DNA of 46,129 bases from assembly GCA_018714625.1 (NCBI GenBank), contig DVNE01000012.1:1-46129 (forward strand), in the 5' to 3' direction. A program made the translations under genes and the position numbers. Positions 1-46,129 of this stretch are shown one piece after another. The notes beneath the pieces were generated by a model. It was not told the DNA's origin. It did not search any database and saw only the letters and a list, made by a program, of their open reading frames with translations. This stretch comes from Candidatus Coproplasma excrementigallinarum. Its GTDB lineage: Bacteria; Bacillota; Clostridia; Christensenellales; Borkfalkiaceae. Within the stretch, counting starts at the first letter, position 1. The number at the start of each line of letters is the position of its first letter.

Positions 1-126
1 TCACCTCAAGATAAGATATCCCATCGAAAGAGTAAGACCCCTTGCAGACTACAAGGTTGATAGGTCGGAGGTGTAAGTGCAGCAATGCATTGAGCTGACC
101 GATACTAATAGGTCGAGGGCTTGATC
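1..126 (+). rRNA. rrl: 23S ribosomal RNA, 3' end (partial)
   Basis: The sequence opens inside the highly conserved last helices of bacterial 23S rRNA. The stretch ending in GACCGATACTAATAGGTCGA and GGGCTTGA (about 97-124) is the classic 3' terminus. The 5' part lies outside the window, so this is probably a contig break in an rRNA operon. The exact end is uncertain by a few bases. Confidence 0.95.
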
Positions 127-321
127 TCAACACAGAAAGTTGAGCAAAAAAGATGAATTTACGAATCCTTAATAACGGAAGATAGCTACGATTTTAACGA
201 GCGTAATTATTTGCCTTTGTTTCAGTTTTCTTGTTCTGTGCAGTTGTCAGTCTTCGGACTGACCCCGCGGAAAAGCGGGCATATTTAATAGTTTATATCA
301 GCCGCAAGGTTGTTATAATAC
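127..321 (+). other. 23S-5S internal transcribed spacer
   Basis: This spacer of about 195 bp carries no tRNA that I can fold. It contains a 7-bp hairpin closed by a UUCG tetraloop (246-263), followed by a short GC-rich hairpin (263-277, CCCGC/GCGGG). Both are plausible rRNA-processing structures. Confidence 0.6.
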
Positions 322-442
322 CATTCCGGTGATGATGGCGATGAGGATCCACCTGTTCCCATACCGAACACAGAAGTTAAGCTCATCTACGGCGAAAGTA
401 GTTGGCACAGAGCGCCTGCGAGGATAGCAAATTGCCGGATTT
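322..442 (+). rRNA. rrf: 5S ribosomal RNA
   Basis: The interior contains the diagnostic 5S segment CACCTGTTCCCATACCGAAC (350-369) followed by ACAGAAGTTAAGC. The two ends (ATTCCGGTGAT near 323 and ATTGCCGGAT near 431) pair to form terminal helix I. The length of about 120 nt is normal. The order 23S-5S is the standard rrn layout, and a strong terminator follows at once. Confidence 0.95.
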
Positions 443-446
443 CAAT

Positions 447-490
447 TAAAAGAGCAGCAACTGCGCAATGCAGTTGCTGCTCTTTTATTG
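447..490 (+). terminator. rRNA operon intrinsic terminator
   Basis: A perfect 17-bp stem (447-463 with 471-487) and a 7-nt loop end in TCTTTTATTG, directly after the 5S gene. This is a textbook Rho-independent terminator for the rrn operon. Confidence 0.92.
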
Positions 491-633
491 TTATATTTTG
501 TAGTGTTCCTTCTCGAAGGCGCTTATTTTAATGTTATGTGTGATTGATTTAACTTTTAAAGGATATACCTGTTTTTAAAGCCGTATAACTTGATTTGATT
601 ATTATTTTCATACGCTTTAAATTTTCAGGTAAC

Positions 634-675
634 TTGCTCTGAAATATTGCTAAATTTATAAATAAGTGGTAGAAT
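634..675 (+). promoter_or_regulatory. Putative promoter of the YbaK-family gene
   Basis: TTGCTC (634-639), 17 bp, then TATAAA (657-662). An overlapping alternative is TTGCTA (646-651), 18 bp, TAGAAT (670-675) preceded by TGG. The SD GGGAGG lies at 692-697. The stretch 491-633 shows nothing else. Confidence 0.5.
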
Positions 676-707
676 GGTTGCGTTGATGTTCAGGGAGGCA
701 GCTCTAT

Positions 708-1172
708 ATGACCAAGACAAACGCAATGAGGATAATAGAAAAAGCGGGAGTTGAGTACAATGTGTACACCTATGATGGCGGGGCGCTGTCCGGTGTGGAG
801 GTTGCGGCCGCTCTAGGCGAAGACGTCGACAGAGTGTATAAAACGCTTGTAACCACGGCGGGGCCGGGCAAATTTTATGTGTTCGTAATACCTGTTGCAG
901 CCGAGCTTGACTTGAAAAAGGCGGCAAAGGCAGCGGGAGAAAAAGCGGTGGAGATGCTGCCGCAGAAACAGCTGTTGCCCGCAACCGGTTACATACACGG
1001 CGGTTGCTCTCCCGTGGGGATGAAAAAGCTCTTTCCCACATTTTTCGACAGTTCTGCCGATGGCAAGACCATTTTTGTGAGTGCGGGCAAGGTCGGAATG
1101 CAGGTGGAATTGCCGTGCAGTGCTCTTCTGCAAATTACCGGCGGTAAACTAGCAGAGCTGGTCAGAGGCTGA
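708..1172 (+). CDS. ybaK: YbaK/EbsC-family aminoacyl-tRNA deacylase
   Basis: The 154-aa protein covers a complete YbaK/ProX editing domain, which hydrolyses mischarged tRNA (typically Cys-tRNA(Pro)) in trans in the cytoplasm. Visible family features are the N-terminal helix, the strand YNVYTYD, VYKTLV with the conserved functional lysine at about K45, the HGGCSPVGMKK segment (from about residue 97) and the C-terminal FVSAGKVGMQVEL strand. The ATG has SD GGGAGG 10 nt upstream. It is monocistronic: rRNA lies upstream and a convergent gene downstream, separated by a perfect hairpin. Substrate specificity within the family (YbaK, ProXp-ala or other) cannot be told from the sequence alone. Confidence 0.9.
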   Translation: MTKTNAMRIIEKAGVEYNVYTYDGGALSGVEVAAALGEDVDRVYKTLVTTAGPGKFYVFVIPVAAELDLKKAAKAAGEKAVEMLPQKQLLPATGYIHGGCSPVGMKKLFPTFFDSSADGKTIFVSAGKVGMQVELPCSALLQITGGKLAELVRG

Positions 1173-1253
1173 TTTTATAGTGACTTATAAAAAAACTGCT
1201 TGCGCTGATATATTAAAAGAGTTGGAAGATTTATAAAAATTTTATATAAGAAA

Positions 1254-1294
1254 ATATGAGGCGGCGCCGATAGAATATCGGCGCCGCCTCATAT
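1254..1294. terminator. Long perfect hairpin between convergent genes
   Basis: A 19-bp perfect stem (1254-1272 with 1276-1294) has a 3-nt loop and a core GAGGCGGCGCCGATA. It lies between convergent ybaK and the uvrA-like gene. It lacks a strong T-tract, so it may act as a bidirectional terminator or as an mRNA 3'-end stabiliser. The rest of 1173-1468 shows no gene, only one copy of the dispersed palindrome at 1427-1450. Confidence 0.65.
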
Positions 1295-1426
1295 TGCTTG
1301 TGCGTAATTTTTTGCATACGTATATATTGTATTTTAGTTGTTTTCGTGTGGAGCGGCCGAAGTTTCAAAGGCCTTTCCGCGCTGTTACGGGCGCAGAGTG
1401 CTCGGTCGTACTGCCTTTTGGATTGT

Positions 1427-1450
1427 GGGTAAATCGGGCATATGTGCCGC
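1427..1450 (-). repeat. Dispersed palindromic element, copy A (degenerate)
   Basis: On the minus strand this reads GCGGCACATATGCCC followed by GATTTACCC. It resembles copies at 31142-31168, 32108-32123, 34131-34153 and 44903-44927. It lies just past the uvrA-like stop codon. Confidence 0.4.
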
Positions 1451-1468
1451 CCAACTTGGTTTGGCAGC

Positions 1469-3955
1469 TCAGATAAACCTGCCCGTTATGCTTTGGCTGT
1501 TGTCCTTAATTTCTTCGGGAGTGCCGCAGGCCACTATTCTGCCGCCCGCCTCGCCGCCGCCGGGCCCCATGTCTATGATATAGTCGGCATTTTTAATTAC
1601 GTCAAGGTCGTGCTCGATTACTATTACCGTTGCTCCGTGCTCTATAAGCGTGTTGAATATGCCTATAAGAGTGGCCACGTCGAGGGGGTGCAGCCCTATC
1701 GTGGGCTCGTCAAATACGAACACGCTGTCCGTCTGCACCTTACCCATCTCGCTTGCAAGTTTAAGCCTCTGTGCCTCTCCGCCCGAGAGGCTGGGCGTTT
1801 CCTCGCCTAGGGTGAGGTATCCGAGCCCCAACTCTTCCAGCACTTCAAGTCGCTGGCAGACAAGCTTCATATCGCGGCAGGCGTACAAAGCGGTGTGTAT
1901 GTCCATGCTCATTATTTGCGGCAGTGTAAGGCTGCGCCCGTCGCTGCATACAAAATGTATAAGTCCTGCGTCTTTGCCGTAGCGCGAACCGCGGCAATCG
2001 GGGCAGGGTATATCTACGTCGGGTAAAAACTGTACGTCAAGGCTTATCTCGCCCGTGCCGTCGCATACGGGGCAGCGCAGACTGCCCGTATTGTACGAAA
2101 AATCGCCCGCCTTGTACCCGAGCTTTTTTGCATCCGCCGTGCGCGCGAAAATTTTGCGCAGCTCGTCGTGTACGTTGGCGTATGTCGCCACCGTGGAGCG
2201 CACGTTTATTCCTATGGGCGTGGCGTCTATGAGCTTTACCTGGTCTATGCCGTCCGCATCGATTGAAATTATGTGCTCCGGCATCTTTTTGCCGCAGGAT
2301 CTGGCCTCGAGCGCGGGCACAAGGCTTTCAAGCACAAGCGTGGTCTTGCCCGAACCAGAAACGCCCGTAACCACGGTAAGCCTGCGTTTAGGTATTTTTG
2401 CCTCAAGCGGTTTTACCGTGTGTATTGCTCCCGTCTTAAGAGTGATTGCGCCGTATTCAAACATCTTCGCGCTCTCAGCCTGCTGTCTTACGGGCGGGCG
2501 TTCGGCCTTGTCCAGAAACCTTCCTATTTTTGAATTTTTATCGTGTATAAGTTGTTCAACCGTGCCCTGCGCAATAATATTTCCGCCCGCTGCGCCTGCG
2601 CCAGGCCCCATTTCGATTATATGGTCGGCAACGGAGAGTATCTGCACGTCGTGGTCTACAAGGATTACCGAATTGCCGTCGGCAACAAGGTCGTTCATTA
2701 CGCCTGTAAGCCCCACTATATTGGAGGGGTGCAGGCCGATTGATGGCTCGTCCAGCACATATAAAACGCCCGTCGTGCGGTTGCGTACGGCGCGCGCGAG
2801 CTGCATTCTCTGGCGTTCGCCCGTGGAGAGTGTGGAGGCCGCGCGGTCTAGCGACAGATACCCAAGCCCCAAATCGGTAAGCCGCTTTGCCGTGGCGAGG
2901 AAGGATAAGCCTATGCTGTCTGCCATTGGCCGCATGGGTTCGGGCAGGGTGGAGGGCACGTTTTTTACCCATTCAACAAGTTTTTCCAGCGTCATTTTGC
3001 AGGCTTCGTCAAGGGGTATGCCGCACAGCCTGGGCGCACGTGCCCCCTCGCACAGCCTCGAGCCGCCGCAGTCGGGGCAGACGTCCTGCTTCAAAAATTT
3101 TTCCACGCGCTTCATTCCGCTCTCGTCCTTCACCTTGGCAAGCGCGTTCTCCACCGTATAAATTGCGTTGTAGTAGGTAAAGTCGAGCTCGGTGGCCACG
3201 TCGGAGTTCTTCGCACGGTAAAATATGTGTTTCTTTACAGCGGGACCATGGAAAACTATAGCTTTTTCCTTTTCAGTAAGGTCGCGGAAGGGTACGTCGG
3301 TGCGCACGCCCATTGCGCGGCACACGTCGGCCATGAGCGACCACATCAGCGAATTCCACGGCGCAACTGCGCCCTCGTCTATCGTAAGGCTGTCGTCGGG
3401 TACAAGCGTGCTTGTGTCAACCGCGCGCACTATGCCCGTTCCGCCACAGGTTTTGCACGCGCCCTGGCTGTTGAATGAGAGGTCCTCGGCAGACGGTGCG
3501 TAAAATTGGGTGCCACATATGGGGCAAACAAGCGGCTTTCCGGCCGCTACATCTAGGGTGGGCGGAAGGTAGTGCCCGTTAGGACAGCGGTGGCAGGCAA
3601 GGCGGGAATACATAAGGCGCAGGCCGTTCAGAAGTTCTGTGCCCGTGCCGAAAGTGCTGCGTATTCCCGGTACGCCCGGCCGCTGGTGCAGGGCAAGGGC
3701 GGAGGGAACGTGCAGTATTTCGTCTACGCTCGCCCTGGAGGCCTGGGTCATTCGGCGGCGGGTATAGGTGGAGAGCGCCTCCAGGTATCTTCTCGAGCCC
3801 TCGGCATACAGCACTCCGAGCGCCAGGGAGGACTTGCCTGAGCCCGAGACACCCGCAATTCCGACAATTTCATTCAGCGGTATGTCAACGTCTATATTTT
3901 TAAGGTTGTGCACGCGCGCGCCGCGTATCTGTATGTATTCGGGAATGTGTTTCAT
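1469..3955 (-). CDS. uvrA: UvrA2-like excinuclease ABC ATPase (class II, short form)
   Basis: This cytoplasmic DNA-lesion-binding ABC ATPase has two nucleotide-binding domains. The first has Walker A GVSGSGKSS (about residues 35-43), signature LSTGERQRMQLA and Walker B VLYVLDEPSIGLH. The second has GVSGSGKTT, LSGGEAQRLKLA and VFVFDEPTIGLH. Zinc-binding Cys pairs are visible (CPIC, CKTC, CPDC, CPVC with CPDC). At 828 aa it is shorter than housekeeping UvrA (about 940). After LRLMYSRLACHRC the chain runs straight into the first zinc region, so the roughly 110-residue UvrB-binding domain appears to be missing. That matches UvrA2 proteins linked to tolerance of DNA-binding compounds. The GGAG-type SD is modest. 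The gene is transcribed alone, divergently from the recombinase-like gene. Confidence 0.88.
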   Translation of the reverse strand: MKHIPEYIQIRGARVHNLKNIDVDIPLNEIVGIAGVSGSGKSSLALGVLYAEGSRRYLEALSTYTRRRMTQASRASVDEILHVPSALALHQRPGVPGIRSTFGTGTELLNGLRLMYSRLACHRCPNGHYLPPTLDVAAGKPLVCPICGTQFYAPSAEDLSFNSQGACKTCGGTGIVRAVDTSTLVPDDSLTIDEGAVAPWNSLMWSLMADVCRAMGVRTDVPFRDLTEKEKAIVFHGPAVKKHIFYRAKNSDVATELDFTYYNAIYTVENALAKVKDESGMKRVEKFLKQDVCPDCGGSRLCEGARAPRLCGIPLDEACKMTLEKLVEWVKNVPSTLPEPMRPMADSIGLSFLATAKRLTDLGLGYLSLDRAASTLSTGERQRMQLARAVRNRTTGVLYVLDEPSIGLHPSNIVGLTGVMNDLVADGNSVILVDHDVQILSVADHIIEMGPGAGAAGGNIIAQGTVEQLIHDKNSKIGRFLDKAERPPVRQQAESAKMFEYGAITLKTGAIHTVKPLEAKIPKRRLTVVTGVSGSGKTTLVLESLVPALEARSCGKKMPEHIISIDADGIDQVKLIDATPIGINVRSTVATYANVHDELRKIFARTADAKKLGYKAGDFSYNTGSLRCPVCDGTGEISLDVQFLPDVDIPCPDCRGSRYGKDAGLIHFVCSDGRSLTLPQIMSMDIHTALYACRDMKLVCQRLEVLEELGLGYLTLGEETPSLSGGEAQRLKLASEMGKVQTDSVFVFDEPTIGLHPLDVATLIGIFNTLIEHGATVIVIEHDLDVIKNADYIIDMGPGGGEAGGRIVACGTPEEIKDNSQSITGRFI

Positions 3956-3994
3956 TGCAAACGGCTCCGTTTTTCATTCAATATTGCTTCAGAT

Positions 3995-4023
3995 ATTATA
4001 TCATTTTTTATCAGTAAATTCAA
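3995..4023 (-). promoter_or_regulatory. Promoter of the uvrA-like gene
   Basis: On the minus strand TTGAAT (4018-4023), 17 bp, TATAAT (3995-4000) with TGA just before the -10. The predicted 5' UTR is about 30 nt. Confidence 0.7.
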
Positions 4024-4208
4024 GGGTGGAGAGCAATTCTGTGCTGCAAATTAAAAACGTTTGTACCTTTATAGGAAATGTTCGCTTTATTGGCAATAAA
4101 TTCAAAGGATATGGGCAGAGTAAAAACGTTGCATAAAGTTGTCTGCACAAGAAATATCCTTTATTGAATGTGTTTGCGCTTTGTAAAAATAATGTTGTCT
4201 TTTATTGA

Positions 4209-4245
4209 GCGTGGCGTGGCGCGCAATTTGTGCGCCACGCCACGC
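4209..4245. repeat. GC-rich inverted repeat in a divergent intergenic region
   Basis: A perfect 14-bp stem (4209-4222 with 4232-4245; arm GCGTGGCGTGGCGC) has a 9-nt loop. It sits between divergent promoters in AT-rich surroundings, where a terminator is not expected. The flanks 4024-4208 contain no gene that I can support. Confidence 0.6.
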
Positions 4246-4275
4246 GTTATTCTGTTAAAATTTCTCAGTAAAACT

Positions 4276-4299
4276 TCAGTAAATGTGTACTTTATTTGA
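4276..4299. promoter_or_regulatory. Putative operator O1 upstream of the recombinase-like gene
   Basis: The 17-mer CAGTAAATGTGTACTTT (4277-4293) is repeated in inverted orientation at 4396-4412 with one mismatch. The element itself is weakly palindromic, with core AAAnGTnnACnTT. It lies just upstream of the -35 box. Confidence 0.55.
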
Positions 4300-4310
4300 C
4301 TTTATTTTAT

Positions 4311-4352
4311 TTTGCAATTTTCATTGCAAAAGTAGGATTTTTATGCTAAAAT
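4311..4352 (+). promoter_or_regulatory. Promoter of the recombinase-like gene with overlapping dyad
   Basis: TTGCAA (4324-4329), 17 bp, TAAAAT (4347-4352). A perfect 8-bp inverted repeat TTTGCAAT/ATTGCAAA (4311-4318 with 4323-4330) covers the -35 hexamer, so a repressor or activator site could overlap RNA polymerase binding. Confidence 0.6.
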
Positions 4353-4389
4353 ATTGATTGTAATATAAGTTTTTATATTTTTTAATTAT

Positions 4390-4413
4390 CCAGTAAAAGT
4401 ACACATTTGCTGG
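4390..4413. promoter_or_regulatory. Putative operator O2 in the 5' UTR
   Basis: This imperfect 24-bp palindrome starts CCAGTAAAAGT and ends ACATTTGCTGG, with 18 of 24 positions symmetric. It contains the inverted copy of the O1 17-mer. It lies about 30-50 nt after the predicted start point and just before the SD AGGAGG (4425-4430). Confidence 0.6.
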
Positions 4414-4436
4414 AATAAAGCAAAAGGAGGAGAGTT

Positions 4437-5072
4437 GTGGCAAAGTTTGGGTATGCGCGTACATTGCAAAGAGGGCCGAGCTTAAGCAAGCAAATACAGG
4501 ATTTGTCGCAGTTCGGCGTGCCAAAGAGCAATATTTTTGTGGATGAACAGCCCGCTTCGCGCGCGTCTTTTGTTAAGTTGTTGCAGTCTCTTAAAAAAGG
4601 GGATTTACTTGTAATAAAAACGCTGCTTGTCTTAAACGAGGGCTACGAAAATATCTCGCGTGACTGGACGCGTATTGCGGGGACTATAGGCGCCGATGTA
4701 TGCGTTCTTGATTTGCCCGCTCTGGATACGCGTGCAGGCGATGATCGGAGCGTGGTGGTGTCAGCCGTGTCGCAGCTGCTTGATTTCTGTGCCGAAAAGG
4801 AGAGGGCGCACAGCGCGCTCCAGGCAAAGGGCATACAGTCGGCGCGGCAGCGCGGAGTAAAGTTCGGGCGTCCGCCCAAGCAGTACAGTAAGGCCTTTAT
4901 CACGACGGTGGAACGGTTCTGCAAAAAGGACATAACGCTTGAAGAGGCGCTCGCCGCAACCAAGATGAAGCAGTCCAGTTTTTATTATCACAAGCACAAA
5001 CTTGAGCTTTTGGGACTTATAGAAGGTTCGGCTGCCGAAGACAAGGGCGAGCCGCATCTTGGTACCAATTAA
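4437..5072 (+). CDS. Serine-recombinase-like DNA-binding protein, catalytic residues lost
   Basis: The 211-aa protein has the architecture of a small resolvase/invertase: an N-terminal fold starting FGYARTL (residues 4-10), a long helix (about 90-125), a GRPP linker (about 143) and a C-terminal HTH (about 150-190). In active enzymes the first motif is GYARVS, with the nucleophilic Ser where this protein has Leu10. The LDRLGR motif, which supplies two active-site Arg, reads LLVLNE here (63-68). The Arg equivalent to resolvase R45 (R42) is kept. Strand cleavage is therefore not expected, while DNA binding and dimerisation probably remain. The start is GTG with SD AGGAGG 6 nt upstream. The promoter is bracketed by two related palindromes, suggesting an autoregulating repressor. 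The next gene starts 95 bp downstream. Confidence 0.8.
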   Translation: MAKFGYARTLQRGPSLSKQIQDLSQFGVPKSNIFVDEQPASRASFVKLLQSLKKGDLLVIKTLLVLNEGYENISRDWTRIAGTIGADVCVLDLPALDTRAGDDRSVVVSAVSQLLDFCAEKERAHSALQAKGIQSARQRGVKFGRPPKQYSKAFITTVERFCKKDITLEEALAATKMKQSSFYYHKHKLELLGLIEGSAAEDKGEPHLGTN

Positions 5073-5076
5073 GGCG

Positions 5077-5126
5077 AAATTCTGCATGGCGGATTTATAT
5101 TATAGAGTGTTTTAAAGACAGAATTT
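5077..5126. repeat. Short inverted repeat between the recombinase-like and giant genes
   Basis: AAATTCTG (5077-5084) and CAGAATTT (5119-5126) flank an AT-rich stretch containing TATTAT. It could be a weak attenuator or a regulator site. No clear promoter is seen here, so 5168 may be read partly from the upstream promoter. Confidence 0.3.
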
Positions 5127-5167
5127 GCAAGTCGGAAAGAATTGAAAAAAATTACAGGAGGAACCAA

Positions 5168-8100
5168 ATGAAACTAAAAACCCAGAACGGGAAATTGCGC
5201 AGGGTTATAATTGCGGCGCTGGCAGTATGTTTTGCCGTGGCATTTGCGCTCGCAATGTCGTTGTTTGGCAACACCGCCTACGCAGCAGGCGGCAGGTACA
5301 ATACGTCTGTAACCATGCACAATATCTCGGCCGGCGTCAGAGAGACTAAGTACTACACCAATGTCGAGACGACCAATGACGACCAGGTAGTTGCCTATGC
5401 GATAGAGATTGATCTGAAGCAGAACACTCTCATTGCCGGGTACAAAGACTATGATACAAGCGGGAAGTGGGGGATGGACACCGTCCGCAACCACGTTGCT
5501 GCGGCTGAAACTGCCCGCCCGGTAAAAGTTGTTGCCGCAGTAAACGGCGACTTCTTTAATATGGCTACCGGCGAGCCTACGGGCGCGCTTGTAATGAATG
5601 GTAAAACTGTTCATAAATCCAACGGTCGTATTTACTTTGCTATATTAAAAAATGGAGATGCTGTTATACGCACCGGCGAAATTACTGATGACGTACAGGA
5701 AGCGATAGGTGCAGCCAGCATGCTTATACAGGACGGAACGGTTGTTCCCAGTCCCTCAGATACTACCAAGCAACCCCGTACGGCGGTAGGCATTAAGGCT
5801 GACGGAACTGTCGTTCTTATGGTGGCTGACGGCCGTCAGGCGCCCTATTCGAGCGGTTATTCGCTCTATGACCTCGCTTGCAAGATGCAGGAACAGGGCT
5901 GCGTAGTTGCGGCAAATCTTGATGGCGGCGGTTCTACTACATACCTTGCAAAGTATGCGGGAACTGATGACCTTACGCTTGCCAACAGTCCTTCCGACGG
6001 ACAGGAGCGTTCGGTATCTTCTTCGCTTTTGGTTGTCTCCAATGCGGAGCCTACCGGTATATTTGCAAGTGCGGAAATTACCCCCAACAACGAAGTTTAT
6101 ACTCCCGGCTCATCTGTTACATTTACGGCGCTGGGCGTTGATACGGCAGGTTTTTCTGCTGAAATTCCTGAAGAAGCGTATTGGAGAGTTTCGCAAGAGG
6201 ATGCTGCATATGGCGAAATTACCGAGCTTGAGGATGGCAGCGGTGAATTTATAAGCAAAGCTGAAGCTATCCCTTCAGCGGGTACGGATGTGACCGTGGA
6301 ACTCGTCTATCAGGATAAGGTTGTGGGCTCTTCTACAATAGAGTTGCGCAATCCCGATAGTCTTTCATTCTCGTCCTCGGCCGTAACTCTGGCGTTCGGC
6401 GAGCGCACAGATCTCGGTCTTACTGCACTTTGGCAGCAGCGTGAGGTGCATCTGCGCGACTCCGGCGACCTTGAATGGACTATTTCGGCCGGCAGAAAGA
6501 GCGACGGTTCGCCCAGCCTTGACGAGGAGGGCAATCCCCTCTATGCAGGTGCTATGGACGGCAATATATTTGTCGCCGATGAAGAGGCTACGGATACCAC
6601 TTCCACGGTAACGGTAAAATCCGCCGCCAATCCCTCCCTCACGGCGTCGGTAGAGGTTTCTGTTGGTCAAATGCCAACCGTAGTATGGGATTTTGAAGAT
6701 GTATATGATGAGGAAACGGGCACTACTATTCCTGCAGAAGAATATTATGACACGGAAAATGGAAATTCTGCATTTTCTGCATCAAATGCGGGGGCTGGAG
6801 CAATCACTAGCAGTTGTGTTGTAAGCAGCGAAGACGGATACCCTGTACGCATGGGTTCGCATTCGCTTCGCGTAGATTATGACTTTACCAATGTTAGCAA
6901 AACAGATGGTGCTTACTTTGGCCCGACATATGAAATGATTATTCCTGGTAAACCTACAGCTATAGGTGTTTGGATGTATACCCCGGCTAATACCAGAAAT
7001 CTTTGGCTTAGAGGCTATCTGTACGGGTATAACTATAATGAAGATGGTGAAGTTGCGTATGTTCAGAATGAGGATGGCTCCTATAGCCTTGATAATACCT
7101 ATAGGCAGCAGAGTGACCAACCCGCCGTTGTAAATTTTACAGCCCAGTCGCAAGTAGAGGCAGATGCTCTTGGAATACCGTATTATTCTGATTATTATCC
7201 TGAAGGGTGGCATTATTACGAGGCTCCAATAGCTACATATTCTACAGCTAATGGTGTAACAACCCTAACGCCTATTGCTGGTGATTTTTATGTCCTATAT
7301 CTTGGTCAGGCGCTGCGCCTTATGGTTGTGCCCGGCATAAATATGGGCGTCAATGAAAATGGCAAAGGCGATAAAAGTTATGTATACTTTGACGATTTCC
7401 AGTTCGTATATGGCTCACAGACTAACGACGTAAATGCACCTGAGATAACGTATGCATACATTGCAAATCCTCAGGGCGATATAGAAAACACAACGCTTGA
7501 AGACGGAGTGACCATTAACTCGTCAATGTTCCAGGTACATGCCCAGTATGTTGACTATACTGACAGATTTGATACCGGCGTAATACCTGAAAATGTACAT
7601 ATTTATATAGACGGCAACCAACTTGAATATGGTTCGAGAACCGGAACGCAGGATGCCGAAGGTAACGCAACTCAGAGTGAAGGAAATGTGCAGTCTGTCG
7701 ATTACTATGTTCCCAACGGCAGCCATGTGGTAACAATAGAAGTCGGTGACTATGCCGGAAACTATACCACGCAGAGCTATACTGTAAACGTGCAGGGTGC
7801 AAGCGAGTTCGAAACGGTTTCGCTTGTGCCTGCCGAAGGTGCGGTACCTCTTCTTAACAGTGATTACGGCCTCGAACTTTATGCTTCGGATATGAGCAAG
7901 GTGGAGAGCGTTGTATTCGAGCTCACGTTAAGAAGCGAATTTATGCTTGACGCCGAGCCTGCCGAAGGATTTAACGTTGTATGCAATCTTACAAATGCAG
8001 TCACCAACACCTACACGATAGAAGTGACGAGAAAAGAGGGCACAGAGGCGGCAGAGGGCGCCGGTGCGATAGCGTCTGTGAATATTTCTATCCCCAAGTC

Positions 8101-11100
8101 GCTCGCCGCAGGCATACCGCTCGTGTATTCCGTCGATACAAGCAAGGTTACATACATAGATGGCTTCCAGGAATATGTTTATAATGATGGCAGTGACGTA
8201 GGTACTCCCGTTATGAACAGTTTCTGTCTTGATCTGTCCGTATCAGTTGAAGCATATTATGAAATTTCTACCGATGTGCTTGTGGTTGGAAACAATAATA
8301 AGTACAGCGCCTACATCTATGTTACACACGCAGGAGAGCCCGCTTCAGGCGTAACAATTACTGTCGACGGAACATTGCTTGAGGGCGTTACGGATGAGAA
8401 GGGCAGAATAGCACTGCCTGAAAGTTTCCTTGATGATGCTGCAATAATGCAGGTTGTAGCCGAAGATGAAAACGGCAATGTATCTTTTGCAACCACTGCT
8501 TTCAGCCGTGTTCCGGCAGGAGAAGGCAATGGCCCGCTGTTTGTATCTGCCAAGGCAAATGAAAACAGCCAGACCGAGCAGAGCATAAGCTGGCTTGCCA
8601 ATCCTTTGAATACTGTGCAAAAGGCACTTATAAAGTATATGACCGTTGCCGAATATGAGGCAAACGGAAATTCATTTGATGGTGTAGAGGCGGTAGAAGG
8701 AACAAGCCAACTGCTTGATATAGGTGAGAGCAATAATGCGGCCGATAACAGCGCAGTTCTTGTGAACTCAATAGAGCTTGGCGGGTTAAAGCGCAATACA
8801 GAATATGTGTATATCGTTGGTGACGGAACTGTATGGTCTGAGGTTCATTATTTCTCCACGACAATAAAGGGTGGCAATACTGATTTCTTTGTATTGGGCG
8901 ATACTCAGGCAGAGAATGCTGGCAATGTTGAAGCCATTGCTCAGGCAATAGGTTCATCCGGCAAGGATTACAGTTTTGGTATTCAGACAGGCGACTTTAT
9001 AGACAGTGCAAGTTCTTATGCTCAGTGGGCTGAAATACTCAACGTGTTCTCTTCCAACTTCAGCAATGTAGACATGGTGCAGGTTCTTGGTAACCATGAA
9101 TATGCAGGTGATTTGGATGGTAATATAGCTGCAACGATAAATATGTTGCCCGGTACTGGCTATTATTCCGTAACTTACGGCAATGTGTATGTGGCAGTAA
9201 TAAGCTATACATATACGAGCAGTCTTGAAAATCTGCAGGAAGCGCTTGCCTGGTTGGTTGAGGATGCAAAATCCAGCGACGCCATATGGAAGGTTTTAAC
9301 GCTGCACCAGCCTGCATACTATACTAACCCTACCGGTGGTAGCGATTATGTGCATCAATATCTTCCAATAGCCGTAGACGAGGCGGGTATAGATGTTGTG
9401 TTCTCAGGCCATGACCATGCCTATGCGCGCACGCTGCCTATGACTGGCGGAAAGGTGGATGAGGAAAACGGTGCAGTATATTATATTGCGGGGTCAACAG
9501 GCGAAAAGTCTTACGATGTTGTATGGAATGACGCTTTCAATTTTGCAGTTGCTACCAATGACTATACCGCAATATATATCTCGGTTGAAGCAACTGACGA
9601 GACAATGACAATAACCACATATAATCTTGGCGGTACCGGTGTGGAAATCTTTGATACGTATACCATACGCAAAAACAATGCCTGCACTCAGAACGGCCAT
9701 AGCTATGTGTATGACGGCGAATATATCCTCTGCACTGAATGCGGATACTGCATGACCGACATAAGCTCATTCTCCGGACTTATAACCGATACTGAAGGCC
9801 GCCTTATGTATTTCGTAAACGGTGAAATGCATACCGGCTGGATGACTATCGGCGAGGATACATACTATTTCGGAGAGGATGGCTTAGGTGTAAACGGAAC
9901 GGTAACATTCCAGGAAAGCCATTGCTACGATAATTATGCAAGTGGGGACATTGACTATTATTTTGAAAATGGTCTGATGGTTGGCGGATATACAGGCAAA
10001 TATGGCGTAAGATACTTTGTTAACGGCGTAATGTATGAAGGTTGGATAGAACTCGAAGATGGATACTATTACTTCACTACAACCAATGACTTTGGCCTTA
10101 ATGGTGTGCGCCGCGGTGACAGGGCGACAGGAATTGCTACAGTATATACAAATACTCAGCCATACAATACTCTTTATAAAGTAACGTTGGATGAAACTGG
10201 TAAGTTTATCGGCGGCTATTTCCATTATCGTGATTACAACGGATTGACTTCATTCACTGATGTAAGGAATCCTCATTCCGAGGACGGAATATGGATTGTT
10301 TACCGTACAAATGAATGGGTAGATTATAACGGAAATCTTTATTATGCAAATGGTTCTGGCAATCTTGTAAAGGGACTTTATGCGGTTGACGGAGTAATGT
10401 ATGAATTTGATGACAGCGAAGGTTCTCCGGCTGAAACCAATTCATGCAAACTTATTGGCAAATACACCGGGTGGAATGGCGAAAAGTACTATGTTGAAGG
10501 TATAGAACAGAGTGGCTGGACTATAATTGATGGCGACTATTACTACTTTGCTACTGCCGAAGAAGTTGATTTTGCTCCTGATGCCGGATTTGAAGTTGGC
10601 GACAGACTCACAGGGAATGCGGCTGTTTACTCTCCTACACAGCCGTATGGAACATTCTACTACATTAACTTTGCTGAAGATGGTAAATACATATCCGGAG
10701 ATTGGCATAAGCGTTCTAATGGCGGTTATGCTCGTACACAGGTAGCTCCTCCTACGGATGATAGCAATATATGGATCAGCTACATAAATGGTGCGTTTGA
10801 GGTTGACGGAAAAGAGTACTATGCTGTTAATGGAATAATAGTAACCGGTGATTATGTTATAGACGGTGTGAAGTTTAAATTTAGTACTGAGGGGACTTCA
10901 CCTGAAGAAGGTCTTGGCGCTAAATTAGGCAGATACTACACAATTACGTTTATATGTGACGAAGAAGTCTCAGAAATATTTGAACTTTATCAGCAAAGTC
11001 TTATCGTACCTCCGGAATATGTAAAGCCCGTGGACAGCACGATGGTTGCAGCTTATGACTTCCTTGGCTGGTACAACGGTGAGGAGATGTTTGAGGATGG

Positions 11101-12295
11101 CATGGTGGCTTCGGCAAACGTTACATATACCGCAAAATATCAGAAGGTACACGCAGCGCTCTACTACGATATAGCAGAAGTGCTTGCCGCCCTCGAAGAG
11201 ACGGCAGAGAGTGGTACGCCTGCGGATAGGCACGACGCCGTAGACGACGTTACCGAACTCTATGAAACTCTTACGGCTGAGAATATTGCCGATGCCGAGG
11301 ATGAAGGTCTTTCCTTTGAGCTTTATGAACAGATGCTCGGCAAACTTTACGAAGTAAGCTTTATTTCAAACGGCATAACCATAACTTCAAAAACACTGTA
11401 CGAAGGCGAGGCGGTAAATGCGCCTATGTTCGACCCGATAAAGGCATCTTCGAGCAGCATGGTAGCATCCTATGCGTTCAAGGGCTGGTATAACGGCGAG
11501 GTACAGTGGACCGCTGGTGTTACAGCAACGGCAGACGCTACTTATACCGCAGCATTCAGCAAGGTTTACAGCACTACATATAACACTTTAAAGACGCTCA
11601 CGGATGCGCTTGCAGCAGCTCAGACACCTGCAGAAAAGCACATTGCGGTAAGCAACCTCAGGACTGTATATGCAACTCTCACCGAAAAGGACAAAACTGA
11701 CGCAGAGGCAGAGGGACTTTCGTTTGCTCAGTACGAAGAGATGCTCGGCAAGCTGTACGAAGTGACATTCGTTGCCGAAGGCAAGACGGTTTCCGTTACA
11801 GAATACTATGAGGGCGAGGCAATCGCCGCGCCTGCCGCACCTGAAAAGTCCGGCAACAGAGTAAAGAGCTACGAGTTCGACGGCTGGTACAACGGCGAAG
11901 ATGTGCTGGCAGAGGGTGCTACGGCAACATCCGACGCACTTTATGAAGCAAAGTACATTTTGGTATACACCGAGAAGTTTACGGCCCTGAAGGAGGCGCT
12001 CGAGGCGCTCGCAGAAGTGGGAGCAGACGGTTCGCTTGAGGCGCAGTACGAGGCTCTGAGCGCAGTATATGTGCTCTATGAAGAGTTTGGCAGCGCAGAA
12101 CTGCGCGACGCCGTGGCAGAGGGACTTTCATTCGCTCAGTATGAAGAGATGCTCGAGGCATACAACGGCGCAGCTCAGGGAGCTGAGGAAGACCTTGCAG
12201 CGGCAAGGATACTTGCAAACAGATTTGCGGATGCCGCAGCGGCAGTTATAGCGCTTGCGTCGGCGGCATACGTTACACTCGGAAGGAGGTGGTAA
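5168..12295 (+). CDS. Giant secreted phosphodiester glycosidase-metallophosphatase surface protein
   Basis: The 2375-aa protein has an N-terminal signal peptide (about residues 1-40, ending NTAYAAGG). Domains in order: a NAGPA-type phosphodiester glycosidase domain (about 60-290) with NGDFF at 126-130 and DGGGS at 252-256; Ig-like regions (300-500); a beta-rich CBM-like segment starting VVWDFEDVY (about 500-750); a possible cohesin-like or Ig region (about 880-1030); an Fn3-like lead-in; and a purple-acid-phosphatase-type metallophosphoesterase (about 1238-1500) with GDTQ (1244), GNHE (1308), His1380 and GHDH (1414-1417). A Cys-x2-Cys segment and glucan/choline-binding-like repeats (TGW, YEGW, QSGW; about 1530-1900) follow. 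Three units of about 140 aa come next (Flg_new/InlB-like GWYNGE plus a helical part ending GLSFAQYEEML, 1923-2340). It ends in a weak hydrophobic tail. No LPXTG is seen. SD is AGGAGG. Confidence 0.85.
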   Translation: MKLKTQNGKLRRVIIAALAVCFAVAFALAMSLFGNTAYAAGGRYNTSVTMHNISAGVRETKYYTNVETTNDDQVVAYAIEIDLKQNTLIAGYKDYDTSGKWGMDTVRNHVAAAETARPVKVVAAVNGDFFNMATGEPTGALVMNGKTVHKSNGRIYFAILKNGDAVIRTGEITDDVQEAIGAASMLIQDGTVVPSPSDTTKQPRTAVGIKADGTVVLMVADGRQAPYSSGYSLYDLACKMQEQGCVVAANLDGGGSTTYLAKYAGTDDLTLANSPSDGQERSVSSSLLVVSNAEPTGIFASAEITPNNEVYTPGSSVTFTALGVDTAGFSAEIPEEAYWRVSQEDAAYGEITELEDGSGEFISKAEAIPSAGTDVTVELVYQDKVVGSSTIELRNPDSLSFSSSAVTLAFGERTDLGLTALWQQREVHLRDSGDLEWTISAGRKSDGSPSLDEEGNPLYAGAMDGNIFVADEEATDTTSTVTVKSAANPSLTASVEVSVGQMPTVVWDFEDVYDEETGTTIPAEEYYDTENGNSAFSASNAGAGAITSSCVVSSEDGYPVRMGSHSLRVDYDFTNVSKTDGAYFGPTYEMIIPGKPTAIGVWMYTPANTRNLWLRGYLYGYNYNEDGEVAYVQNEDGSYSLDNTYRQQSDQPAVVNFTAQSQVEADALGIPYYSDYYPEGWHYYEAPIATYSTANGVTTLTPIAGDFYVLYLGQALRLMVVPGINMGVNENGKGDKSYVYFDDFQFVYGSQTNDVNAPEITYAYIANPQGDIENTTLEDGVTINSSMFQVHAQYVDYTDRFDTGVIPENVHIYIDGNQLEYGSRTGTQDAEGNATQSEGNVQSVDYYVPNGSHVVTIEVGDYAGNYTTQSYTVNVQGASEFETVSLVPAEGAVPLLNSDYGLELYASDMSKVESVVFELTLRSEFMLDAEPAEGFNVVCNLTNAVTNTYTIEVTRKEGTEAAEGAGAIASVNISIPKSLAAGIPLVYSVDTSKVTYIDGFQEYVYNDGSDVGTPVMNSFCLDLSVSVEAYYEISTDVLVVGNNNKYSAYIYVTHAGEPASGVTITVDGTLLEGVTDEKGRIALPESFLDDAAIMQVVAEDENGNVSFATTAFSRVPAGEGNGPLFVSAKANENSQTEQSISWLANPLNTVQKALIKYMTVAEYEANGNSFDGVEAVEGTSQLLDIGESNNAADNSAVLVNSIELGGLKRNTEYVYIVGDGTVWSEVHYFSTTIKGGNTDFFVLGDTQAENAGNVEAIAQAIGSSGKDYSFGIQTGDFIDSASSYAQWAEILNVFSSNFSNVDMVQVLGNHEYAGDLDGNIAATINMLPGTGYYSVTYGNVYVAVISYTYTSSLENLQEALAWLVEDAKSSDAIWKVLTLHQPAYYTNPTGGSDYVHQYLPIAVDEAGIDVVFSGHDHAYARTLPMTGGKVDEENGAVYYIAGSTGEKSYDVVWNDAFNFAVATNDYTAIYISVEATDETMTITTYNLGGTGVEIFDTYTIRKNNACTQNGHSYVYDGEYILCTECGYCMTDISSFSGLITDTEGRLMYFVNGEMHTGWMTIGEDTYYFGEDGLGVNGTVTFQESHCYDNYASGDIDYYFENGLMVGGYTGKYGVRYFVNGVMYEGWIELEDGYYYFTTTNDFGLNGVRRGDRATGIATVYTNTQPYNTLYKVTLDETGKFIGGYFHYRDYNGLTSFTDVRNPHSEDGIWIVYRTNEWVDYNGNLYYANGSGNLVKGLYAVDGVMYEFDDSEGSPAETNSCKLIGKYTGWNGEKYYVEGIEQSGWTIIDGDYYYFATAEEVDFAPDAGFEVGDRLTGNAAVYSPTQPYGTFYYINFAEDGKYISGDWHKRSNGGYARTQVAPPTDDSNIWISYINGAFEVDGKEYYAVNGIIVTGDYVIDGVKFKFSTEGTSPEEGLGAKLGRYYTITFICDEEVSEIFELYQQSLIVPPEYVKPVDSTMVAAYDFLGWYNGEEMFEDGMVASANVTYTAKYQKVHAALYYDIAEVLAALEETAESGTPADRHDAVDDVTELYETLTAENIADAEDEGLSFELYEQMLGKLYEVSFISNGITITSKTLYEGEAVNAPMFDPIKASSSSMVASYAFKGWYNGEVQWTAGVTATADATYTAAFSKVYSTTYNTLKTLTDALAAAQTPAEKHIAVSNLRTVYATLTEKDKTDAEAEGLSFAQYEEMLGKLYEVTFVAEGKTVSVTEYYEGEAIAAPAAPEKSGNRVKSYEFDGWYNGEDVLAEGATATSDALYEAKYILVYTEKFTALKEALEALAEVGADGSLEAQYEALSAVYVLYEEFGSAELRDAVAEGLSFAQYEEMLEAYNGAAQGAEEDLAAARILANRFADAAAAVIALASAAYVTLGRRW

Positions 12296-12297
12296 CA

Positions 12298-12891
12298 ATG
12301 AAGAAGAAGATAATATTCATGGCGACGGCAGCCGCAGCGATAGCGGTGCTGTTTGCAGCAGGTTGCAATACCAACCCCGGAACTACCGGCCCCAATGGCG
12401 GAGAGCAGACGACCGAGTATACAAAAATAACCCGTGCATATGATGGCGCGGATGAGGCAGCTTCGCTTGAAAAGAAGATAACGGTATCCTCCGGCGAAAC
12501 AGTGCTTTCCTGGGAGACGGAAACTTATACCAAGGCAGAAACAGGGTATACGTTGGTCGTCAATAGCGGAGTGCTCAACGAAATAGGCGAGGGCGACGGA
12601 ATGTATGCCGAAGAGGAAGAGACCACGAATGTATCCGGCATAAAGCTCGGGGCATTCCCCAAGGAGAGCGACTTCATTCTGCCCGTATACGGCGATGTTG
12701 AAGACACGCTTACGCTTACAGCAAAGCTCTCTGCAACATACCTCACTTCGATAGGATTTGCTGCGGGAAATGCTGAAGGCGACGTGGATTTTGAAGCCGT
12801 AGTCACGGCGGGTAAATTTGTATCGCTCGACCTTGCCTATACTTCTTCAAACGGCAACAGCGTTACCATTTCGTTTGATTTTGCATATTGA
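12298..12891 (+). CDS. Hypothetical lipoprotein
   Basis: The 197-aa protein has a clear lipoprotein signal: Lys-rich start, hydrophobic stretch and lipobox FAAGC with Cys23. After a Gly/Thr/Pro-rich linker the mature part is acidic and probably all-beta, with many Thr/Val alternations and a final VTISFDFAY. I recognise no domain. The ATG at 12298 is preferred over the in-frame GTG at 12289 because SD AAGGAGG lies at 12283-12289. It starts 2 nt after the giant gene's stop, so the two are almost certainly co-translated, and it may be an anchor or partner of that surface enzyme. A hairpin follows. Confidence 0.8.
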   Translation: MKKKIIFMATAAAAIAVLFAAGCNTNPGTTGPNGGEQTTEYTKITRAYDGADEAASLEKKITVSSGETVLSWETETYTKAETGYTLVVNSGVLNEIGEGDGMYAEEEETTNVSGIKLGAFPKESDFILPVYGDVEDTLTLTAKLSATYLTSIGFAAGNAEGDVDFEAVVTAGKFVSLDLAYTSSNGNSVTISFDFAY

Positions 12892-13054
12892 TAACTCGGC
12901 TCTTCATACAGAACGGCATTGAGCTATCGGGTCAGCAGTGCAACTGACTTGGTTTGAGCTGACGAACAATTTTAGCAGATAATTATGGATTAGCATTTAA
13001 ATCGGATTTAGTGGTTAAACCTATAATTTAAATTCTGCTGATAACTGAAATCGG

Positions 13055-13100
13055 GAACGGATTGCCCGAATTTACGGGCAATCCGTTCTGATTTATAAAA
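13055..13100 (+). terminator. Terminator after the lipoprotein gene
   Basis: A perfect 14-bp stem (13055-13068 with 13075-13088; arm GAACGGATTGCCCG) and 6-nt loop are followed by an A/T-rich run. It separates the giant-protein operon from the GT2-HAD gene. The remainder of 12892-13150 has no gene. Confidence 0.7.
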
Positions 13101-13150
13101 AATTTTTAATAAAATATCCAATCATTATTTAGTTTTACGGAGATGGATAA

Positions 13151-16100
13151 ATGGAGCAGTTGGTAAAGGTTTCTGTAATAGTTCCCTGTTATAATTCCGG
13201 AAAATATATAAAAAACAGTGTGTATTGTCTGTTGACCCAATACTACAACAATGTCGAAATTATATGTGTCAACGATGGCAGCACAGATAATACGGCTGAG
13301 GTGCTTGAAGAGCTTGCCGCGGCCAATGAAAATATTAAGGTCATCACGCTGGAAGAAAATCGCGGTCTGTTCAATGCCCGCATTGTCGGCGCAGACAATG
13401 CATCCGGTGAGTACATAGCATTTATGGACAGCGACGACCAGATAACTAAAAACTGGATAAGTAGTCTTGTTTTTAAAGCAAAAAGTTCTGGCGCTGATCT
13501 TGTGTTTGGTGACATGCGTAAACTTGGCAGTGTACCAAATAATACCATTGACAGGCACAGGGCCTGCTACTATAACCTTGACCCGCTTCGGTCTGTAACA
13601 TTAGATACCGATGGACGAGGAGTGCTCGATTTATTTATGAAGATGCATGGGCTTTGCTCTCACTATCACTATGTATGGAATAAGCTGATTCGGCGCGATT
13701 TGTGGGAGGCATGTTTAACAGATTTAAATATGCTTAATTCAGTCAAGACGCATCTTGTAATGGGGGAGGATATTGCTTTTTCTGCAACGCTGTTTATGTT
13801 TGCAAAAAAAGTAGTGAATGTTCATAACGCTTATTATATCTATTGCATTCATAATGAACAGAGTGTAAATACAGACAGTGCTGAAAAATACAGAAAGAAT
13901 ATTGAAGACCTGGTTGCTGTTTTTGATTATCTGGAAAGTCTGCTTGAAAAACATGGTTATTTTGAGAAGTATGCCACTGAATATAAATTATTGAAACAGC
14001 GCTATGGAATGATATATATAAGACTTGGAAGAGGCCTTGTTTTAACTGAAACATACAGAAAATATGTGTCGGATACTTTTCTTCAGGAAGAAATCGAGAA
14101 TATTAAAGATATAAAGTCTGAGCTTTTTCTCAATCAGATGACAAATACGGCAGGCATAGATGACGTTTACTACTCTTTGCTTGATAAGATATATTCACCT
14201 GATATAAAGGTTATAAGCTTTGATGTTTTTGATACTCTTGTATTTAGGCCTTTTGCCAAACCTCTCGATATGTTCATCTGTCTTAACAAACCTTTTACAG
14301 AGATTTTCGGGATAAATTCATATGTTGACTTTGCCTCGATAAGGCACTATGCCGAAGAGCACTGCCATAAGATTCAAAAAGCGTTGAGACCAGGTATAGA
14401 AGAGCCTACTTTTGATGAAATATATGACCTTATTGCTGAAGTTTATGGCTATGACAGGGAAAAATTGCGTGAAGTTCAAAAGTTGGAAATTGAAAATGAA
14501 ATTAAATTTTCATACCCCCGCAAGAGTGCTTGCGAATTATTTGAAATTGCCAAAAATACTGGCAAGAAAATTATACTCGTCAGCGATATGTATCTGCCTC
14601 GTTCATGCATTGAAGCTATACTTCAGAAATGTGGAATAGAAGGGTATGATAAGCTCTATCTTTCTAACGAATATCATCTTACAAAACATTCGGGCAGATT
14701 ATATAGTGCAATATCAAGGGAATTAAAAGATTTTGCTTTGCCTCCGCAATTTTATCATATAGGTGATAATTACGATTCAGATGTAGCAAAAGCTAAAGGG
14801 GCAGGCTGGCATGCGCAGCACTATCCTGCGCCAATGGGACTTTTGCAGGGAAGAAATCCTGGAATTTTTACAGGCTTGTCGTACAATAAAATATTCTATA
14901 TTTCAGATAGGTACACAGATATGGATTTGGCGTACTACAGCTATACCGGACTTAGAAGTTGTCTGGCTGTAGTAGCAAATAAAATTTTCGACTTCCCCTA
15001 TGTAAGTTTCAATATAAACAGTGACCTCAATGCAGATCCAAAGTTTGTAGGTTATTTTATAACCGGTATGCATGTTTTTGCTATTGTGCGGTGGCTTATA
15101 AAGAAGACTAGAGGTAAGGGAATAAGAAAAATTCACTTTGCGGCAAGAGATGGTTACCTTATAAAGAAGGCCTACGATATTCTTTCGGAGGGATTGACAG
15201 GTTTGCCGCAAAGCAGCTACATACGCGTTTCCAGAAAGTCGTTTGCAATAGCTGATATTAAAAGCTTTAACGATGTCCACTCTATAGTGCAGAAATTGAA
15301 TTATGCCAGTCAAACGCCTGAAAGTATCTATGAATTATTCAAGCCCGTTATGACTACAAGGGCTCTTGATGCCTATGCGGCTTATAGAGAGAAAAACAAC
15401 GCTATGAGCCTGACGCCGTTTGTGGATAAAGAGCAGTTTGCTGCTTTTATGAAGGATTTTTATATATCCTATCTGCAAGACGCTACGTTTGAAGAATATG
15501 ACGAAATGCTCAAAAAATATTTCTCTGAAATTTTTGCGCCTGAAGATGTATTCTTTGATATAGGGTATTCTGGCCGTGTTGAGTTGGTTCTGAATAAGCT
15601 TTTAGGTTTTAAAATCCGTTCCTATTATATCCATTCAAATAATGAGTACCTTGAAAAACGTTGCTTTTTAGGCGATATTGAAAATGAATGCTTCTATGAT
15701 TATAAGCCAATAGTGACCGGTGTCGTGCGTGAACATATTATATCTGAATTAGCGCCTTCCACAATAGGGTATGCCTTGAATGATGGAAAGTTAGAGCCTG
15801 TTTTTGATAAGTTTGATATGAACTATCCTACTCAGTTCGTAACACGGTTAGTGCAGGAGAGTGCAATCGATTTTGTGCGCGATATGCGTACATATTTCGG
15901 GAAAGGCGCAGTTGATATATTTGCGCGTGATTATGAACTTTCTAGGCCGTTCGAATATTATCTGCATTTCTCGAGATCTTTTGACAGAAATATTTTTGGC
16001 GATCTTGAATTTGAAGATGATATGGGTGAAGGACATACTGTAAGCGGTATAGATTTCTGGAACAGATCTTTAGAAAGAATTCATTTCGGAGAAACTGCCG

Positions 16101-16228
16101 TCTACAAAGAGCCGGCAATGCCGTCTGCGGTGAAAAAACGTTCACGTCTCATGCGCGCATTGTATCTGTTCCTCTTCGACAGAAAAACTTTTAATCGGAA
16201 GCTCAAAAACAAGCTTCATAAAAAATAA
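13151..16228 (+). CDS. GT2 glycosyltransferase-HAD phosphatase fusion
   Basis: The 1025-aa protein starts with a GT-A family 2 glycosyltransferase domain (about residues 1-240): VSVIVPCYN, VNDGSTDN and the metal-binding MDSDD at about 93-97. After a helical stretch comes a HAD-type hydrolase domain (about 352-560) with motif I SFDVFDTLV, VSDMYLP and motif IV GDNYDSDVAKAKGAG. The remaining 460 residues, with FAARDGYLIKKAYD, form a region I know only as an extension seen in surface-polysaccharide HAD/GT proteins. It has no signal peptide and is likely cytoplasmic or membrane-peripheral. A role in making a phosphorylated surface glycan is inferred. The gene is visibly richer in A+T than its neighbours, which is typical of transferred surface-polysaccharide genes. 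Its stop overlaps the next start by one base. Confidence 0.8.
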   Translation: MEQLVKVSVIVPCYNSGKYIKNSVYCLLTQYYNNVEIICVNDGSTDNTAEVLEELAAANENIKVITLEENRGLFNARIVGADNASGEYIAFMDSDDQITKNWISSLVFKAKSSGADLVFGDMRKLGSVPNNTIDRHRACYYNLDPLRSVTLDTDGRGVLDLFMKMHGLCSHYHYVWNKLIRRDLWEACLTDLNMLNSVKTHLVMGEDIAFSATLFMFAKKVVNVHNAYYIYCIHNEQSVNTDSAEKYRKNIEDLVAVFDYLESLLEKHGYFEKYATEYKLLKQRYGMIYIRLGRGLVLTETYRKYVSDTFLQEEIENIKDIKSELFLNQMTNTAGIDDVYYSLLDKIYSPDIKVISFDVFDTLVFRPFAKPLDMFICLNKPFTEIFGINSYVDFASIRHYAEEHCHKIQKALRPGIEEPTFDEIYDLIAEVYGYDREKLREVQKLEIENEIKFSYPRKSACELFEIAKNTGKKIILVSDMYLPRSCIEAILQKCGIEGYDKLYLSNEYHLTKHSGRLYSAISRELKDFALPPQFYHIGDNYDSDVAKAKGAGWHAQHYPAPMGLLQGRNPGIFTGLSYNKIFYISDRYTDMDLAYYSYTGLRSCLAVVANKIFDFPYVSFNINSDLNADPKFVGYFITGMHVFAIVRWLIKKTRGKGIRKIHFAARDGYLIKKAYDILSEGLTGLPQSSYIRVSRKSFAIADIKSFNDVHSIVQKLNYASQTPESIYELFKPVMTTRALDAYAAYREKNNAMSLTPFVDKEQFAAFMKDFYISYLQDATFEEYDEMLKKYFSEIFAPEDVFFDIGYSGRVELVLNKLLGFKIRSYYIHSNNEYLEKRCFLGDIENECFYDYKPIVTGVVREHIISELAPSTIGYALNDGKLEPVFDKFDMNYPTQFVTRLVQESAIDFVRDMRTYFGKGAVDIFARDYELSRPFEYYLHFSRSFDRNIFGDLEFEDDMGEGHTVSGIDFWNRSLERIHFGETAVYKEPAMPSAVKKRSRLMRALYLFLFDRKTFNRKLKNKLHKK

Positions 16229-17430
16229 TGTCACTATCCCGCATGAAAAAATTTCTTTGCATAATAATTTCATTATTTCTTATACTGCTTTCTGCCTGTT
16301 CAGCAGGTCCGATTGGTACAGACCACACAATTCAATTAAAACTCGTATATGCGGGCGCTGAGCTCGATTTGTGTGCGCCGTTACTCAGAGAATATATAGA
16401 CGAGGATGACACGGCAAAGCAATGCGATTTTTTGCTTGAACATAACGGCGAAAATTATGACTGGCAGAATATAATGCTTGCCTGGTATGGCAATGAAAGT
16501 ATCGAATATACCGTCTATATTGCGGATAACCCGAGCTTTGAAGACGCTTTTACAGCCGAAACGGACGAGTGCGAGTACTACTATGGTATGTTTATGCCAG
16601 GGAAGACCTATTACTGGAAGGTTTCGGGTAGTTTTGCGGCCGATTATTCGGCAATGGACAGCTTTACCGTTAAGGAACTTCCTGTGGCGCTCTATTCCAT
16701 TGACCACACCGCAAATGTGCGCGATATGGGCGGTTGGGAGACGACCGACGGGCAAACTGTAAACTATGGCTTGCTCTACCGCGGCGGACAGCTCAACGGT
16801 TACCAGACTACGCCGGTATCAGACGAGGGGAAGAGCAGGTTGCGCGATATTCTTGGTATTAAGAGCGAGATAGACCTGCGCACTCCCGGAGTTGACGACG
16901 GAGGCCAGACTTCAAACTACTTCAATCCCGAAGGTAAGTACATAAAGGCGCCGTTCTATGCCTATACTTGCATCATTCCTGAATATTACAAGGGCGAATA
17001 CCCCATCAGGGCATACGACGAAAGAGTGCCTGCCGCCTTTAAGTCAATATTGGAATTTTTAAGCGACGAAAGCAATTATCCTGTCTACATTCATTGCAAT
17101 GCCGGCGCGGACAGAACTGGTACGCTGGCATTTATACTCAACGGCCTTCTGGGTGTGCCGTACGAGCAGCTGACAAAGGATTTTGAAATAACTTCCTTTT
17201 CTGTGATGGGCAACCGTTGGCGTGGCAGTGTCGAAAGTAACTTTACCGACGGAATTATGAGCGATAAGTCAGGCGAGGTCTACGTCGCTTGGGGCAAGAC
17301 ATATGAGCTTATGATGCAGTACTACTCCAGAGGCGGAACGCTGGCGGACGCGATAGAAAATTATCTTATAACCGTCTGCGGAGTATCTTCAGAGTGTATA
17401 GCCGATTTTAAAGAGATAATGCTCGGCTGA
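16228..17430 (+). CDS. Lipoprotein tyrosine phosphatase (IphP/Y_phosphatase3-like)
   Basis: The 400-aa protein has a lipoprotein signal (LILLSAC, Cys24), an Fn3-like domain (about residues 70-145, with YTVYIADNPSF and KTYYWKV), then a protein-tyrosine-phosphatase domain. The latter has the family's opening motif NVRDMGGW and LYRGGQL, EIDLRTP, and the P-loop HCNAGADRTG with nucleophile Cys290 and Arg296. It is expected on the outer face of the membrane, acting on phosphorylated proteins, sugars or lipids. The ATG overlaps the GT2-HAD stop (TAATG), implying coupled translation. ATG 16243 (MKKFLC) is an equally good start. Its pairing with a glycosyltransferase-phosphatase suggests work on the same phosphate-bearing glycan, which is inference. 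Confidence 0.85.
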   Translation: MSLSRMKKFLCIIISLFLILLSACSAGPIGTDHTIQLKLVYAGAELDLCAPLLREYIDEDDTAKQCDFLLEHNGENYDWQNIMLAWYGNESIEYTVYIADNPSFEDAFTAETDECEYYYGMFMPGKTYYWKVSGSFAADYSAMDSFTVKELPVALYSIDHTANVRDMGGWETTDGQTVNYGLLYRGGQLNGYQTTPVSDEGKSRLRDILGIKSEIDLRTPGVDDGGQTSNYFNPEGKYIKAPFYAYTCIIPEYYKGEYPIRAYDERVPAAFKSILEFLSDESNYPVYIHCNAGADRTGTLAFILNGLLGVPYEQLTKDFEITSFSVMGNRWRGSVESNFTDGIMSDKSGEVYVAWGKTYELMMQYYSRGGTLADAIENYLITVCGVSSECIADFKEIMLG

Positions 17431-17498
17431 TGTTTTTAAAGATTAAACTTATAAAAATTTAAATAACAAAAATATAAAAAACTCCTTTTGTATTGGTG

Positions 17499-17545
17499 AT
17501 AAGCATCTTAAAAGTTGGATAAACTTTTGGGTGCTTATTTTTATG
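17499..17545 (+). terminator. Terminator after the tyrosine phosphatase gene
   Basis: ATAAGCA...AAAAGTT pairs with AACTTTT...TGCTTAT, with an internal mismatch, and is followed by TTTTT. The rest of 17431-17829 is AT-rich, contains no gene and ends with the GH3 promoter. Confidence 0.6.
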
Positions 17546-17787
17546 AGAAAAAAGAGACGAAAACTATACTGCGGAATTTTAATTTGTCGCATTCTCACTT
17601 AAATTAGGTACGGCTTTAAATCTGTATGGGAGAGGGGCTGACGGTTAGTTGGTTTATGGAATGATAATATAATTTATCCGCTTTATTTATCATAGGATGG
17701 CATTTAACTAAAAACCCTTCAAAATAAAATTTTTTAAACAATTTCTGGAATATTTATCAAATATACGGGACGATTTAAGGGGCAAGG

Positions 17788-17796
17788 TGATATAAT
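17788..17796 (+). promoter_or_regulatory. Extended -10 promoter of the GH3 gene
   Basis: TGATATAAT (TGn plus TATAAT at 17791-17796) lies 33 nt before the ATG. I see no good -35, as expected for an extended -10 promoter. Confidence 0.5.
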
Positions 17797-17829
17797 TGTT
17801 TTATAGTAGCTAAAAGCGGGGGCTGCACC

Positions 17830-20283
17830 ATGGATATTAAAGATATAATTGCAAAGATGACGACTGAGGAAAAGGCGGCGCTTGTATCGGGCACCGATTT
17901 TATGTTCACAAATCCCGTGCCGCGCGTCGGCATTCCGGCTATGCGCACCTCAGACGGCCCTCACGGGCTGAGGGTGCAGAACGGCGGCGGAGATAACGGC
18001 GTGACGGGCAGTGCGCCAGCGACGGCATTTCCCACCGCAGCGACGACCGCCTGCGGCTGGAACGAGGAAAATTCATATAAAATAGGCCGCGCAATAGCAA
18101 GGGAGAGCAAAAAATACGGCGTCCATATAGTGCTGGGACCCGCCGTAAACATAAAGCGCAATCCCACCGCGGGGCGTAATTTTGAATATTTTTCTGAAGA
18201 GCCCTGCCTCGCAGGCAGGCTGGCCGCGGCCGAGGTCGACGGCATTCAGTCGGAGGGAGTGGGCGTTTCAGTAAAGCACTTTGCCCTCAACAATTCAGAA
18301 AATTTCCGCTTTATGGGCAACTCCGTCGCCGATATGCGCGCTATGCGCGAAATTTATCTGAAGGTGTTTGAGATTATAGTGCGCGAGAGCCGTCCTGCTA
18401 CCGTTATGTGCGCCTATAACAAAATAAACGGCACATATTGCTCGCAGAACAAGTGGCTGCTCACCGATGTGCTGCGCCAAGAATGGGGCTTTGACGGCTT
18501 TGTTATGACCGACTGGGGCGCAATGCACGACAGAGTGGCTTCATTAAAGGCAGGGCTTGACCTTGAAATGCCCGGCGATACTGCCATCTGCCGCAGATGG
18601 ATACTGGACGGCATAGCCGACGGCAGCCTTGAAATGTCGGCCCTGGATGCGGCGTGCGCAAACATTCTGCGCGCGGCAGAGAGGTATGTAAAGGATTACC
18701 CCGACGAATGTGATTTTGATGCACACGATGTGCTCGCGCGGGAAGTAGCGGAGGACTGCGCCGTGCTTATGAAGAATGACGGCGTGCTGCCGCTCTCCGA
18801 AGAGGACGACTTTTTTGTATGCGGCGACCTGTTCGTGCGCATGCGCTACCAGGGAGCGGGCAGCTCCTTGATAAACCCTGCAAGGCTGATAACTCCGCAG
18901 GACGCCTTTGAAAAAATGGGCATAAAATATAAATTCGCCCGCGGATATGCCGAAAATAATGCAGAGACGGACGAAAAATTACTTGGCGAAGCGGTGGAAC
19001 TTTCTTCTGCCTATGATAAAGTTGTGGTGTTCGCTGGACTTACAGACTATGTGGAGAGCGAGGGGTGCGACAGAGAAAATATGCGCCTTCCGCAAAATCA
19101 GCTCGACCTCATAGAGCGGCTTTTGGAGGCTGGCAAGAAGGTTATAGTCGTATTGTTCGGCGGCTCGCCCGCAGAACTGCCTTTTGCAGACAAGGTGAGC
19201 GCCATACTCAATATGTACCTGCCCGGGCAGAGCGGCGGCGCGGCGTGCGCAGACCTGCTGTTCGGCAGGGCAAACCCTTCGGGCCGACTGGCCGAGACAT
19301 GGCCGTTAAAGTACGAAGATGTCCCTTCCACCCAAAGTTTCGGCAAGGGCATTAACGAGGTATACAAAGACAGCATATTTGTAGGTTACCGCTACTATGC
19401 GACGGCGGGGAGTGAGGTACGTTACCCGTTCGGCTACGGCCTTTCTTACACAAAATTTGATTATTCGGACTTTGATGCACAAAGACAGGGCGACAATATA
19501 GTTGTGCGCTGCACCGTAAAAAATACAGGCAAAATGCGCGGGGCAGAGGTGGTGCAGGTGTATGCGGGAATGAATAGTTCAGCCATATTCAGGCCCCAAC
19601 GCGAGCTTAAGACGTTTAAAAAGGTGTATCTCGGCGCAGGCGAAAGCGCAGTGGTTACGCTTACTGTACCAATATCTCAACTTTCGTTCTGGAATATAAG
19701 GGAAAACAGATGGCAGGTTGAGGGCTGCGAGTACACTTTTGAGGTGTGCAAAGACGCATTCACCCCCATATATGCCGCAAATATTGCTGTTGACGGGGAG
19801 AGCGCGGAGGGCATATACTCCTCCGAAGTGCTTTCAGTGTACAGCGGTGCGCACATTGAAGATGTGACGGACGGGCTGTTTGAAGAGATGAGCGGTCAGA
19901 AAATACCTGCTCTGCCGCCCGTGTTGCCCATAACGACTGAAAGCAGGTTTACCGATTTCAGACAGACCTTTATGGGGCGCATACTTTTTTCTGCGGTGCT
20001 AGGCATTGCAAAAAGACAGCTTAAAAGGGCGCAGAAACTGTCCGAGGGCAGCGAGCGCGACAACAAAATAAAGGGCGCTCTGTTTTTAAAGCGTATACTG
20101 GAGAGCAACAGCCTGAACTGTATGTCAATGTCTGCGGGTTCGGCAATGCCGTACAACTTTGCGCAGGGGCTTGCTGAACTTGCCAACGGCCATATTATAA
20201 GGGGAATTAAGTGCCTTTGCAGACCGGTAAAGGTGCCGCCCCTTCCCAAATCCGAAAATAAAAAGCAGGCAAAGGCAAGGTAA
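17830..20283 (+). CDS. Glycoside hydrolase family 3 beta-glucosidase
   Basis: The 817-aa protein hydrolyses terminal beta-linked sugars. It has no signal peptide, so it is probably cytoplasmic. The N-terminal (beta/alpha)8 domain shows SDGPHGLR, GPAVNIKRNPTAGRNFEYFSE, VKHFALNNSE and VMTDWGA with the nucleophile Asp at about 228. The second alpha/beta sandwich domain (about 315-520) has FAGLTDYVESEG, VLFGGSPAELP and LPGQSGGAA. A C-terminal Fn3-like domain follows with YPFGYGLSYTKF. The last 120 or so residues form a helical tail ending in a basic segment, with MSMSAGSAMPYNFAQGL. Length is normal for the family in Firmicutes. The gene is alone on its transcript. Aglycone specificity cannot be read from sequence. 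Confidence 0.93.
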   Translation: MDIKDIIAKMTTEEKAALVSGTDFMFTNPVPRVGIPAMRTSDGPHGLRVQNGGGDNGVTGSAPATAFPTAATTACGWNEENSYKIGRAIARESKKYGVHIVLGPAVNIKRNPTAGRNFEYFSEEPCLAGRLAAAEVDGIQSEGVGVSVKHFALNNSENFRFMGNSVADMRAMREIYLKVFEIIVRESRPATVMCAYNKINGTYCSQNKWLLTDVLRQEWGFDGFVMTDWGAMHDRVASLKAGLDLEMPGDTAICRRWILDGIADGSLEMSALDAACANILRAAERYVKDYPDECDFDAHDVLAREVAEDCAVLMKNDGVLPLSEEDDFFVCGDLFVRMRYQGAGSSLINPARLITPQDAFEKMGIKYKFARGYAENNAETDEKLLGEAVELSSAYDKVVVFAGLTDYVESEGCDRENMRLPQNQLDLIERLLEAGKKVIVVLFGGSPAELPFADKVSAILNMYLPGQSGGAACADLLFGRANPSGRLAETWPLKYEDVPSTQSFGKGINEVYKDSIFVGYRYYATAGSEVRYPFGYGLSYTKFDYSDFDAQRQGDNIVVRCTVKNTGKMRGAEVVQVYAGMNSSAIFRPQRELKTFKKVYLGAGESAVVTLTVPISQLSFWNIRENRWQVEGCEYTFEVCKDAFTPIYAANIAVDGESAEGIYSSEVLSVYSGAHIEDVTDGLFEEMSGQKIPALPPVLPITTESRFTDFRQTFMGRILFSAVLGIAKRQLKRAQKLSEGSERDNKIKGALFLKRILESNSLNCMSMSAGSAMPYNFAQGLAELANGHIIRGIKCLCRPVKVPPLPKSENKKQAKAR

Positions 20284-20449
20284 GCGCAGCCGTAACTGGT
20301 TATTTGCAGGCGCGTATAGATTAAGGACTGAGCCAGTGTGGTGCAGACCAAGTATAAGCCGGCTTTCGTGCGGCGCAGGCTTCTGTCTGTATGCAAACAT
20401 AAGCGGCCCGAGACAAAAGGGCGTTTGCAATAAGACAAATAATTTACTC

Positions 20450-20478
20450 TTGCAATATTGAAAATGGCGTGATATAAT
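20450..20478 (+). promoter_or_regulatory. Promoter of the LytTR-GHKL two-component operon
   Basis: TTGCAA (20450-20455), 17 bp, TATAAT (20473-20478), with TGA before the -10. The stretch 20284-20449 holds no gene and no clear terminator. Confidence 0.75.
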
Positions 20479-20546
20479 ATAAAAGATAGCTATGTGTCGG
20501 TCTGTAAATAGAAATTTTAAGCGCTGTGTGAGGCGCAGGAGGGAAG

Positions 20547-21260
20547 ATGATAAGGGTTGTTATCGTTGAGGACGAAGGCTCCTCCGCGGAAACATTGAAA
20601 GAGTTTATAGATAAATACTGCAAAAAGGCCTCGCTCGCGTATGAAGTGAAGATTTACGAAAATCCCGTATCCTTTCTGGACGCATACAGAGTGGATTTTG
20701 ATGTAATCTTCCTTGATATTCTGATGCCCGATATGGACGGAATACGCGTGGCGCACAAAATACGCGAATCCGATTCAGAGGTGCCCATAATCTTCGTCAC
20801 CAATATGCGTCAGTTTGCAATAAAGGGATATGAGGTGGGCGCGCTCGACTTCATAGTAAAGCCCGTCACATACTACGGCTTTGAAATTGCCTTCCGCCGC
20901 GCTCTGCGCGACCTCGAACGCAACAAGGAGGCGCAGCTGACCGTTTCGGTTAAGGGCGGCGTCAAGAGGGTCAATATCTCCGATATCCGCTATGTTGAAG
21001 TTTCCAAACACCGCCTTATATATCATACTGTCGGCGAGGATATAGAGACGAACGGCAATTTAAAGGATGTATATTCCTACCTGTATGATTTTGGCTTCCG
21101 CCGCTGCAATCACTGCTACATAATAAATATGCGATATGTTACCGAAGTGCTGGAAAGCTCCATCATGGTAGGCCCCGAATCTGAAGAGCTCCAGGTCAGC
21201 AGGTCCAAGAAGAAGGACTTTATGGCCGAATTGTTGAAATATTGGGGGGGGGTAAGATAG
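20547..21260 (+). CDS. LytTR-family response regulator (AgrA-like)
   Basis: The 237-aa cytoplasmic transcription regulator has a REC domain (1-120) with acidic pocket E8-D9, phospho-acceptor Asp57 in IFLDILMPDMDG and the conserved Lys in FIVKPV (about 108). A LytTR DNA-binding domain (about 130-235) follows, with VKRVNISDIRYVEVSKHR and FRRCNHCYIINMRYV. LytTR regulators control exoproducts, quorum responses or cell-wall genes. SD AGGAGG lies just upstream. The last codons run through a tract of nine G (21244-21252) that ends 9 nt before the kinase start. No AgrD-like peptide or AgrB gene is beside it, so it may sense something other than a cyclic peptide. Confidence 0.93.
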   Translation: MIRVVIVEDEGSSAETLKEFIDKYCKKASLAYEVKIYENPVSFLDAYRVDFDVIFLDILMPDMDGIRVAHKIRESDSEVPIIFVTNMRQFAIKGYEVGALDFIVKPVTYYGFEIAFRRALRDLERNKEAQLTVSVKGGVKRVNISDIRYVEVSKHRLIYHTVGEDIETNGNLKDVYSYLYDFGFRRCNHCYIINMRYVTEVLESSIMVGPESEELQVSRSKKKDFMAELLKYWGGVR

Positions 21261-21261
21261 T

Positions 21262-22584
21262 ATGTCCTTCCAGGAATTTTATAACTCGATTTGGAATATC
21301 GAATATATTTTGCAGATACTGGTTGCCGAGGCCATGTGCTGCCTGAATTTTCAGCGCAGGAGCAGGTTTGTATTGCGCGCAACGCTCAGCGTTGCTGTAT
21401 GTATAGGTCTGTATATGCTGATGCGTGCGGCCGATAGTCTGATTGCCTTGACTTCGCTGCCGCCGTATGTGTACGGAGTAAAGCTCATTGCTGCCTTCGC
21501 TCTCTCTATTGCGGCAATGTTTGTCTGTTTCAAGGAGTCGGGTTGGAGCATAGTGTTCGTTGACTGCGCGGCGCAGTCCATGCAGCATACGGTGTTTGAA
21601 ATTGCAATGCTCATCACGCGCGAGCTTATAACCGATATAGGCATCGCGGCCTATATTTTTATCAACCTTGCGGTGTTCATTGTGGGATATGCGGTACTCT
21701 TTCTGATGTTCGTATACAAAATGAACAGCAAAGAATTTTCCAATGTGGTAAACAAAAGGCTTATATTCACCGTAATAATCTGCGTTGTAATATGCTTCGG
21801 CATAAGCTGGTACGGGCAGGGTTTTTATTCCGGCGCGGGCGCTATTCTGTTCCGCTTTACTGTCTGCATGCTCTGCTTTATTCTGCTTGCCTATCAGTTC
21901 AGCTTCCTCGACAATTCCACTATGGTCATACAGAACGGCAGACTTCAGCAGATACTCATAGACTCGCAGAAGAAGTATGAACTTCTGGACGCCAAGCGCG
22001 AAATAATAAACATAAAGTGCCACGACATAAAAAAGCAGTTGCGCGAATACGGCGAAAAGTTGCGCATAGACGACGATTCGTTGCACGACATGCTCGACGC
22101 GGTGAACATATATGATACTTCCATGCACACCGGGAACAGAGAGCTGGATATTCTGCTGTCTGATAAAGCGCTGCACTGCGAGCAGGAAAAAATATCTTTC
22201 GGCGCAATCGTCGACGGCGCAGCTTGCAGCTTTATGCAGCCGATGGATTTGTACGCGCTGTTCGGCAACCTGCTCGATAACGCCATAGAGGCGGTAAAGC
22301 AGCTCAAGGACCCTGCAAAGGCGGTAATCAACCTCAATGTGCGCCGGGAGGGCAAGTTGCTTCTTATACATTGCGAAAATTACTTCAGCGGCGACATTAA
22401 GTTTGTGGACGGCCTGCCCGTCACAACAAAGGACAACGAGGCTTATCACGGTTACGGCATCAAATCTATAAAGCATATCGCCGAAGAGTACAACGGCATA
22501 ATGTCCTGTTCTGTCGACGGCGATGTGTTTTTTGTGAATATAATTCTCTCTATCGGCAGCAAGACGAAAAGTATGACCAATTAA
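21262..22584 (+). CDS. GHKL sensor histidine kinase (AgrC-like)
   Basis: The 440-aa membrane protein has about six N-terminal transmembrane segments (residues 10-220). A coiled linker and a dimerisation helix follow, with the phospho-acceptor His254 in KCHDIKKQL. The GHKL ATPase domain has N-box NLLDNAIEAV (about 335) and G-box GYGIKSIKHI (about 397). It would phosphorylate the regulator encoded one base upstream of its ATG. The G9 tract just before the ATG probably serves as an SD. The N-terminal membrane domain is the sensor and gives no clue to the ligand. A strong terminator follows. Confidence 0.92.
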   Translation: MSFQEFYNSIWNIEYILQILVAEAMCCLNFQRRSRFVLRATLSVAVCIGLYMLMRAADSLIALTSLPPYVYGVKLIAAFALSIAAMFVCFKESGWSIVFVDCAAQSMQHTVFEIAMLITRELITDIGIAAYIFINLAVFIVGYAVLFLMFVYKMNSKEFSNVVNKRLIFTVIICVVICFGISWYGQGFYSGAGAILFRFTVCMLCFILLAYQFSFLDNSTMVIQNGRLQQILIDSQKKYELLDAKREIINIKCHDIKKQLREYGEKLRIDDDSLHDMLDAVNIYDTSMHTGNRELDILLSDKALHCEQEKISFGAIVDGAACSFMQPMDLYALFGNLLDNAIEAVKQLKDPAKAVINLNVRREGKLLLIHCENYFSGDIKFVDGLPVTTKDNEAYHGYGIKSIKHIAEEYNGIMSCSVDGDVFFVNIILSIGSKTKSMTN

Positions 22585-22644
22585 CGCGTTGCGTTTTTGG
22601 TTACCTTAAAATAAAGGTATAAAAATTATAAACGATAAAGGTGC

Positions 22645-22683
22645 AAGGCTGCGCCGCAGAAAATCTGCGGCGCAGCCTTTTTG
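22645..22683 (+). terminator. Terminator of the two-component operon
   Basis: A perfect 16-bp stem (22645-22660 with 22664-22679; arm AAGGCTGCGCCGCAGA) with a 3-nt loop ends in TTTTT. Confidence 0.9.
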
Positions 22684-23027
22684 TATGTGTGAAAATTATG
22701 GCGCCGCCCGTGGCCGATATTCTGGTGCTATCGCCGGCCACAGTTCCTGCTCCGAACCCTGGCGCAGTTTTTTTGCCGCATTTGTTGCGGCATATTTTTT
22801 GCTCTTTTTGTCGAAGCGTTGCAGCTTCGCGGCAAAATTTTGTTTTTCTGCAAAAGTTTTTCCACGCGTGCGTATTGCGCGTGCGCGCTTACACAATTAT
22901 AGAAATAAAATACCATTTTATGTTAAATTCACACATGCAACACTTGATTATTATGTCATTTTCTTCCGTATTTCAAAAAATTTTTACAACGGCTTATGCA
23001 AAAAAACGACGGGTTAGCATGGTTTTA
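22684..23027. other. Gene-free intergenic stretch
   Basis: Short open frames on both strands here have atypical composition, no SD and no recognisable motifs. The DNA shows GC-rich small hairpins and T-runs. I see no supported gene. Confidence 0.5.
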
Positions 23028-23055
23028 TTGAAATAAACGGAGGCGGTGATATACT
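23028..23055 (+). promoter_or_regulatory. Promoter of the Opp-containing operon
   Basis: TTGAAA (23028-23033), 16 bp, TATACT (23050-23055) preceded by TGA. The 5' UTR is about 115 nt and contains an AAGGAGG (23107-23113) with no start codon at a useful distance. Confidence 0.6.
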
Positions 23056-23179
23056 TGTAGCGATTTTTAACTGTGGCCGCTGTTGTGTTAAATCTCAAAT
23101 AACTTTAAGGAGGAAAGCAAGGAAATTTTAAAGCAAGCCAATTCAATCTACAGAAAAAAATTATGATCAGAGGTGAAAA

Positions 23180-23932
23180 ATGAAAGTTAATTATGCAGCT
23201 AAAAAATGGTACGTAACCATTGTTTGTGCAATTCTTGCCATTATAACCGCAGTAGCATTGCTTGCAGGCTGCGGTGGCGAGAAAGAAAAAACTATCAAAA
23301 GCATGCAAATAACGATGCCGCCTTTGCAGACTGAATATGTCGAAGGCGAAACGTTCGATACCGACGGCATGCTTATATCGGTTCTGTATTCAGACGGCAC
23401 CCGCGATGAAGTAACTTCTTCGCAGTATACCATAGACAAGACCGGCCCGCTCGCCCTTACCGATACGGAAGTAACCATAACCTACGGTGAATTCTCGGTA
23501 AAGCAGCCAATATCGGTCATAGCTTTGGGTGACAAGGTTATACTCACCCTCAACAACGGCGTTGACCGCTGCGACCTGTATGCGGACGGCACGTTGCAGC
23601 TCCACGGCGGCGGCGGCAGGCTTATGAAGCCCAACAATTCAAGGTGGAGCTGGGACGGCGAAACGCTCGAGATATGGATTCAGATAGTTGAAAACGGCGT
23701 AACCGACGAAGAGCCCACTAAGATGGATCTCGTTTACGACGATTTCGGCAACCTGACGTTTAAGTATATGCTCGCCGGCAGATGGCAGATGAACTATCAG
23801 ATCTCGGCAAGCGAATTAAATAAAGCGCTTACGCCCGACGTTTCTTATCCCTGCCCTCGTTTTTCTTCGGGCAGATGCTCAAGAACATATTTGCCGTTCA
23901 GCTCGGCTGGTTCCCCGTTTCAGGCAATATGA
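23180..23932 (+). CDS. Ig-like-domain lipoprotein with aberrant 3' end
   Basis: The 250-aa frame starts with a lipoprotein signal (VALLAGC, Cys31). A bacterial Ig-like domain (about 38-115) follows, with YVEGETFDTDGM, VLYSDGTRDEVT and VTITYGEFSVKQP, then a beta-rich domain (about 116-215). From about residue 222 the frame reads CPRFSSGRCSRTY and on. This is the out-of-frame translation of OppB sequence, so the natural C-terminus is gone. The lipoprotein seems to have been joined to the middle of oppB by a deletion or by an assembly join. In an intact locus a peptide-binding OppA and the start of oppB would be expected in between. SD AGAGGTG is suitable. Confidence 0.7.
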   Translation: MKVNYAAKKWYVTIVCAILAIITAVALLAGCGGEKEKTIKSMQITMPPLQTEYVEGETFDTDGMLISVLYSDGTRDEVTSSQYTIDKTGPLALTDTEVTITYGEFSVKQPISVIALGDKVILTLNNGVDRCDLYADGTLQLHGGGGRLMKPNNSRWSWDGETLEIWIQIVENGVTDEEPTKMDLVYDDFGNLTFKYMLAGRWQMNYQISASELNKALTPDVSYPCPRFSSGRCSRTYLPFSSAGSPFQAI

Positions 23933-24390
23933 CCAGCGGCGTGGAATTTTCATGGTTCGGCGCTATAATGGACTATGTCTGGCATATGATTCTGCCAATA
24001 CTGACGGTAGTAATTCTGAGCATCGGTGCGCGAATGAGAATGACAAGGACGAATATGCTCGAGGTGCTCAACTCCGACTATATCCGTACGGCTCGCGCAA
24101 AGGGTCTCAAGGAAAGCACTGTTATATATAAACACGCTTTCCGCAATACTATGATACCCCTTGTAACCAGTCTTGCAGGTCTCATACCCAGCCTGTTCTC
24201 CGGCGCAATGATTACCGAGCAGGTGTTCGGCCTTACAGGTATAGGCAGCTACGCGCTCGACTGCATGCAGCAGGGCGATATTCCCGTCATTATGACGTAC
24301 AATATGTTCCTTGCAATACTTTCGGTATTGGGCGTGCTCCTTGCCGACCTGATGTACGCCGTGGTAGACCCTCGCGTCAAACTCGCATAA
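23841..24390 (+). pseudogene. oppB: oppB oligopeptide permease, 5'-truncated
   Basis: In the frame ending at 24390 the homology starts abruptly at FLSLPSFFFGQMLK (about 23841) and runs to the normal OppB end VVDPRVKLA. The first ATG is 23875, which would give 171 aa against about 310-340 for full OppB. The remaining part keeps the last transmembrane segments and the ATPase-contact EAA loop (SDYIRTARAKGL). The periplasm-side loop and the first membrane segments are missing, and a stop (TAA) lies in this frame just upstream. As it stands it cannot form a normal permease with OppC. Either the operon is damaged or the contig is misjoined here. Confidence 0.8.
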
Positions 24391-24403
24391 AGGGGAGATT
24401 ATA

Positions 24404-25489
24404 ATGTCAGAAGAATTTGAGATGAAAGAGCAGGCAGAGCTCAAAGCTCTGGAAGACCCTGCAGTAGCAAACCAGATAGACGAGGCGGAAATTGAGGACA
24501 GCGAAACTCCCCTCGATAAAAACGTAAAACTCATGTCGCCCATGCGCATGGTGTTGAGGCGTTTCTTCCGCTCCAAGCTCTCCATTGCGGGCATAATAAT
24601 GCTTGTTGCTCTAATAGTTTTCAGCTGGTTCGGGCCCGTTGTCTACAACAAGTGGGACGAAACAGAGATAGACTATTCAGGCTTCAGCAGCTATATCGAC
24701 CAGTCGTATGTAGACGACGAGGGCAATACAGTAATTCAGCTTACAATAACAACCAATTCGGTAAACTATCTTGCAACGCCTTCACCCGAGCACCTTCTCG
24801 GTACGGATGAGAACGGCATGGATATACTCACCCGTCTTATGTACGGCGGCAGACTTTCGCTCACGCTGAGTTTCTTTGCGGTATTCCTTATATCGTTCAT
24901 AGGCATAGTACTGGGCGGTATAGCCGGTTTCTACGGCGGAGTAGTCGATAACATTATAATGCGACTATGCGATATACTGATGTGCTTCCCCACGCTGCCG
25001 TTGATGCTTATATTAGGTACGGTGCTTACGGCCAACGATATTCCATCGTCATATTACATTTATCTGCTGATGGGACTGGTTTCGCTGTGGTCGTGGACAG
25101 GTATGGCAAGGCTTGTACGTGGCCAGATTCTGTACCTGCGCGAGCAGGAATATATGGTAGCGGCCGAGGCCATGGGCTATTCGTCTGCAAGGCGAATATT
25201 CAAGCACCTCATTCCCAACGTACTTCCGCAGATACTAGTAACAATGACGCTCTCGCTCGGCAGCATGATTCTTTACGAATCCACTCTCTCCTACCTCGGT
25301 CTTGGCGTTCAGGTTCCCTACGCCTCATGGGGCACGATGGTAGAGGTAATATCCAGACGACCTGAAATATTGGCCAATTACCCGTTCGTATGGGTGCCTT
25401 CGGGCGTCTGTATCGTAATAGCGGTGCTGGGATTCAACTTTATTGGCGACGGTCTGCGCGACGCGTTAGACCCTAAGCAGAGGCGATAG
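24404..25489 (+). CDS. oppC: Oligopeptide ABC transporter permease OppC
   Basis: The 361-aa inner-membrane permease has a cytoplasmic acidic N-terminal extension (about 45 residues). The first TM (SIAGIIMLVALIVFSWF) follows, then an external domain with HLLGTDENGMDILTRLMYGGR, typical of the DppC/OppC family. Five further TMs follow, with the EAA loop AAEAMGYSSARRIFKHLIPN that docks on the ATPases. It would pair with OppB to import peptides. SD AGGGGAG precedes the ATG, and it lies 13 nt after the oppB fragment and 2 nt before oppD. Confidence 0.93.
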   Translation: MSEEFEMKEQAELKALEDPAVANQIDEAEIEDSETPLDKNVKLMSPMRMVLRRFFRSKLSIAGIIMLVALIVFSWFGPVVYNKWDETEIDYSGFSSYIDQSYVDDEGNTVIQLTITTNSVNYLATPSPEHLLGTDENGMDILTRLMYGGRLSLTLSFFAVFLISFIGIVLGGIAGFYGGVVDNIIMRLCDILMCFPTLPLMLILGTVLTANDIPSSYYIYLLMGLVSLWSWTGMARLVRGQILYLREQEYMVAAEAMGYSSARRIFKHLIPNVLPQILVTMTLSLGSMILYESTLSYLGLGVQVPYASWGTMVEVISRRPEILANYPFVWVPSGVCIVIAVLGFNFIGDGLRDALDPKQRR

Positions 25490-25491
25490 GC

Positions 25492-26943
25492 ATGAACTTC
25501 AAGGAAAAACTGATGTCATTTTTCAAAAGAATAAAGGATTGGTTTGTCGGCCTCGGCAAAAAAATCAGGCACTTTGTTTTAAAGCTCTTTAAGAAGGATA
25601 CGGGCGAAGAAGAGGAGAAGAACTCCGTTTCCAAGCACTACCTCACCGGTAAAGAGGCGAGGGCCATAGCCAAGGCAAACAACAAAGAGATGCGCCGCCT
25701 TGAAAAGGCAAAGCGCCGCAAGGTTGCTCCCGCCGAATATACCACGCAGATGAAGGACGACGGCAATATCCTCGAAATAGAAGATCTGCATACCTTCTTC
25801 TTCACCGACCAGGGTGTGGTGAAGGCGGTAAACGGCGTAAGCTTCGAAGTGCCCATGAACTCCACCGTAGGCGTCGTGGGCGAATCGGGCTGCGGCAAGT
25901 CAGTAACTTCAATGTCGGTAATGCGCCTTCTTCAGGGCCCCTCGGGCCAGATAGTAAGCGGTTCAATCCGCTTCAAGGCAATCGACTTCAAAAAGGATGC
26001 GGCAGGCAAGCTCATTCCCGTATACGAATACGATGATGACGGCAACATTGTTTACGAGCAGACTGTTGATAAAAAGGGCAGGCCGGTCTTCGATAAAGAG
26101 GGCAAGCCCGTAATGGCGCCCAAGCAGAAGAAGGACGAAAACGGCATTGGCCTCTATGAAAAGGAAGAAAAGGTCTTCGATATAGCCAAAATGCCCATGC
26201 AGGCAATGTATCAGTTGCGCGGCAGGCAGATGTCAATGGTTTTCAAGGAGCCTATGACCTCGCTCAATCCCGTTTTTACGATAGGCAACCAGCTCGACGA
26301 AGTCACGCTTATCCACGTTCCCGACGCAACTAAAGAATTTGCAAAGAAGCGTTCGATAGATATGCTCAACCTCGTTGGCATAGCGATGCCTGAAAGAGTT
26401 TATGCCTCCTTCCCGCACGAGCTTTCAGGCGGTATGCGCCAGCGTGTAATGATTGCAATGGCGCTCGCATGCGAGCCCAGGCTGATAATCGCCGACGAGC
26501 CCACTACGGCGCTCGACGTTACCATTCAGGCGCAGATTCTCGAGCTTTTCAATGACTTAAAACGTAAGATAAACGGCTCTATTCTGCTCATAACTCACGA
26601 CCTTGGCGTTATTGCGGAGATGGCCGACTATGTCGTAGTCATGTATGCAGGAAAGATAATCGAAAGAGGCACGGCATCGGAAATCTTTCATAATCCCTGC
26701 CATCCCTATACGCAGGGACTTCAGAAGTCAAAACCCACAATGGATTCCTCTACGGATAAACTTTTCAACATACCGGGCAACGTTCCCAACCCCATAAACA
26801 TGCCCGATAACTGCTATTTCAAAGAGAGATGTTCGCAGTGCATCAAAAAGTGTTCGGGAGAATATCCGCATATGGTGAAAATAAGTCCAACGCACTACGT
26901 TGCGTGTCACTTATACGATGCGGAGGGAGAACAGGAAAACTGA
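25492..26943 (+). CDS. oppD: Oligopeptide ABC transporter ATPase OppD, with insertion
   Basis: The 483-aa ABC ATPase is long for OppD (about 330-350). It adds an N-terminal basic, amphipathic extension of about 85 residues ([16 protein letters not shown]), probably membrane-facing. A charged insertion of about 60 residues lies between Walker A (GESGCGKS, Lys136) and the Q-loop. Signature LSGGMRQR, Walker [13 protein letters not shown] and switch His in LLITHDLGV are normal. The C-terminal oligopeptide-binding extension has a Cys-rich segment ([14 protein letters not shown]), as in OppD-type Fe-S subunits. The Q-loop reads [11 protein letters not shown]: Lys252 replaces the usual Gln. It is co-translated with oppC and oppF. 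Confidence 0.92.
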
Positions 26944-26944
26944 T

Positions 26945-28159
26945 ATGAAGAATAAAGAAGTTTCAACCGAGGAAGAGAAAAAAAATTCGGGGGCAAAACA
27001 TAAGCTTGCCGATATATTCCATAAAAATCAACCTGACCCCGAGGCAGAGGCGGCATCTGAAAAGCAGAACGCCGAGGCGGCCGCAAGCGGAGATTTTTCA
27101 GGCTTCAACGATGAGGCCGAGCACGCAAAAGAGCTCAGAGCTATGGCAGACATATCTGCCGCAGATATGGAGCTTCCGCCCGACCCCGAAGCCATCCTTG
27201 AGGTGCGTCACTTAAAAAAGTACTTTACGTTGAAGAAGACGCTTCTCGGCAAGCCGCTTTCCAGTCTGAAGGCGGTGGACGACGTATCTTTTAAAGTAAA
27301 GCCTGGCGAAACGCTTGGCATAGTCGGCGAGTCCGGCTGCGGCAAGACCACTATGGGCAGAACGGTTTTAAAGCTCTATCAGCCCACGGCAGGCCAGATT
27401 TTCTTTGAAGGAGAAGATATAGCAAGTTATAAATCTTCCAGGATGCGCGCTCTGCGCACAAAGATGCAGATTGTCTTCCAGGACCCTTATTCGTCGCTCC
27501 CTCCCAGAAGTACTGTCGGCGGCATTCTTGCCGAGGCTGTAAAGGTACATAAAATAGTGCCCCCTTCGGATGTAAAGGACTACGTTCTCTCCGTAATGGA
27601 CAGGTGCGGCCTGCGCGACTACTACTACGAGCGCTATCCCCACGAATTTTCCGGCGGCCAGCGTCAGCGTATCTGCATAGCGCGTGCGCTTGTGGTTAAC
27701 CCCAATTTCGTTGTCTGCGACGAGCCAGTATCCGCACTCGATGTATCCATTCAGGCACAGATAATCAACCTGTTAAAGACATTGCAGCAGGAGCGCAAGC
27801 TTACATATCTGTTTATTTCGCACGACCTCTCGGTTGTAAAGTATATATCCGATAAAATCGGCGTTATGTACCTCGGCTCTATGGTTGAGTTTGGCGATAA
27901 GGACAAGATATTCGGCAATCCTATGCATCCCTACACAGAGGCGCTCTTCTCGGCAGTACCCAACCCCAATCCCGATGTAAAGGTAAAACGCATACTGCTT
28001 TCGGGCGATATACCTTCGCCTGCAAATCCTCCTATGGGTTGCAAGTTCCATACGCGTTGCCCCAGGGCTATGGAGGTATGCAAACATATTGCCCCCAGAT
28101 ATAAGGAGTACGAGCCCGGCCACTTTGTAGCCTGCCATTGCTACTCTCAGGAGGACTGA
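26945..28159 (+). CDS. oppF: Oligopeptide ABC transporter ATPase OppF
   Basis: The 404-aa ATPase starts at ATG 26945, one base after the oppD stop, with AGGA upstream. An in-frame earlier ATG at 26900 lies inside oppD and lacks an SD. An acidic, low-complexity N-terminal extension of about 85 residues precedes the ABC core. The core has GESGCGKTT, the Q-loop [12 protein letters not shown] with Gln kept, [27 protein letters not shown] and FISHDLSVV. The C-terminal region has CPRAMEVC. With OppD it powers peptide uptake. Since OppD lacks the Q-loop Gln, this subunit may carry the better catalytic geometry. Its stop overlaps the next ATG. Confidence 0.93.
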
Positions 28160-28395
28160 TGTCTAAAAAGAAGAAGAAACAAAAGGTTATATATTATGAC
28201 GACAACAGCACGATAGCTGATATGTCTAACATCCCCGGTCGGCGCAAAAAGACGCCCCCGCCCGAGCAGCCCGTGGGGTACCGCTCTAAGTGGAAGACCT
28301 ACTGGTCGGCTGTGAAGATGATGCTCGTGCCTACTGCCGTAGTAATTTTGTTGCTTTGTTTAGTGTTTCTTTTCTTTCTTCTAATAGGTAACTAA
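28159..28395 (+). CDS. Small basic single-pass membrane protein
   Basis: The 78-aa protein starts [15 protein letters not shown]. It has a basic, proline-containing cytoplasmic half and one C-terminal TM segment (about residues 54-76), ending LIGN. Its ATG overlaps the oppF stop (TGATG) and has SD AGGAGG, so it is translated with the Opp operon. I know no named family. By position it may be a small accessory subunit of the transporter. The terminator follows within 10 nt. Confidence 0.75.
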   Translation: MSKKKKKQKVIYYDDNSTIADMSNIPGRRKKTPPPEQPVGYRSKWKTYWSAVKMMLVPTAVVILLLCLVFLFFLLIGN

Positions 28396-28430
28396 AAAAT
28401 AAGGCCCGCAATTTGCGGGCCATTTTTTAT
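28395..28430 (+). terminator. Terminator of the Opp operon
   Basis: GGCCCGCA/TGCGGGCC stem (28403-28410 with 28414-28421), 3-nt loop, then TTTTTT. The A-run before the stem allows it to work on the opposite strand too, for the convergent GH2 gene. The rest of 28431-28708 shows nothing else. Confidence 0.88.
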
Positions 28431-28708
28431 ATATGTAAATTTGCGCAAATTCTGCGCGTGGTGATGAGTAATGGAAGCTGAAAATAAAGGGTGAAAAGTG
28501 TAAACCTCTCAACCGCGACCTTGCGCTCGTCCGCGCCAGTTCCTTATTCCAAAGAGTGTGGACTTTATATTACAAAATTTATAAATATATTTTGCGCAAT
28601 AAATCTCTTTTACATATAAAACTTTGCGTAGTACGCTAAAATCAGACAATTAAAAAAATATAACTTGGCATTAACCAATAAAGACACTATAAGAATATCC
28701 AGCGGTTT

Positions 28709-30658
28709 TTAATTTTTCTGCCAGTTTTTCGTGCTTTCGGAAGTCAGTTTATAGCTTACTTCAGGTGTGGCGGTTCTGAATATAACGCATTCGTCGCGTA
28801 GTTGTCCGCTTGTCGCCACAATATTGTTTACATCTGCAAGCTCTATTTTAAAAATAAAAACTTTTCCGTTTTTGGTTCTGCCTGAAATTTTTTTGCCGTT
28901 GCAAAAAAGTTCGGCACTGCCAACGTTAGTATATACTTTTACTTCTGTATGTCGCCCTGTGCGTTTTTCAAACCTCTTTCCTGCAATGTGTATGAACGGC
29001 TTATCGCTCCAATACGCTTTGTAAAGGTAAAAGCTGTCCTTTTTTGTCTTTCGGTCAAATGTAATAAGTCCCTTGTGATTTTTGCCTGGGTCGCCGCCCT
29101 GATTGCGCGCGTCGGCGGCAAAGTCAAACATATTCCATACAAATGCCCCGCTTACAGTGCTGTTTTTTCTGAAAAATTCCACCATATACTCGTGGTACTT
29201 TGCCTGATATTCCTCTGAATTGTCTCCGCGGCGCGGGTGGGAGGAGTGCAGGCAGGGCACACCCTCTGCACCATATTCAGAAAACATAAGGCAACGCCTC
29301 GGGAACAGCAACCGGAAGAGCCATACCCAAATGTTGTTTAAAAACATTCCTGGGACATACCAACCCAGATATAGGTTCCAGCCGGATATGTCCGCAATAT
29401 GCGCAGTTTTATTTGCAATTCCGCACATAGCATAGCTTGCGCTGGCGGTAAGCCGAGCGGGGTCGAGGGTATGCGCAATGTCGTTCAGACTTTCAAGCAG
29501 GCGAATTTTCTGCGCCTTATGGCTGCGGAACATGGTAATTTCGTTGCCTATGCCCCATATGGCAATGCTTGCGTGGTTGTATTGCTGAAATATCAGCTCT
29601 TTTAGTTGCTGTTCTGCGTTTTTGTCTGCGCCCGGCATATGCCGTGAAATGTATGGTATCTCTGTCCATACAATAAGCCCCGCCTCGTCGCACATATCGT
29701 AAATGCAGTCGTCCTGCTGGTAGTGTGCAAGCCTTACGGCGTTTGCGCCCATTTCAGTTATAAGTTCAATATCCTCGCTGTGCATTCCGCGCGTGAGCGT
29801 GTTCCCTATGTGCGGTCTGTCCTGGTGCCTGCTCACTCCGCGCAGCGGGTAGGGTCGGCCGTTCAGCATAAATCCGTTCTTTTCGTCCGTCTTGAAGGTG
29901 CGCAACCCAAATTTTATTTCCGCTCTGTCGCGCTCTTCTCCGCCGCAAATGAGCAGCACTTCGGCTGTATATAGGTATGGGTCGGCCACACCGTTCCATA
30001 GGTGCGGGCTGGGTATAGTCAGCGGCTGTCCGCCTTCGCCGCAGGCTACCTTGTTGCCCTGACCGTCGTATATGTTCACAACGGCGTCTCCGCCGCCGCA
30101 TATGCGCGCGTCCGCTTTTACGCTCCATTTTCCGTCTGAAAGCAGTGGCGTGACCATAACTCCGCACGACCCGTAAAATCCTAGGTCGAAGTGCTCTTTT
30201 TCGGTAAATATCAGGTTTACGTCGCGGTAAATTCCGCCGTAAAATGTGAAGTCGGCCGTCTGCGGATATACCATTTCGTTTGGCGAGTTGTCCGCATAAA
30301 CCGTAAGTTCGTTCTGCTCCTCTATGGCGTCCATAATTTCTGCGCGGAAGGTGGAGTAGCCTCCGTCGTGCCGCACAATCTCCCTGCCGTTCAGAAGCAC
30401 AATGCATGATGAGTTCACGCCCTTGAATTCTATAAATACGCAGCCGGATTTCAGCCTGGCTTTGAGGTGTTCAGGTATAATAAGCCGCTTAAAAAAGGTG
30501 CAGGTGCCGCGGAAGTAGTCGTTACCTCCGTCCTGACCGTCCTCGCCGTTCCAGGTGAAAGGCAGGTCTGTATATGTACCCGTCTTCTCTGCCTCTTCAG
30601 GCGAAAGTTCACCTTTAACAAATTTCCATCCGCAGTTTATATTGAGCGTCGTTCTCAT
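28709..30658 (-). CDS. Glycoside hydrolase family 2 (beta-galactosidase/glucuronidase type)
   Basis: The 649-aa protein has the GH2 order: a sugar-binding jelly-roll (about 1-165; LPFTWNGEDGQDGGNDYFRG, GGIYRDVNL), an Ig-like domain (about 170-270; GLRTFKTDEKNGFMLNG) and a TIM barrel (about 270-560). The acid/base is Glu373 in IWGIGNE and the nucleophile Glu461 in MFSEYGAEG. GVSRHQDRPHIG is the usual barrel entry motif. A C-terminal beta domain of about 80 residues follows. No signal peptide is present, so it is cytoplasmic. It is shorter than LacZ (about 1020), as in compact GH2 beta-galactosidases and beta-glucuronidases. The exact substrate is not readable. Confidence 0.92.
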   Translation of the reverse strand: MRTTLNINCGWKFVKGELSPEEAEKTGTYTDLPFTWNGEDGQDGGNDYFRGTCTFFKRLIIPEHLKARLKSGCVFIEFKGVNSSCIVLLNGREIVRHDGGYSTFRAEIMDAIEEQNELTVYADNSPNEMVYPQTADFTFYGGIYRDVNLIFTEKEHFDLGFYGSCGVMVTPLLSDGKWSVKADARICGGGDAVVNIYDGQGNKVACGEGGQPLTIPSPHLWNGVADPYLYTAEVLLICGGEERDRAEIKFGLRTFKTDEKNGFMLNGRPYPLRGVSRHQDRPHIGNTLTRGMHSEDIELITEMGANAVRLAHYQQDDCIYDMCDEAGLIVWTEIPYISRHMPGADKNAEQQLKELIFQQYNHASIAIWGIGNEITMFRSHKAQKIRLLESLNDIAHTLDPARLTASASYAMCGIANKTAHIADISGWNLYLGWYVPGMFLNNIWVWLFRLLFPRRCLMFSEYGAEGVPCLHSSHPRRGDNSEEYQAKYHEYMVEFFRKNSTVSGAFVWNMFDFAADARNQGGDPGKNHKGLITFDRKTKKDSFYLYKAYWSDKPFIHIAGKRFEKRTGRHTEVKVYTNVGSAELFCNGKKISGRTKNGKVFIFKIELADVNNIVATSGQLRDECVIFRTATPEVSYKLTSESTKNWQKN

Positions 30659-30688
30659 TTTTTTACCTTAAATAATGTTATCGGCATT

Positions 30689-30797
30689 GCGCCCATAAAT
30701 ATTTTATCATAACTTTTCGCCCAAGGCAATAGTGAGTTAAAATACACTGAAGCGGATGAGGGGTATAACATAGTGCGCCATACAATATTATGGGCGC
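30689..30797. promoter_or_regulatory. GH2 promoter flanked by an inverted repeat
   Basis: On the minus strand TTGCCT (30724-30729), 17 bp, TAAAAT (30701-30706) preceded by TGA. GCGCCCATAA at 30689-30698 (5' UTR) recurs inverted as TTATGGGCGC at 30788-30797 (upstream), both beside AATATT. This suggests a two-site, possibly looping, operator for GH2. Confidence 0.55.
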
Positions 30798-31141
30798 GCA
30801 GGCGTACAGAAGAGATAATGAAGTGTAAAAATAGAGGTTTAGTGGTCAAAAACTGTGACAGGGTTTTACCTATATAAAGGCGGTGCATGACAAAAGTATG
30901 GCAATATTAAAAATGGCTGAAATTGTCATTTGAAAAATTAAAAATTTTTGAAAGGTGAGGACTACATATAAGGCAGCTCAGAATTCAAAATTGTTAAAAG
31001 ACGAGGGGATGAGGTGCTTGCGATGTGAAGGACATAAGAGGCTATTAATGCGCTTGCATAGTCGATTGTATTGAGCAGAAAAATATTGGTTTTTAATAAA
31101 TTAAAATTGTTTTTAAAATTATTGTATTTTTTCTCCATATA
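30798..31141. other. Gene-free intergenic stretch
   Basis: AT-rich DNA between the divergent GH2 and TraX genes. I see no SD-led reading frame and no strong fold. Confidence 0.5.
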
Positions 31142-31168
31142 CCCCGTTAAATACGGCATATATGCCGC
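31142..31168 (-). repeat. Dispersed palindromic element, copy B
   Basis: The minus strand reads GCGGCATATATGCCG followed by TATTTAACGGGG. It is the same palindrome-plus-tail as copies D and E, and lies just upstream of the TraX promoter. Confidence 0.6.
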
Positions 31169-31176
31169 TCTTTCGT

Positions 31177-31205
31177 TTGACCGCGGTGTACATAAGTTAT
31201 ATAAT
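31177..31205 (+). promoter_or_regulatory. Promoter of the TraX-family gene
   Basis: TTGACC (31177-31182), 17 bp, TATAAT (31200-31205): close to consensus. The leader carries an 8-bp hairpin GTTGCACC/GGTGCAAC (31270-31277 with 31285-31292) just before the AAGGAG SD (31295-31300), which could modulate ribosome access. Confidence 0.75.
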
Positions 31206-31313
31206 TAAGATGCAAGAAGCACCACGAAAATGGGAAAATCTGGTGCGTAAAAATTATGTAATAGAAAAAGTTGCACCGTGCAGAGGTGCAACTTAAGGAG
31301 CGTACGGGCAGGG

Positions 31314-32081
31314 ATGCAAACTTCCGTATACCGCGGTTTTATAAGCGGAAATCAACTTAAAATAGCGGCGTGCGTGCTTATGCTGATTGACCATATCGGA
31401 ATGATACTCTTTCCCGATATAACCGCTCTGCGCATTATTGGCAGACTTTCAATGCCGCTGTTCGCCTTCACGTTTGCCGAGGGCTGTTTTTATACGCGCA
31501 ACAAGCTAAGGCATTTTCTGCTTATACTGCTTATCGGGCTGTGCTCAAGCGCCGTCATGTCTTTTGCATACCAGAGGGTGTACGGCAACATACTAATAAC
31601 TTTTGCGCTGTCATCGCTCATAATCTATTCAATACACTATTTAAAGGTCTGCTGTTTTTCAAAGCGCCGCAGTGGGATTGCCTTGAGTGCGGTTGCACTT
31701 GTCGCATCTGTTGCGCTTGCGGTGGGCGTCTGCTGTTTTTCAGGCGCGGATATAGATTACGGCATTGCAGGCGTACTTCTGCCCGTAACGGTCAGACTGC
31801 TCGACTTCCGCTCCTACGGCGCTGAAGGATTGCTCGCCGAAATATACTGCGCGGCAACGGTATTTCTTTTATTTTTTATAGGACTGATAGTAGTTTCTGT
31901 AACTAACGGCATACTTCAGTTCTTCTGTCTGTTTTCAATAATACCGCTTTTATTTTACAGCGGCAAGCGCGGGAAATATAAGCTCAAGTACCTGTTCTAT
32001 ACATTTTATCCGCTTCACCTTGCCATACTTGCGGCCGTATTCTTAATTTTGAACCCCGATTATTTAAATTCAATTCTCTGA
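31314..32081 (+). CDS. TraX-family integral membrane protein
   Basis: The 255-aa protein has about eight hydrophobic segments. It carries the TraX-family N-terminal block: NQLKIAACVLMLIDHIGMI, then RIIGRLSMPLFAFTFAEG and TRNKLRHF. In F-plasmid TraX this family N-acetylates pilin. Chromosomal Firmicute members are thought to be membrane acyltransferase-like proteins of unknown substrate. ATG 31314 is chosen. AAGGAG lies 13 nt upstream, a little far, with a closer GGGCAGGG. The gene is monocistronic and not linked to conjugation genes here. Confidence 0.85.
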   Translation: MQTSVYRGFISGNQLKIAACVLMLIDHIGMILFPDITALRIIGRLSMPLFAFTFAEGCFYTRNKLRHFLLILLIGLCSSAVMSFAYQRVYGNILITFALSSLIIYSIHYLKVCCFSKRRSGIALSAVALVASVALAVGVCCFSGADIDYGIAGVLLPVTVRLLDFRSYGAEGLLAEIYCAATVFLLFFIGLIVVSVTNGILQFFCLFSIIPLLFYSGKRGKYKLKYLFYTFYPLHLAILAAVFLILNPDYLNSIL

Positions 32082-32107
32082 TTTTTCACTTAAAAATTAA
32101 ATTGGTT

Positions 32108-32123
32108 GCGGCATATATGCCGC
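32108..32123. repeat. Dispersed palindromic element, copy C
   Basis: GCGGCATATATGCCGC is a perfect 16-bp palindrome followed by CCTTTTGG, just downstream of the TraX-family gene. It could also act as a weak terminator. Confidence 0.5.
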
Positions 32124-32255
32124 CCTTTTGGTGTAGCGCGGCGGGCGCACCGTTCAACCTGCCTGCGCCGCTCAACCCTGCCGCTCAACGAATGCATTAA
32201 ATAATATTTGGCGTGGCAATGACATATTTTGCGGCAGGTTTTTTTATTGCAGCAG

Positions 32256-32284
32256 TTGCTTTTTTTATTCAGTTATGTTATGAT
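32256..32284 (+). promoter_or_regulatory. Promoter of the NCS2 permease gene
   Basis: TTGCTT (32256-32261), 17 bp, TATGAT (32279-32284). The leader is about 65 nt. I looked for a purine riboswitch and found none. Confidence 0.55.
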
Positions 32285-32353
32285 ATATGTAATCGGTGTG
32301 AAAATGCGGTGAATTAGCCGTGTTTGACCAAGTATTCTAACGGAGGATTTATA

Positions 32354-33940
32354 ATGGAAGAGCAAAAGGAAGAGGTAGTCGCTGCCGAATCCGCAACCGA
32401 AGCGCCCGCAGAAGAAAAGGGCGGCTATCTTCCTCCTAAAAAGCAGGGCTTTTGGGAAAAGGTAGATAACTGGTTCGGAATTACCAAGAGCGGCTCTAAC
32501 TACCGCACAGAGTTTGTTGCCGGCCTCACCACATTCATGGCAATGGTATACATACTCATGGTAAACGCTAATATGTTTGCAGGTGCTATCAACCCAGCCG
32601 ACCTAGACATGGGCTACGGTGCAGCCTACATAGCAACCGCAATCGGCGCAATAGTGGGCACAATGCTCATGGCGTTCCTTGCAAAAATGCCGCTCGCTCA
32701 GGCATCGGGCATGGGCATAAACGCCTTTATAGTATTCAGTCTTATAGGCGGCTATTCAGGTCTTTCGTACGCAAACACTATGGTGTTCGTACTTCTTGAC
32801 GGCGTTATTTTCCTTATTCTTACGGCTACCGGCTTAAGGCGCAAGCTTTTCGAGGCTATTCCCGCAGGCGTTCGCCACGCAATACCCGTAGGTATTGGTA
32901 TGTTCATTGCCTTTATCGGTATGCAGCAGGCGGGCATAATCGTAAACGACGCAAGTATCGTGAATGGGCAGATAAGCACCTCTACTATAACTGAGCTTGT
33001 ATCTTTCAATATCCTTGGTACGACCGAATTTATGACTTACAACAGCGGCACGGTGGGCGGCATGATGCCTGCGATTGTGGCTATTGTGGGCGTACTTGCA
33101 ATAGCTATCCTTTCCAAAAAGAATGTAAAGGGCGCTGTTCTCTGGGGCATACTCGGTTCTGCCATTCTCTACTATGTTCTCGCGGGCATAGCTGTAGGCT
33201 GCGATGTAGCTGCCGCTACGGCAATGTTCAACGCTATAACTATCCCCAGTCCGTTCGACGCATTCGCTGCCTGGGGCAAGGAATCTGTCGGCGTAGTATT
33301 CTACGAGGGCTTCAACTTCCAGCCGTTTATAGAAGCAAACGGTGCAGGCTCGTTCGTGGTAGTGCTTATCACCTCCGCGCTCTCGCTCTGCATGATAGAT
33401 ATGTTCGATACAATAGGTACCCTCTACGGCGCTTGCTCAAAGGGCAACCTGCTTGATGAAAACGGCACTCCCATCCGTATGGAAAAGATGATGCTCGCTG
33501 ACGCCATCGCAACCTGCACGGGCGCGATTGCAGGTACTTCTACCGTTACCACCTTCGTTGAATCCTCTTCGGGCGTGGTTGCAGGCGGCAGAACGGGCTT
33601 CACCGCACTGGTGACCGGCTTGTTATTTGTAGTTGCAATGTTCTTAAGCCCCATAGCTCAGCTCATTCCCCGCAGTGCAACGGCAACGGCACTTATCTGG
33701 GTTGGCGTACTTATGATGACCTCTGTCACCAAGATAGACTGGGCTGACGCCGCAGATGCAATTGTTGCATTTATGACGTTTATGGTAATGCTGCTCGGTT
33801 ACTCAATCTCAAAGGGTATCGGCGTAGGCATAATCACCTTCATAATTGTGCGCATATGCACCGGCAAGGTTAAGGAAATTTCCATTCCTACCTGGGTAAT
33901 AGGCGTAATCTTCCTTCTGACTTTCCTGTTTACTAATTAG
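32354..33940 (+). CDS. NCS2 nucleobase permease (AzgA/PbuG type)
   Basis: The 528-aa membrane transporter is likely for hypoxanthine, guanine or adenine. A 45-residue acidic N-terminal tail leads to FWEKVDNWFGI and YRTEFVAGLTTFMAMVYIL, the AzgA/PbuG entry motif. ASGMGINAFIVFSL, GIGMFIAFIGMQQAGI, MIDMFDTIGTLYGA and the substrate-site ESSSGVVAGGRTG are all present. About 13-14 membrane segments fit the UraA-like fold. Start ATG 32354 with SD GGAGG (32342-32346) is preferred over the in-frame ATG at 32324. It is monocistronic with its own terminator. Confidence 0.93.
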   Translation: MEEQKEEVVAAESATEAPAEEKGGYLPPKKQGFWEKVDNWFGITKSGSNYRTEFVAGLTTFMAMVYILMVNANMFAGAINPADLDMGYGAAYIATAIGAIVGTMLMAFLAKMPLAQASGMGINAFIVFSLIGGYSGLSYANTMVFVLLDGVIFLILTATGLRRKLFEAIPAGVRHAIPVGIGMFIAFIGMQQAGIIVNDASIVNGQISTSTITELVSFNILGTTEFMTYNSGTVGGMMPAIVAIVGVLAIAILSKKNVKGAVLWGILGSAILYYVLAGIAVGCDVAAATAMFNAITIPSPFDAFAAWGKESVGVVFYEGFNFQPFIEANGAGSFVVVLITSALSLCMIDMFDTIGTLYGACSKGNLLDENGTPIRMEKMMLADAIATCTGAIAGTSTVTTFVESSSGVVAGGRTGFTALVTGLLFVVAMFLSPIAQLIPRSATATALIWVGVLMMTSVTKIDWADAADAIVAFMTFMVMLLGYSISKGIGVGIITFIIVRICTGKVKEISIPTWVIGVIFLLTFLFTN

Positions 33941-33965
33941 TCGGGGAAAATATAGTTTTAAATTC

Positions 33966-33997
33966 GGGCGCACAGTTTTGTGCGCCCTTAATTTTTA
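33966..33997 (+). terminator. Terminator of the NCS2 permease gene
   Basis: GGGCGCACA/TGTGCGCCC (33966-33974 with 33979-33987), 4-nt loop, then TTAATTTTT. Confidence 0.85.
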
Positions 33998-34053
33998 TAG
34001 CGCTCATTACTTTATCATATACGGTGTAAGATTTTAGAAATGTGTTTTTTAAT

Positions 34054-34090
34054 GTAAAGCGCGGCGGGCAATATGCCCGCCGCGCTTTAC
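34054..34090. terminator. Long perfect hairpin between convergent genes
   Basis: A 17-bp perfect stem (GTAAAGCGCGGCGGGCA, 34054-34070 with 34074-34090) with loop ATA. It lies between the NCS2 permease and the convergent GT4 gene, where it is a likely bidirectional transcript end. The rest of 33998-34265 holds no gene. Confidence 0.65.
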
Positions 34091-34130
34091 TTGGGTTTTC
34101 TATGGTAATGTATGTGTGGTCAAATTGGTA

Positions 34131-34153
34131 GGCACATATGCCGCATTTAACGG
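34131..34153 (+). repeat. Dispersed palindromic element, copy D
   Basis: GGCACATATGCCGC followed by ATTTAACGG. The palindrome and tail match copies B and E. Confidence 0.6.
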
Positions 34154-34265
34154 CACTTGCTTCCTATATGTGTAGCTTTTGTATGCTTATTGAAGGTACG
34201 CAGTGCGGCTTTCAATACTGGCAGTAAAACTCAAACTGTCTTCAGGTACGGCGTTTATAAGTCGG

Positions 34266-35438
34266 TTATCTGGTAAAAAGACTGAAGCGGGGCACAAACT
34301 CTTCGCGTACGGAAAGTTTGCGCGCTCTGTATTCGCTTATTTCGTCGGCAAACATCTGCTCGGCAAGCGAGAGCGAGTTTGCCAGGCTGAACTTTTTGGC
34401 AAAAATGGCATACCTGCCGCCCATTGCCGCGCGCTCGGAGGGGTGTTCGTACCAATAGTCTACTTTTTCTGCCAGCTCATCGGCGTCGTTATCTTTAAAC
34501 AGCGAGCGGGAATCCAGGGCAAACTGCTTGGTGGCGGAAAGATTGCTCTCTGCAATAACGGGCACAAGACCGCAGGCTATGGCCTCAATGGCGGCTATCG
34601 CCTCGATTTCTACGCTTGCGGCGTGCACATACAGGTCGCTCTCCTGCAACCTCTTAATCAGCCTGTCCTTGGGCAAAAAGTCAAAGCTTACGTCTACGCC
34701 CAGTTTTGCGGCAAGCGCTTCAAGCTTTCCTTTGCACGGGCCGTTGCCTAAAAGCGTCAGATGAATGCTGTCCTTATACTTGCTGCGCGCAATCGCCCTT
34801 ATAATCACCTGCTGGTTCTTTTCGGGCGCAAGCCTGCCCGTCATAACAATTTCAAACTTCCCGTTTGCGTGCCGCTTTGCAGGCGGAACAAAAGCGGGGT
34901 CGTACCCGTTGGATATAACATACAGCTCGCCCTTGTAGCCGTGGTCTGCAAGCTGCTGCGCTATAAATGCCGTGGGACAATGTATTCTGTCGAAATTCTT
35001 ATAAAATGTGCGCCTGAACCAGGCATATACAAGGTTGTTGAAGGGCTTGCACCAGCCGAGGTGTGCGTTGTATGAAACATTCTCCGGCTGAACGTGAAAG
35101 GCGGCGGTGGTGGGTATTCCCATCTCGTCGGCAAGCTGTTTGCACTTCTTTTCCAGCTTGAAAGGGAATATAAAGTGCACTATATCCACGCCTGTAAACG
35201 CCTTGCGTATTTTCTCCTCGTCAAATTTGCCGAATTTTATCTGATTTTTTGCCGAAACTTCGGTCAGTACGGGCACATAGCGCTCTTTAACGTCGCAGTC
35301 GTTCTCTCCGTCGGCGCCTATCGCCACAAGGCGTACTTCGTGTCCCTTTGCGCGCAGTCCGTCGGCAAAACGGCGGGCGGTCATAACCGAACCGTTTGTA
35401 AGGCAGTCTATCAGGTCAATAACTATTGCAATCGTCAT
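34266..35438 (-). CDS. GT4-family glycosyltransferase
   Basis: The 390-aa GT-B glycosyltransferase resembles the diacylglycerol glucosyltransferase and PimB-like group. The N-terminal domain starts MTIAIVIDLIDCLTNGSVM and has DIVHFIFPFKLEKKC. The C-terminal nucleotide-sugar domain has VISNGYDPAFVPP, IVMTGRLAPEKN, LLGNGPCKGKLE, DLYVHAASVEIEAIAAIEAIACG (EX7E-type motif) and VIAESNLSA. The start is set at the ATG whose codon spans 35436-35438, with SD AAGGAG. An upstream in-frame ATG at 35621 adds 61 residues unlike the family and is rejected. A glycolipid or surface-glycan role is inferred. It is divergent from the OmpR-type two-component genes, which may regulate it. Confidence 0.88.
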   Translation of the reverse strand: MTIAIVIDLIDCLTNGSVMTARRFADGLRAKGHEVRLVAIGADGENDCDVKERYVPVLTEVSAKNQIKFGKFDEEKIRKAFTGVDIVHFIFPFKLEKKCKQLADEMGIPTTAAFHVQPENVSYNAHLGWCKPFNNLVYAWFRRTFYKNFDRIHCPTAFIAQQLADHGYKGELYVISNGYDPAFVPPAKRHANGKFEIVMTGRLAPEKNQQVIIRAIARSKYKDSIHLTLLGNGPCKGKLEALAAKLGVDVSFDFLPKDRLIKRLQESDLYVHAASVEIEAIAAIEAIACGLVPVIAESNLSATKQFALDSRSLFKDNDADELAEKVDYWYEHPSERAAMGGRYAIFAKKFSLANSLSLAEQMFADEISEYRARKLSVREEFVPRFSLFTR

Positions 35439-35721
35439 AAAATCTCCTTCGGGCAAATCCCGCGGCTTTTTAAGCCGCAAAAATTGATTGTATGTTATCA
35501 TTGTAAAGTAAATATTAGTATATTTTTTTGTAAATATTATGTAAAAGGACGGCGCAAACTGCCGTTTATTGTACGACTCCGCGTATAAGCGGATGGCATA
35601 TTCCACATACCTTTTATTCACTTTACGCTTAAATTTTATGCGGTAAATATAAATCTTTCATAACCGCAATATAAACTTAATATCAACTTTTTACTTTTTT
35701 GCCCTAATTTTACAGCGCGTC

Positions 35722-35750
35722 TTGCTTTTTTCTGCCCGTTCTGTTAAAAT
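35722..35750 (+). promoter_or_regulatory. Promoter of the OmpR-type two-component operon
   Basis: TTGCTT (35722-35727), 17 bp, TAAAAT (35745-35750) with TGT just before the -10. The rest of 35439-35721 contains no gene. Confidence 0.65.
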
Positions 35751-35781
35751 ACTATCTGTAAAGCAAGAGAGGTCTTTGATT

Positions 35782-36453
35782 ATGGCGAATATACTTGTCG
35801 TTGAAGACGACGCCAATATGCGCATACTTTTAAACGCGCGTTTAAAAAATAAATATAATGTAATTCTCGCAAAGGACGGCAAAGAGGCGCTGGAAATTTT
35901 TGAGGGCGGCAATGTAAACCTTATTGTCACCGATATAATGATGCCCGTTATGGACGGCTACACCCTTGTTGAGCTTTTGCGCGGCCGCGGCGAAACCGTG
36001 CCCGTGATAATGCTTACGGCCAAAGACGGGATGTCGGATAAGCACCGCGGCTTTACCGCAGGCACAGACGACTATATGGCAAAGCCCGTCAATTTCGAAG
36101 AGCTGACCTGGCGCATAGACGCGCTTTTAAGGCGCAGCAAAATTGCAAATGAGGGTAAAATTACCATAGGCGACGTGGTGGTGGATAAGGAGACATACTC
36201 CGTCACGCGAGGCGACGAGGTGGTGGAGCTGCCCTCCAAGGAGTTTCAGCTTTTATTCCTGCTGCTTTCCTACCCCAACAAAATACTCACCAAGGAAAAT
36301 ATTTTAGACACGGTGTGGGGATATTCTTCCGAGAGCGACGAAAACACCGTGCGTACCCACATAAACAGATTGCGCAACAAGTTCGAAGGCTATCCCGAAT
36401 TTGAAATAGTTACCATGCGCGGCATAGGCTATAAGGCGGTGATAAAAAAATGA
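35782..36453 (+). CDS. OmpR-family response regulator
   Basis: The 223-aa regulator has a REC domain (1-118) with E8-D9-D10, phospho-acceptor Asp51 in IVTDIMMPVMDG, a conserved Thr (MLTAKDG) and Lys (YMAKPVNFEEL). A winged-helix DNA-binding domain (about 128-222) follows, with SKEFQLLFLLLSYPNKILTK and the recognition region DENTVRTHINRLRNKF. Start ATG 35782 begins directly with the REC strand, and an SD-like AGAGAGG is upstream. An in-frame ATG at 35722 would start inside the promoter. It is translationally coupled with its kinase. Confidence 0.95.
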   Translation: MANILVVEDDANMRILLNARLKNKYNVILAKDGKEALEIFEGGNVNLIVTDIMMPVMDGYTLVELLRGRGETVPVIMLTAKDGMSDKHRGFTAGTDDYMAKPVNFEELTWRIDALLRRSKIANEGKITIGDVVVDKETYSVTRGDEVVELPSKEFQLLFLLLSYPNKILTKENILDTVWGYSSESDENTVRTHINRLRNKFEGYPEFEIVTMRGIGYKAVIKK

Positions 36454-37622
36454 GCCTTAAGAGCGGCTGGCAAAAATTCTGCGGCGGGGTGAAGGGCTTT
36501 TTTGCAGGAGTGAAGGACTTTTTCGTCGGCATATATAAAAAGCTGTGCGGCATAAAGGAGAGCGATAAAAAACTTCCGCTCAAAAAAATAAAGCAGGTAA
36601 AGCGCAAGGATGTGGGCAACGCTGTAAAGATGTTCCTGCTGATTTTTGTTGCGCTTGTAATGTTATCAGAAGCGACGCTTGCAGTAATCAATCTGTTCTT
36701 CTGGAAAAACCAGAATGTGGGAGCATTTGTAATACCAATAGCAATTATGCCCACGCTTGCCATAATACTGACGGGCATAATAATTTATATAAATAACCAG
36801 ACAAATAAATTTACCGTAAAATTTGTGGGTGCGTTCGATAAGGTGGCGCACGGCGAGTTTGGCTATCAGCTGGAAGTGCCTAAAAAGGGGCAGTTCAGAT
36901 CGCTTTTTGAAAACTTCAACAAGATGAGTGCCGAGCTTAAGAGCATACAGACGCTCAAGGACGAGTTCATTCACGATTTTTCGCACGAGTTCAAAACGCC
37001 GATAGCCTCAATAAACGGCTTTGCCAACCTGCTTCTGGAGGGCGGGCTTTCAGAGGAGGAGCAGCGGCAGTATCTTAAAATAATTGCGGACGAGTCGGCG
37101 CGGCTCTCTACGCTTTCAGAAAATACGCTTATGCTCAACAGGCTGGAAAATCAGCAGATAATAGGCGAGGTAAAGCCGTTCCGCCTCGACTTGCAGATAA
37201 AGGAGTGCGTCATTCTGCTCGAGCGGGAGTGGTCGGCAAAGGATATAGCGCTCTCTTCCGACCTCTTCGAGGCGGAGATAGAGGGCAATGCCTCGCTTTT
37301 GCAACAGGTCTGGATAAATCTTTTAAACAACGCAATAAAGTTCACGCCCGAGGGCGGGGAGATTAACGTATCAATGAGTGCGGAGGATAATTTTATCTGC
37401 GTCAGCGTAAGGGATAACGGCATAGGCATGAGCGCTGAGGTTGCGTCGCATATATTTGAAAAGTACTACCAGGGTGACAGTTCGCACGCAACGCGCGGCA
37501 ACGGGCTGGGGCTTTCAATAGTGAGGCGCATAGTTACGCTTTCGGGCGGCGATGTACGGGTAGAAAGCAAGGAGGGCGAAGGCAGTGCATTCATTGTAAA
37601 GCTGCCGTTGTTTGCAAAATAA
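36450..37622 (+). CDS. Sensor histidine kinase (HAMP-HisKA-HATPase)
   Basis: The 390-aa membrane kinase has a basic cytoplasmic N-terminus of about 65 residues. Two closely spaced TM segments (about 66-90 and 92-115) have almost no external loop, so it probably senses within the membrane. A HAMP-like stretch, HisKA with His179 in HDFSHEFKTPIAS and HATPase_c with NLLNNAIKFTPEGG, DNGIGM and GNGLGLSIVRRI follow. Small-loop kinases of this kind in Firmicutes often respond to cell-envelope stress or antimicrobial peptides. Its ATG overlaps the regulator stop (ATGA). Confidence 0.94.
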   Translation: MSLKSGWQKFCGGVKGFFAGVKDFFVGIYKKLCGIKESDKKLPLKKIKQVKRKDVGNAVKMFLLIFVALVMLSEATLAVINLFFWKNQNVGAFVIPIAIMPTLAIILTGIIIYINNQTNKFTVKFVGAFDKVAHGEFGYQLEVPKKGQFRSLFENFNKMSAELKSIQTLKDEFIHDFSHEFKTPIASINGFANLLLEGGLSEEEQRQYLKIIADESARLSTLSENTLMLNRLENQQIIGEVKPFRLDLQIKECVILLEREWSAKDIALSSDLFEAEIEGNASLLQQVWINLLNNAIKFTPEGGEINVSMSAEDNFICVSVRDNGIGMSAEVASHIFEKYYQGDSSHATRGNGLGLSIVRRIVTLSGGDVRVESKEGEGSAFIVKLPLFAK

Positions 37623-37710
37623 AGGCTTGCAATTTTTTGCCCTCTGACATAAATCTGATTATATAATTCGAAACTTTTTGCATTTATAAGGTGAAGTTTT
37701 TTAAGGCTGA

Positions 37711-37753
37711 GCGGCGGCGGGCAGTTTTGCCCGCCGCCGCGTTTAATTTTTGT
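37711..37753 (+). terminator. Terminator of the OmpR-type operon, with duplicated 3' half
   Basis: A perfect 13-bp stem (GCGGCGGCGGGCA, 37711-37723 with 37728-37740), loop GTTT, then TTTAATTTTTG. The 3' arm plus tail recurs 51 bp further on (37779-37804, TGCCCGCCGCCGC then ATTTCAATTTTG) without a 5' arm, suggesting a local duplication. Confidence 0.85.
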
Positions 37754-37921
37754 CCGCCGCTTATTGCCCAACATTTATTGCCCGCCGCCGCATTTCAATT
37801 TTGTATGCATTGTCATATCGCCGAAACCCTCCGGCACAGTAAAATCTCTGCTTTCTGTGTGCAAAAGCAGGCAGAGGGGGTGTTTTATAAGACAAATGCC
37901 CAAATTCAAAACTTTTTAAGG

Positions 37922-37949
37922 TTTTGCAAATAATTAACAATTTGCACAA
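37922..37949. promoter_or_regulatory. Putative regulator site upstream of the hydrogenase operon
   Basis: TTTTGCAAAT (37922-37931) and ATTTGCACAA (37940-37949) form an inverted repeat with an 8-nt spacer, ending 9 bp before the -35. The spacer contains TTAACA. A redox regulator such as Rex is conceivable, but the site does not match its textbook consensus. Confidence 0.45.
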
Positions 37950-37958
37950 GAATATTAT

Positions 37959-37987
37959 TTGTAATGTGCCAAAATATGTGATATAAT
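37959..37987 (+). promoter_or_regulatory. Promoter of the hydrogenase operon
   Basis: TTGTAA (37959-37964), 17 bp, TATAAT (37982-37987) with TGA before the -10. Confidence 0.7.
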
Positions 37988-37993
37988 TTAATG

Positions 37994-38217
37994 GTGTTTC
38001 GATATTTTTTTATCGGTTTGTTTTATATGGCAGTTTTGCGCAGGCGGGCGGCAGAGCATTCCGAATTAAAGTTCGGAATATCATAAAGGCCTTGCGCTTT
38101 TGCGTGGCTGTTTTGGTGCGGCCGAATGCCGCATGGAAAGTTTGCGGCCACCGCCGCGTTTAAAGTTGCGCACAAAAAAGCTGCGCAATAAGCAAGTAAA
38201 AATCAGGAGCAAAACAA
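37994..38217 (+). promoter_or_regulatory. Long 5' leader of the hydrogenase operon
   Basis: About 220 nt of untranslated leader follow the promoter. Hairpins: CGATA/TATCG (38000-38015), ATTCCGAA/TTCGGAAT (38058-38065 with 38072-38079) and a GC-rich cluster with TGCGGC/GCCGCA around 38117-38160. No SD-led short reading frame is convincing, and no riboswitch class was recognised. It may be a structured regulatory leader. Confidence 0.4.
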
Positions 38218-38706
38218 ATGGCACAGTTCACTTTTGAAGGAACAGAGGAGCAGGAAAAGGAGCTTAAGTCCTTTATTGCCGCCGAAAAGGGGGTAAAGGG
38301 TTGCCTTATGCCCATAATGCACAAGGCCAACCAGATATACGGCTACCTGCCCGCAGAAGTTCAGACGATGATAGCCGACGAGCTGGATATACCGCTCGCC
38401 GAAGTTTACGGCGTCGCAACATTTTATTCGCAGTTTTCGTTAAAGCCAAAGGGCAAGCACCGCATAAGCGTCTGCCTCGGCACGGCCTGCTATGTAAAGG
38501 GGGCGGATAAGGTACTCGAGGCCGTAGAAAAGGAGCTGCGTATCTCCTGCGGCGAGCTCACGCCCGACAGAAAATTTTCTTTGGACAGCTGCCGCTGCGT
38601 AGGCGCGTGCGGCCTTGCACCCGTCATGATAGTGGATGACGAGGTGTATGGCAGGCTCACCGAAAAAGAGGTGAAGGCCGTGCTCGATAAATACATAAAG
38701 GAGTGA
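38218..38706 (+). CDS. hydC: Electron-bifurcating-type hydrogenase subunit HydC (NuoE-like)
   Basis: The 162-aa cytoplasmic subunit has a thioredoxin-like [2Fe-2S] domain (about 80-160). The four cysteine ligands are in CLGTAC and CRCVGAC. An N-terminal helical bundle carries CLMPIMHKANQIYGYLP and EVYGVATFYSQF, family hallmarks. It passes electrons between HydB and the hydrogenase subunit. It is first in hydC-hydB-hydA, with spacings of 4 and 16 nt. SD CAGGAG is good. Length is normal. Confidence 0.93.
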   Translation: MAQFTFEGTEEQEKELKSFIAAEKGVKGCLMPIMHKANQIYGYLPAEVQTMIADELDIPLAEVYGVATFYSQFSLKPKGKHRISVCLGTACYVKGADKVLEAVEKELRISCGELTPDRKFSLDSCRCVGACGLAPVMIVDDEVYGRLTEKEVKAVLDKYIKE

Positions 38707-38710
38707 GGAG

Positions 38711-40603
38711 ATGACCGTAGAAGAACTTAATGTAAAGTCGGAACAGCTTGCCGATTTGATAAAAGTGAGAAGGCTTGTGCGCGAGCAGGCCGAAAAACTT
38801 GCGCCTGCCACCGGTTACAGAAAGCAGGTGCTCGTCTGCGGCGGCACGGGCTGTACTTCCAGCCACTCGCTCAAAGTAATAACTCAGCTCGAAGAAAGTT
38901 TCAAAGAGCTGGGCATAGACGATATTCTTATAGTAAAGACGGGCTGCTTCGGCCTCTGCGCCCTCGGCCCCATAATGATAGTCTATCCCGAAGGCGCGTT
39001 CTATCCCCATATGACGCCCGAACACGCCAAGACGGTTGCCGAAAAGCACCTTGTAAAGGGCGGCGAAATCGTAAAGGAACTTCTATACGAAGGCACCGTG
39101 CACGAGGACGGCTCTATAATACCCTTTGCCGAAATACCTTTCTATAAACACCAGATGCGCATAGCGCTCAGGAACTGCGGCGTAATCGCCGCCGAGAGCA
39201 TAGACGAGGCAATTGCCGCAGGCGACTATATGGCGCTTGCCAAAGTGCTCTTTACAATGACGGGCGACGAGGTAATAGAGGAGCTGAAGGCCTCAGGTCT
39301 GCGCGGGCGCGGCGGCGCAGGCTTCCCCACGGGCATAAAGTGGGCCACATCCAAGGCCGCTCCCGGCAATGAAAAGTATGTGGTGTGCAACGCCGACGAG
39401 GGCGACCCCGGCGCATTTATGGACCGCTCCGTACTCGAGGGCGACCCGCACTGCGTGCTCGAGGCAATGACGATAGCGGGCTACTGCGTGGGCGCGCATA
39501 CCGGATTTATATATGTGCGCGCAGAGTATCCCATCGCTGTCGAAAGATTGCAGATAGCCATTGAGCAGGCGCGTTCATACGGCCTGCTCGGCAAAAATAT
39601 TCTGGGCAGCGGGTTCGACTTCGATATAGAAATACGCCTTGGCGCGGGCGCATTCGTCTGCGGCGAAGAGACGGCTTTAATGAAGAGCATAGAGGGCTTC
39701 CGCGGCGAACCCCGTCCCCGTCCGCCCTTCTCGGCCACCTGCGGCGTGTTCGGCAAGCCTACCGTCTTAAACAATGTGGAAACCTGGGCAAATATCTCGC
39801 CCATACTTTTAAACGGCGCGAAGTGGTTTTCGTCCATAGGCACGCCGGGCAGCACGGGTACAAAGGTGTTTGCCGTCGGCGGAAAAATACACAACGTAGG
39901 CCTTGTGGAAGTGCCGATGGGCACAACGCTGCGCACTATAATTTACGATATAGGCGGCGGCATACCCGGCGGCAAGGCGTTCAAGGCCGCGCAGACGGGC
40001 GGCCCTTCGGGCGGGTGCATACCTGCAAAATACATAGATACCGGCATGGACTTCGACAGCCTCAAGGCAATAGGCTCAATGATGGGCTCGGGCGGCCTGA
40101 TTGTAATGGACGAAGATACCTGCATGGTGGATATAGCCAAGTTCTACCTTGAATTTACCGCAGACGAAAGCTGCGGCAAGTGCAATCCCTGCCGCATAGG
40201 CACAAAGCGCCTGCTTGAAATACTTACAAGAATAACCGAGGGCAAGGGCAGGCCGGAAGATATACAGCGCATACGCGACCTTGCGGAGTATATGCAGTGC
40301 TCCTCGCTGTGCGCGCTCGGCCAGTCTGCACCCAATCCCATACTCTCCACAATGAACCATTTCCTCGACGAGTACGAGGCGCACATAAACGAAAAGAGAT
40401 GCCCCGCAGGCGTCTGCAAATCGCTGCTCAACTACTACATTCTTACCGATAAGTGTCGCGGCTGTACGCTGTGCGCGCGCAACTGCCCCGTTCAGGCAAT
40501 AAGCGGTTCGGTAAAGTCGCCGCACGTCATAGATACAGCAAAGTGCATAAGGTGCGGTCAGTGCATAGCGCATTGCAGATTTGGCGCTATCATAAAGAAG
40601 TAA
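38711..40603 (+). CDS. hydB: Hydrogenase flavoprotein subunit HydB (NuoF-like)
   Basis: The 630-aa NADH-oxidising/reducing subunit starts with a thioredoxin-like [2Fe-2S] domain (about 30-115; CGGTGCTSSHS and CFGLCALGP). The FMN/NADH domain follows: LRGRGGAGFPTGIKW, NADEGDPGAFMDR and CGEETALMKSIEG. Then come an SLBB-like part and the [4Fe-4S] motif ESCGKCNPCRIGTKR. The C-terminus adds a two-cluster ferredoxin (CRGCTLCARNCPVQAI and CIRCGQCIAHC). This domain order is the HydB type of trimeric bifurcating [FeFe] hydrogenases, which couple NADH and reduced ferredoxin to H2. AAGGAG lies 8 nt upstream of the ATG, inside the end of hydC. Confidence 0.94.
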   Translation: MTVEELNVKSEQLADLIKVRRLVREQAEKLAPATGYRKQVLVCGGTGCTSSHSLKVITQLEESFKELGIDDILIVKTGCFGLCALGPIMIVYPEGAFYPHMTPEHAKTVAEKHLVKGGEIVKELLYEGTVHEDGSIIPFAEIPFYKHQMRIALRNCGVIAAESIDEAIAAGDYMALAKVLFTMTGDEVIEELKASGLRGRGGAGFPTGIKWATSKAAPGNEKYVVCNADEGDPGAFMDRSVLEGDPHCVLEAMTIAGYCVGAHTGFIYVRAEYPIAVERLQIAIEQARSYGLLGKNILGSGFDFDIEIRLGAGAFVCGEETALMKSIEGFRGEPRPRPPFSATCGVFGKPTVLNNVETWANISPILLNGAKWFSSIGTPGSTGTKVFAVGGKIHNVGLVEVPMGTTLRTIIYDIGGGIPGGKAFKAAQTGGPSGGCIPAKYIDTGMDFDSLKAIGSMMGSGGLIVMDEDTCMVDIAKFYLEFTADESCGKCNPCRIGTKRLLEILTRITEGKGRPEDIQRIRDLAEYMQCSSLCALGQSAPNPILSTMNHFLDEYEAHINEKRCPAGVCKSLLNYYILTDKCRGCTLCARNCPVQAISGSVKSPHVIDTAKCIRCGQCIAHCRFGAIIKK

Positions 40604-40619
40604 GGAGGGCAGAATATAT

Positions 40620-42335
40620 ATGGTAAACTTAAAAATTAACGGCATACCCGTCTCCGTGCCCGAAGGCTCAACAATATTGCAGGCTGCAAAGCTAGCCAAC
40701 GTCCGCATACCCACCCTTTGCTACTTAAAGGACGTGCAGTGCGTAGGCTCCTGCCGTATGTGCCTTGTAGAGGCAACCGGCGCGCGCGGCCTTGTCGCCG
40801 CCTGCGTATATCCCGTATCCGAGGGGATGGAGGTGCGCACCAACACTCCCAAAGTCAGGAAGTCCAGAAAGATGACGGTGGAGCTCATTCTGTCCACTCA
40901 CAAAAAGAAGTGCCTCTCCTGCGTGCGCTCAATGAACTGCGAACTCCAGAAGCTAGCGCTAGAATACAACGCCGAGGAGGACGAGTACGGCACCGACCAC
41001 GACATTCAGCCCATAGACGACCTCTCGCCCTCGGTGGTGAGGGACAATTCTAAGTGCATACTCTGCACCCGTTGCGTTGCCGCCTGCGAGCACCAGACCA
41101 TAGGCGCGATAGGCCCTAAAAACAGAGGGTATGCAAAGGTAATAGGCTCGCCGTACGATGTGTCTCTTGCGTTTACGCCCTGCGTCAACTGCGGACAGTG
41201 CATAGTTGCCTGCCCCGTCGGCGCACTATACGAAAAGTCGGCTGTGGCGGACGTGTGGGGAGCGATAGTGGATGACACCAAAAAGGTGGTGTTCTTCACC
41301 GCGCCCTCCGTGCGCGCTACCCTCGGGGAGGCGTTCGGCCTGCCCGTCGGCACCAATGTAGAGGGCAAGATGGTCACGGCTATAAAGCAGCTCGGCAACG
41401 TACAGTGTTTCAATATGGATATAACGGCCGACCTTACAATAATGGAGGAGGCGACCGAGCTGGTTGAAAGGGTAAAGAGCGGCGGCACGCTGCCCATGTT
41501 CACAAGCTGCTGTCCCGCGTGGGTTAAGTTTGTAGAGCATTACTATCCCGATTTTATACCCAATCTTTCCTCGTGCAAGTCTCCGCAGGAGATGTTCAGT
41601 GCGCTCCTCAAAACTTACTATTGCCAGAAGGAGGGCATAAAGCCCGAAGACCTGTATGTTGTTTCGGTAATTCCCTGCACGGCAAAGAAGTTTGAAATAA
41701 CGCGCGACGAGCTCGGCCACTACACCGATGCCGCGCTCACCACGCGCGAGCTTGCAAAGATGATAAGGGAGGCGGGCATAGACTTTGCCAACCTTCCCGA
41801 AAGTTCCTTCGACGACCCCTTCGGCCAGGCGTCTGGCGGCGGTGCAATATTCGGCGCTACGGGCGGCGTAATGGAGGCGGCCTTAAGGCTTGCGGCACGC
41901 GCGCTCGGCGATGCGGACGAACCGATAGTGTTTGAAGAGGTGCGCGGCACAAAGGGCGTAAAGGAGGCTATATATACGCTTGGCGGCGTAACGGTAAACG
42001 TTGCCGTAGCCAGCGGACTGGGCAACGCGCGCAAGGTGATGGAGGACATAAAGAGCGGCAGAAAGAAGTACACCTTTGTAGAGATTATGGCCTGCCCCGG
42101 CGGCTGTATCAACGGCGGCGGACAGCCCTATATTCACGACGAGGTGCGCAATAACGTCGACCTCAAAACTCTCCGGGCAAGCGCGCTCTACTACTCAGAT
42201 ATGGACAATAAATACAGAGTTTCCGACGAGCCGCCTGCCGTAAAAATGCTCTATAAAGAGTTCTTAGGCAAACCCAACAGTCACAAGGCGCACGAGTTGC
42301 TGCATACGACGTATGTGGCGCGGCCGAAGTACTGA
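40620..42335 (+). CDS. hydA: [FeFe] hydrogenase catalytic subunit HydA
   Basis: The 571-aa catalytic subunit reduces protons to H2, or runs in reverse, in the cytoplasm. It begins with a plant-type [2Fe-2S] domain (1-80; CQVGSC-like CVGSCRMC), then the His-liganded [4Fe-4S] HKKKCLSCVRSMNC. Two [4Fe-4S] motifs follow (CILCTRCVAACE, CVNCGQCIVACP). H-cluster motifs: L1 FTSCCPAW (Cys297-Cys298), L2 VIPCTAKKFE (Cys353) and L3 MACPGGCINGGGQP (Cys492, Cys496). L2 usually reads MPC; here Ile351 replaces the Met. A small-subunit-like C-terminus follows. With HydB and HydC it forms a group A3 trimer. The maturases HydE, HydF and HydG are not in this window. SD AAGGAGG. Confidence 0.95.
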   Translation: MVNLKINGIPVSVPEGSTILQAAKLANVRIPTLCYLKDVQCVGSCRMCLVEATGARGLVAACVYPVSEGMEVRTNTPKVRKSRKMTVELILSTHKKKCLSCVRSMNCELQKLALEYNAEEDEYGTDHDIQPIDDLSPSVVRDNSKCILCTRCVAACEHQTIGAIGPKNRGYAKVIGSPYDVSLAFTPCVNCGQCIVACPVGALYEKSAVADVWGAIVDDTKKVVFFTAPSVRATLGEAFGLPVGTNVEGKMVTAIKQLGNVQCFNMDITADLTIMEEATELVERVKSGGTLPMFTSCCPAWVKFVEHYYPDFIPNLSSCKSPQEMFSALLKTYYCQKEGIKPEDLYVVSVIPCTAKKFEITRDELGHYTDAALTTRELAKMIREAGIDFANLPESSFDDPFGQASGGGAIFGATGGVMEAALRLAARALGDADEPIVFEEVRGTKGVKEAIYTLGGVTVNVAVASGLGNARKVMEDIKSGRKKYTFVEIMACPGGCINGGGQPYIHDEVRNNVDLKTLRASALYYSDMDNKYRVSDEPPAVKMLYKEFLGKPNSHKAHELLHTTYVARPKY

Positions 42336-42348
42336 TAAAAAACTTCAT

Positions 42349-42398
42349 ATAACCTTTGCAATACATTGTCGCCGTGCGGTCTGCGCTCGGTCACTTAC
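42349..42398. repeat. 50-bp intergenic direct repeat, copy 1
   Basis: It begins ATAACCTTTGCAATACATTG and ends CGGTCACTTAC. It matches 42497-42546 at 48 of 50 positions, with a period of 148 bp. It sits just after hydA. Confidence 0.85.
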
Positions 42399-42496
42399 GG
42401 TTAAGTAAGCTCCCTCGCGCCTTCCTCGGGCTCCGCGTCTTGCTCGTTTCTCTGAAGTTTTTTGGCTCGCGTAAATTTTGCGGCACAGATTGCAAC

Positions 42497-42546
42497 ATAA
42501 CCTTCGCAATACATTGTCGCCGTGCGGTCTGCGCTCTGTCACTTAC
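42497..42546. repeat. 50-bp intergenic direct repeat, copy 2
   Basis: Second copy of the repeat at 42349-42398, differing at two bases. Minus-strand frames across both copies read SDRAQTARRQCIAKV. I regard this as a by-product of a repeated non-coding element, not a real protein. No other gene is seen in 42336-42804. Confidence 0.85.
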
Positions 42547-42671
42547 ATTTTGGTTGGCTTCGTAGCCGTTCGGCAATGCCGTGTTGCTGAAGTGTGCTAT
42601 CAATTCAAAAATTAAAATATACGGTGCGGAATGATAAAAACACCCCGTACTATGCCTTAATTAATTAAAAC

Positions 42672-42708
42672 AGCCGCCGCGCACAAATTCTGTGCGCGGC
42701 GGCTTTAT
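42672..42708. terminator. Bidirectional terminator between hydA and the MATE gene
   Basis: A perfect 14-bp stem (AGCCGCCGCGCACA, 42672-42685 with 42691-42704), 5-nt loop, TTT on the + side and an A-rich run before it, which gives T's on the minus strand. It serves the convergent hydA and MATE genes. Confidence 0.8.
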
Positions 42709-42804
42709 GTTAAATTAAATGCCTTAAAATCATTAAGAACAACAAGCTTCAACTTTTCAACGCCCGCAAAATGCGGCGCAAATTTTTTGCGTTAAAAAAA
42801 GATT

Positions 42805-44214
42805 TTAATCTGCCGTGCTGTGGCGGCGGTGGCGGAACCTGCGCTTTCTCAAATCGTCTTCGCCGTTAATTCTGTGCCTTACAACGCGGGGGAAGAGTAT
42901 CAGAAACATTATCGTGGACATCGTCGCTCCAGCAATGTCGGCAAACGGTTCAGCGTAAAATACTGCGCTGACGTCCCATATTATGGGGAAGGCGATTATG
43001 CCGCCGAGGAAGAAAATCACCTTCCTCACAAGTGAAAGCAGTATTGCATACTTCGGTTGCCCGAGCGCGGTAAAGCTGTCTACAAACGCATACTGGAAGG
43101 CGAGCGGTATAACGCCGACCATAAACACGCGTATTCCCCACACAGACCGCTCTGCAATTTCAGTGTTCTGCGTGAATATGCCCACGAACGGTTGCGCAAT
43201 GAACAGCGAAAGCACCGTCATTATCGCGGTGAACGTAAAGCAGGCAACCGTTATCCACAGCTCGGCGCGCTTCATAAGCGAAGCGTTCTTTGCACCGTAG
43301 GCGTAGCTCAGGACGGGCTGCGAGCCCGAGCTTATGCCCAGCATCGGCATTGTTATAAGCGAAAAATACGCCTGAACTATGGTGGATACCGTTATCCACA
43401 TATCTCCGTCCGCGCCGCCGCGCCATTGCAGTATGGCGTTCTGTACTATTATAATAAGGCTGTCTGAAGCCATTATTATAAAGGGAGAGATGCCAAGCTT
43501 TATTATATTTTCTATTATTTTTAAATTCGCCCTGCCAAAGGTAAGGCGTATCTTTGTGCCTTTAAGCCTTAAGAATACAAATACGAATATGAATGAAAGG
43601 AACTGTGAAATTATCGTCGCAAGCGCGGCGCCCGCAACATTCATTCTGAACACAAATATAAACAGCGGGTCAAGACCTATGTTTGTTGCCGCACCTATAA
43701 CGGTGGTCAGCATGCCTATTCCCGAATATCCCTGCGCCGTTATATACTGGTTTAGCCCCGTCGCCGTTATTGAAAAGAGCGCGCCAGCAGAATAGATAAG
43801 CAGGTATTGCTTTGCGTAGGTATAGGTGGCGTCGCTCGCGCCGAATGTGTACAGCACGGGTTTTGCGCATACAACAAAGAACAGCGCGACTATAACGGCA
43901 AGCGCCGTCAGCGCGTATGCGGCGTTGGTAAGTATTTTTCTTGCGTTATCCTCCCTGCCCTCGCCCAGCGCCATTGCAAAGATGGGCGCGCCGCCCGTAC
44001 CTATAAGGAACGCGAAAGAGGAGATAAGGGTGGTTATAGGTGCGCATACGCCCACGGCGGCCAGCGCTATATCGCCCACGCCCTCTATATTGCCCACATA
44101 CATTCTGTCCACTATGGAATACAGCACGTTTATAAACTGTGCCGTCATTGCGGGTATAATAAGTTTTAAAACGGTGGAAAGCACTCGTCTGTTGCCTAAA
44201 TTTATGGCCTTCAT
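42805..44214 (-). CDS. MATE-family multidrug/cation antiporter
   Basis: The 469-aa membrane protein has about 12 TM segments in two six-TM halves. It begins with LGNRRVLSTVLKLIIPAMTAQFINVLYSIVDRMYVGNIEG, trimmed here to its key parts: IPAM, YSIVDRMYVG and the FLIGTGGAPIFAMALGEG loop. The second half has MPMLGISSGSQPVLSYAYGAKN and PLAFQYAFVDSFTALGQ. Members export drugs, metabolites or flavins with Na+ or H+. A basic tail (RKRRFRHRRH) ends the protein. A GGAG-type SD lies upstream. It is transcribed alone. Confidence 0.92.
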   Translation of the reverse strand: MKAINLGNRRVLSTVLKLIIPAMTAQFINVLYSIVDRMYVGNIEGVGDIALAAVGVCAPITTLISSFAFLIGTGGAPIFAMALGEGREDNARKILTNAAYALTALAVIVALFFVVCAKPVLYTFGASDATYTYAKQYLLIYSAGALFSITATGLNQYITAQGYSGIGMLTTVIGAATNIGLDPLFIFVFRMNVAGAALATIISQFLSFIFVFVFLRLKGTKIRLTFGRANLKIIENIIKLGISPFIIMASDSLIIIVQNAILQWRGGADGDMWITVSTIVQAYFSLITMPMLGISSGSQPVLSYAYGAKNASLMKRAELWITVACFTFTAIMTVLSLFIAQPFVGIFTQNTEIAERSVWGIRVFMVGVIPLAFQYAFVDSFTALGQPKYAILLSLVRKVIFFLGGIIAFPIIWDVSAVFYAEPFADIAGATMSTIMFLILFPRVVRHRINGEDDLRKRRFRHRRHSTAD

Positions 44215-44262
44215 CGCCCTGTCTCCGCTGAAAATCTGCCGCCCTTTTCTGCGCCGCCGAAT

Positions 44263-44291
44263 ATATTAACATTGAGTGCAATTAAAGTCAA
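44263..44291 (-). promoter_or_regulatory. Promoter of the MATE gene
   Basis: On the minus strand TTGACT (44286-44291), 17 bp, TAATAT (44263-44268) preceded by TGT. The rest of 44292-44506 has no supported gene. Confidence 0.65.
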
Positions 44292-44506
44292 TGCAAATTG
44301 GCAAAAAAACAAAAAATTTTGTCTGGCTGGGGTGGAAGTCATACAAAGAAATTTGAAATTTTTGCCCTGCAACGGGGCAAAGTACGCCATCTTTCCGCTT
44401 TTTTGAAGGTTGTGTGTGAATTTTTTTGTATATATACCGCCACGGGCGGCCATCAGAGGCTCAAAACTGAATATTTATTTATTTTCTCAGCGCAAACGGC
44501 TAACGA

Positions 44507-44535
44507 TTGCACCCTTGCGCCATTAGTGATAAAAT
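44507..44535 (+). promoter_or_regulatory. Promoter implying a leaderless transcript
   Basis: TTGCAC (44507-44512), 17 bp, TAAAAT (44530-44535) with TGA before the -10. The ATG of the next gene begins at 44542, seven bases after the -10, where transcription would start. Confidence 0.6.
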
Positions 44536-44541
44536 AAATAC

Positions 44542-44820
44542 ATGCAGTTAAAAACAGAGGTCATCTCCGAGGCGGCCGACGCCGAATACGGCGGAACGCA
44601 GGTAATGGAATGCGTCAAGGGCGAGTTTATCCTCGACGAGATATTCAAACTTAATTTTTTCAGGATAGTAATAGACGACATCGTTGGCGACGCACTTTGC
44701 TTCAGGCTTATGGAGGGCGCCGTTGCACACTATTTTGTGCTCGAAGGCGTGGGTGATACCGCCGTTTTCGAAAGGGAGACGCCCGTAGGCAACGACTTTT
44801 TCAGGTTTACGCTTCTGTAA
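44542..44820 (+). CDS. Small acidic hypothetical protein
   Basis: The 92-aa protein starts MQLKTEVISEAADAEYGG. It is acidic, with no signal peptide or membrane segment, and probably alpha/beta (FRIVIDDIVGDALCFRLMEG, HYFVLEGVGDTAVFE). I do not recognise a family. Its codon use resembles its neighbours and it fills the space between two clear genes, which supports it being real. It has no Shine-Dalgarno, and its ATG coincides with the expected transcription start, so it may be translated leaderlessly. It ends 126 bp before the dehydrogenase. Confidence 0.65.
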   Translation: MQLKTEVISEAADAEYGGTQVMECVKGEFILDEIFKLNFFRIVIDDIVGDALCFRLMEGAVAHYFVLEGVGDTAVFERETPVGNDFFRFTLL

Positions 44821-44902
44821 ATTGTTAATAAAAAATGTCGGCCGCGCGCGGCTAAATATCGTATGAGAAGAGGGGTTCAAAGGGTATAAAAAATTAAAAA
44901 GA

Positions 44903-44927
44903 GCGGCACATATGCCGCAATTAACGC
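44903..44927 (+). repeat. Dispersed palindromic element, copy E
   Basis: GCGGCACATATGCCGC followed by AATTAACGC. It lies only 8 bp before the AAGGAG SD of the dehydrogenase, so in this copy it falls in or near a 5' UTR. Confidence 0.6.
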
Positions 44928-44946
44928 ATATATAAAGGAGAAAAAA

Positions 44947-45927
44947 ATGGAAGACGCGGGCAAGAAATACAGGATAGTTTCACTTGACACGCACACCCTC
45001 TCTGTGGGCGACCTTGATTTTTCTGTAATAGAGGCGCTCGGCGACGTAAAATTCTACGACATCCTTACGGAAGAGGAAATCCTTAAGGTGACGCGCGACG
45101 CAGAGATGCTTCTCGTAAACAAAGTCAACGTGACGCGCAAGCTTATCGATAACTGCCCTGACCTAAAGTATGTGGGCACGTACTCCACGGGTTACAACAA
45201 TGTTGACCTTGCCGCCCTTAACGAACGCGGCATAGTCTGCTGCAATGTGCCCGGTTATTCCACACACGCCGTATGCCAGCACGTGTTTGCACTGCTGCTT
45301 ATGGCAGAGGGCAGCACCGACCACTACCGCGCCTCCGTCGATGCGGGTGACTGGGTAAAAAGCAAGTCGTTCTGCTACTTCAAGTGGCCAATGTTCGAAG
45401 TATTCGGCAAAACATTCGGCGTGTACGGCTATGGCAGCATAGGCAGGGCCGTTGCCCGCGTGGCCGAGGCCTTCGGAATGAAGGTTTTGGTACATTCGCG
45501 CACGCAGCCTAAGGATTGCCCCTATGAATATGTCTCTGAAGACGAGATTTTCAGGCGCAGCGACTATCTCTCGCTCCATTGCCCGCTGACAGCCGCAACC
45601 GAAAAAATGATAAATGCCGCGTCGCTTGCAAAAATGAAGAAGTCCGCCGTGCTTATAAATACCGCGAGGGGAGGGCTGGTAGACGAGGCAGCGCTTGCCG
45701 AGGCGCTCAATTCGGGCACAATACGCGGAGCCTGCCTTGACGTGCTCACCCAGGAGCCTATGGAGCAGGGCAATCCGCTTCTCGGGGCAAGGAATTGCAT
45801 AATAACGCCGCACATAGCATGGGGGCCTGCCGAAACGCGCGCCCGTCTTTTAAATATCGTTGCGGAAAACATCAAGGCGTTTATAAACGGCAAGCCACAG
45901 AATGTAGTCAACGGCAATGTAAAATAA
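44947..45927 (+). CDS. D-isomer-specific 2-hydroxyacid dehydrogenase
   Basis: The 326-aa cytoplasmic NAD(P)-dependent dehydrogenase interconverts 2-keto acids and D-2-hydroxy acids. It has a Rossmann motif G-x-G-x-x-G at 161-166 (YGYGSIGRAV) and the catalytic triad Arg241 (NTARGGLVDE), Glu270 (LTQEP) and His289 (TPHIAWG). The N-terminal substrate domain has YVGTYSTGYNNVDL and YSTHAVCQHVFALLL. The layout best fits glycerate/hydroxypyruvate reductase-like members, but substrate is uncertain. Length is normal. The SD AAGGAG is strong. Confidence 0.93.
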   Translation: MEDAGKKYRIVSLDTHTLSVGDLDFSVIEALGDVKFYDILTEEEILKVTRDAEMLLVNKVNVTRKLIDNCPDLKYVGTYSTGYNNVDLAALNERGIVCCNVPGYSTHAVCQHVFALLLMAEGSTDHYRASVDAGDWVKSKSFCYFKWPMFEVFGKTFGVYGYGSIGRAVARVAEAFGMKVLVHSRTQPKDCPYEYVSEDEIFRRSDYLSLHCPLTAATEKMINAASLAKMKKSAVLINTARGGLVDEAALAEALNSGTIRGACLDVLTQEPMEQGNPLLGARNCIITPHIAWGPAETRARLLNIVAENIKAFINGKPQNVVNGNVK

Positions 45928-46003
45928 AACGCAGATACAAAACAACCTAAAAGGCAATGACGAATAAAACGGCAATAGAGATAAATTAAAAGACCTCCGC
46001 AAA

Positions 46004-46055
46004 GGGTGTATTCAATAGAGATGGCAATAATTAACAAAAAATAGCGAATACACCC
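46004..46055. repeat. Inverted repeat near the right end
   Basis: GGGTGTATTC (46004-46013) and GAATACACCC (46046-46055) enclose 32 nt. The nearby motif CAATAGAGAT occurs twice (from 45974 and from 46013). No gene is seen in 45928-46129. Confidence 0.55.
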
Positions 46056-46068
46056 CAAGGGCAAGTCA

Positions 46069-46106
46069 GGAAAAGAGCGGGCTCAGAGACTCCGCTCTTT
46101 TTTGTC
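46069..46106 (+). terminator. Intrinsic terminator at the right end
   Basis: AAAAGAGCGG (46071-46080) pairs with CCGCTCTTTT (46092-46101), and a run of T follows. It probably ends the dehydrogenase transcript. Confidence 0.75.
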
Positions 46107-46129
46107 TAATGTTCCCGTGATAGTCACCG

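Follow-up and report, generated by a model that had tools for sequence, protein, structure and literature searches.

A clade of putative pseudo-invertases encoded behind invertible-promoter elements of surface-glycan and surface-protein genes

We analysed a 46,129-nucleotide stretch of DNA from Candidatus Coproplasma excrementigallinarum (contig DVNE01000012.1), referred to here as the window, and found that the ORF at 4437..5072 on the plus strand encodes a small serine recombinase of 211 aa that is almost certainly without catalysis, as judged from its aligned residues. The protein belongs to a clade of recombinases that share this loss, and its gene lies directly behind an element with the architecture of an invertible promoter. 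This pseudo-invertase has probably been kept to regulate a phase-variable surface-glycan or surface-protein operon through site binding. Phase-variation switches are usually described as a promoter with its invertase; a dead invertase as the first product would add a layer of feedback, and the arrangement poses a testable question, namely whether a dead recombinase sets the switching rate or holds the state of a surface-glycan locus.

Fold, catalytic residues and relatives of the encoded protein

The ORF opens with a GTG codon, lies six bases downstream of the Shine-Dalgarno sequence AGGAGG (4425..4430, plus strand), and contains no internal stop, in agreement with an earlier note, made from the letters of this DNA alone, that had described an intact frame and a strong ribosome-binding site. 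The product has an FGYAR start, a long helix spanning residues 104-138, a GRPP linker and C-terminal helices. Its AlphaFold model (mean pLDDT 87.7) has the recombinase fold, comprising a catalytic domain, a long E helix and a C-terminal helix-turn-helix (HTH), and the closest solved folds are the Tn3 (Foldseek E 2.5e-11) and gamma-delta (5.9e-11) resolvases. A profile built from the window protein and 48 relatives, mostly active enzymes, matched Sin (2r0q) at E 1.7e-34 and gamma-delta resolvase at E 4.7e-27. The window protein itself gave no match to PF00239 (Resolvase) at E 0.1 and no resolvase call from NCBIfam. Annotation likely misses the dead-invertase layer of such loci, since the Pfam Resolvase family at E 0.1 matched none of the five clade members scanned.

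Nine catalytic positions, numbered as in gamma-delta resolvase, were compared by alignment with 32 active relatives. All 32 are canonical at R8, S10, R45, D59, D67, R68, R71, E124 and R125, and none of the eleven clade rows is. In the window protein, the nucleophilic serine, present in every active relative, is replaced by Leu10 (codon 4464..4466, plus strand), while the columns of D67, R68 and R71, which hold D, R and R in all active rows, contain L, V and E; residues Val65 to Glu68 (4629..4640, plus strand) fall in the columns of gamma-delta resolvase Arg68 and Arg71. Residues R8, R45, D59, E124 and R125 are still present. The resolvase layout with replaced catalytic residues (Leu10 and the loss of two active-site Arg) that the earlier note had described is thus confirmed against the active relatives.

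Substituted relatives were sought at two levels. An initial table, from which rows shorter than 140 aa were excluded, comprised 119 rows, 14 of them non-canonical; 12 of the 14 correspond to seven distinct loci of the window's group, five of them listed twice, and the other two are a fragment at a contig edge (G030) and a separate short protein (G066). The latter (L070, G066:C22, 4527-4982, minus strand) is a 151-aa family protein that lacks both the catalytic Ser and the HTH half. The seven loci are the window, G085, two copies in G015, G029, G062 and Christensenella sp. UBA3944, the last belonging to a different GTDB family from the window genus. A search of 398 genomes from the window family and 40 from that of UBA3944, in which short match lengths drew attention to them, added four loci from another genus, two in G503 (C6 and C118) and two in G490 (C12 and C30), for a total of at least 11. 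By taxon, six of the eleven belong to the window genus, four to a further genus within its family and one to another family. They form a monophyletic group with support of 100/100, divided into two subclades, in a tree of 48 rows. The window gene is single-copy in its own genome; across its genus, 28 of 93 genomes contain a match to the window protein, most of the matches being active enzymes. A scan of viral contigs returned seven distant relatives at 31-39% identity.

Within the clade, R71 is missing from all eleven loci, S10 from ten and R68 from nine. Position 10 is occupied by Leu in four loci, Gln in three, Thr in two, and Ala and Ser in one each, which does not agree with the earlier expectation of a clade conserving Leu at this site; the one locus that retains the serine, G490:C30, is without R45, R68 and R71. 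The eleven-locus clade also speaks against the scenario, raised in the same note, that orthologues are intact and the window copy is a lone decayed allele.

Comparison of the window gene with its nearest relative, G085, gave a dN of 0.214 and a dS of 1.354, the latter near saturation, and the corresponding values for the G015 pair, in which each copy lacks the catalytic residues, were 0.042 and 0.554. These values support continued purifying selection after the loss of catalysis and, together with the single origin of the clade, uphold the suggestion that the gene is maintained. To compare the two halves of the protein, the identity of residues 140-192 was divided by that of residues 1-99 in all pairs of 32 active rows and, with the stop-containing copy set aside, of ten dead rows. 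The active set excluded five tree rows, four of them outgroup-like and one apparently frameshifted at its C-terminus. The ratio had a median of 0.58 among active pairs (maximum 0.94, with 0 of 496 at or above 1) and of 1.17 among dead pairs (minimum 0.90, with 38 of 45 at or above 1), although pairs are not independent. The linker and C-terminal HTH, residues 140-192 of the model (4854..5012, plus strand), form the better-conserved half in the clade, and the comparison indicates that constraint has moved from the catalytic half to the DNA-binding half. A clade with an intact HTH had been anticipated in the note.

The reading frame is intact in ten of the eleven loci, the decayed copy, G015:C8, carrying two stops. 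At a further locus (L114, G115:C3, 7774-8010), a switch is followed by a truncated remnant of the dead-clade gene, about 27 residues and a stop. Because these two loci have decayed, loss of the dead gene appears to be tolerated.

The promoter element and its counterparts

Upstream of the gene lie two 22-bp dyads. The left arm (4277..4298) reads CAGTAAATGT-GT-ACTTTATTTG, and the right arm (4391..4412), its inverse, reads CAGTAAAAGT-AC-ACATTTGCTG. Serine-recombinase crossover proceeds through 2-nt overhangs, according to excerpts of a published account (PMC9943657), and, because each dyad flanks a 2-bp centre, the arms have the architecture of serine-recombinase crossover sites. They are the only matches at three or fewer mismatches in the window genome (1.43 Mb, 76% complete). 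The segment between their centres (4288..4401, 114 bp centre to centre) would be invertible, as suggested by relatives with the same architecture in opposite orientation, and contains a promoter, TTGCAA-17-TAAAAT with a TG before the -10 element (4324..4352, plus strand), which is directed at the gene, the orientation we call ON. With inverted repeats flanking a promoter, the element has an arrangement expected of an inverton. The earlier note had pointed to the stretch 4276-4413 as a binding target; two recombinase-type sites do lie there, but the note overlooked that they enclose a putative invertible promoter. It also listed a near-consensus promoter, which is present, but the region 4000-5200 contains three promoter-like matches against 2.2 expected from shuffles, and a weaker match within the segment (TTGCAA/TAAAGT) faces the opposite direction. 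The window promoter gains weight only because its hexamers and spacing recur in all nine related switches described below. Just outside the left arm is a terminator-like hairpin with a 17-pair stem (4209..4245; score 27, shuffle maximum 12), which would stop both read-through from upstream and the transcript produced in the OFF orientation. Farther upstream of the switch, a divergent gene at 1469-3955 encodes a UvrA-like protein of 828 aa.

A putative invertible promoter precedes all eleven dead genes, five in the ON and six in the OFF orientation. Nine switches are of the window's type, hereafter dead-type, a set that includes that of the truncated G115 remnant and one in G029:C16, where there is no recombinase gene. 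All nine have GT in the left centre, AC in the right centre and the promoter TTGCAA-17-TAAAAT; three are ON and six OFF. The G029:C16 switch (L113, 7598-7714) stands directly before a DUF6270 gene. Segments align in the same sense within an orientation class and in the opposite sense between classes in 36 of 36 pairs, with some small margins, with pairs involving G029:C16 close to shuffles, and with pairs that are not independent. The second subclade has four elements of its own, with TTGACA promoters, two ON and two OFF. Their centres are AC and GT in three of the four, and a palindromic AT occupies both arms at G503:C6, where additional weak promoter matches also occur. Both promoter orientations are therefore seen in comparison between species; mapped on the tree, orientation changes twice, against a shuffled mean of 2.5, a result compatible with flipping but of little statistical power. 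Of 13 switches scanned, 10 have, upstream of the left arm, a hairpin whose score exceeds those of all 50 shuffles. The exceptions are UBA3944, G503:C118 and G062; the last was scored away from its true left arm, at which a perfect 20-nt hairpin is found.

Distances between arm centres are 105, 106 and 114-116 bp in dead-type switches, 95, 104, 105, 115 and 116 bp in active-type switches and 114, 115, 117 and 126 bp in the second subclade. The spacings of 95, 104-106, 114-117 and 126 bp correspond to about 9, 10, 11 and 12 helical turns. Over 18 dead-type and active-type switches, a 10.5-bp periodicity gave R 0.93, a value that overstates the strength of phasing because the 18 include several that come from a shared genome or descend from a close ancestor.

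Similar elements accompany active members of the family. With a cut of 15-nt arms that differ at no more than two positions and are separated by 60-140 bp, an inverted repeat was found in 20 of 37 upstream regions from the genus, against 22 of 410 shuffles, two rows having no upstream sequence; the repeat was present in five of six dead rows and 15 of 31 others, three of which are not active enzymes. Core sites matching those of dead-type switches precede active invertase genes in other species. By reading of ORFs, an element lies between an invertase and a divergent surface-lipoprotein-like gene in G001, G078 and G074, although a simple promoter pattern found no promoter in the G074 element, and G035 has four elements in both orientations. 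Elements with the same core stand before surface-lipoprotein-like genes, adjoining active invertases or apart from them, at L109, L110, L111, L112, L115, L116 and L066. At L131 (7790-8000), an active relative from an uncultured Eubacteriales bacterium sits behind a perfect 15-nt inverted repeat, AAAAGTAC, with the same core and other flanks. Crossover-like sites thus appear to be tied to the recombinase family by position.

The stronger proposition that the whole recombinase family lies behind inverted repeats was rejected. In a scan of 80 loci on genome contigs, some of them of the window genus, eight upstream regions passed the cut, against 12 of 400 shuffles; four of the eight were dead-clade loci, and two other dead-clade loci, L121 and L126, missed the strict cut. 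Searched across the 93 genomes of the genus, the core pattern, which is restricted to centre distances of about 92-122 bp, occurred at 48 places in 32 of them, whereas a reversed control gave 16. Sixteen of the 48 places, with longer arms and a promoter between them, were taken as switches, and the rest were read as chance.

Genes behind the switches

The window gene is followed on the plus strand by genes for an exported protein of 2375 aa with NAGPA glycosidase and calcineurin-like phosphoesterase domains (5168..12295; Pfam and homologue), a 200-aa protein that is lipoprotein-like by eye and has no Pfam match at E 0.1 (12289..12891), and a glycosyltransferase family 2 protein with a HAD domain (13151..16228; domain match and homologue). 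The NAGPA protein is 68% identical over 1303 columns to the protein encoded just downstream of the dead gene in G503:C118, and the 13151..16228 product is 37% identical, over its length, to that of the gene directly after the dead gene of G029:C8.

Neighbours could be counted at ten loci, the dead gene of G085 sitting at a contig end. The next gene on the same strand encodes a UDP-sugar dehydrogenase in three (G015:C3, G062 and G490:C12), a glycosyltransferase in two (G029:C8 and G490:C30), a large exported NAGPA protein in two (the window and G503:C118) and a DUF4422 protein in UBA3944. The dehydrogenases of G490:C12 and G015:C3 are 75% identical across genera. Behind the dead gene of G503:C6, the next gene has no match to a Pfam family, and the decayed G015:C8 copy is followed by an ORF that is response-regulator-like by eye. 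Counting DUF4422 among them, glycan or surface genes come next in eight of ten dead loci. The dead gene probably heads a surface-glycan or surface-protein operon, a structure deduced from strand and spacing and a gene context that the earlier note had overlooked. Elsewhere in the window (20547-22584), a LytTR response regulator is followed in the same direction by a 440-aa ORF; the response-regulator-like ORF at G015:C8 is similar by eye.

A model for the dead protein and its alternatives

The reading that we favour, retention as a site-binding regulator, can be set out as follows. An ancestral serine recombinase would have lost catalysis while its fold, long helix and DNA-binding domain remained. 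The dead gene would be the first transcribed from an invertible promoter that toggles the operon ON and OFF, and its product would be made only in the ON state. The protein would bind both arms as dimers, the arms being the putative crossover sites of its ancestor; we judge such binding reasonably likely. Bound there, it could block an active paralogue acting in trans and so form a latch that holds the ON state; it could also, or instead, join the arms without cutting, across whole helical turns, and repress the promoter that they enclose. We consider control of inversion no less likely than plain repression, and a latch on the ON state, itself a tentative proposal, is our first choice over promoter repression. 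In the Tn3 system, recombination is blocked when crossover half-sites are occupied by S10A subunits, which are catalytically inactive, as stated in excerpts of PMC9943657; a dead subunit would therefore be expected to be dominant, and a latch would therefore be the simplest effect where an active paralogue is present. We speculate, while holding the idea to be doubtful, that such a switch is self-latching, with the ON promoter making a dead copy of the invertase that occupies the flip sites, and that a conserved pseudo-invertase family serves this purpose. If true, the switch would provide the cell surface with a heritable memory.

The weak point of this explanation is the missing invertase, because only large serine recombinases were found in the window genome and G062, and none in G313. 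Small active paralogues occur in four of the seven searched genomes bearing a dead-clade gene or remnant (G015, G029, G085 and G115); the search detected no small active invertase in either the window genome (76% complete) or G062 (81%), and G313 (94%) has no PF00239 match at E 0.001. The absence from G313, whose switch nevertheless keeps strict arms, would be expected if the protein were a plain autorepressor or activator that binds both arms, perhaps looping the promoter like paired operators, and if the segment inverted rarely or never. Near whole-turn spacing fits such a repression loop too, TnpR of Tn3 offers a precedent in excerpts of PMC7157771, and the mixing of ON and OFF on the tree does not exceed chance, with little power either way. 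If orientation were fixed, however, the OFF state at six of the eleven dead loci would leave the operon without its switch promoter, and the opposite, non-palindromic centres kept in nine of nine dead-type and three of four second-subclade switches are unneeded for binding alone; we regard this account as rather unlikely.

Should the gene instead be a functionless, decaying relic of an invertase that formerly stood behind the switch, free variation of catalytic residues across the clade would be expected and is seen, as are one copy with two stops and one truncated remnant. Purifying selection after catalysis was lost, a single origin spanning two GTDB families with frames intact in ten of eleven loci, and an HTH better conserved than in active enzymes all argue to the contrary, and make a relic improbable. 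The lack of any other small invertase in three of the seven searched genomes with a dead-clade gene or remnant could also mean that the protein is still a recombinase and works through other residues. No Ser or Thr consistently replaces Ser10, however, and with R71 absent from all eleven loci and R68 from nine, we hold this to be very improbable.

Known systems share parts of the arrangement. Sin, gamma-delta/Tn3 resolvase and the Hin/Gin invertases have the fold, domain order and dyad sites with 2-bp centres in common with the window system, but possess the nucleophile and active-site arginines that the window protein has lost. TnpR of Tn3 is catalytically active and, unlike in the window system, its promoter is not known to invert. 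It is named for repressing the transposase from res sites and, like the window protein at its predicted sites, is a serine recombinase whose binding sites contain its own promoter, as described in excerpts of PMC7157771; the earlier suggestion that a recombinase turned repressor would be a new role consequently falls away. While a resolvase acting as a repressor is already known, the dead, switch-embedded clade appears to be new. The first gene of Bacteroides polysaccharide operons encodes the NusG-like UpxY. In the window operon, of a different phylum from Bacteroides fragilis, a dead recombinase takes that place. UpxY is an antiterminator, according to the accessible text of PMC11892184. Invertible promoters likewise precede surface-polysaccharide loci in Bacteroides fragilis, under one serine-type master invertase, Mpi, in the excerpted account of PMC5903667. 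The nuclease-dead TnpB derivative TldR, which represses flagellin, is a further parallel, being an enzyme of mobile-element origin that, having lost catalysis, retained DNA targeting (at the window only predicted) and controls a surface structure, according to excerpts of PMC13418256. It differs in being RNA-guided, of unrelated fold and phage-borne. The dead recombinase clade would be the serine-recombinase counterpart of the TldR repressors. Among open-licence PubMed Central papers, we found no description of an invertible promoter followed by a conserved serine invertase that has lost catalysis. In the accessible parts of two inversion surveys (PMC11892184, PMC5903667), Clostridia-linked invertases belong to the tyrosine type, and neither there nor in the accessible parts of reviews is a dead serine invertase mentioned.

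One candidate for the invertase acting in trans was considered. An active group linked to MATE genes (G014, G061, G029:C1, G085:C2 and G115:C42) is found in three of the six genomes of the genus that carry a dead-clade gene or remnant, and in 5 of all 93 (hypergeometric p about 0.0015, uncorrected for relatedness); none of its upstream repeats passes the cut, and, as it was not found in G015, G062 or G000, it is no more than a lead. A separate protein of about 150 aa, with an N-terminal zinc ribbon (by eye) and a C-terminal HTH resembling the one in the dead clade, is full-length in only 2 of 93 genomes. Its genes, at L072 (G031:C82, 3061-4753, minus strand) and L071 (G068:C122, 153-602), precede glycosyltransferase-like genes. 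The G031 locus has a promoter-like stretch flanked by a perfect inverted repeat of 20 nt (3564-3583/3721-3740), and an ORF that is tyrosine-recombinase-like by eye adjoins it.
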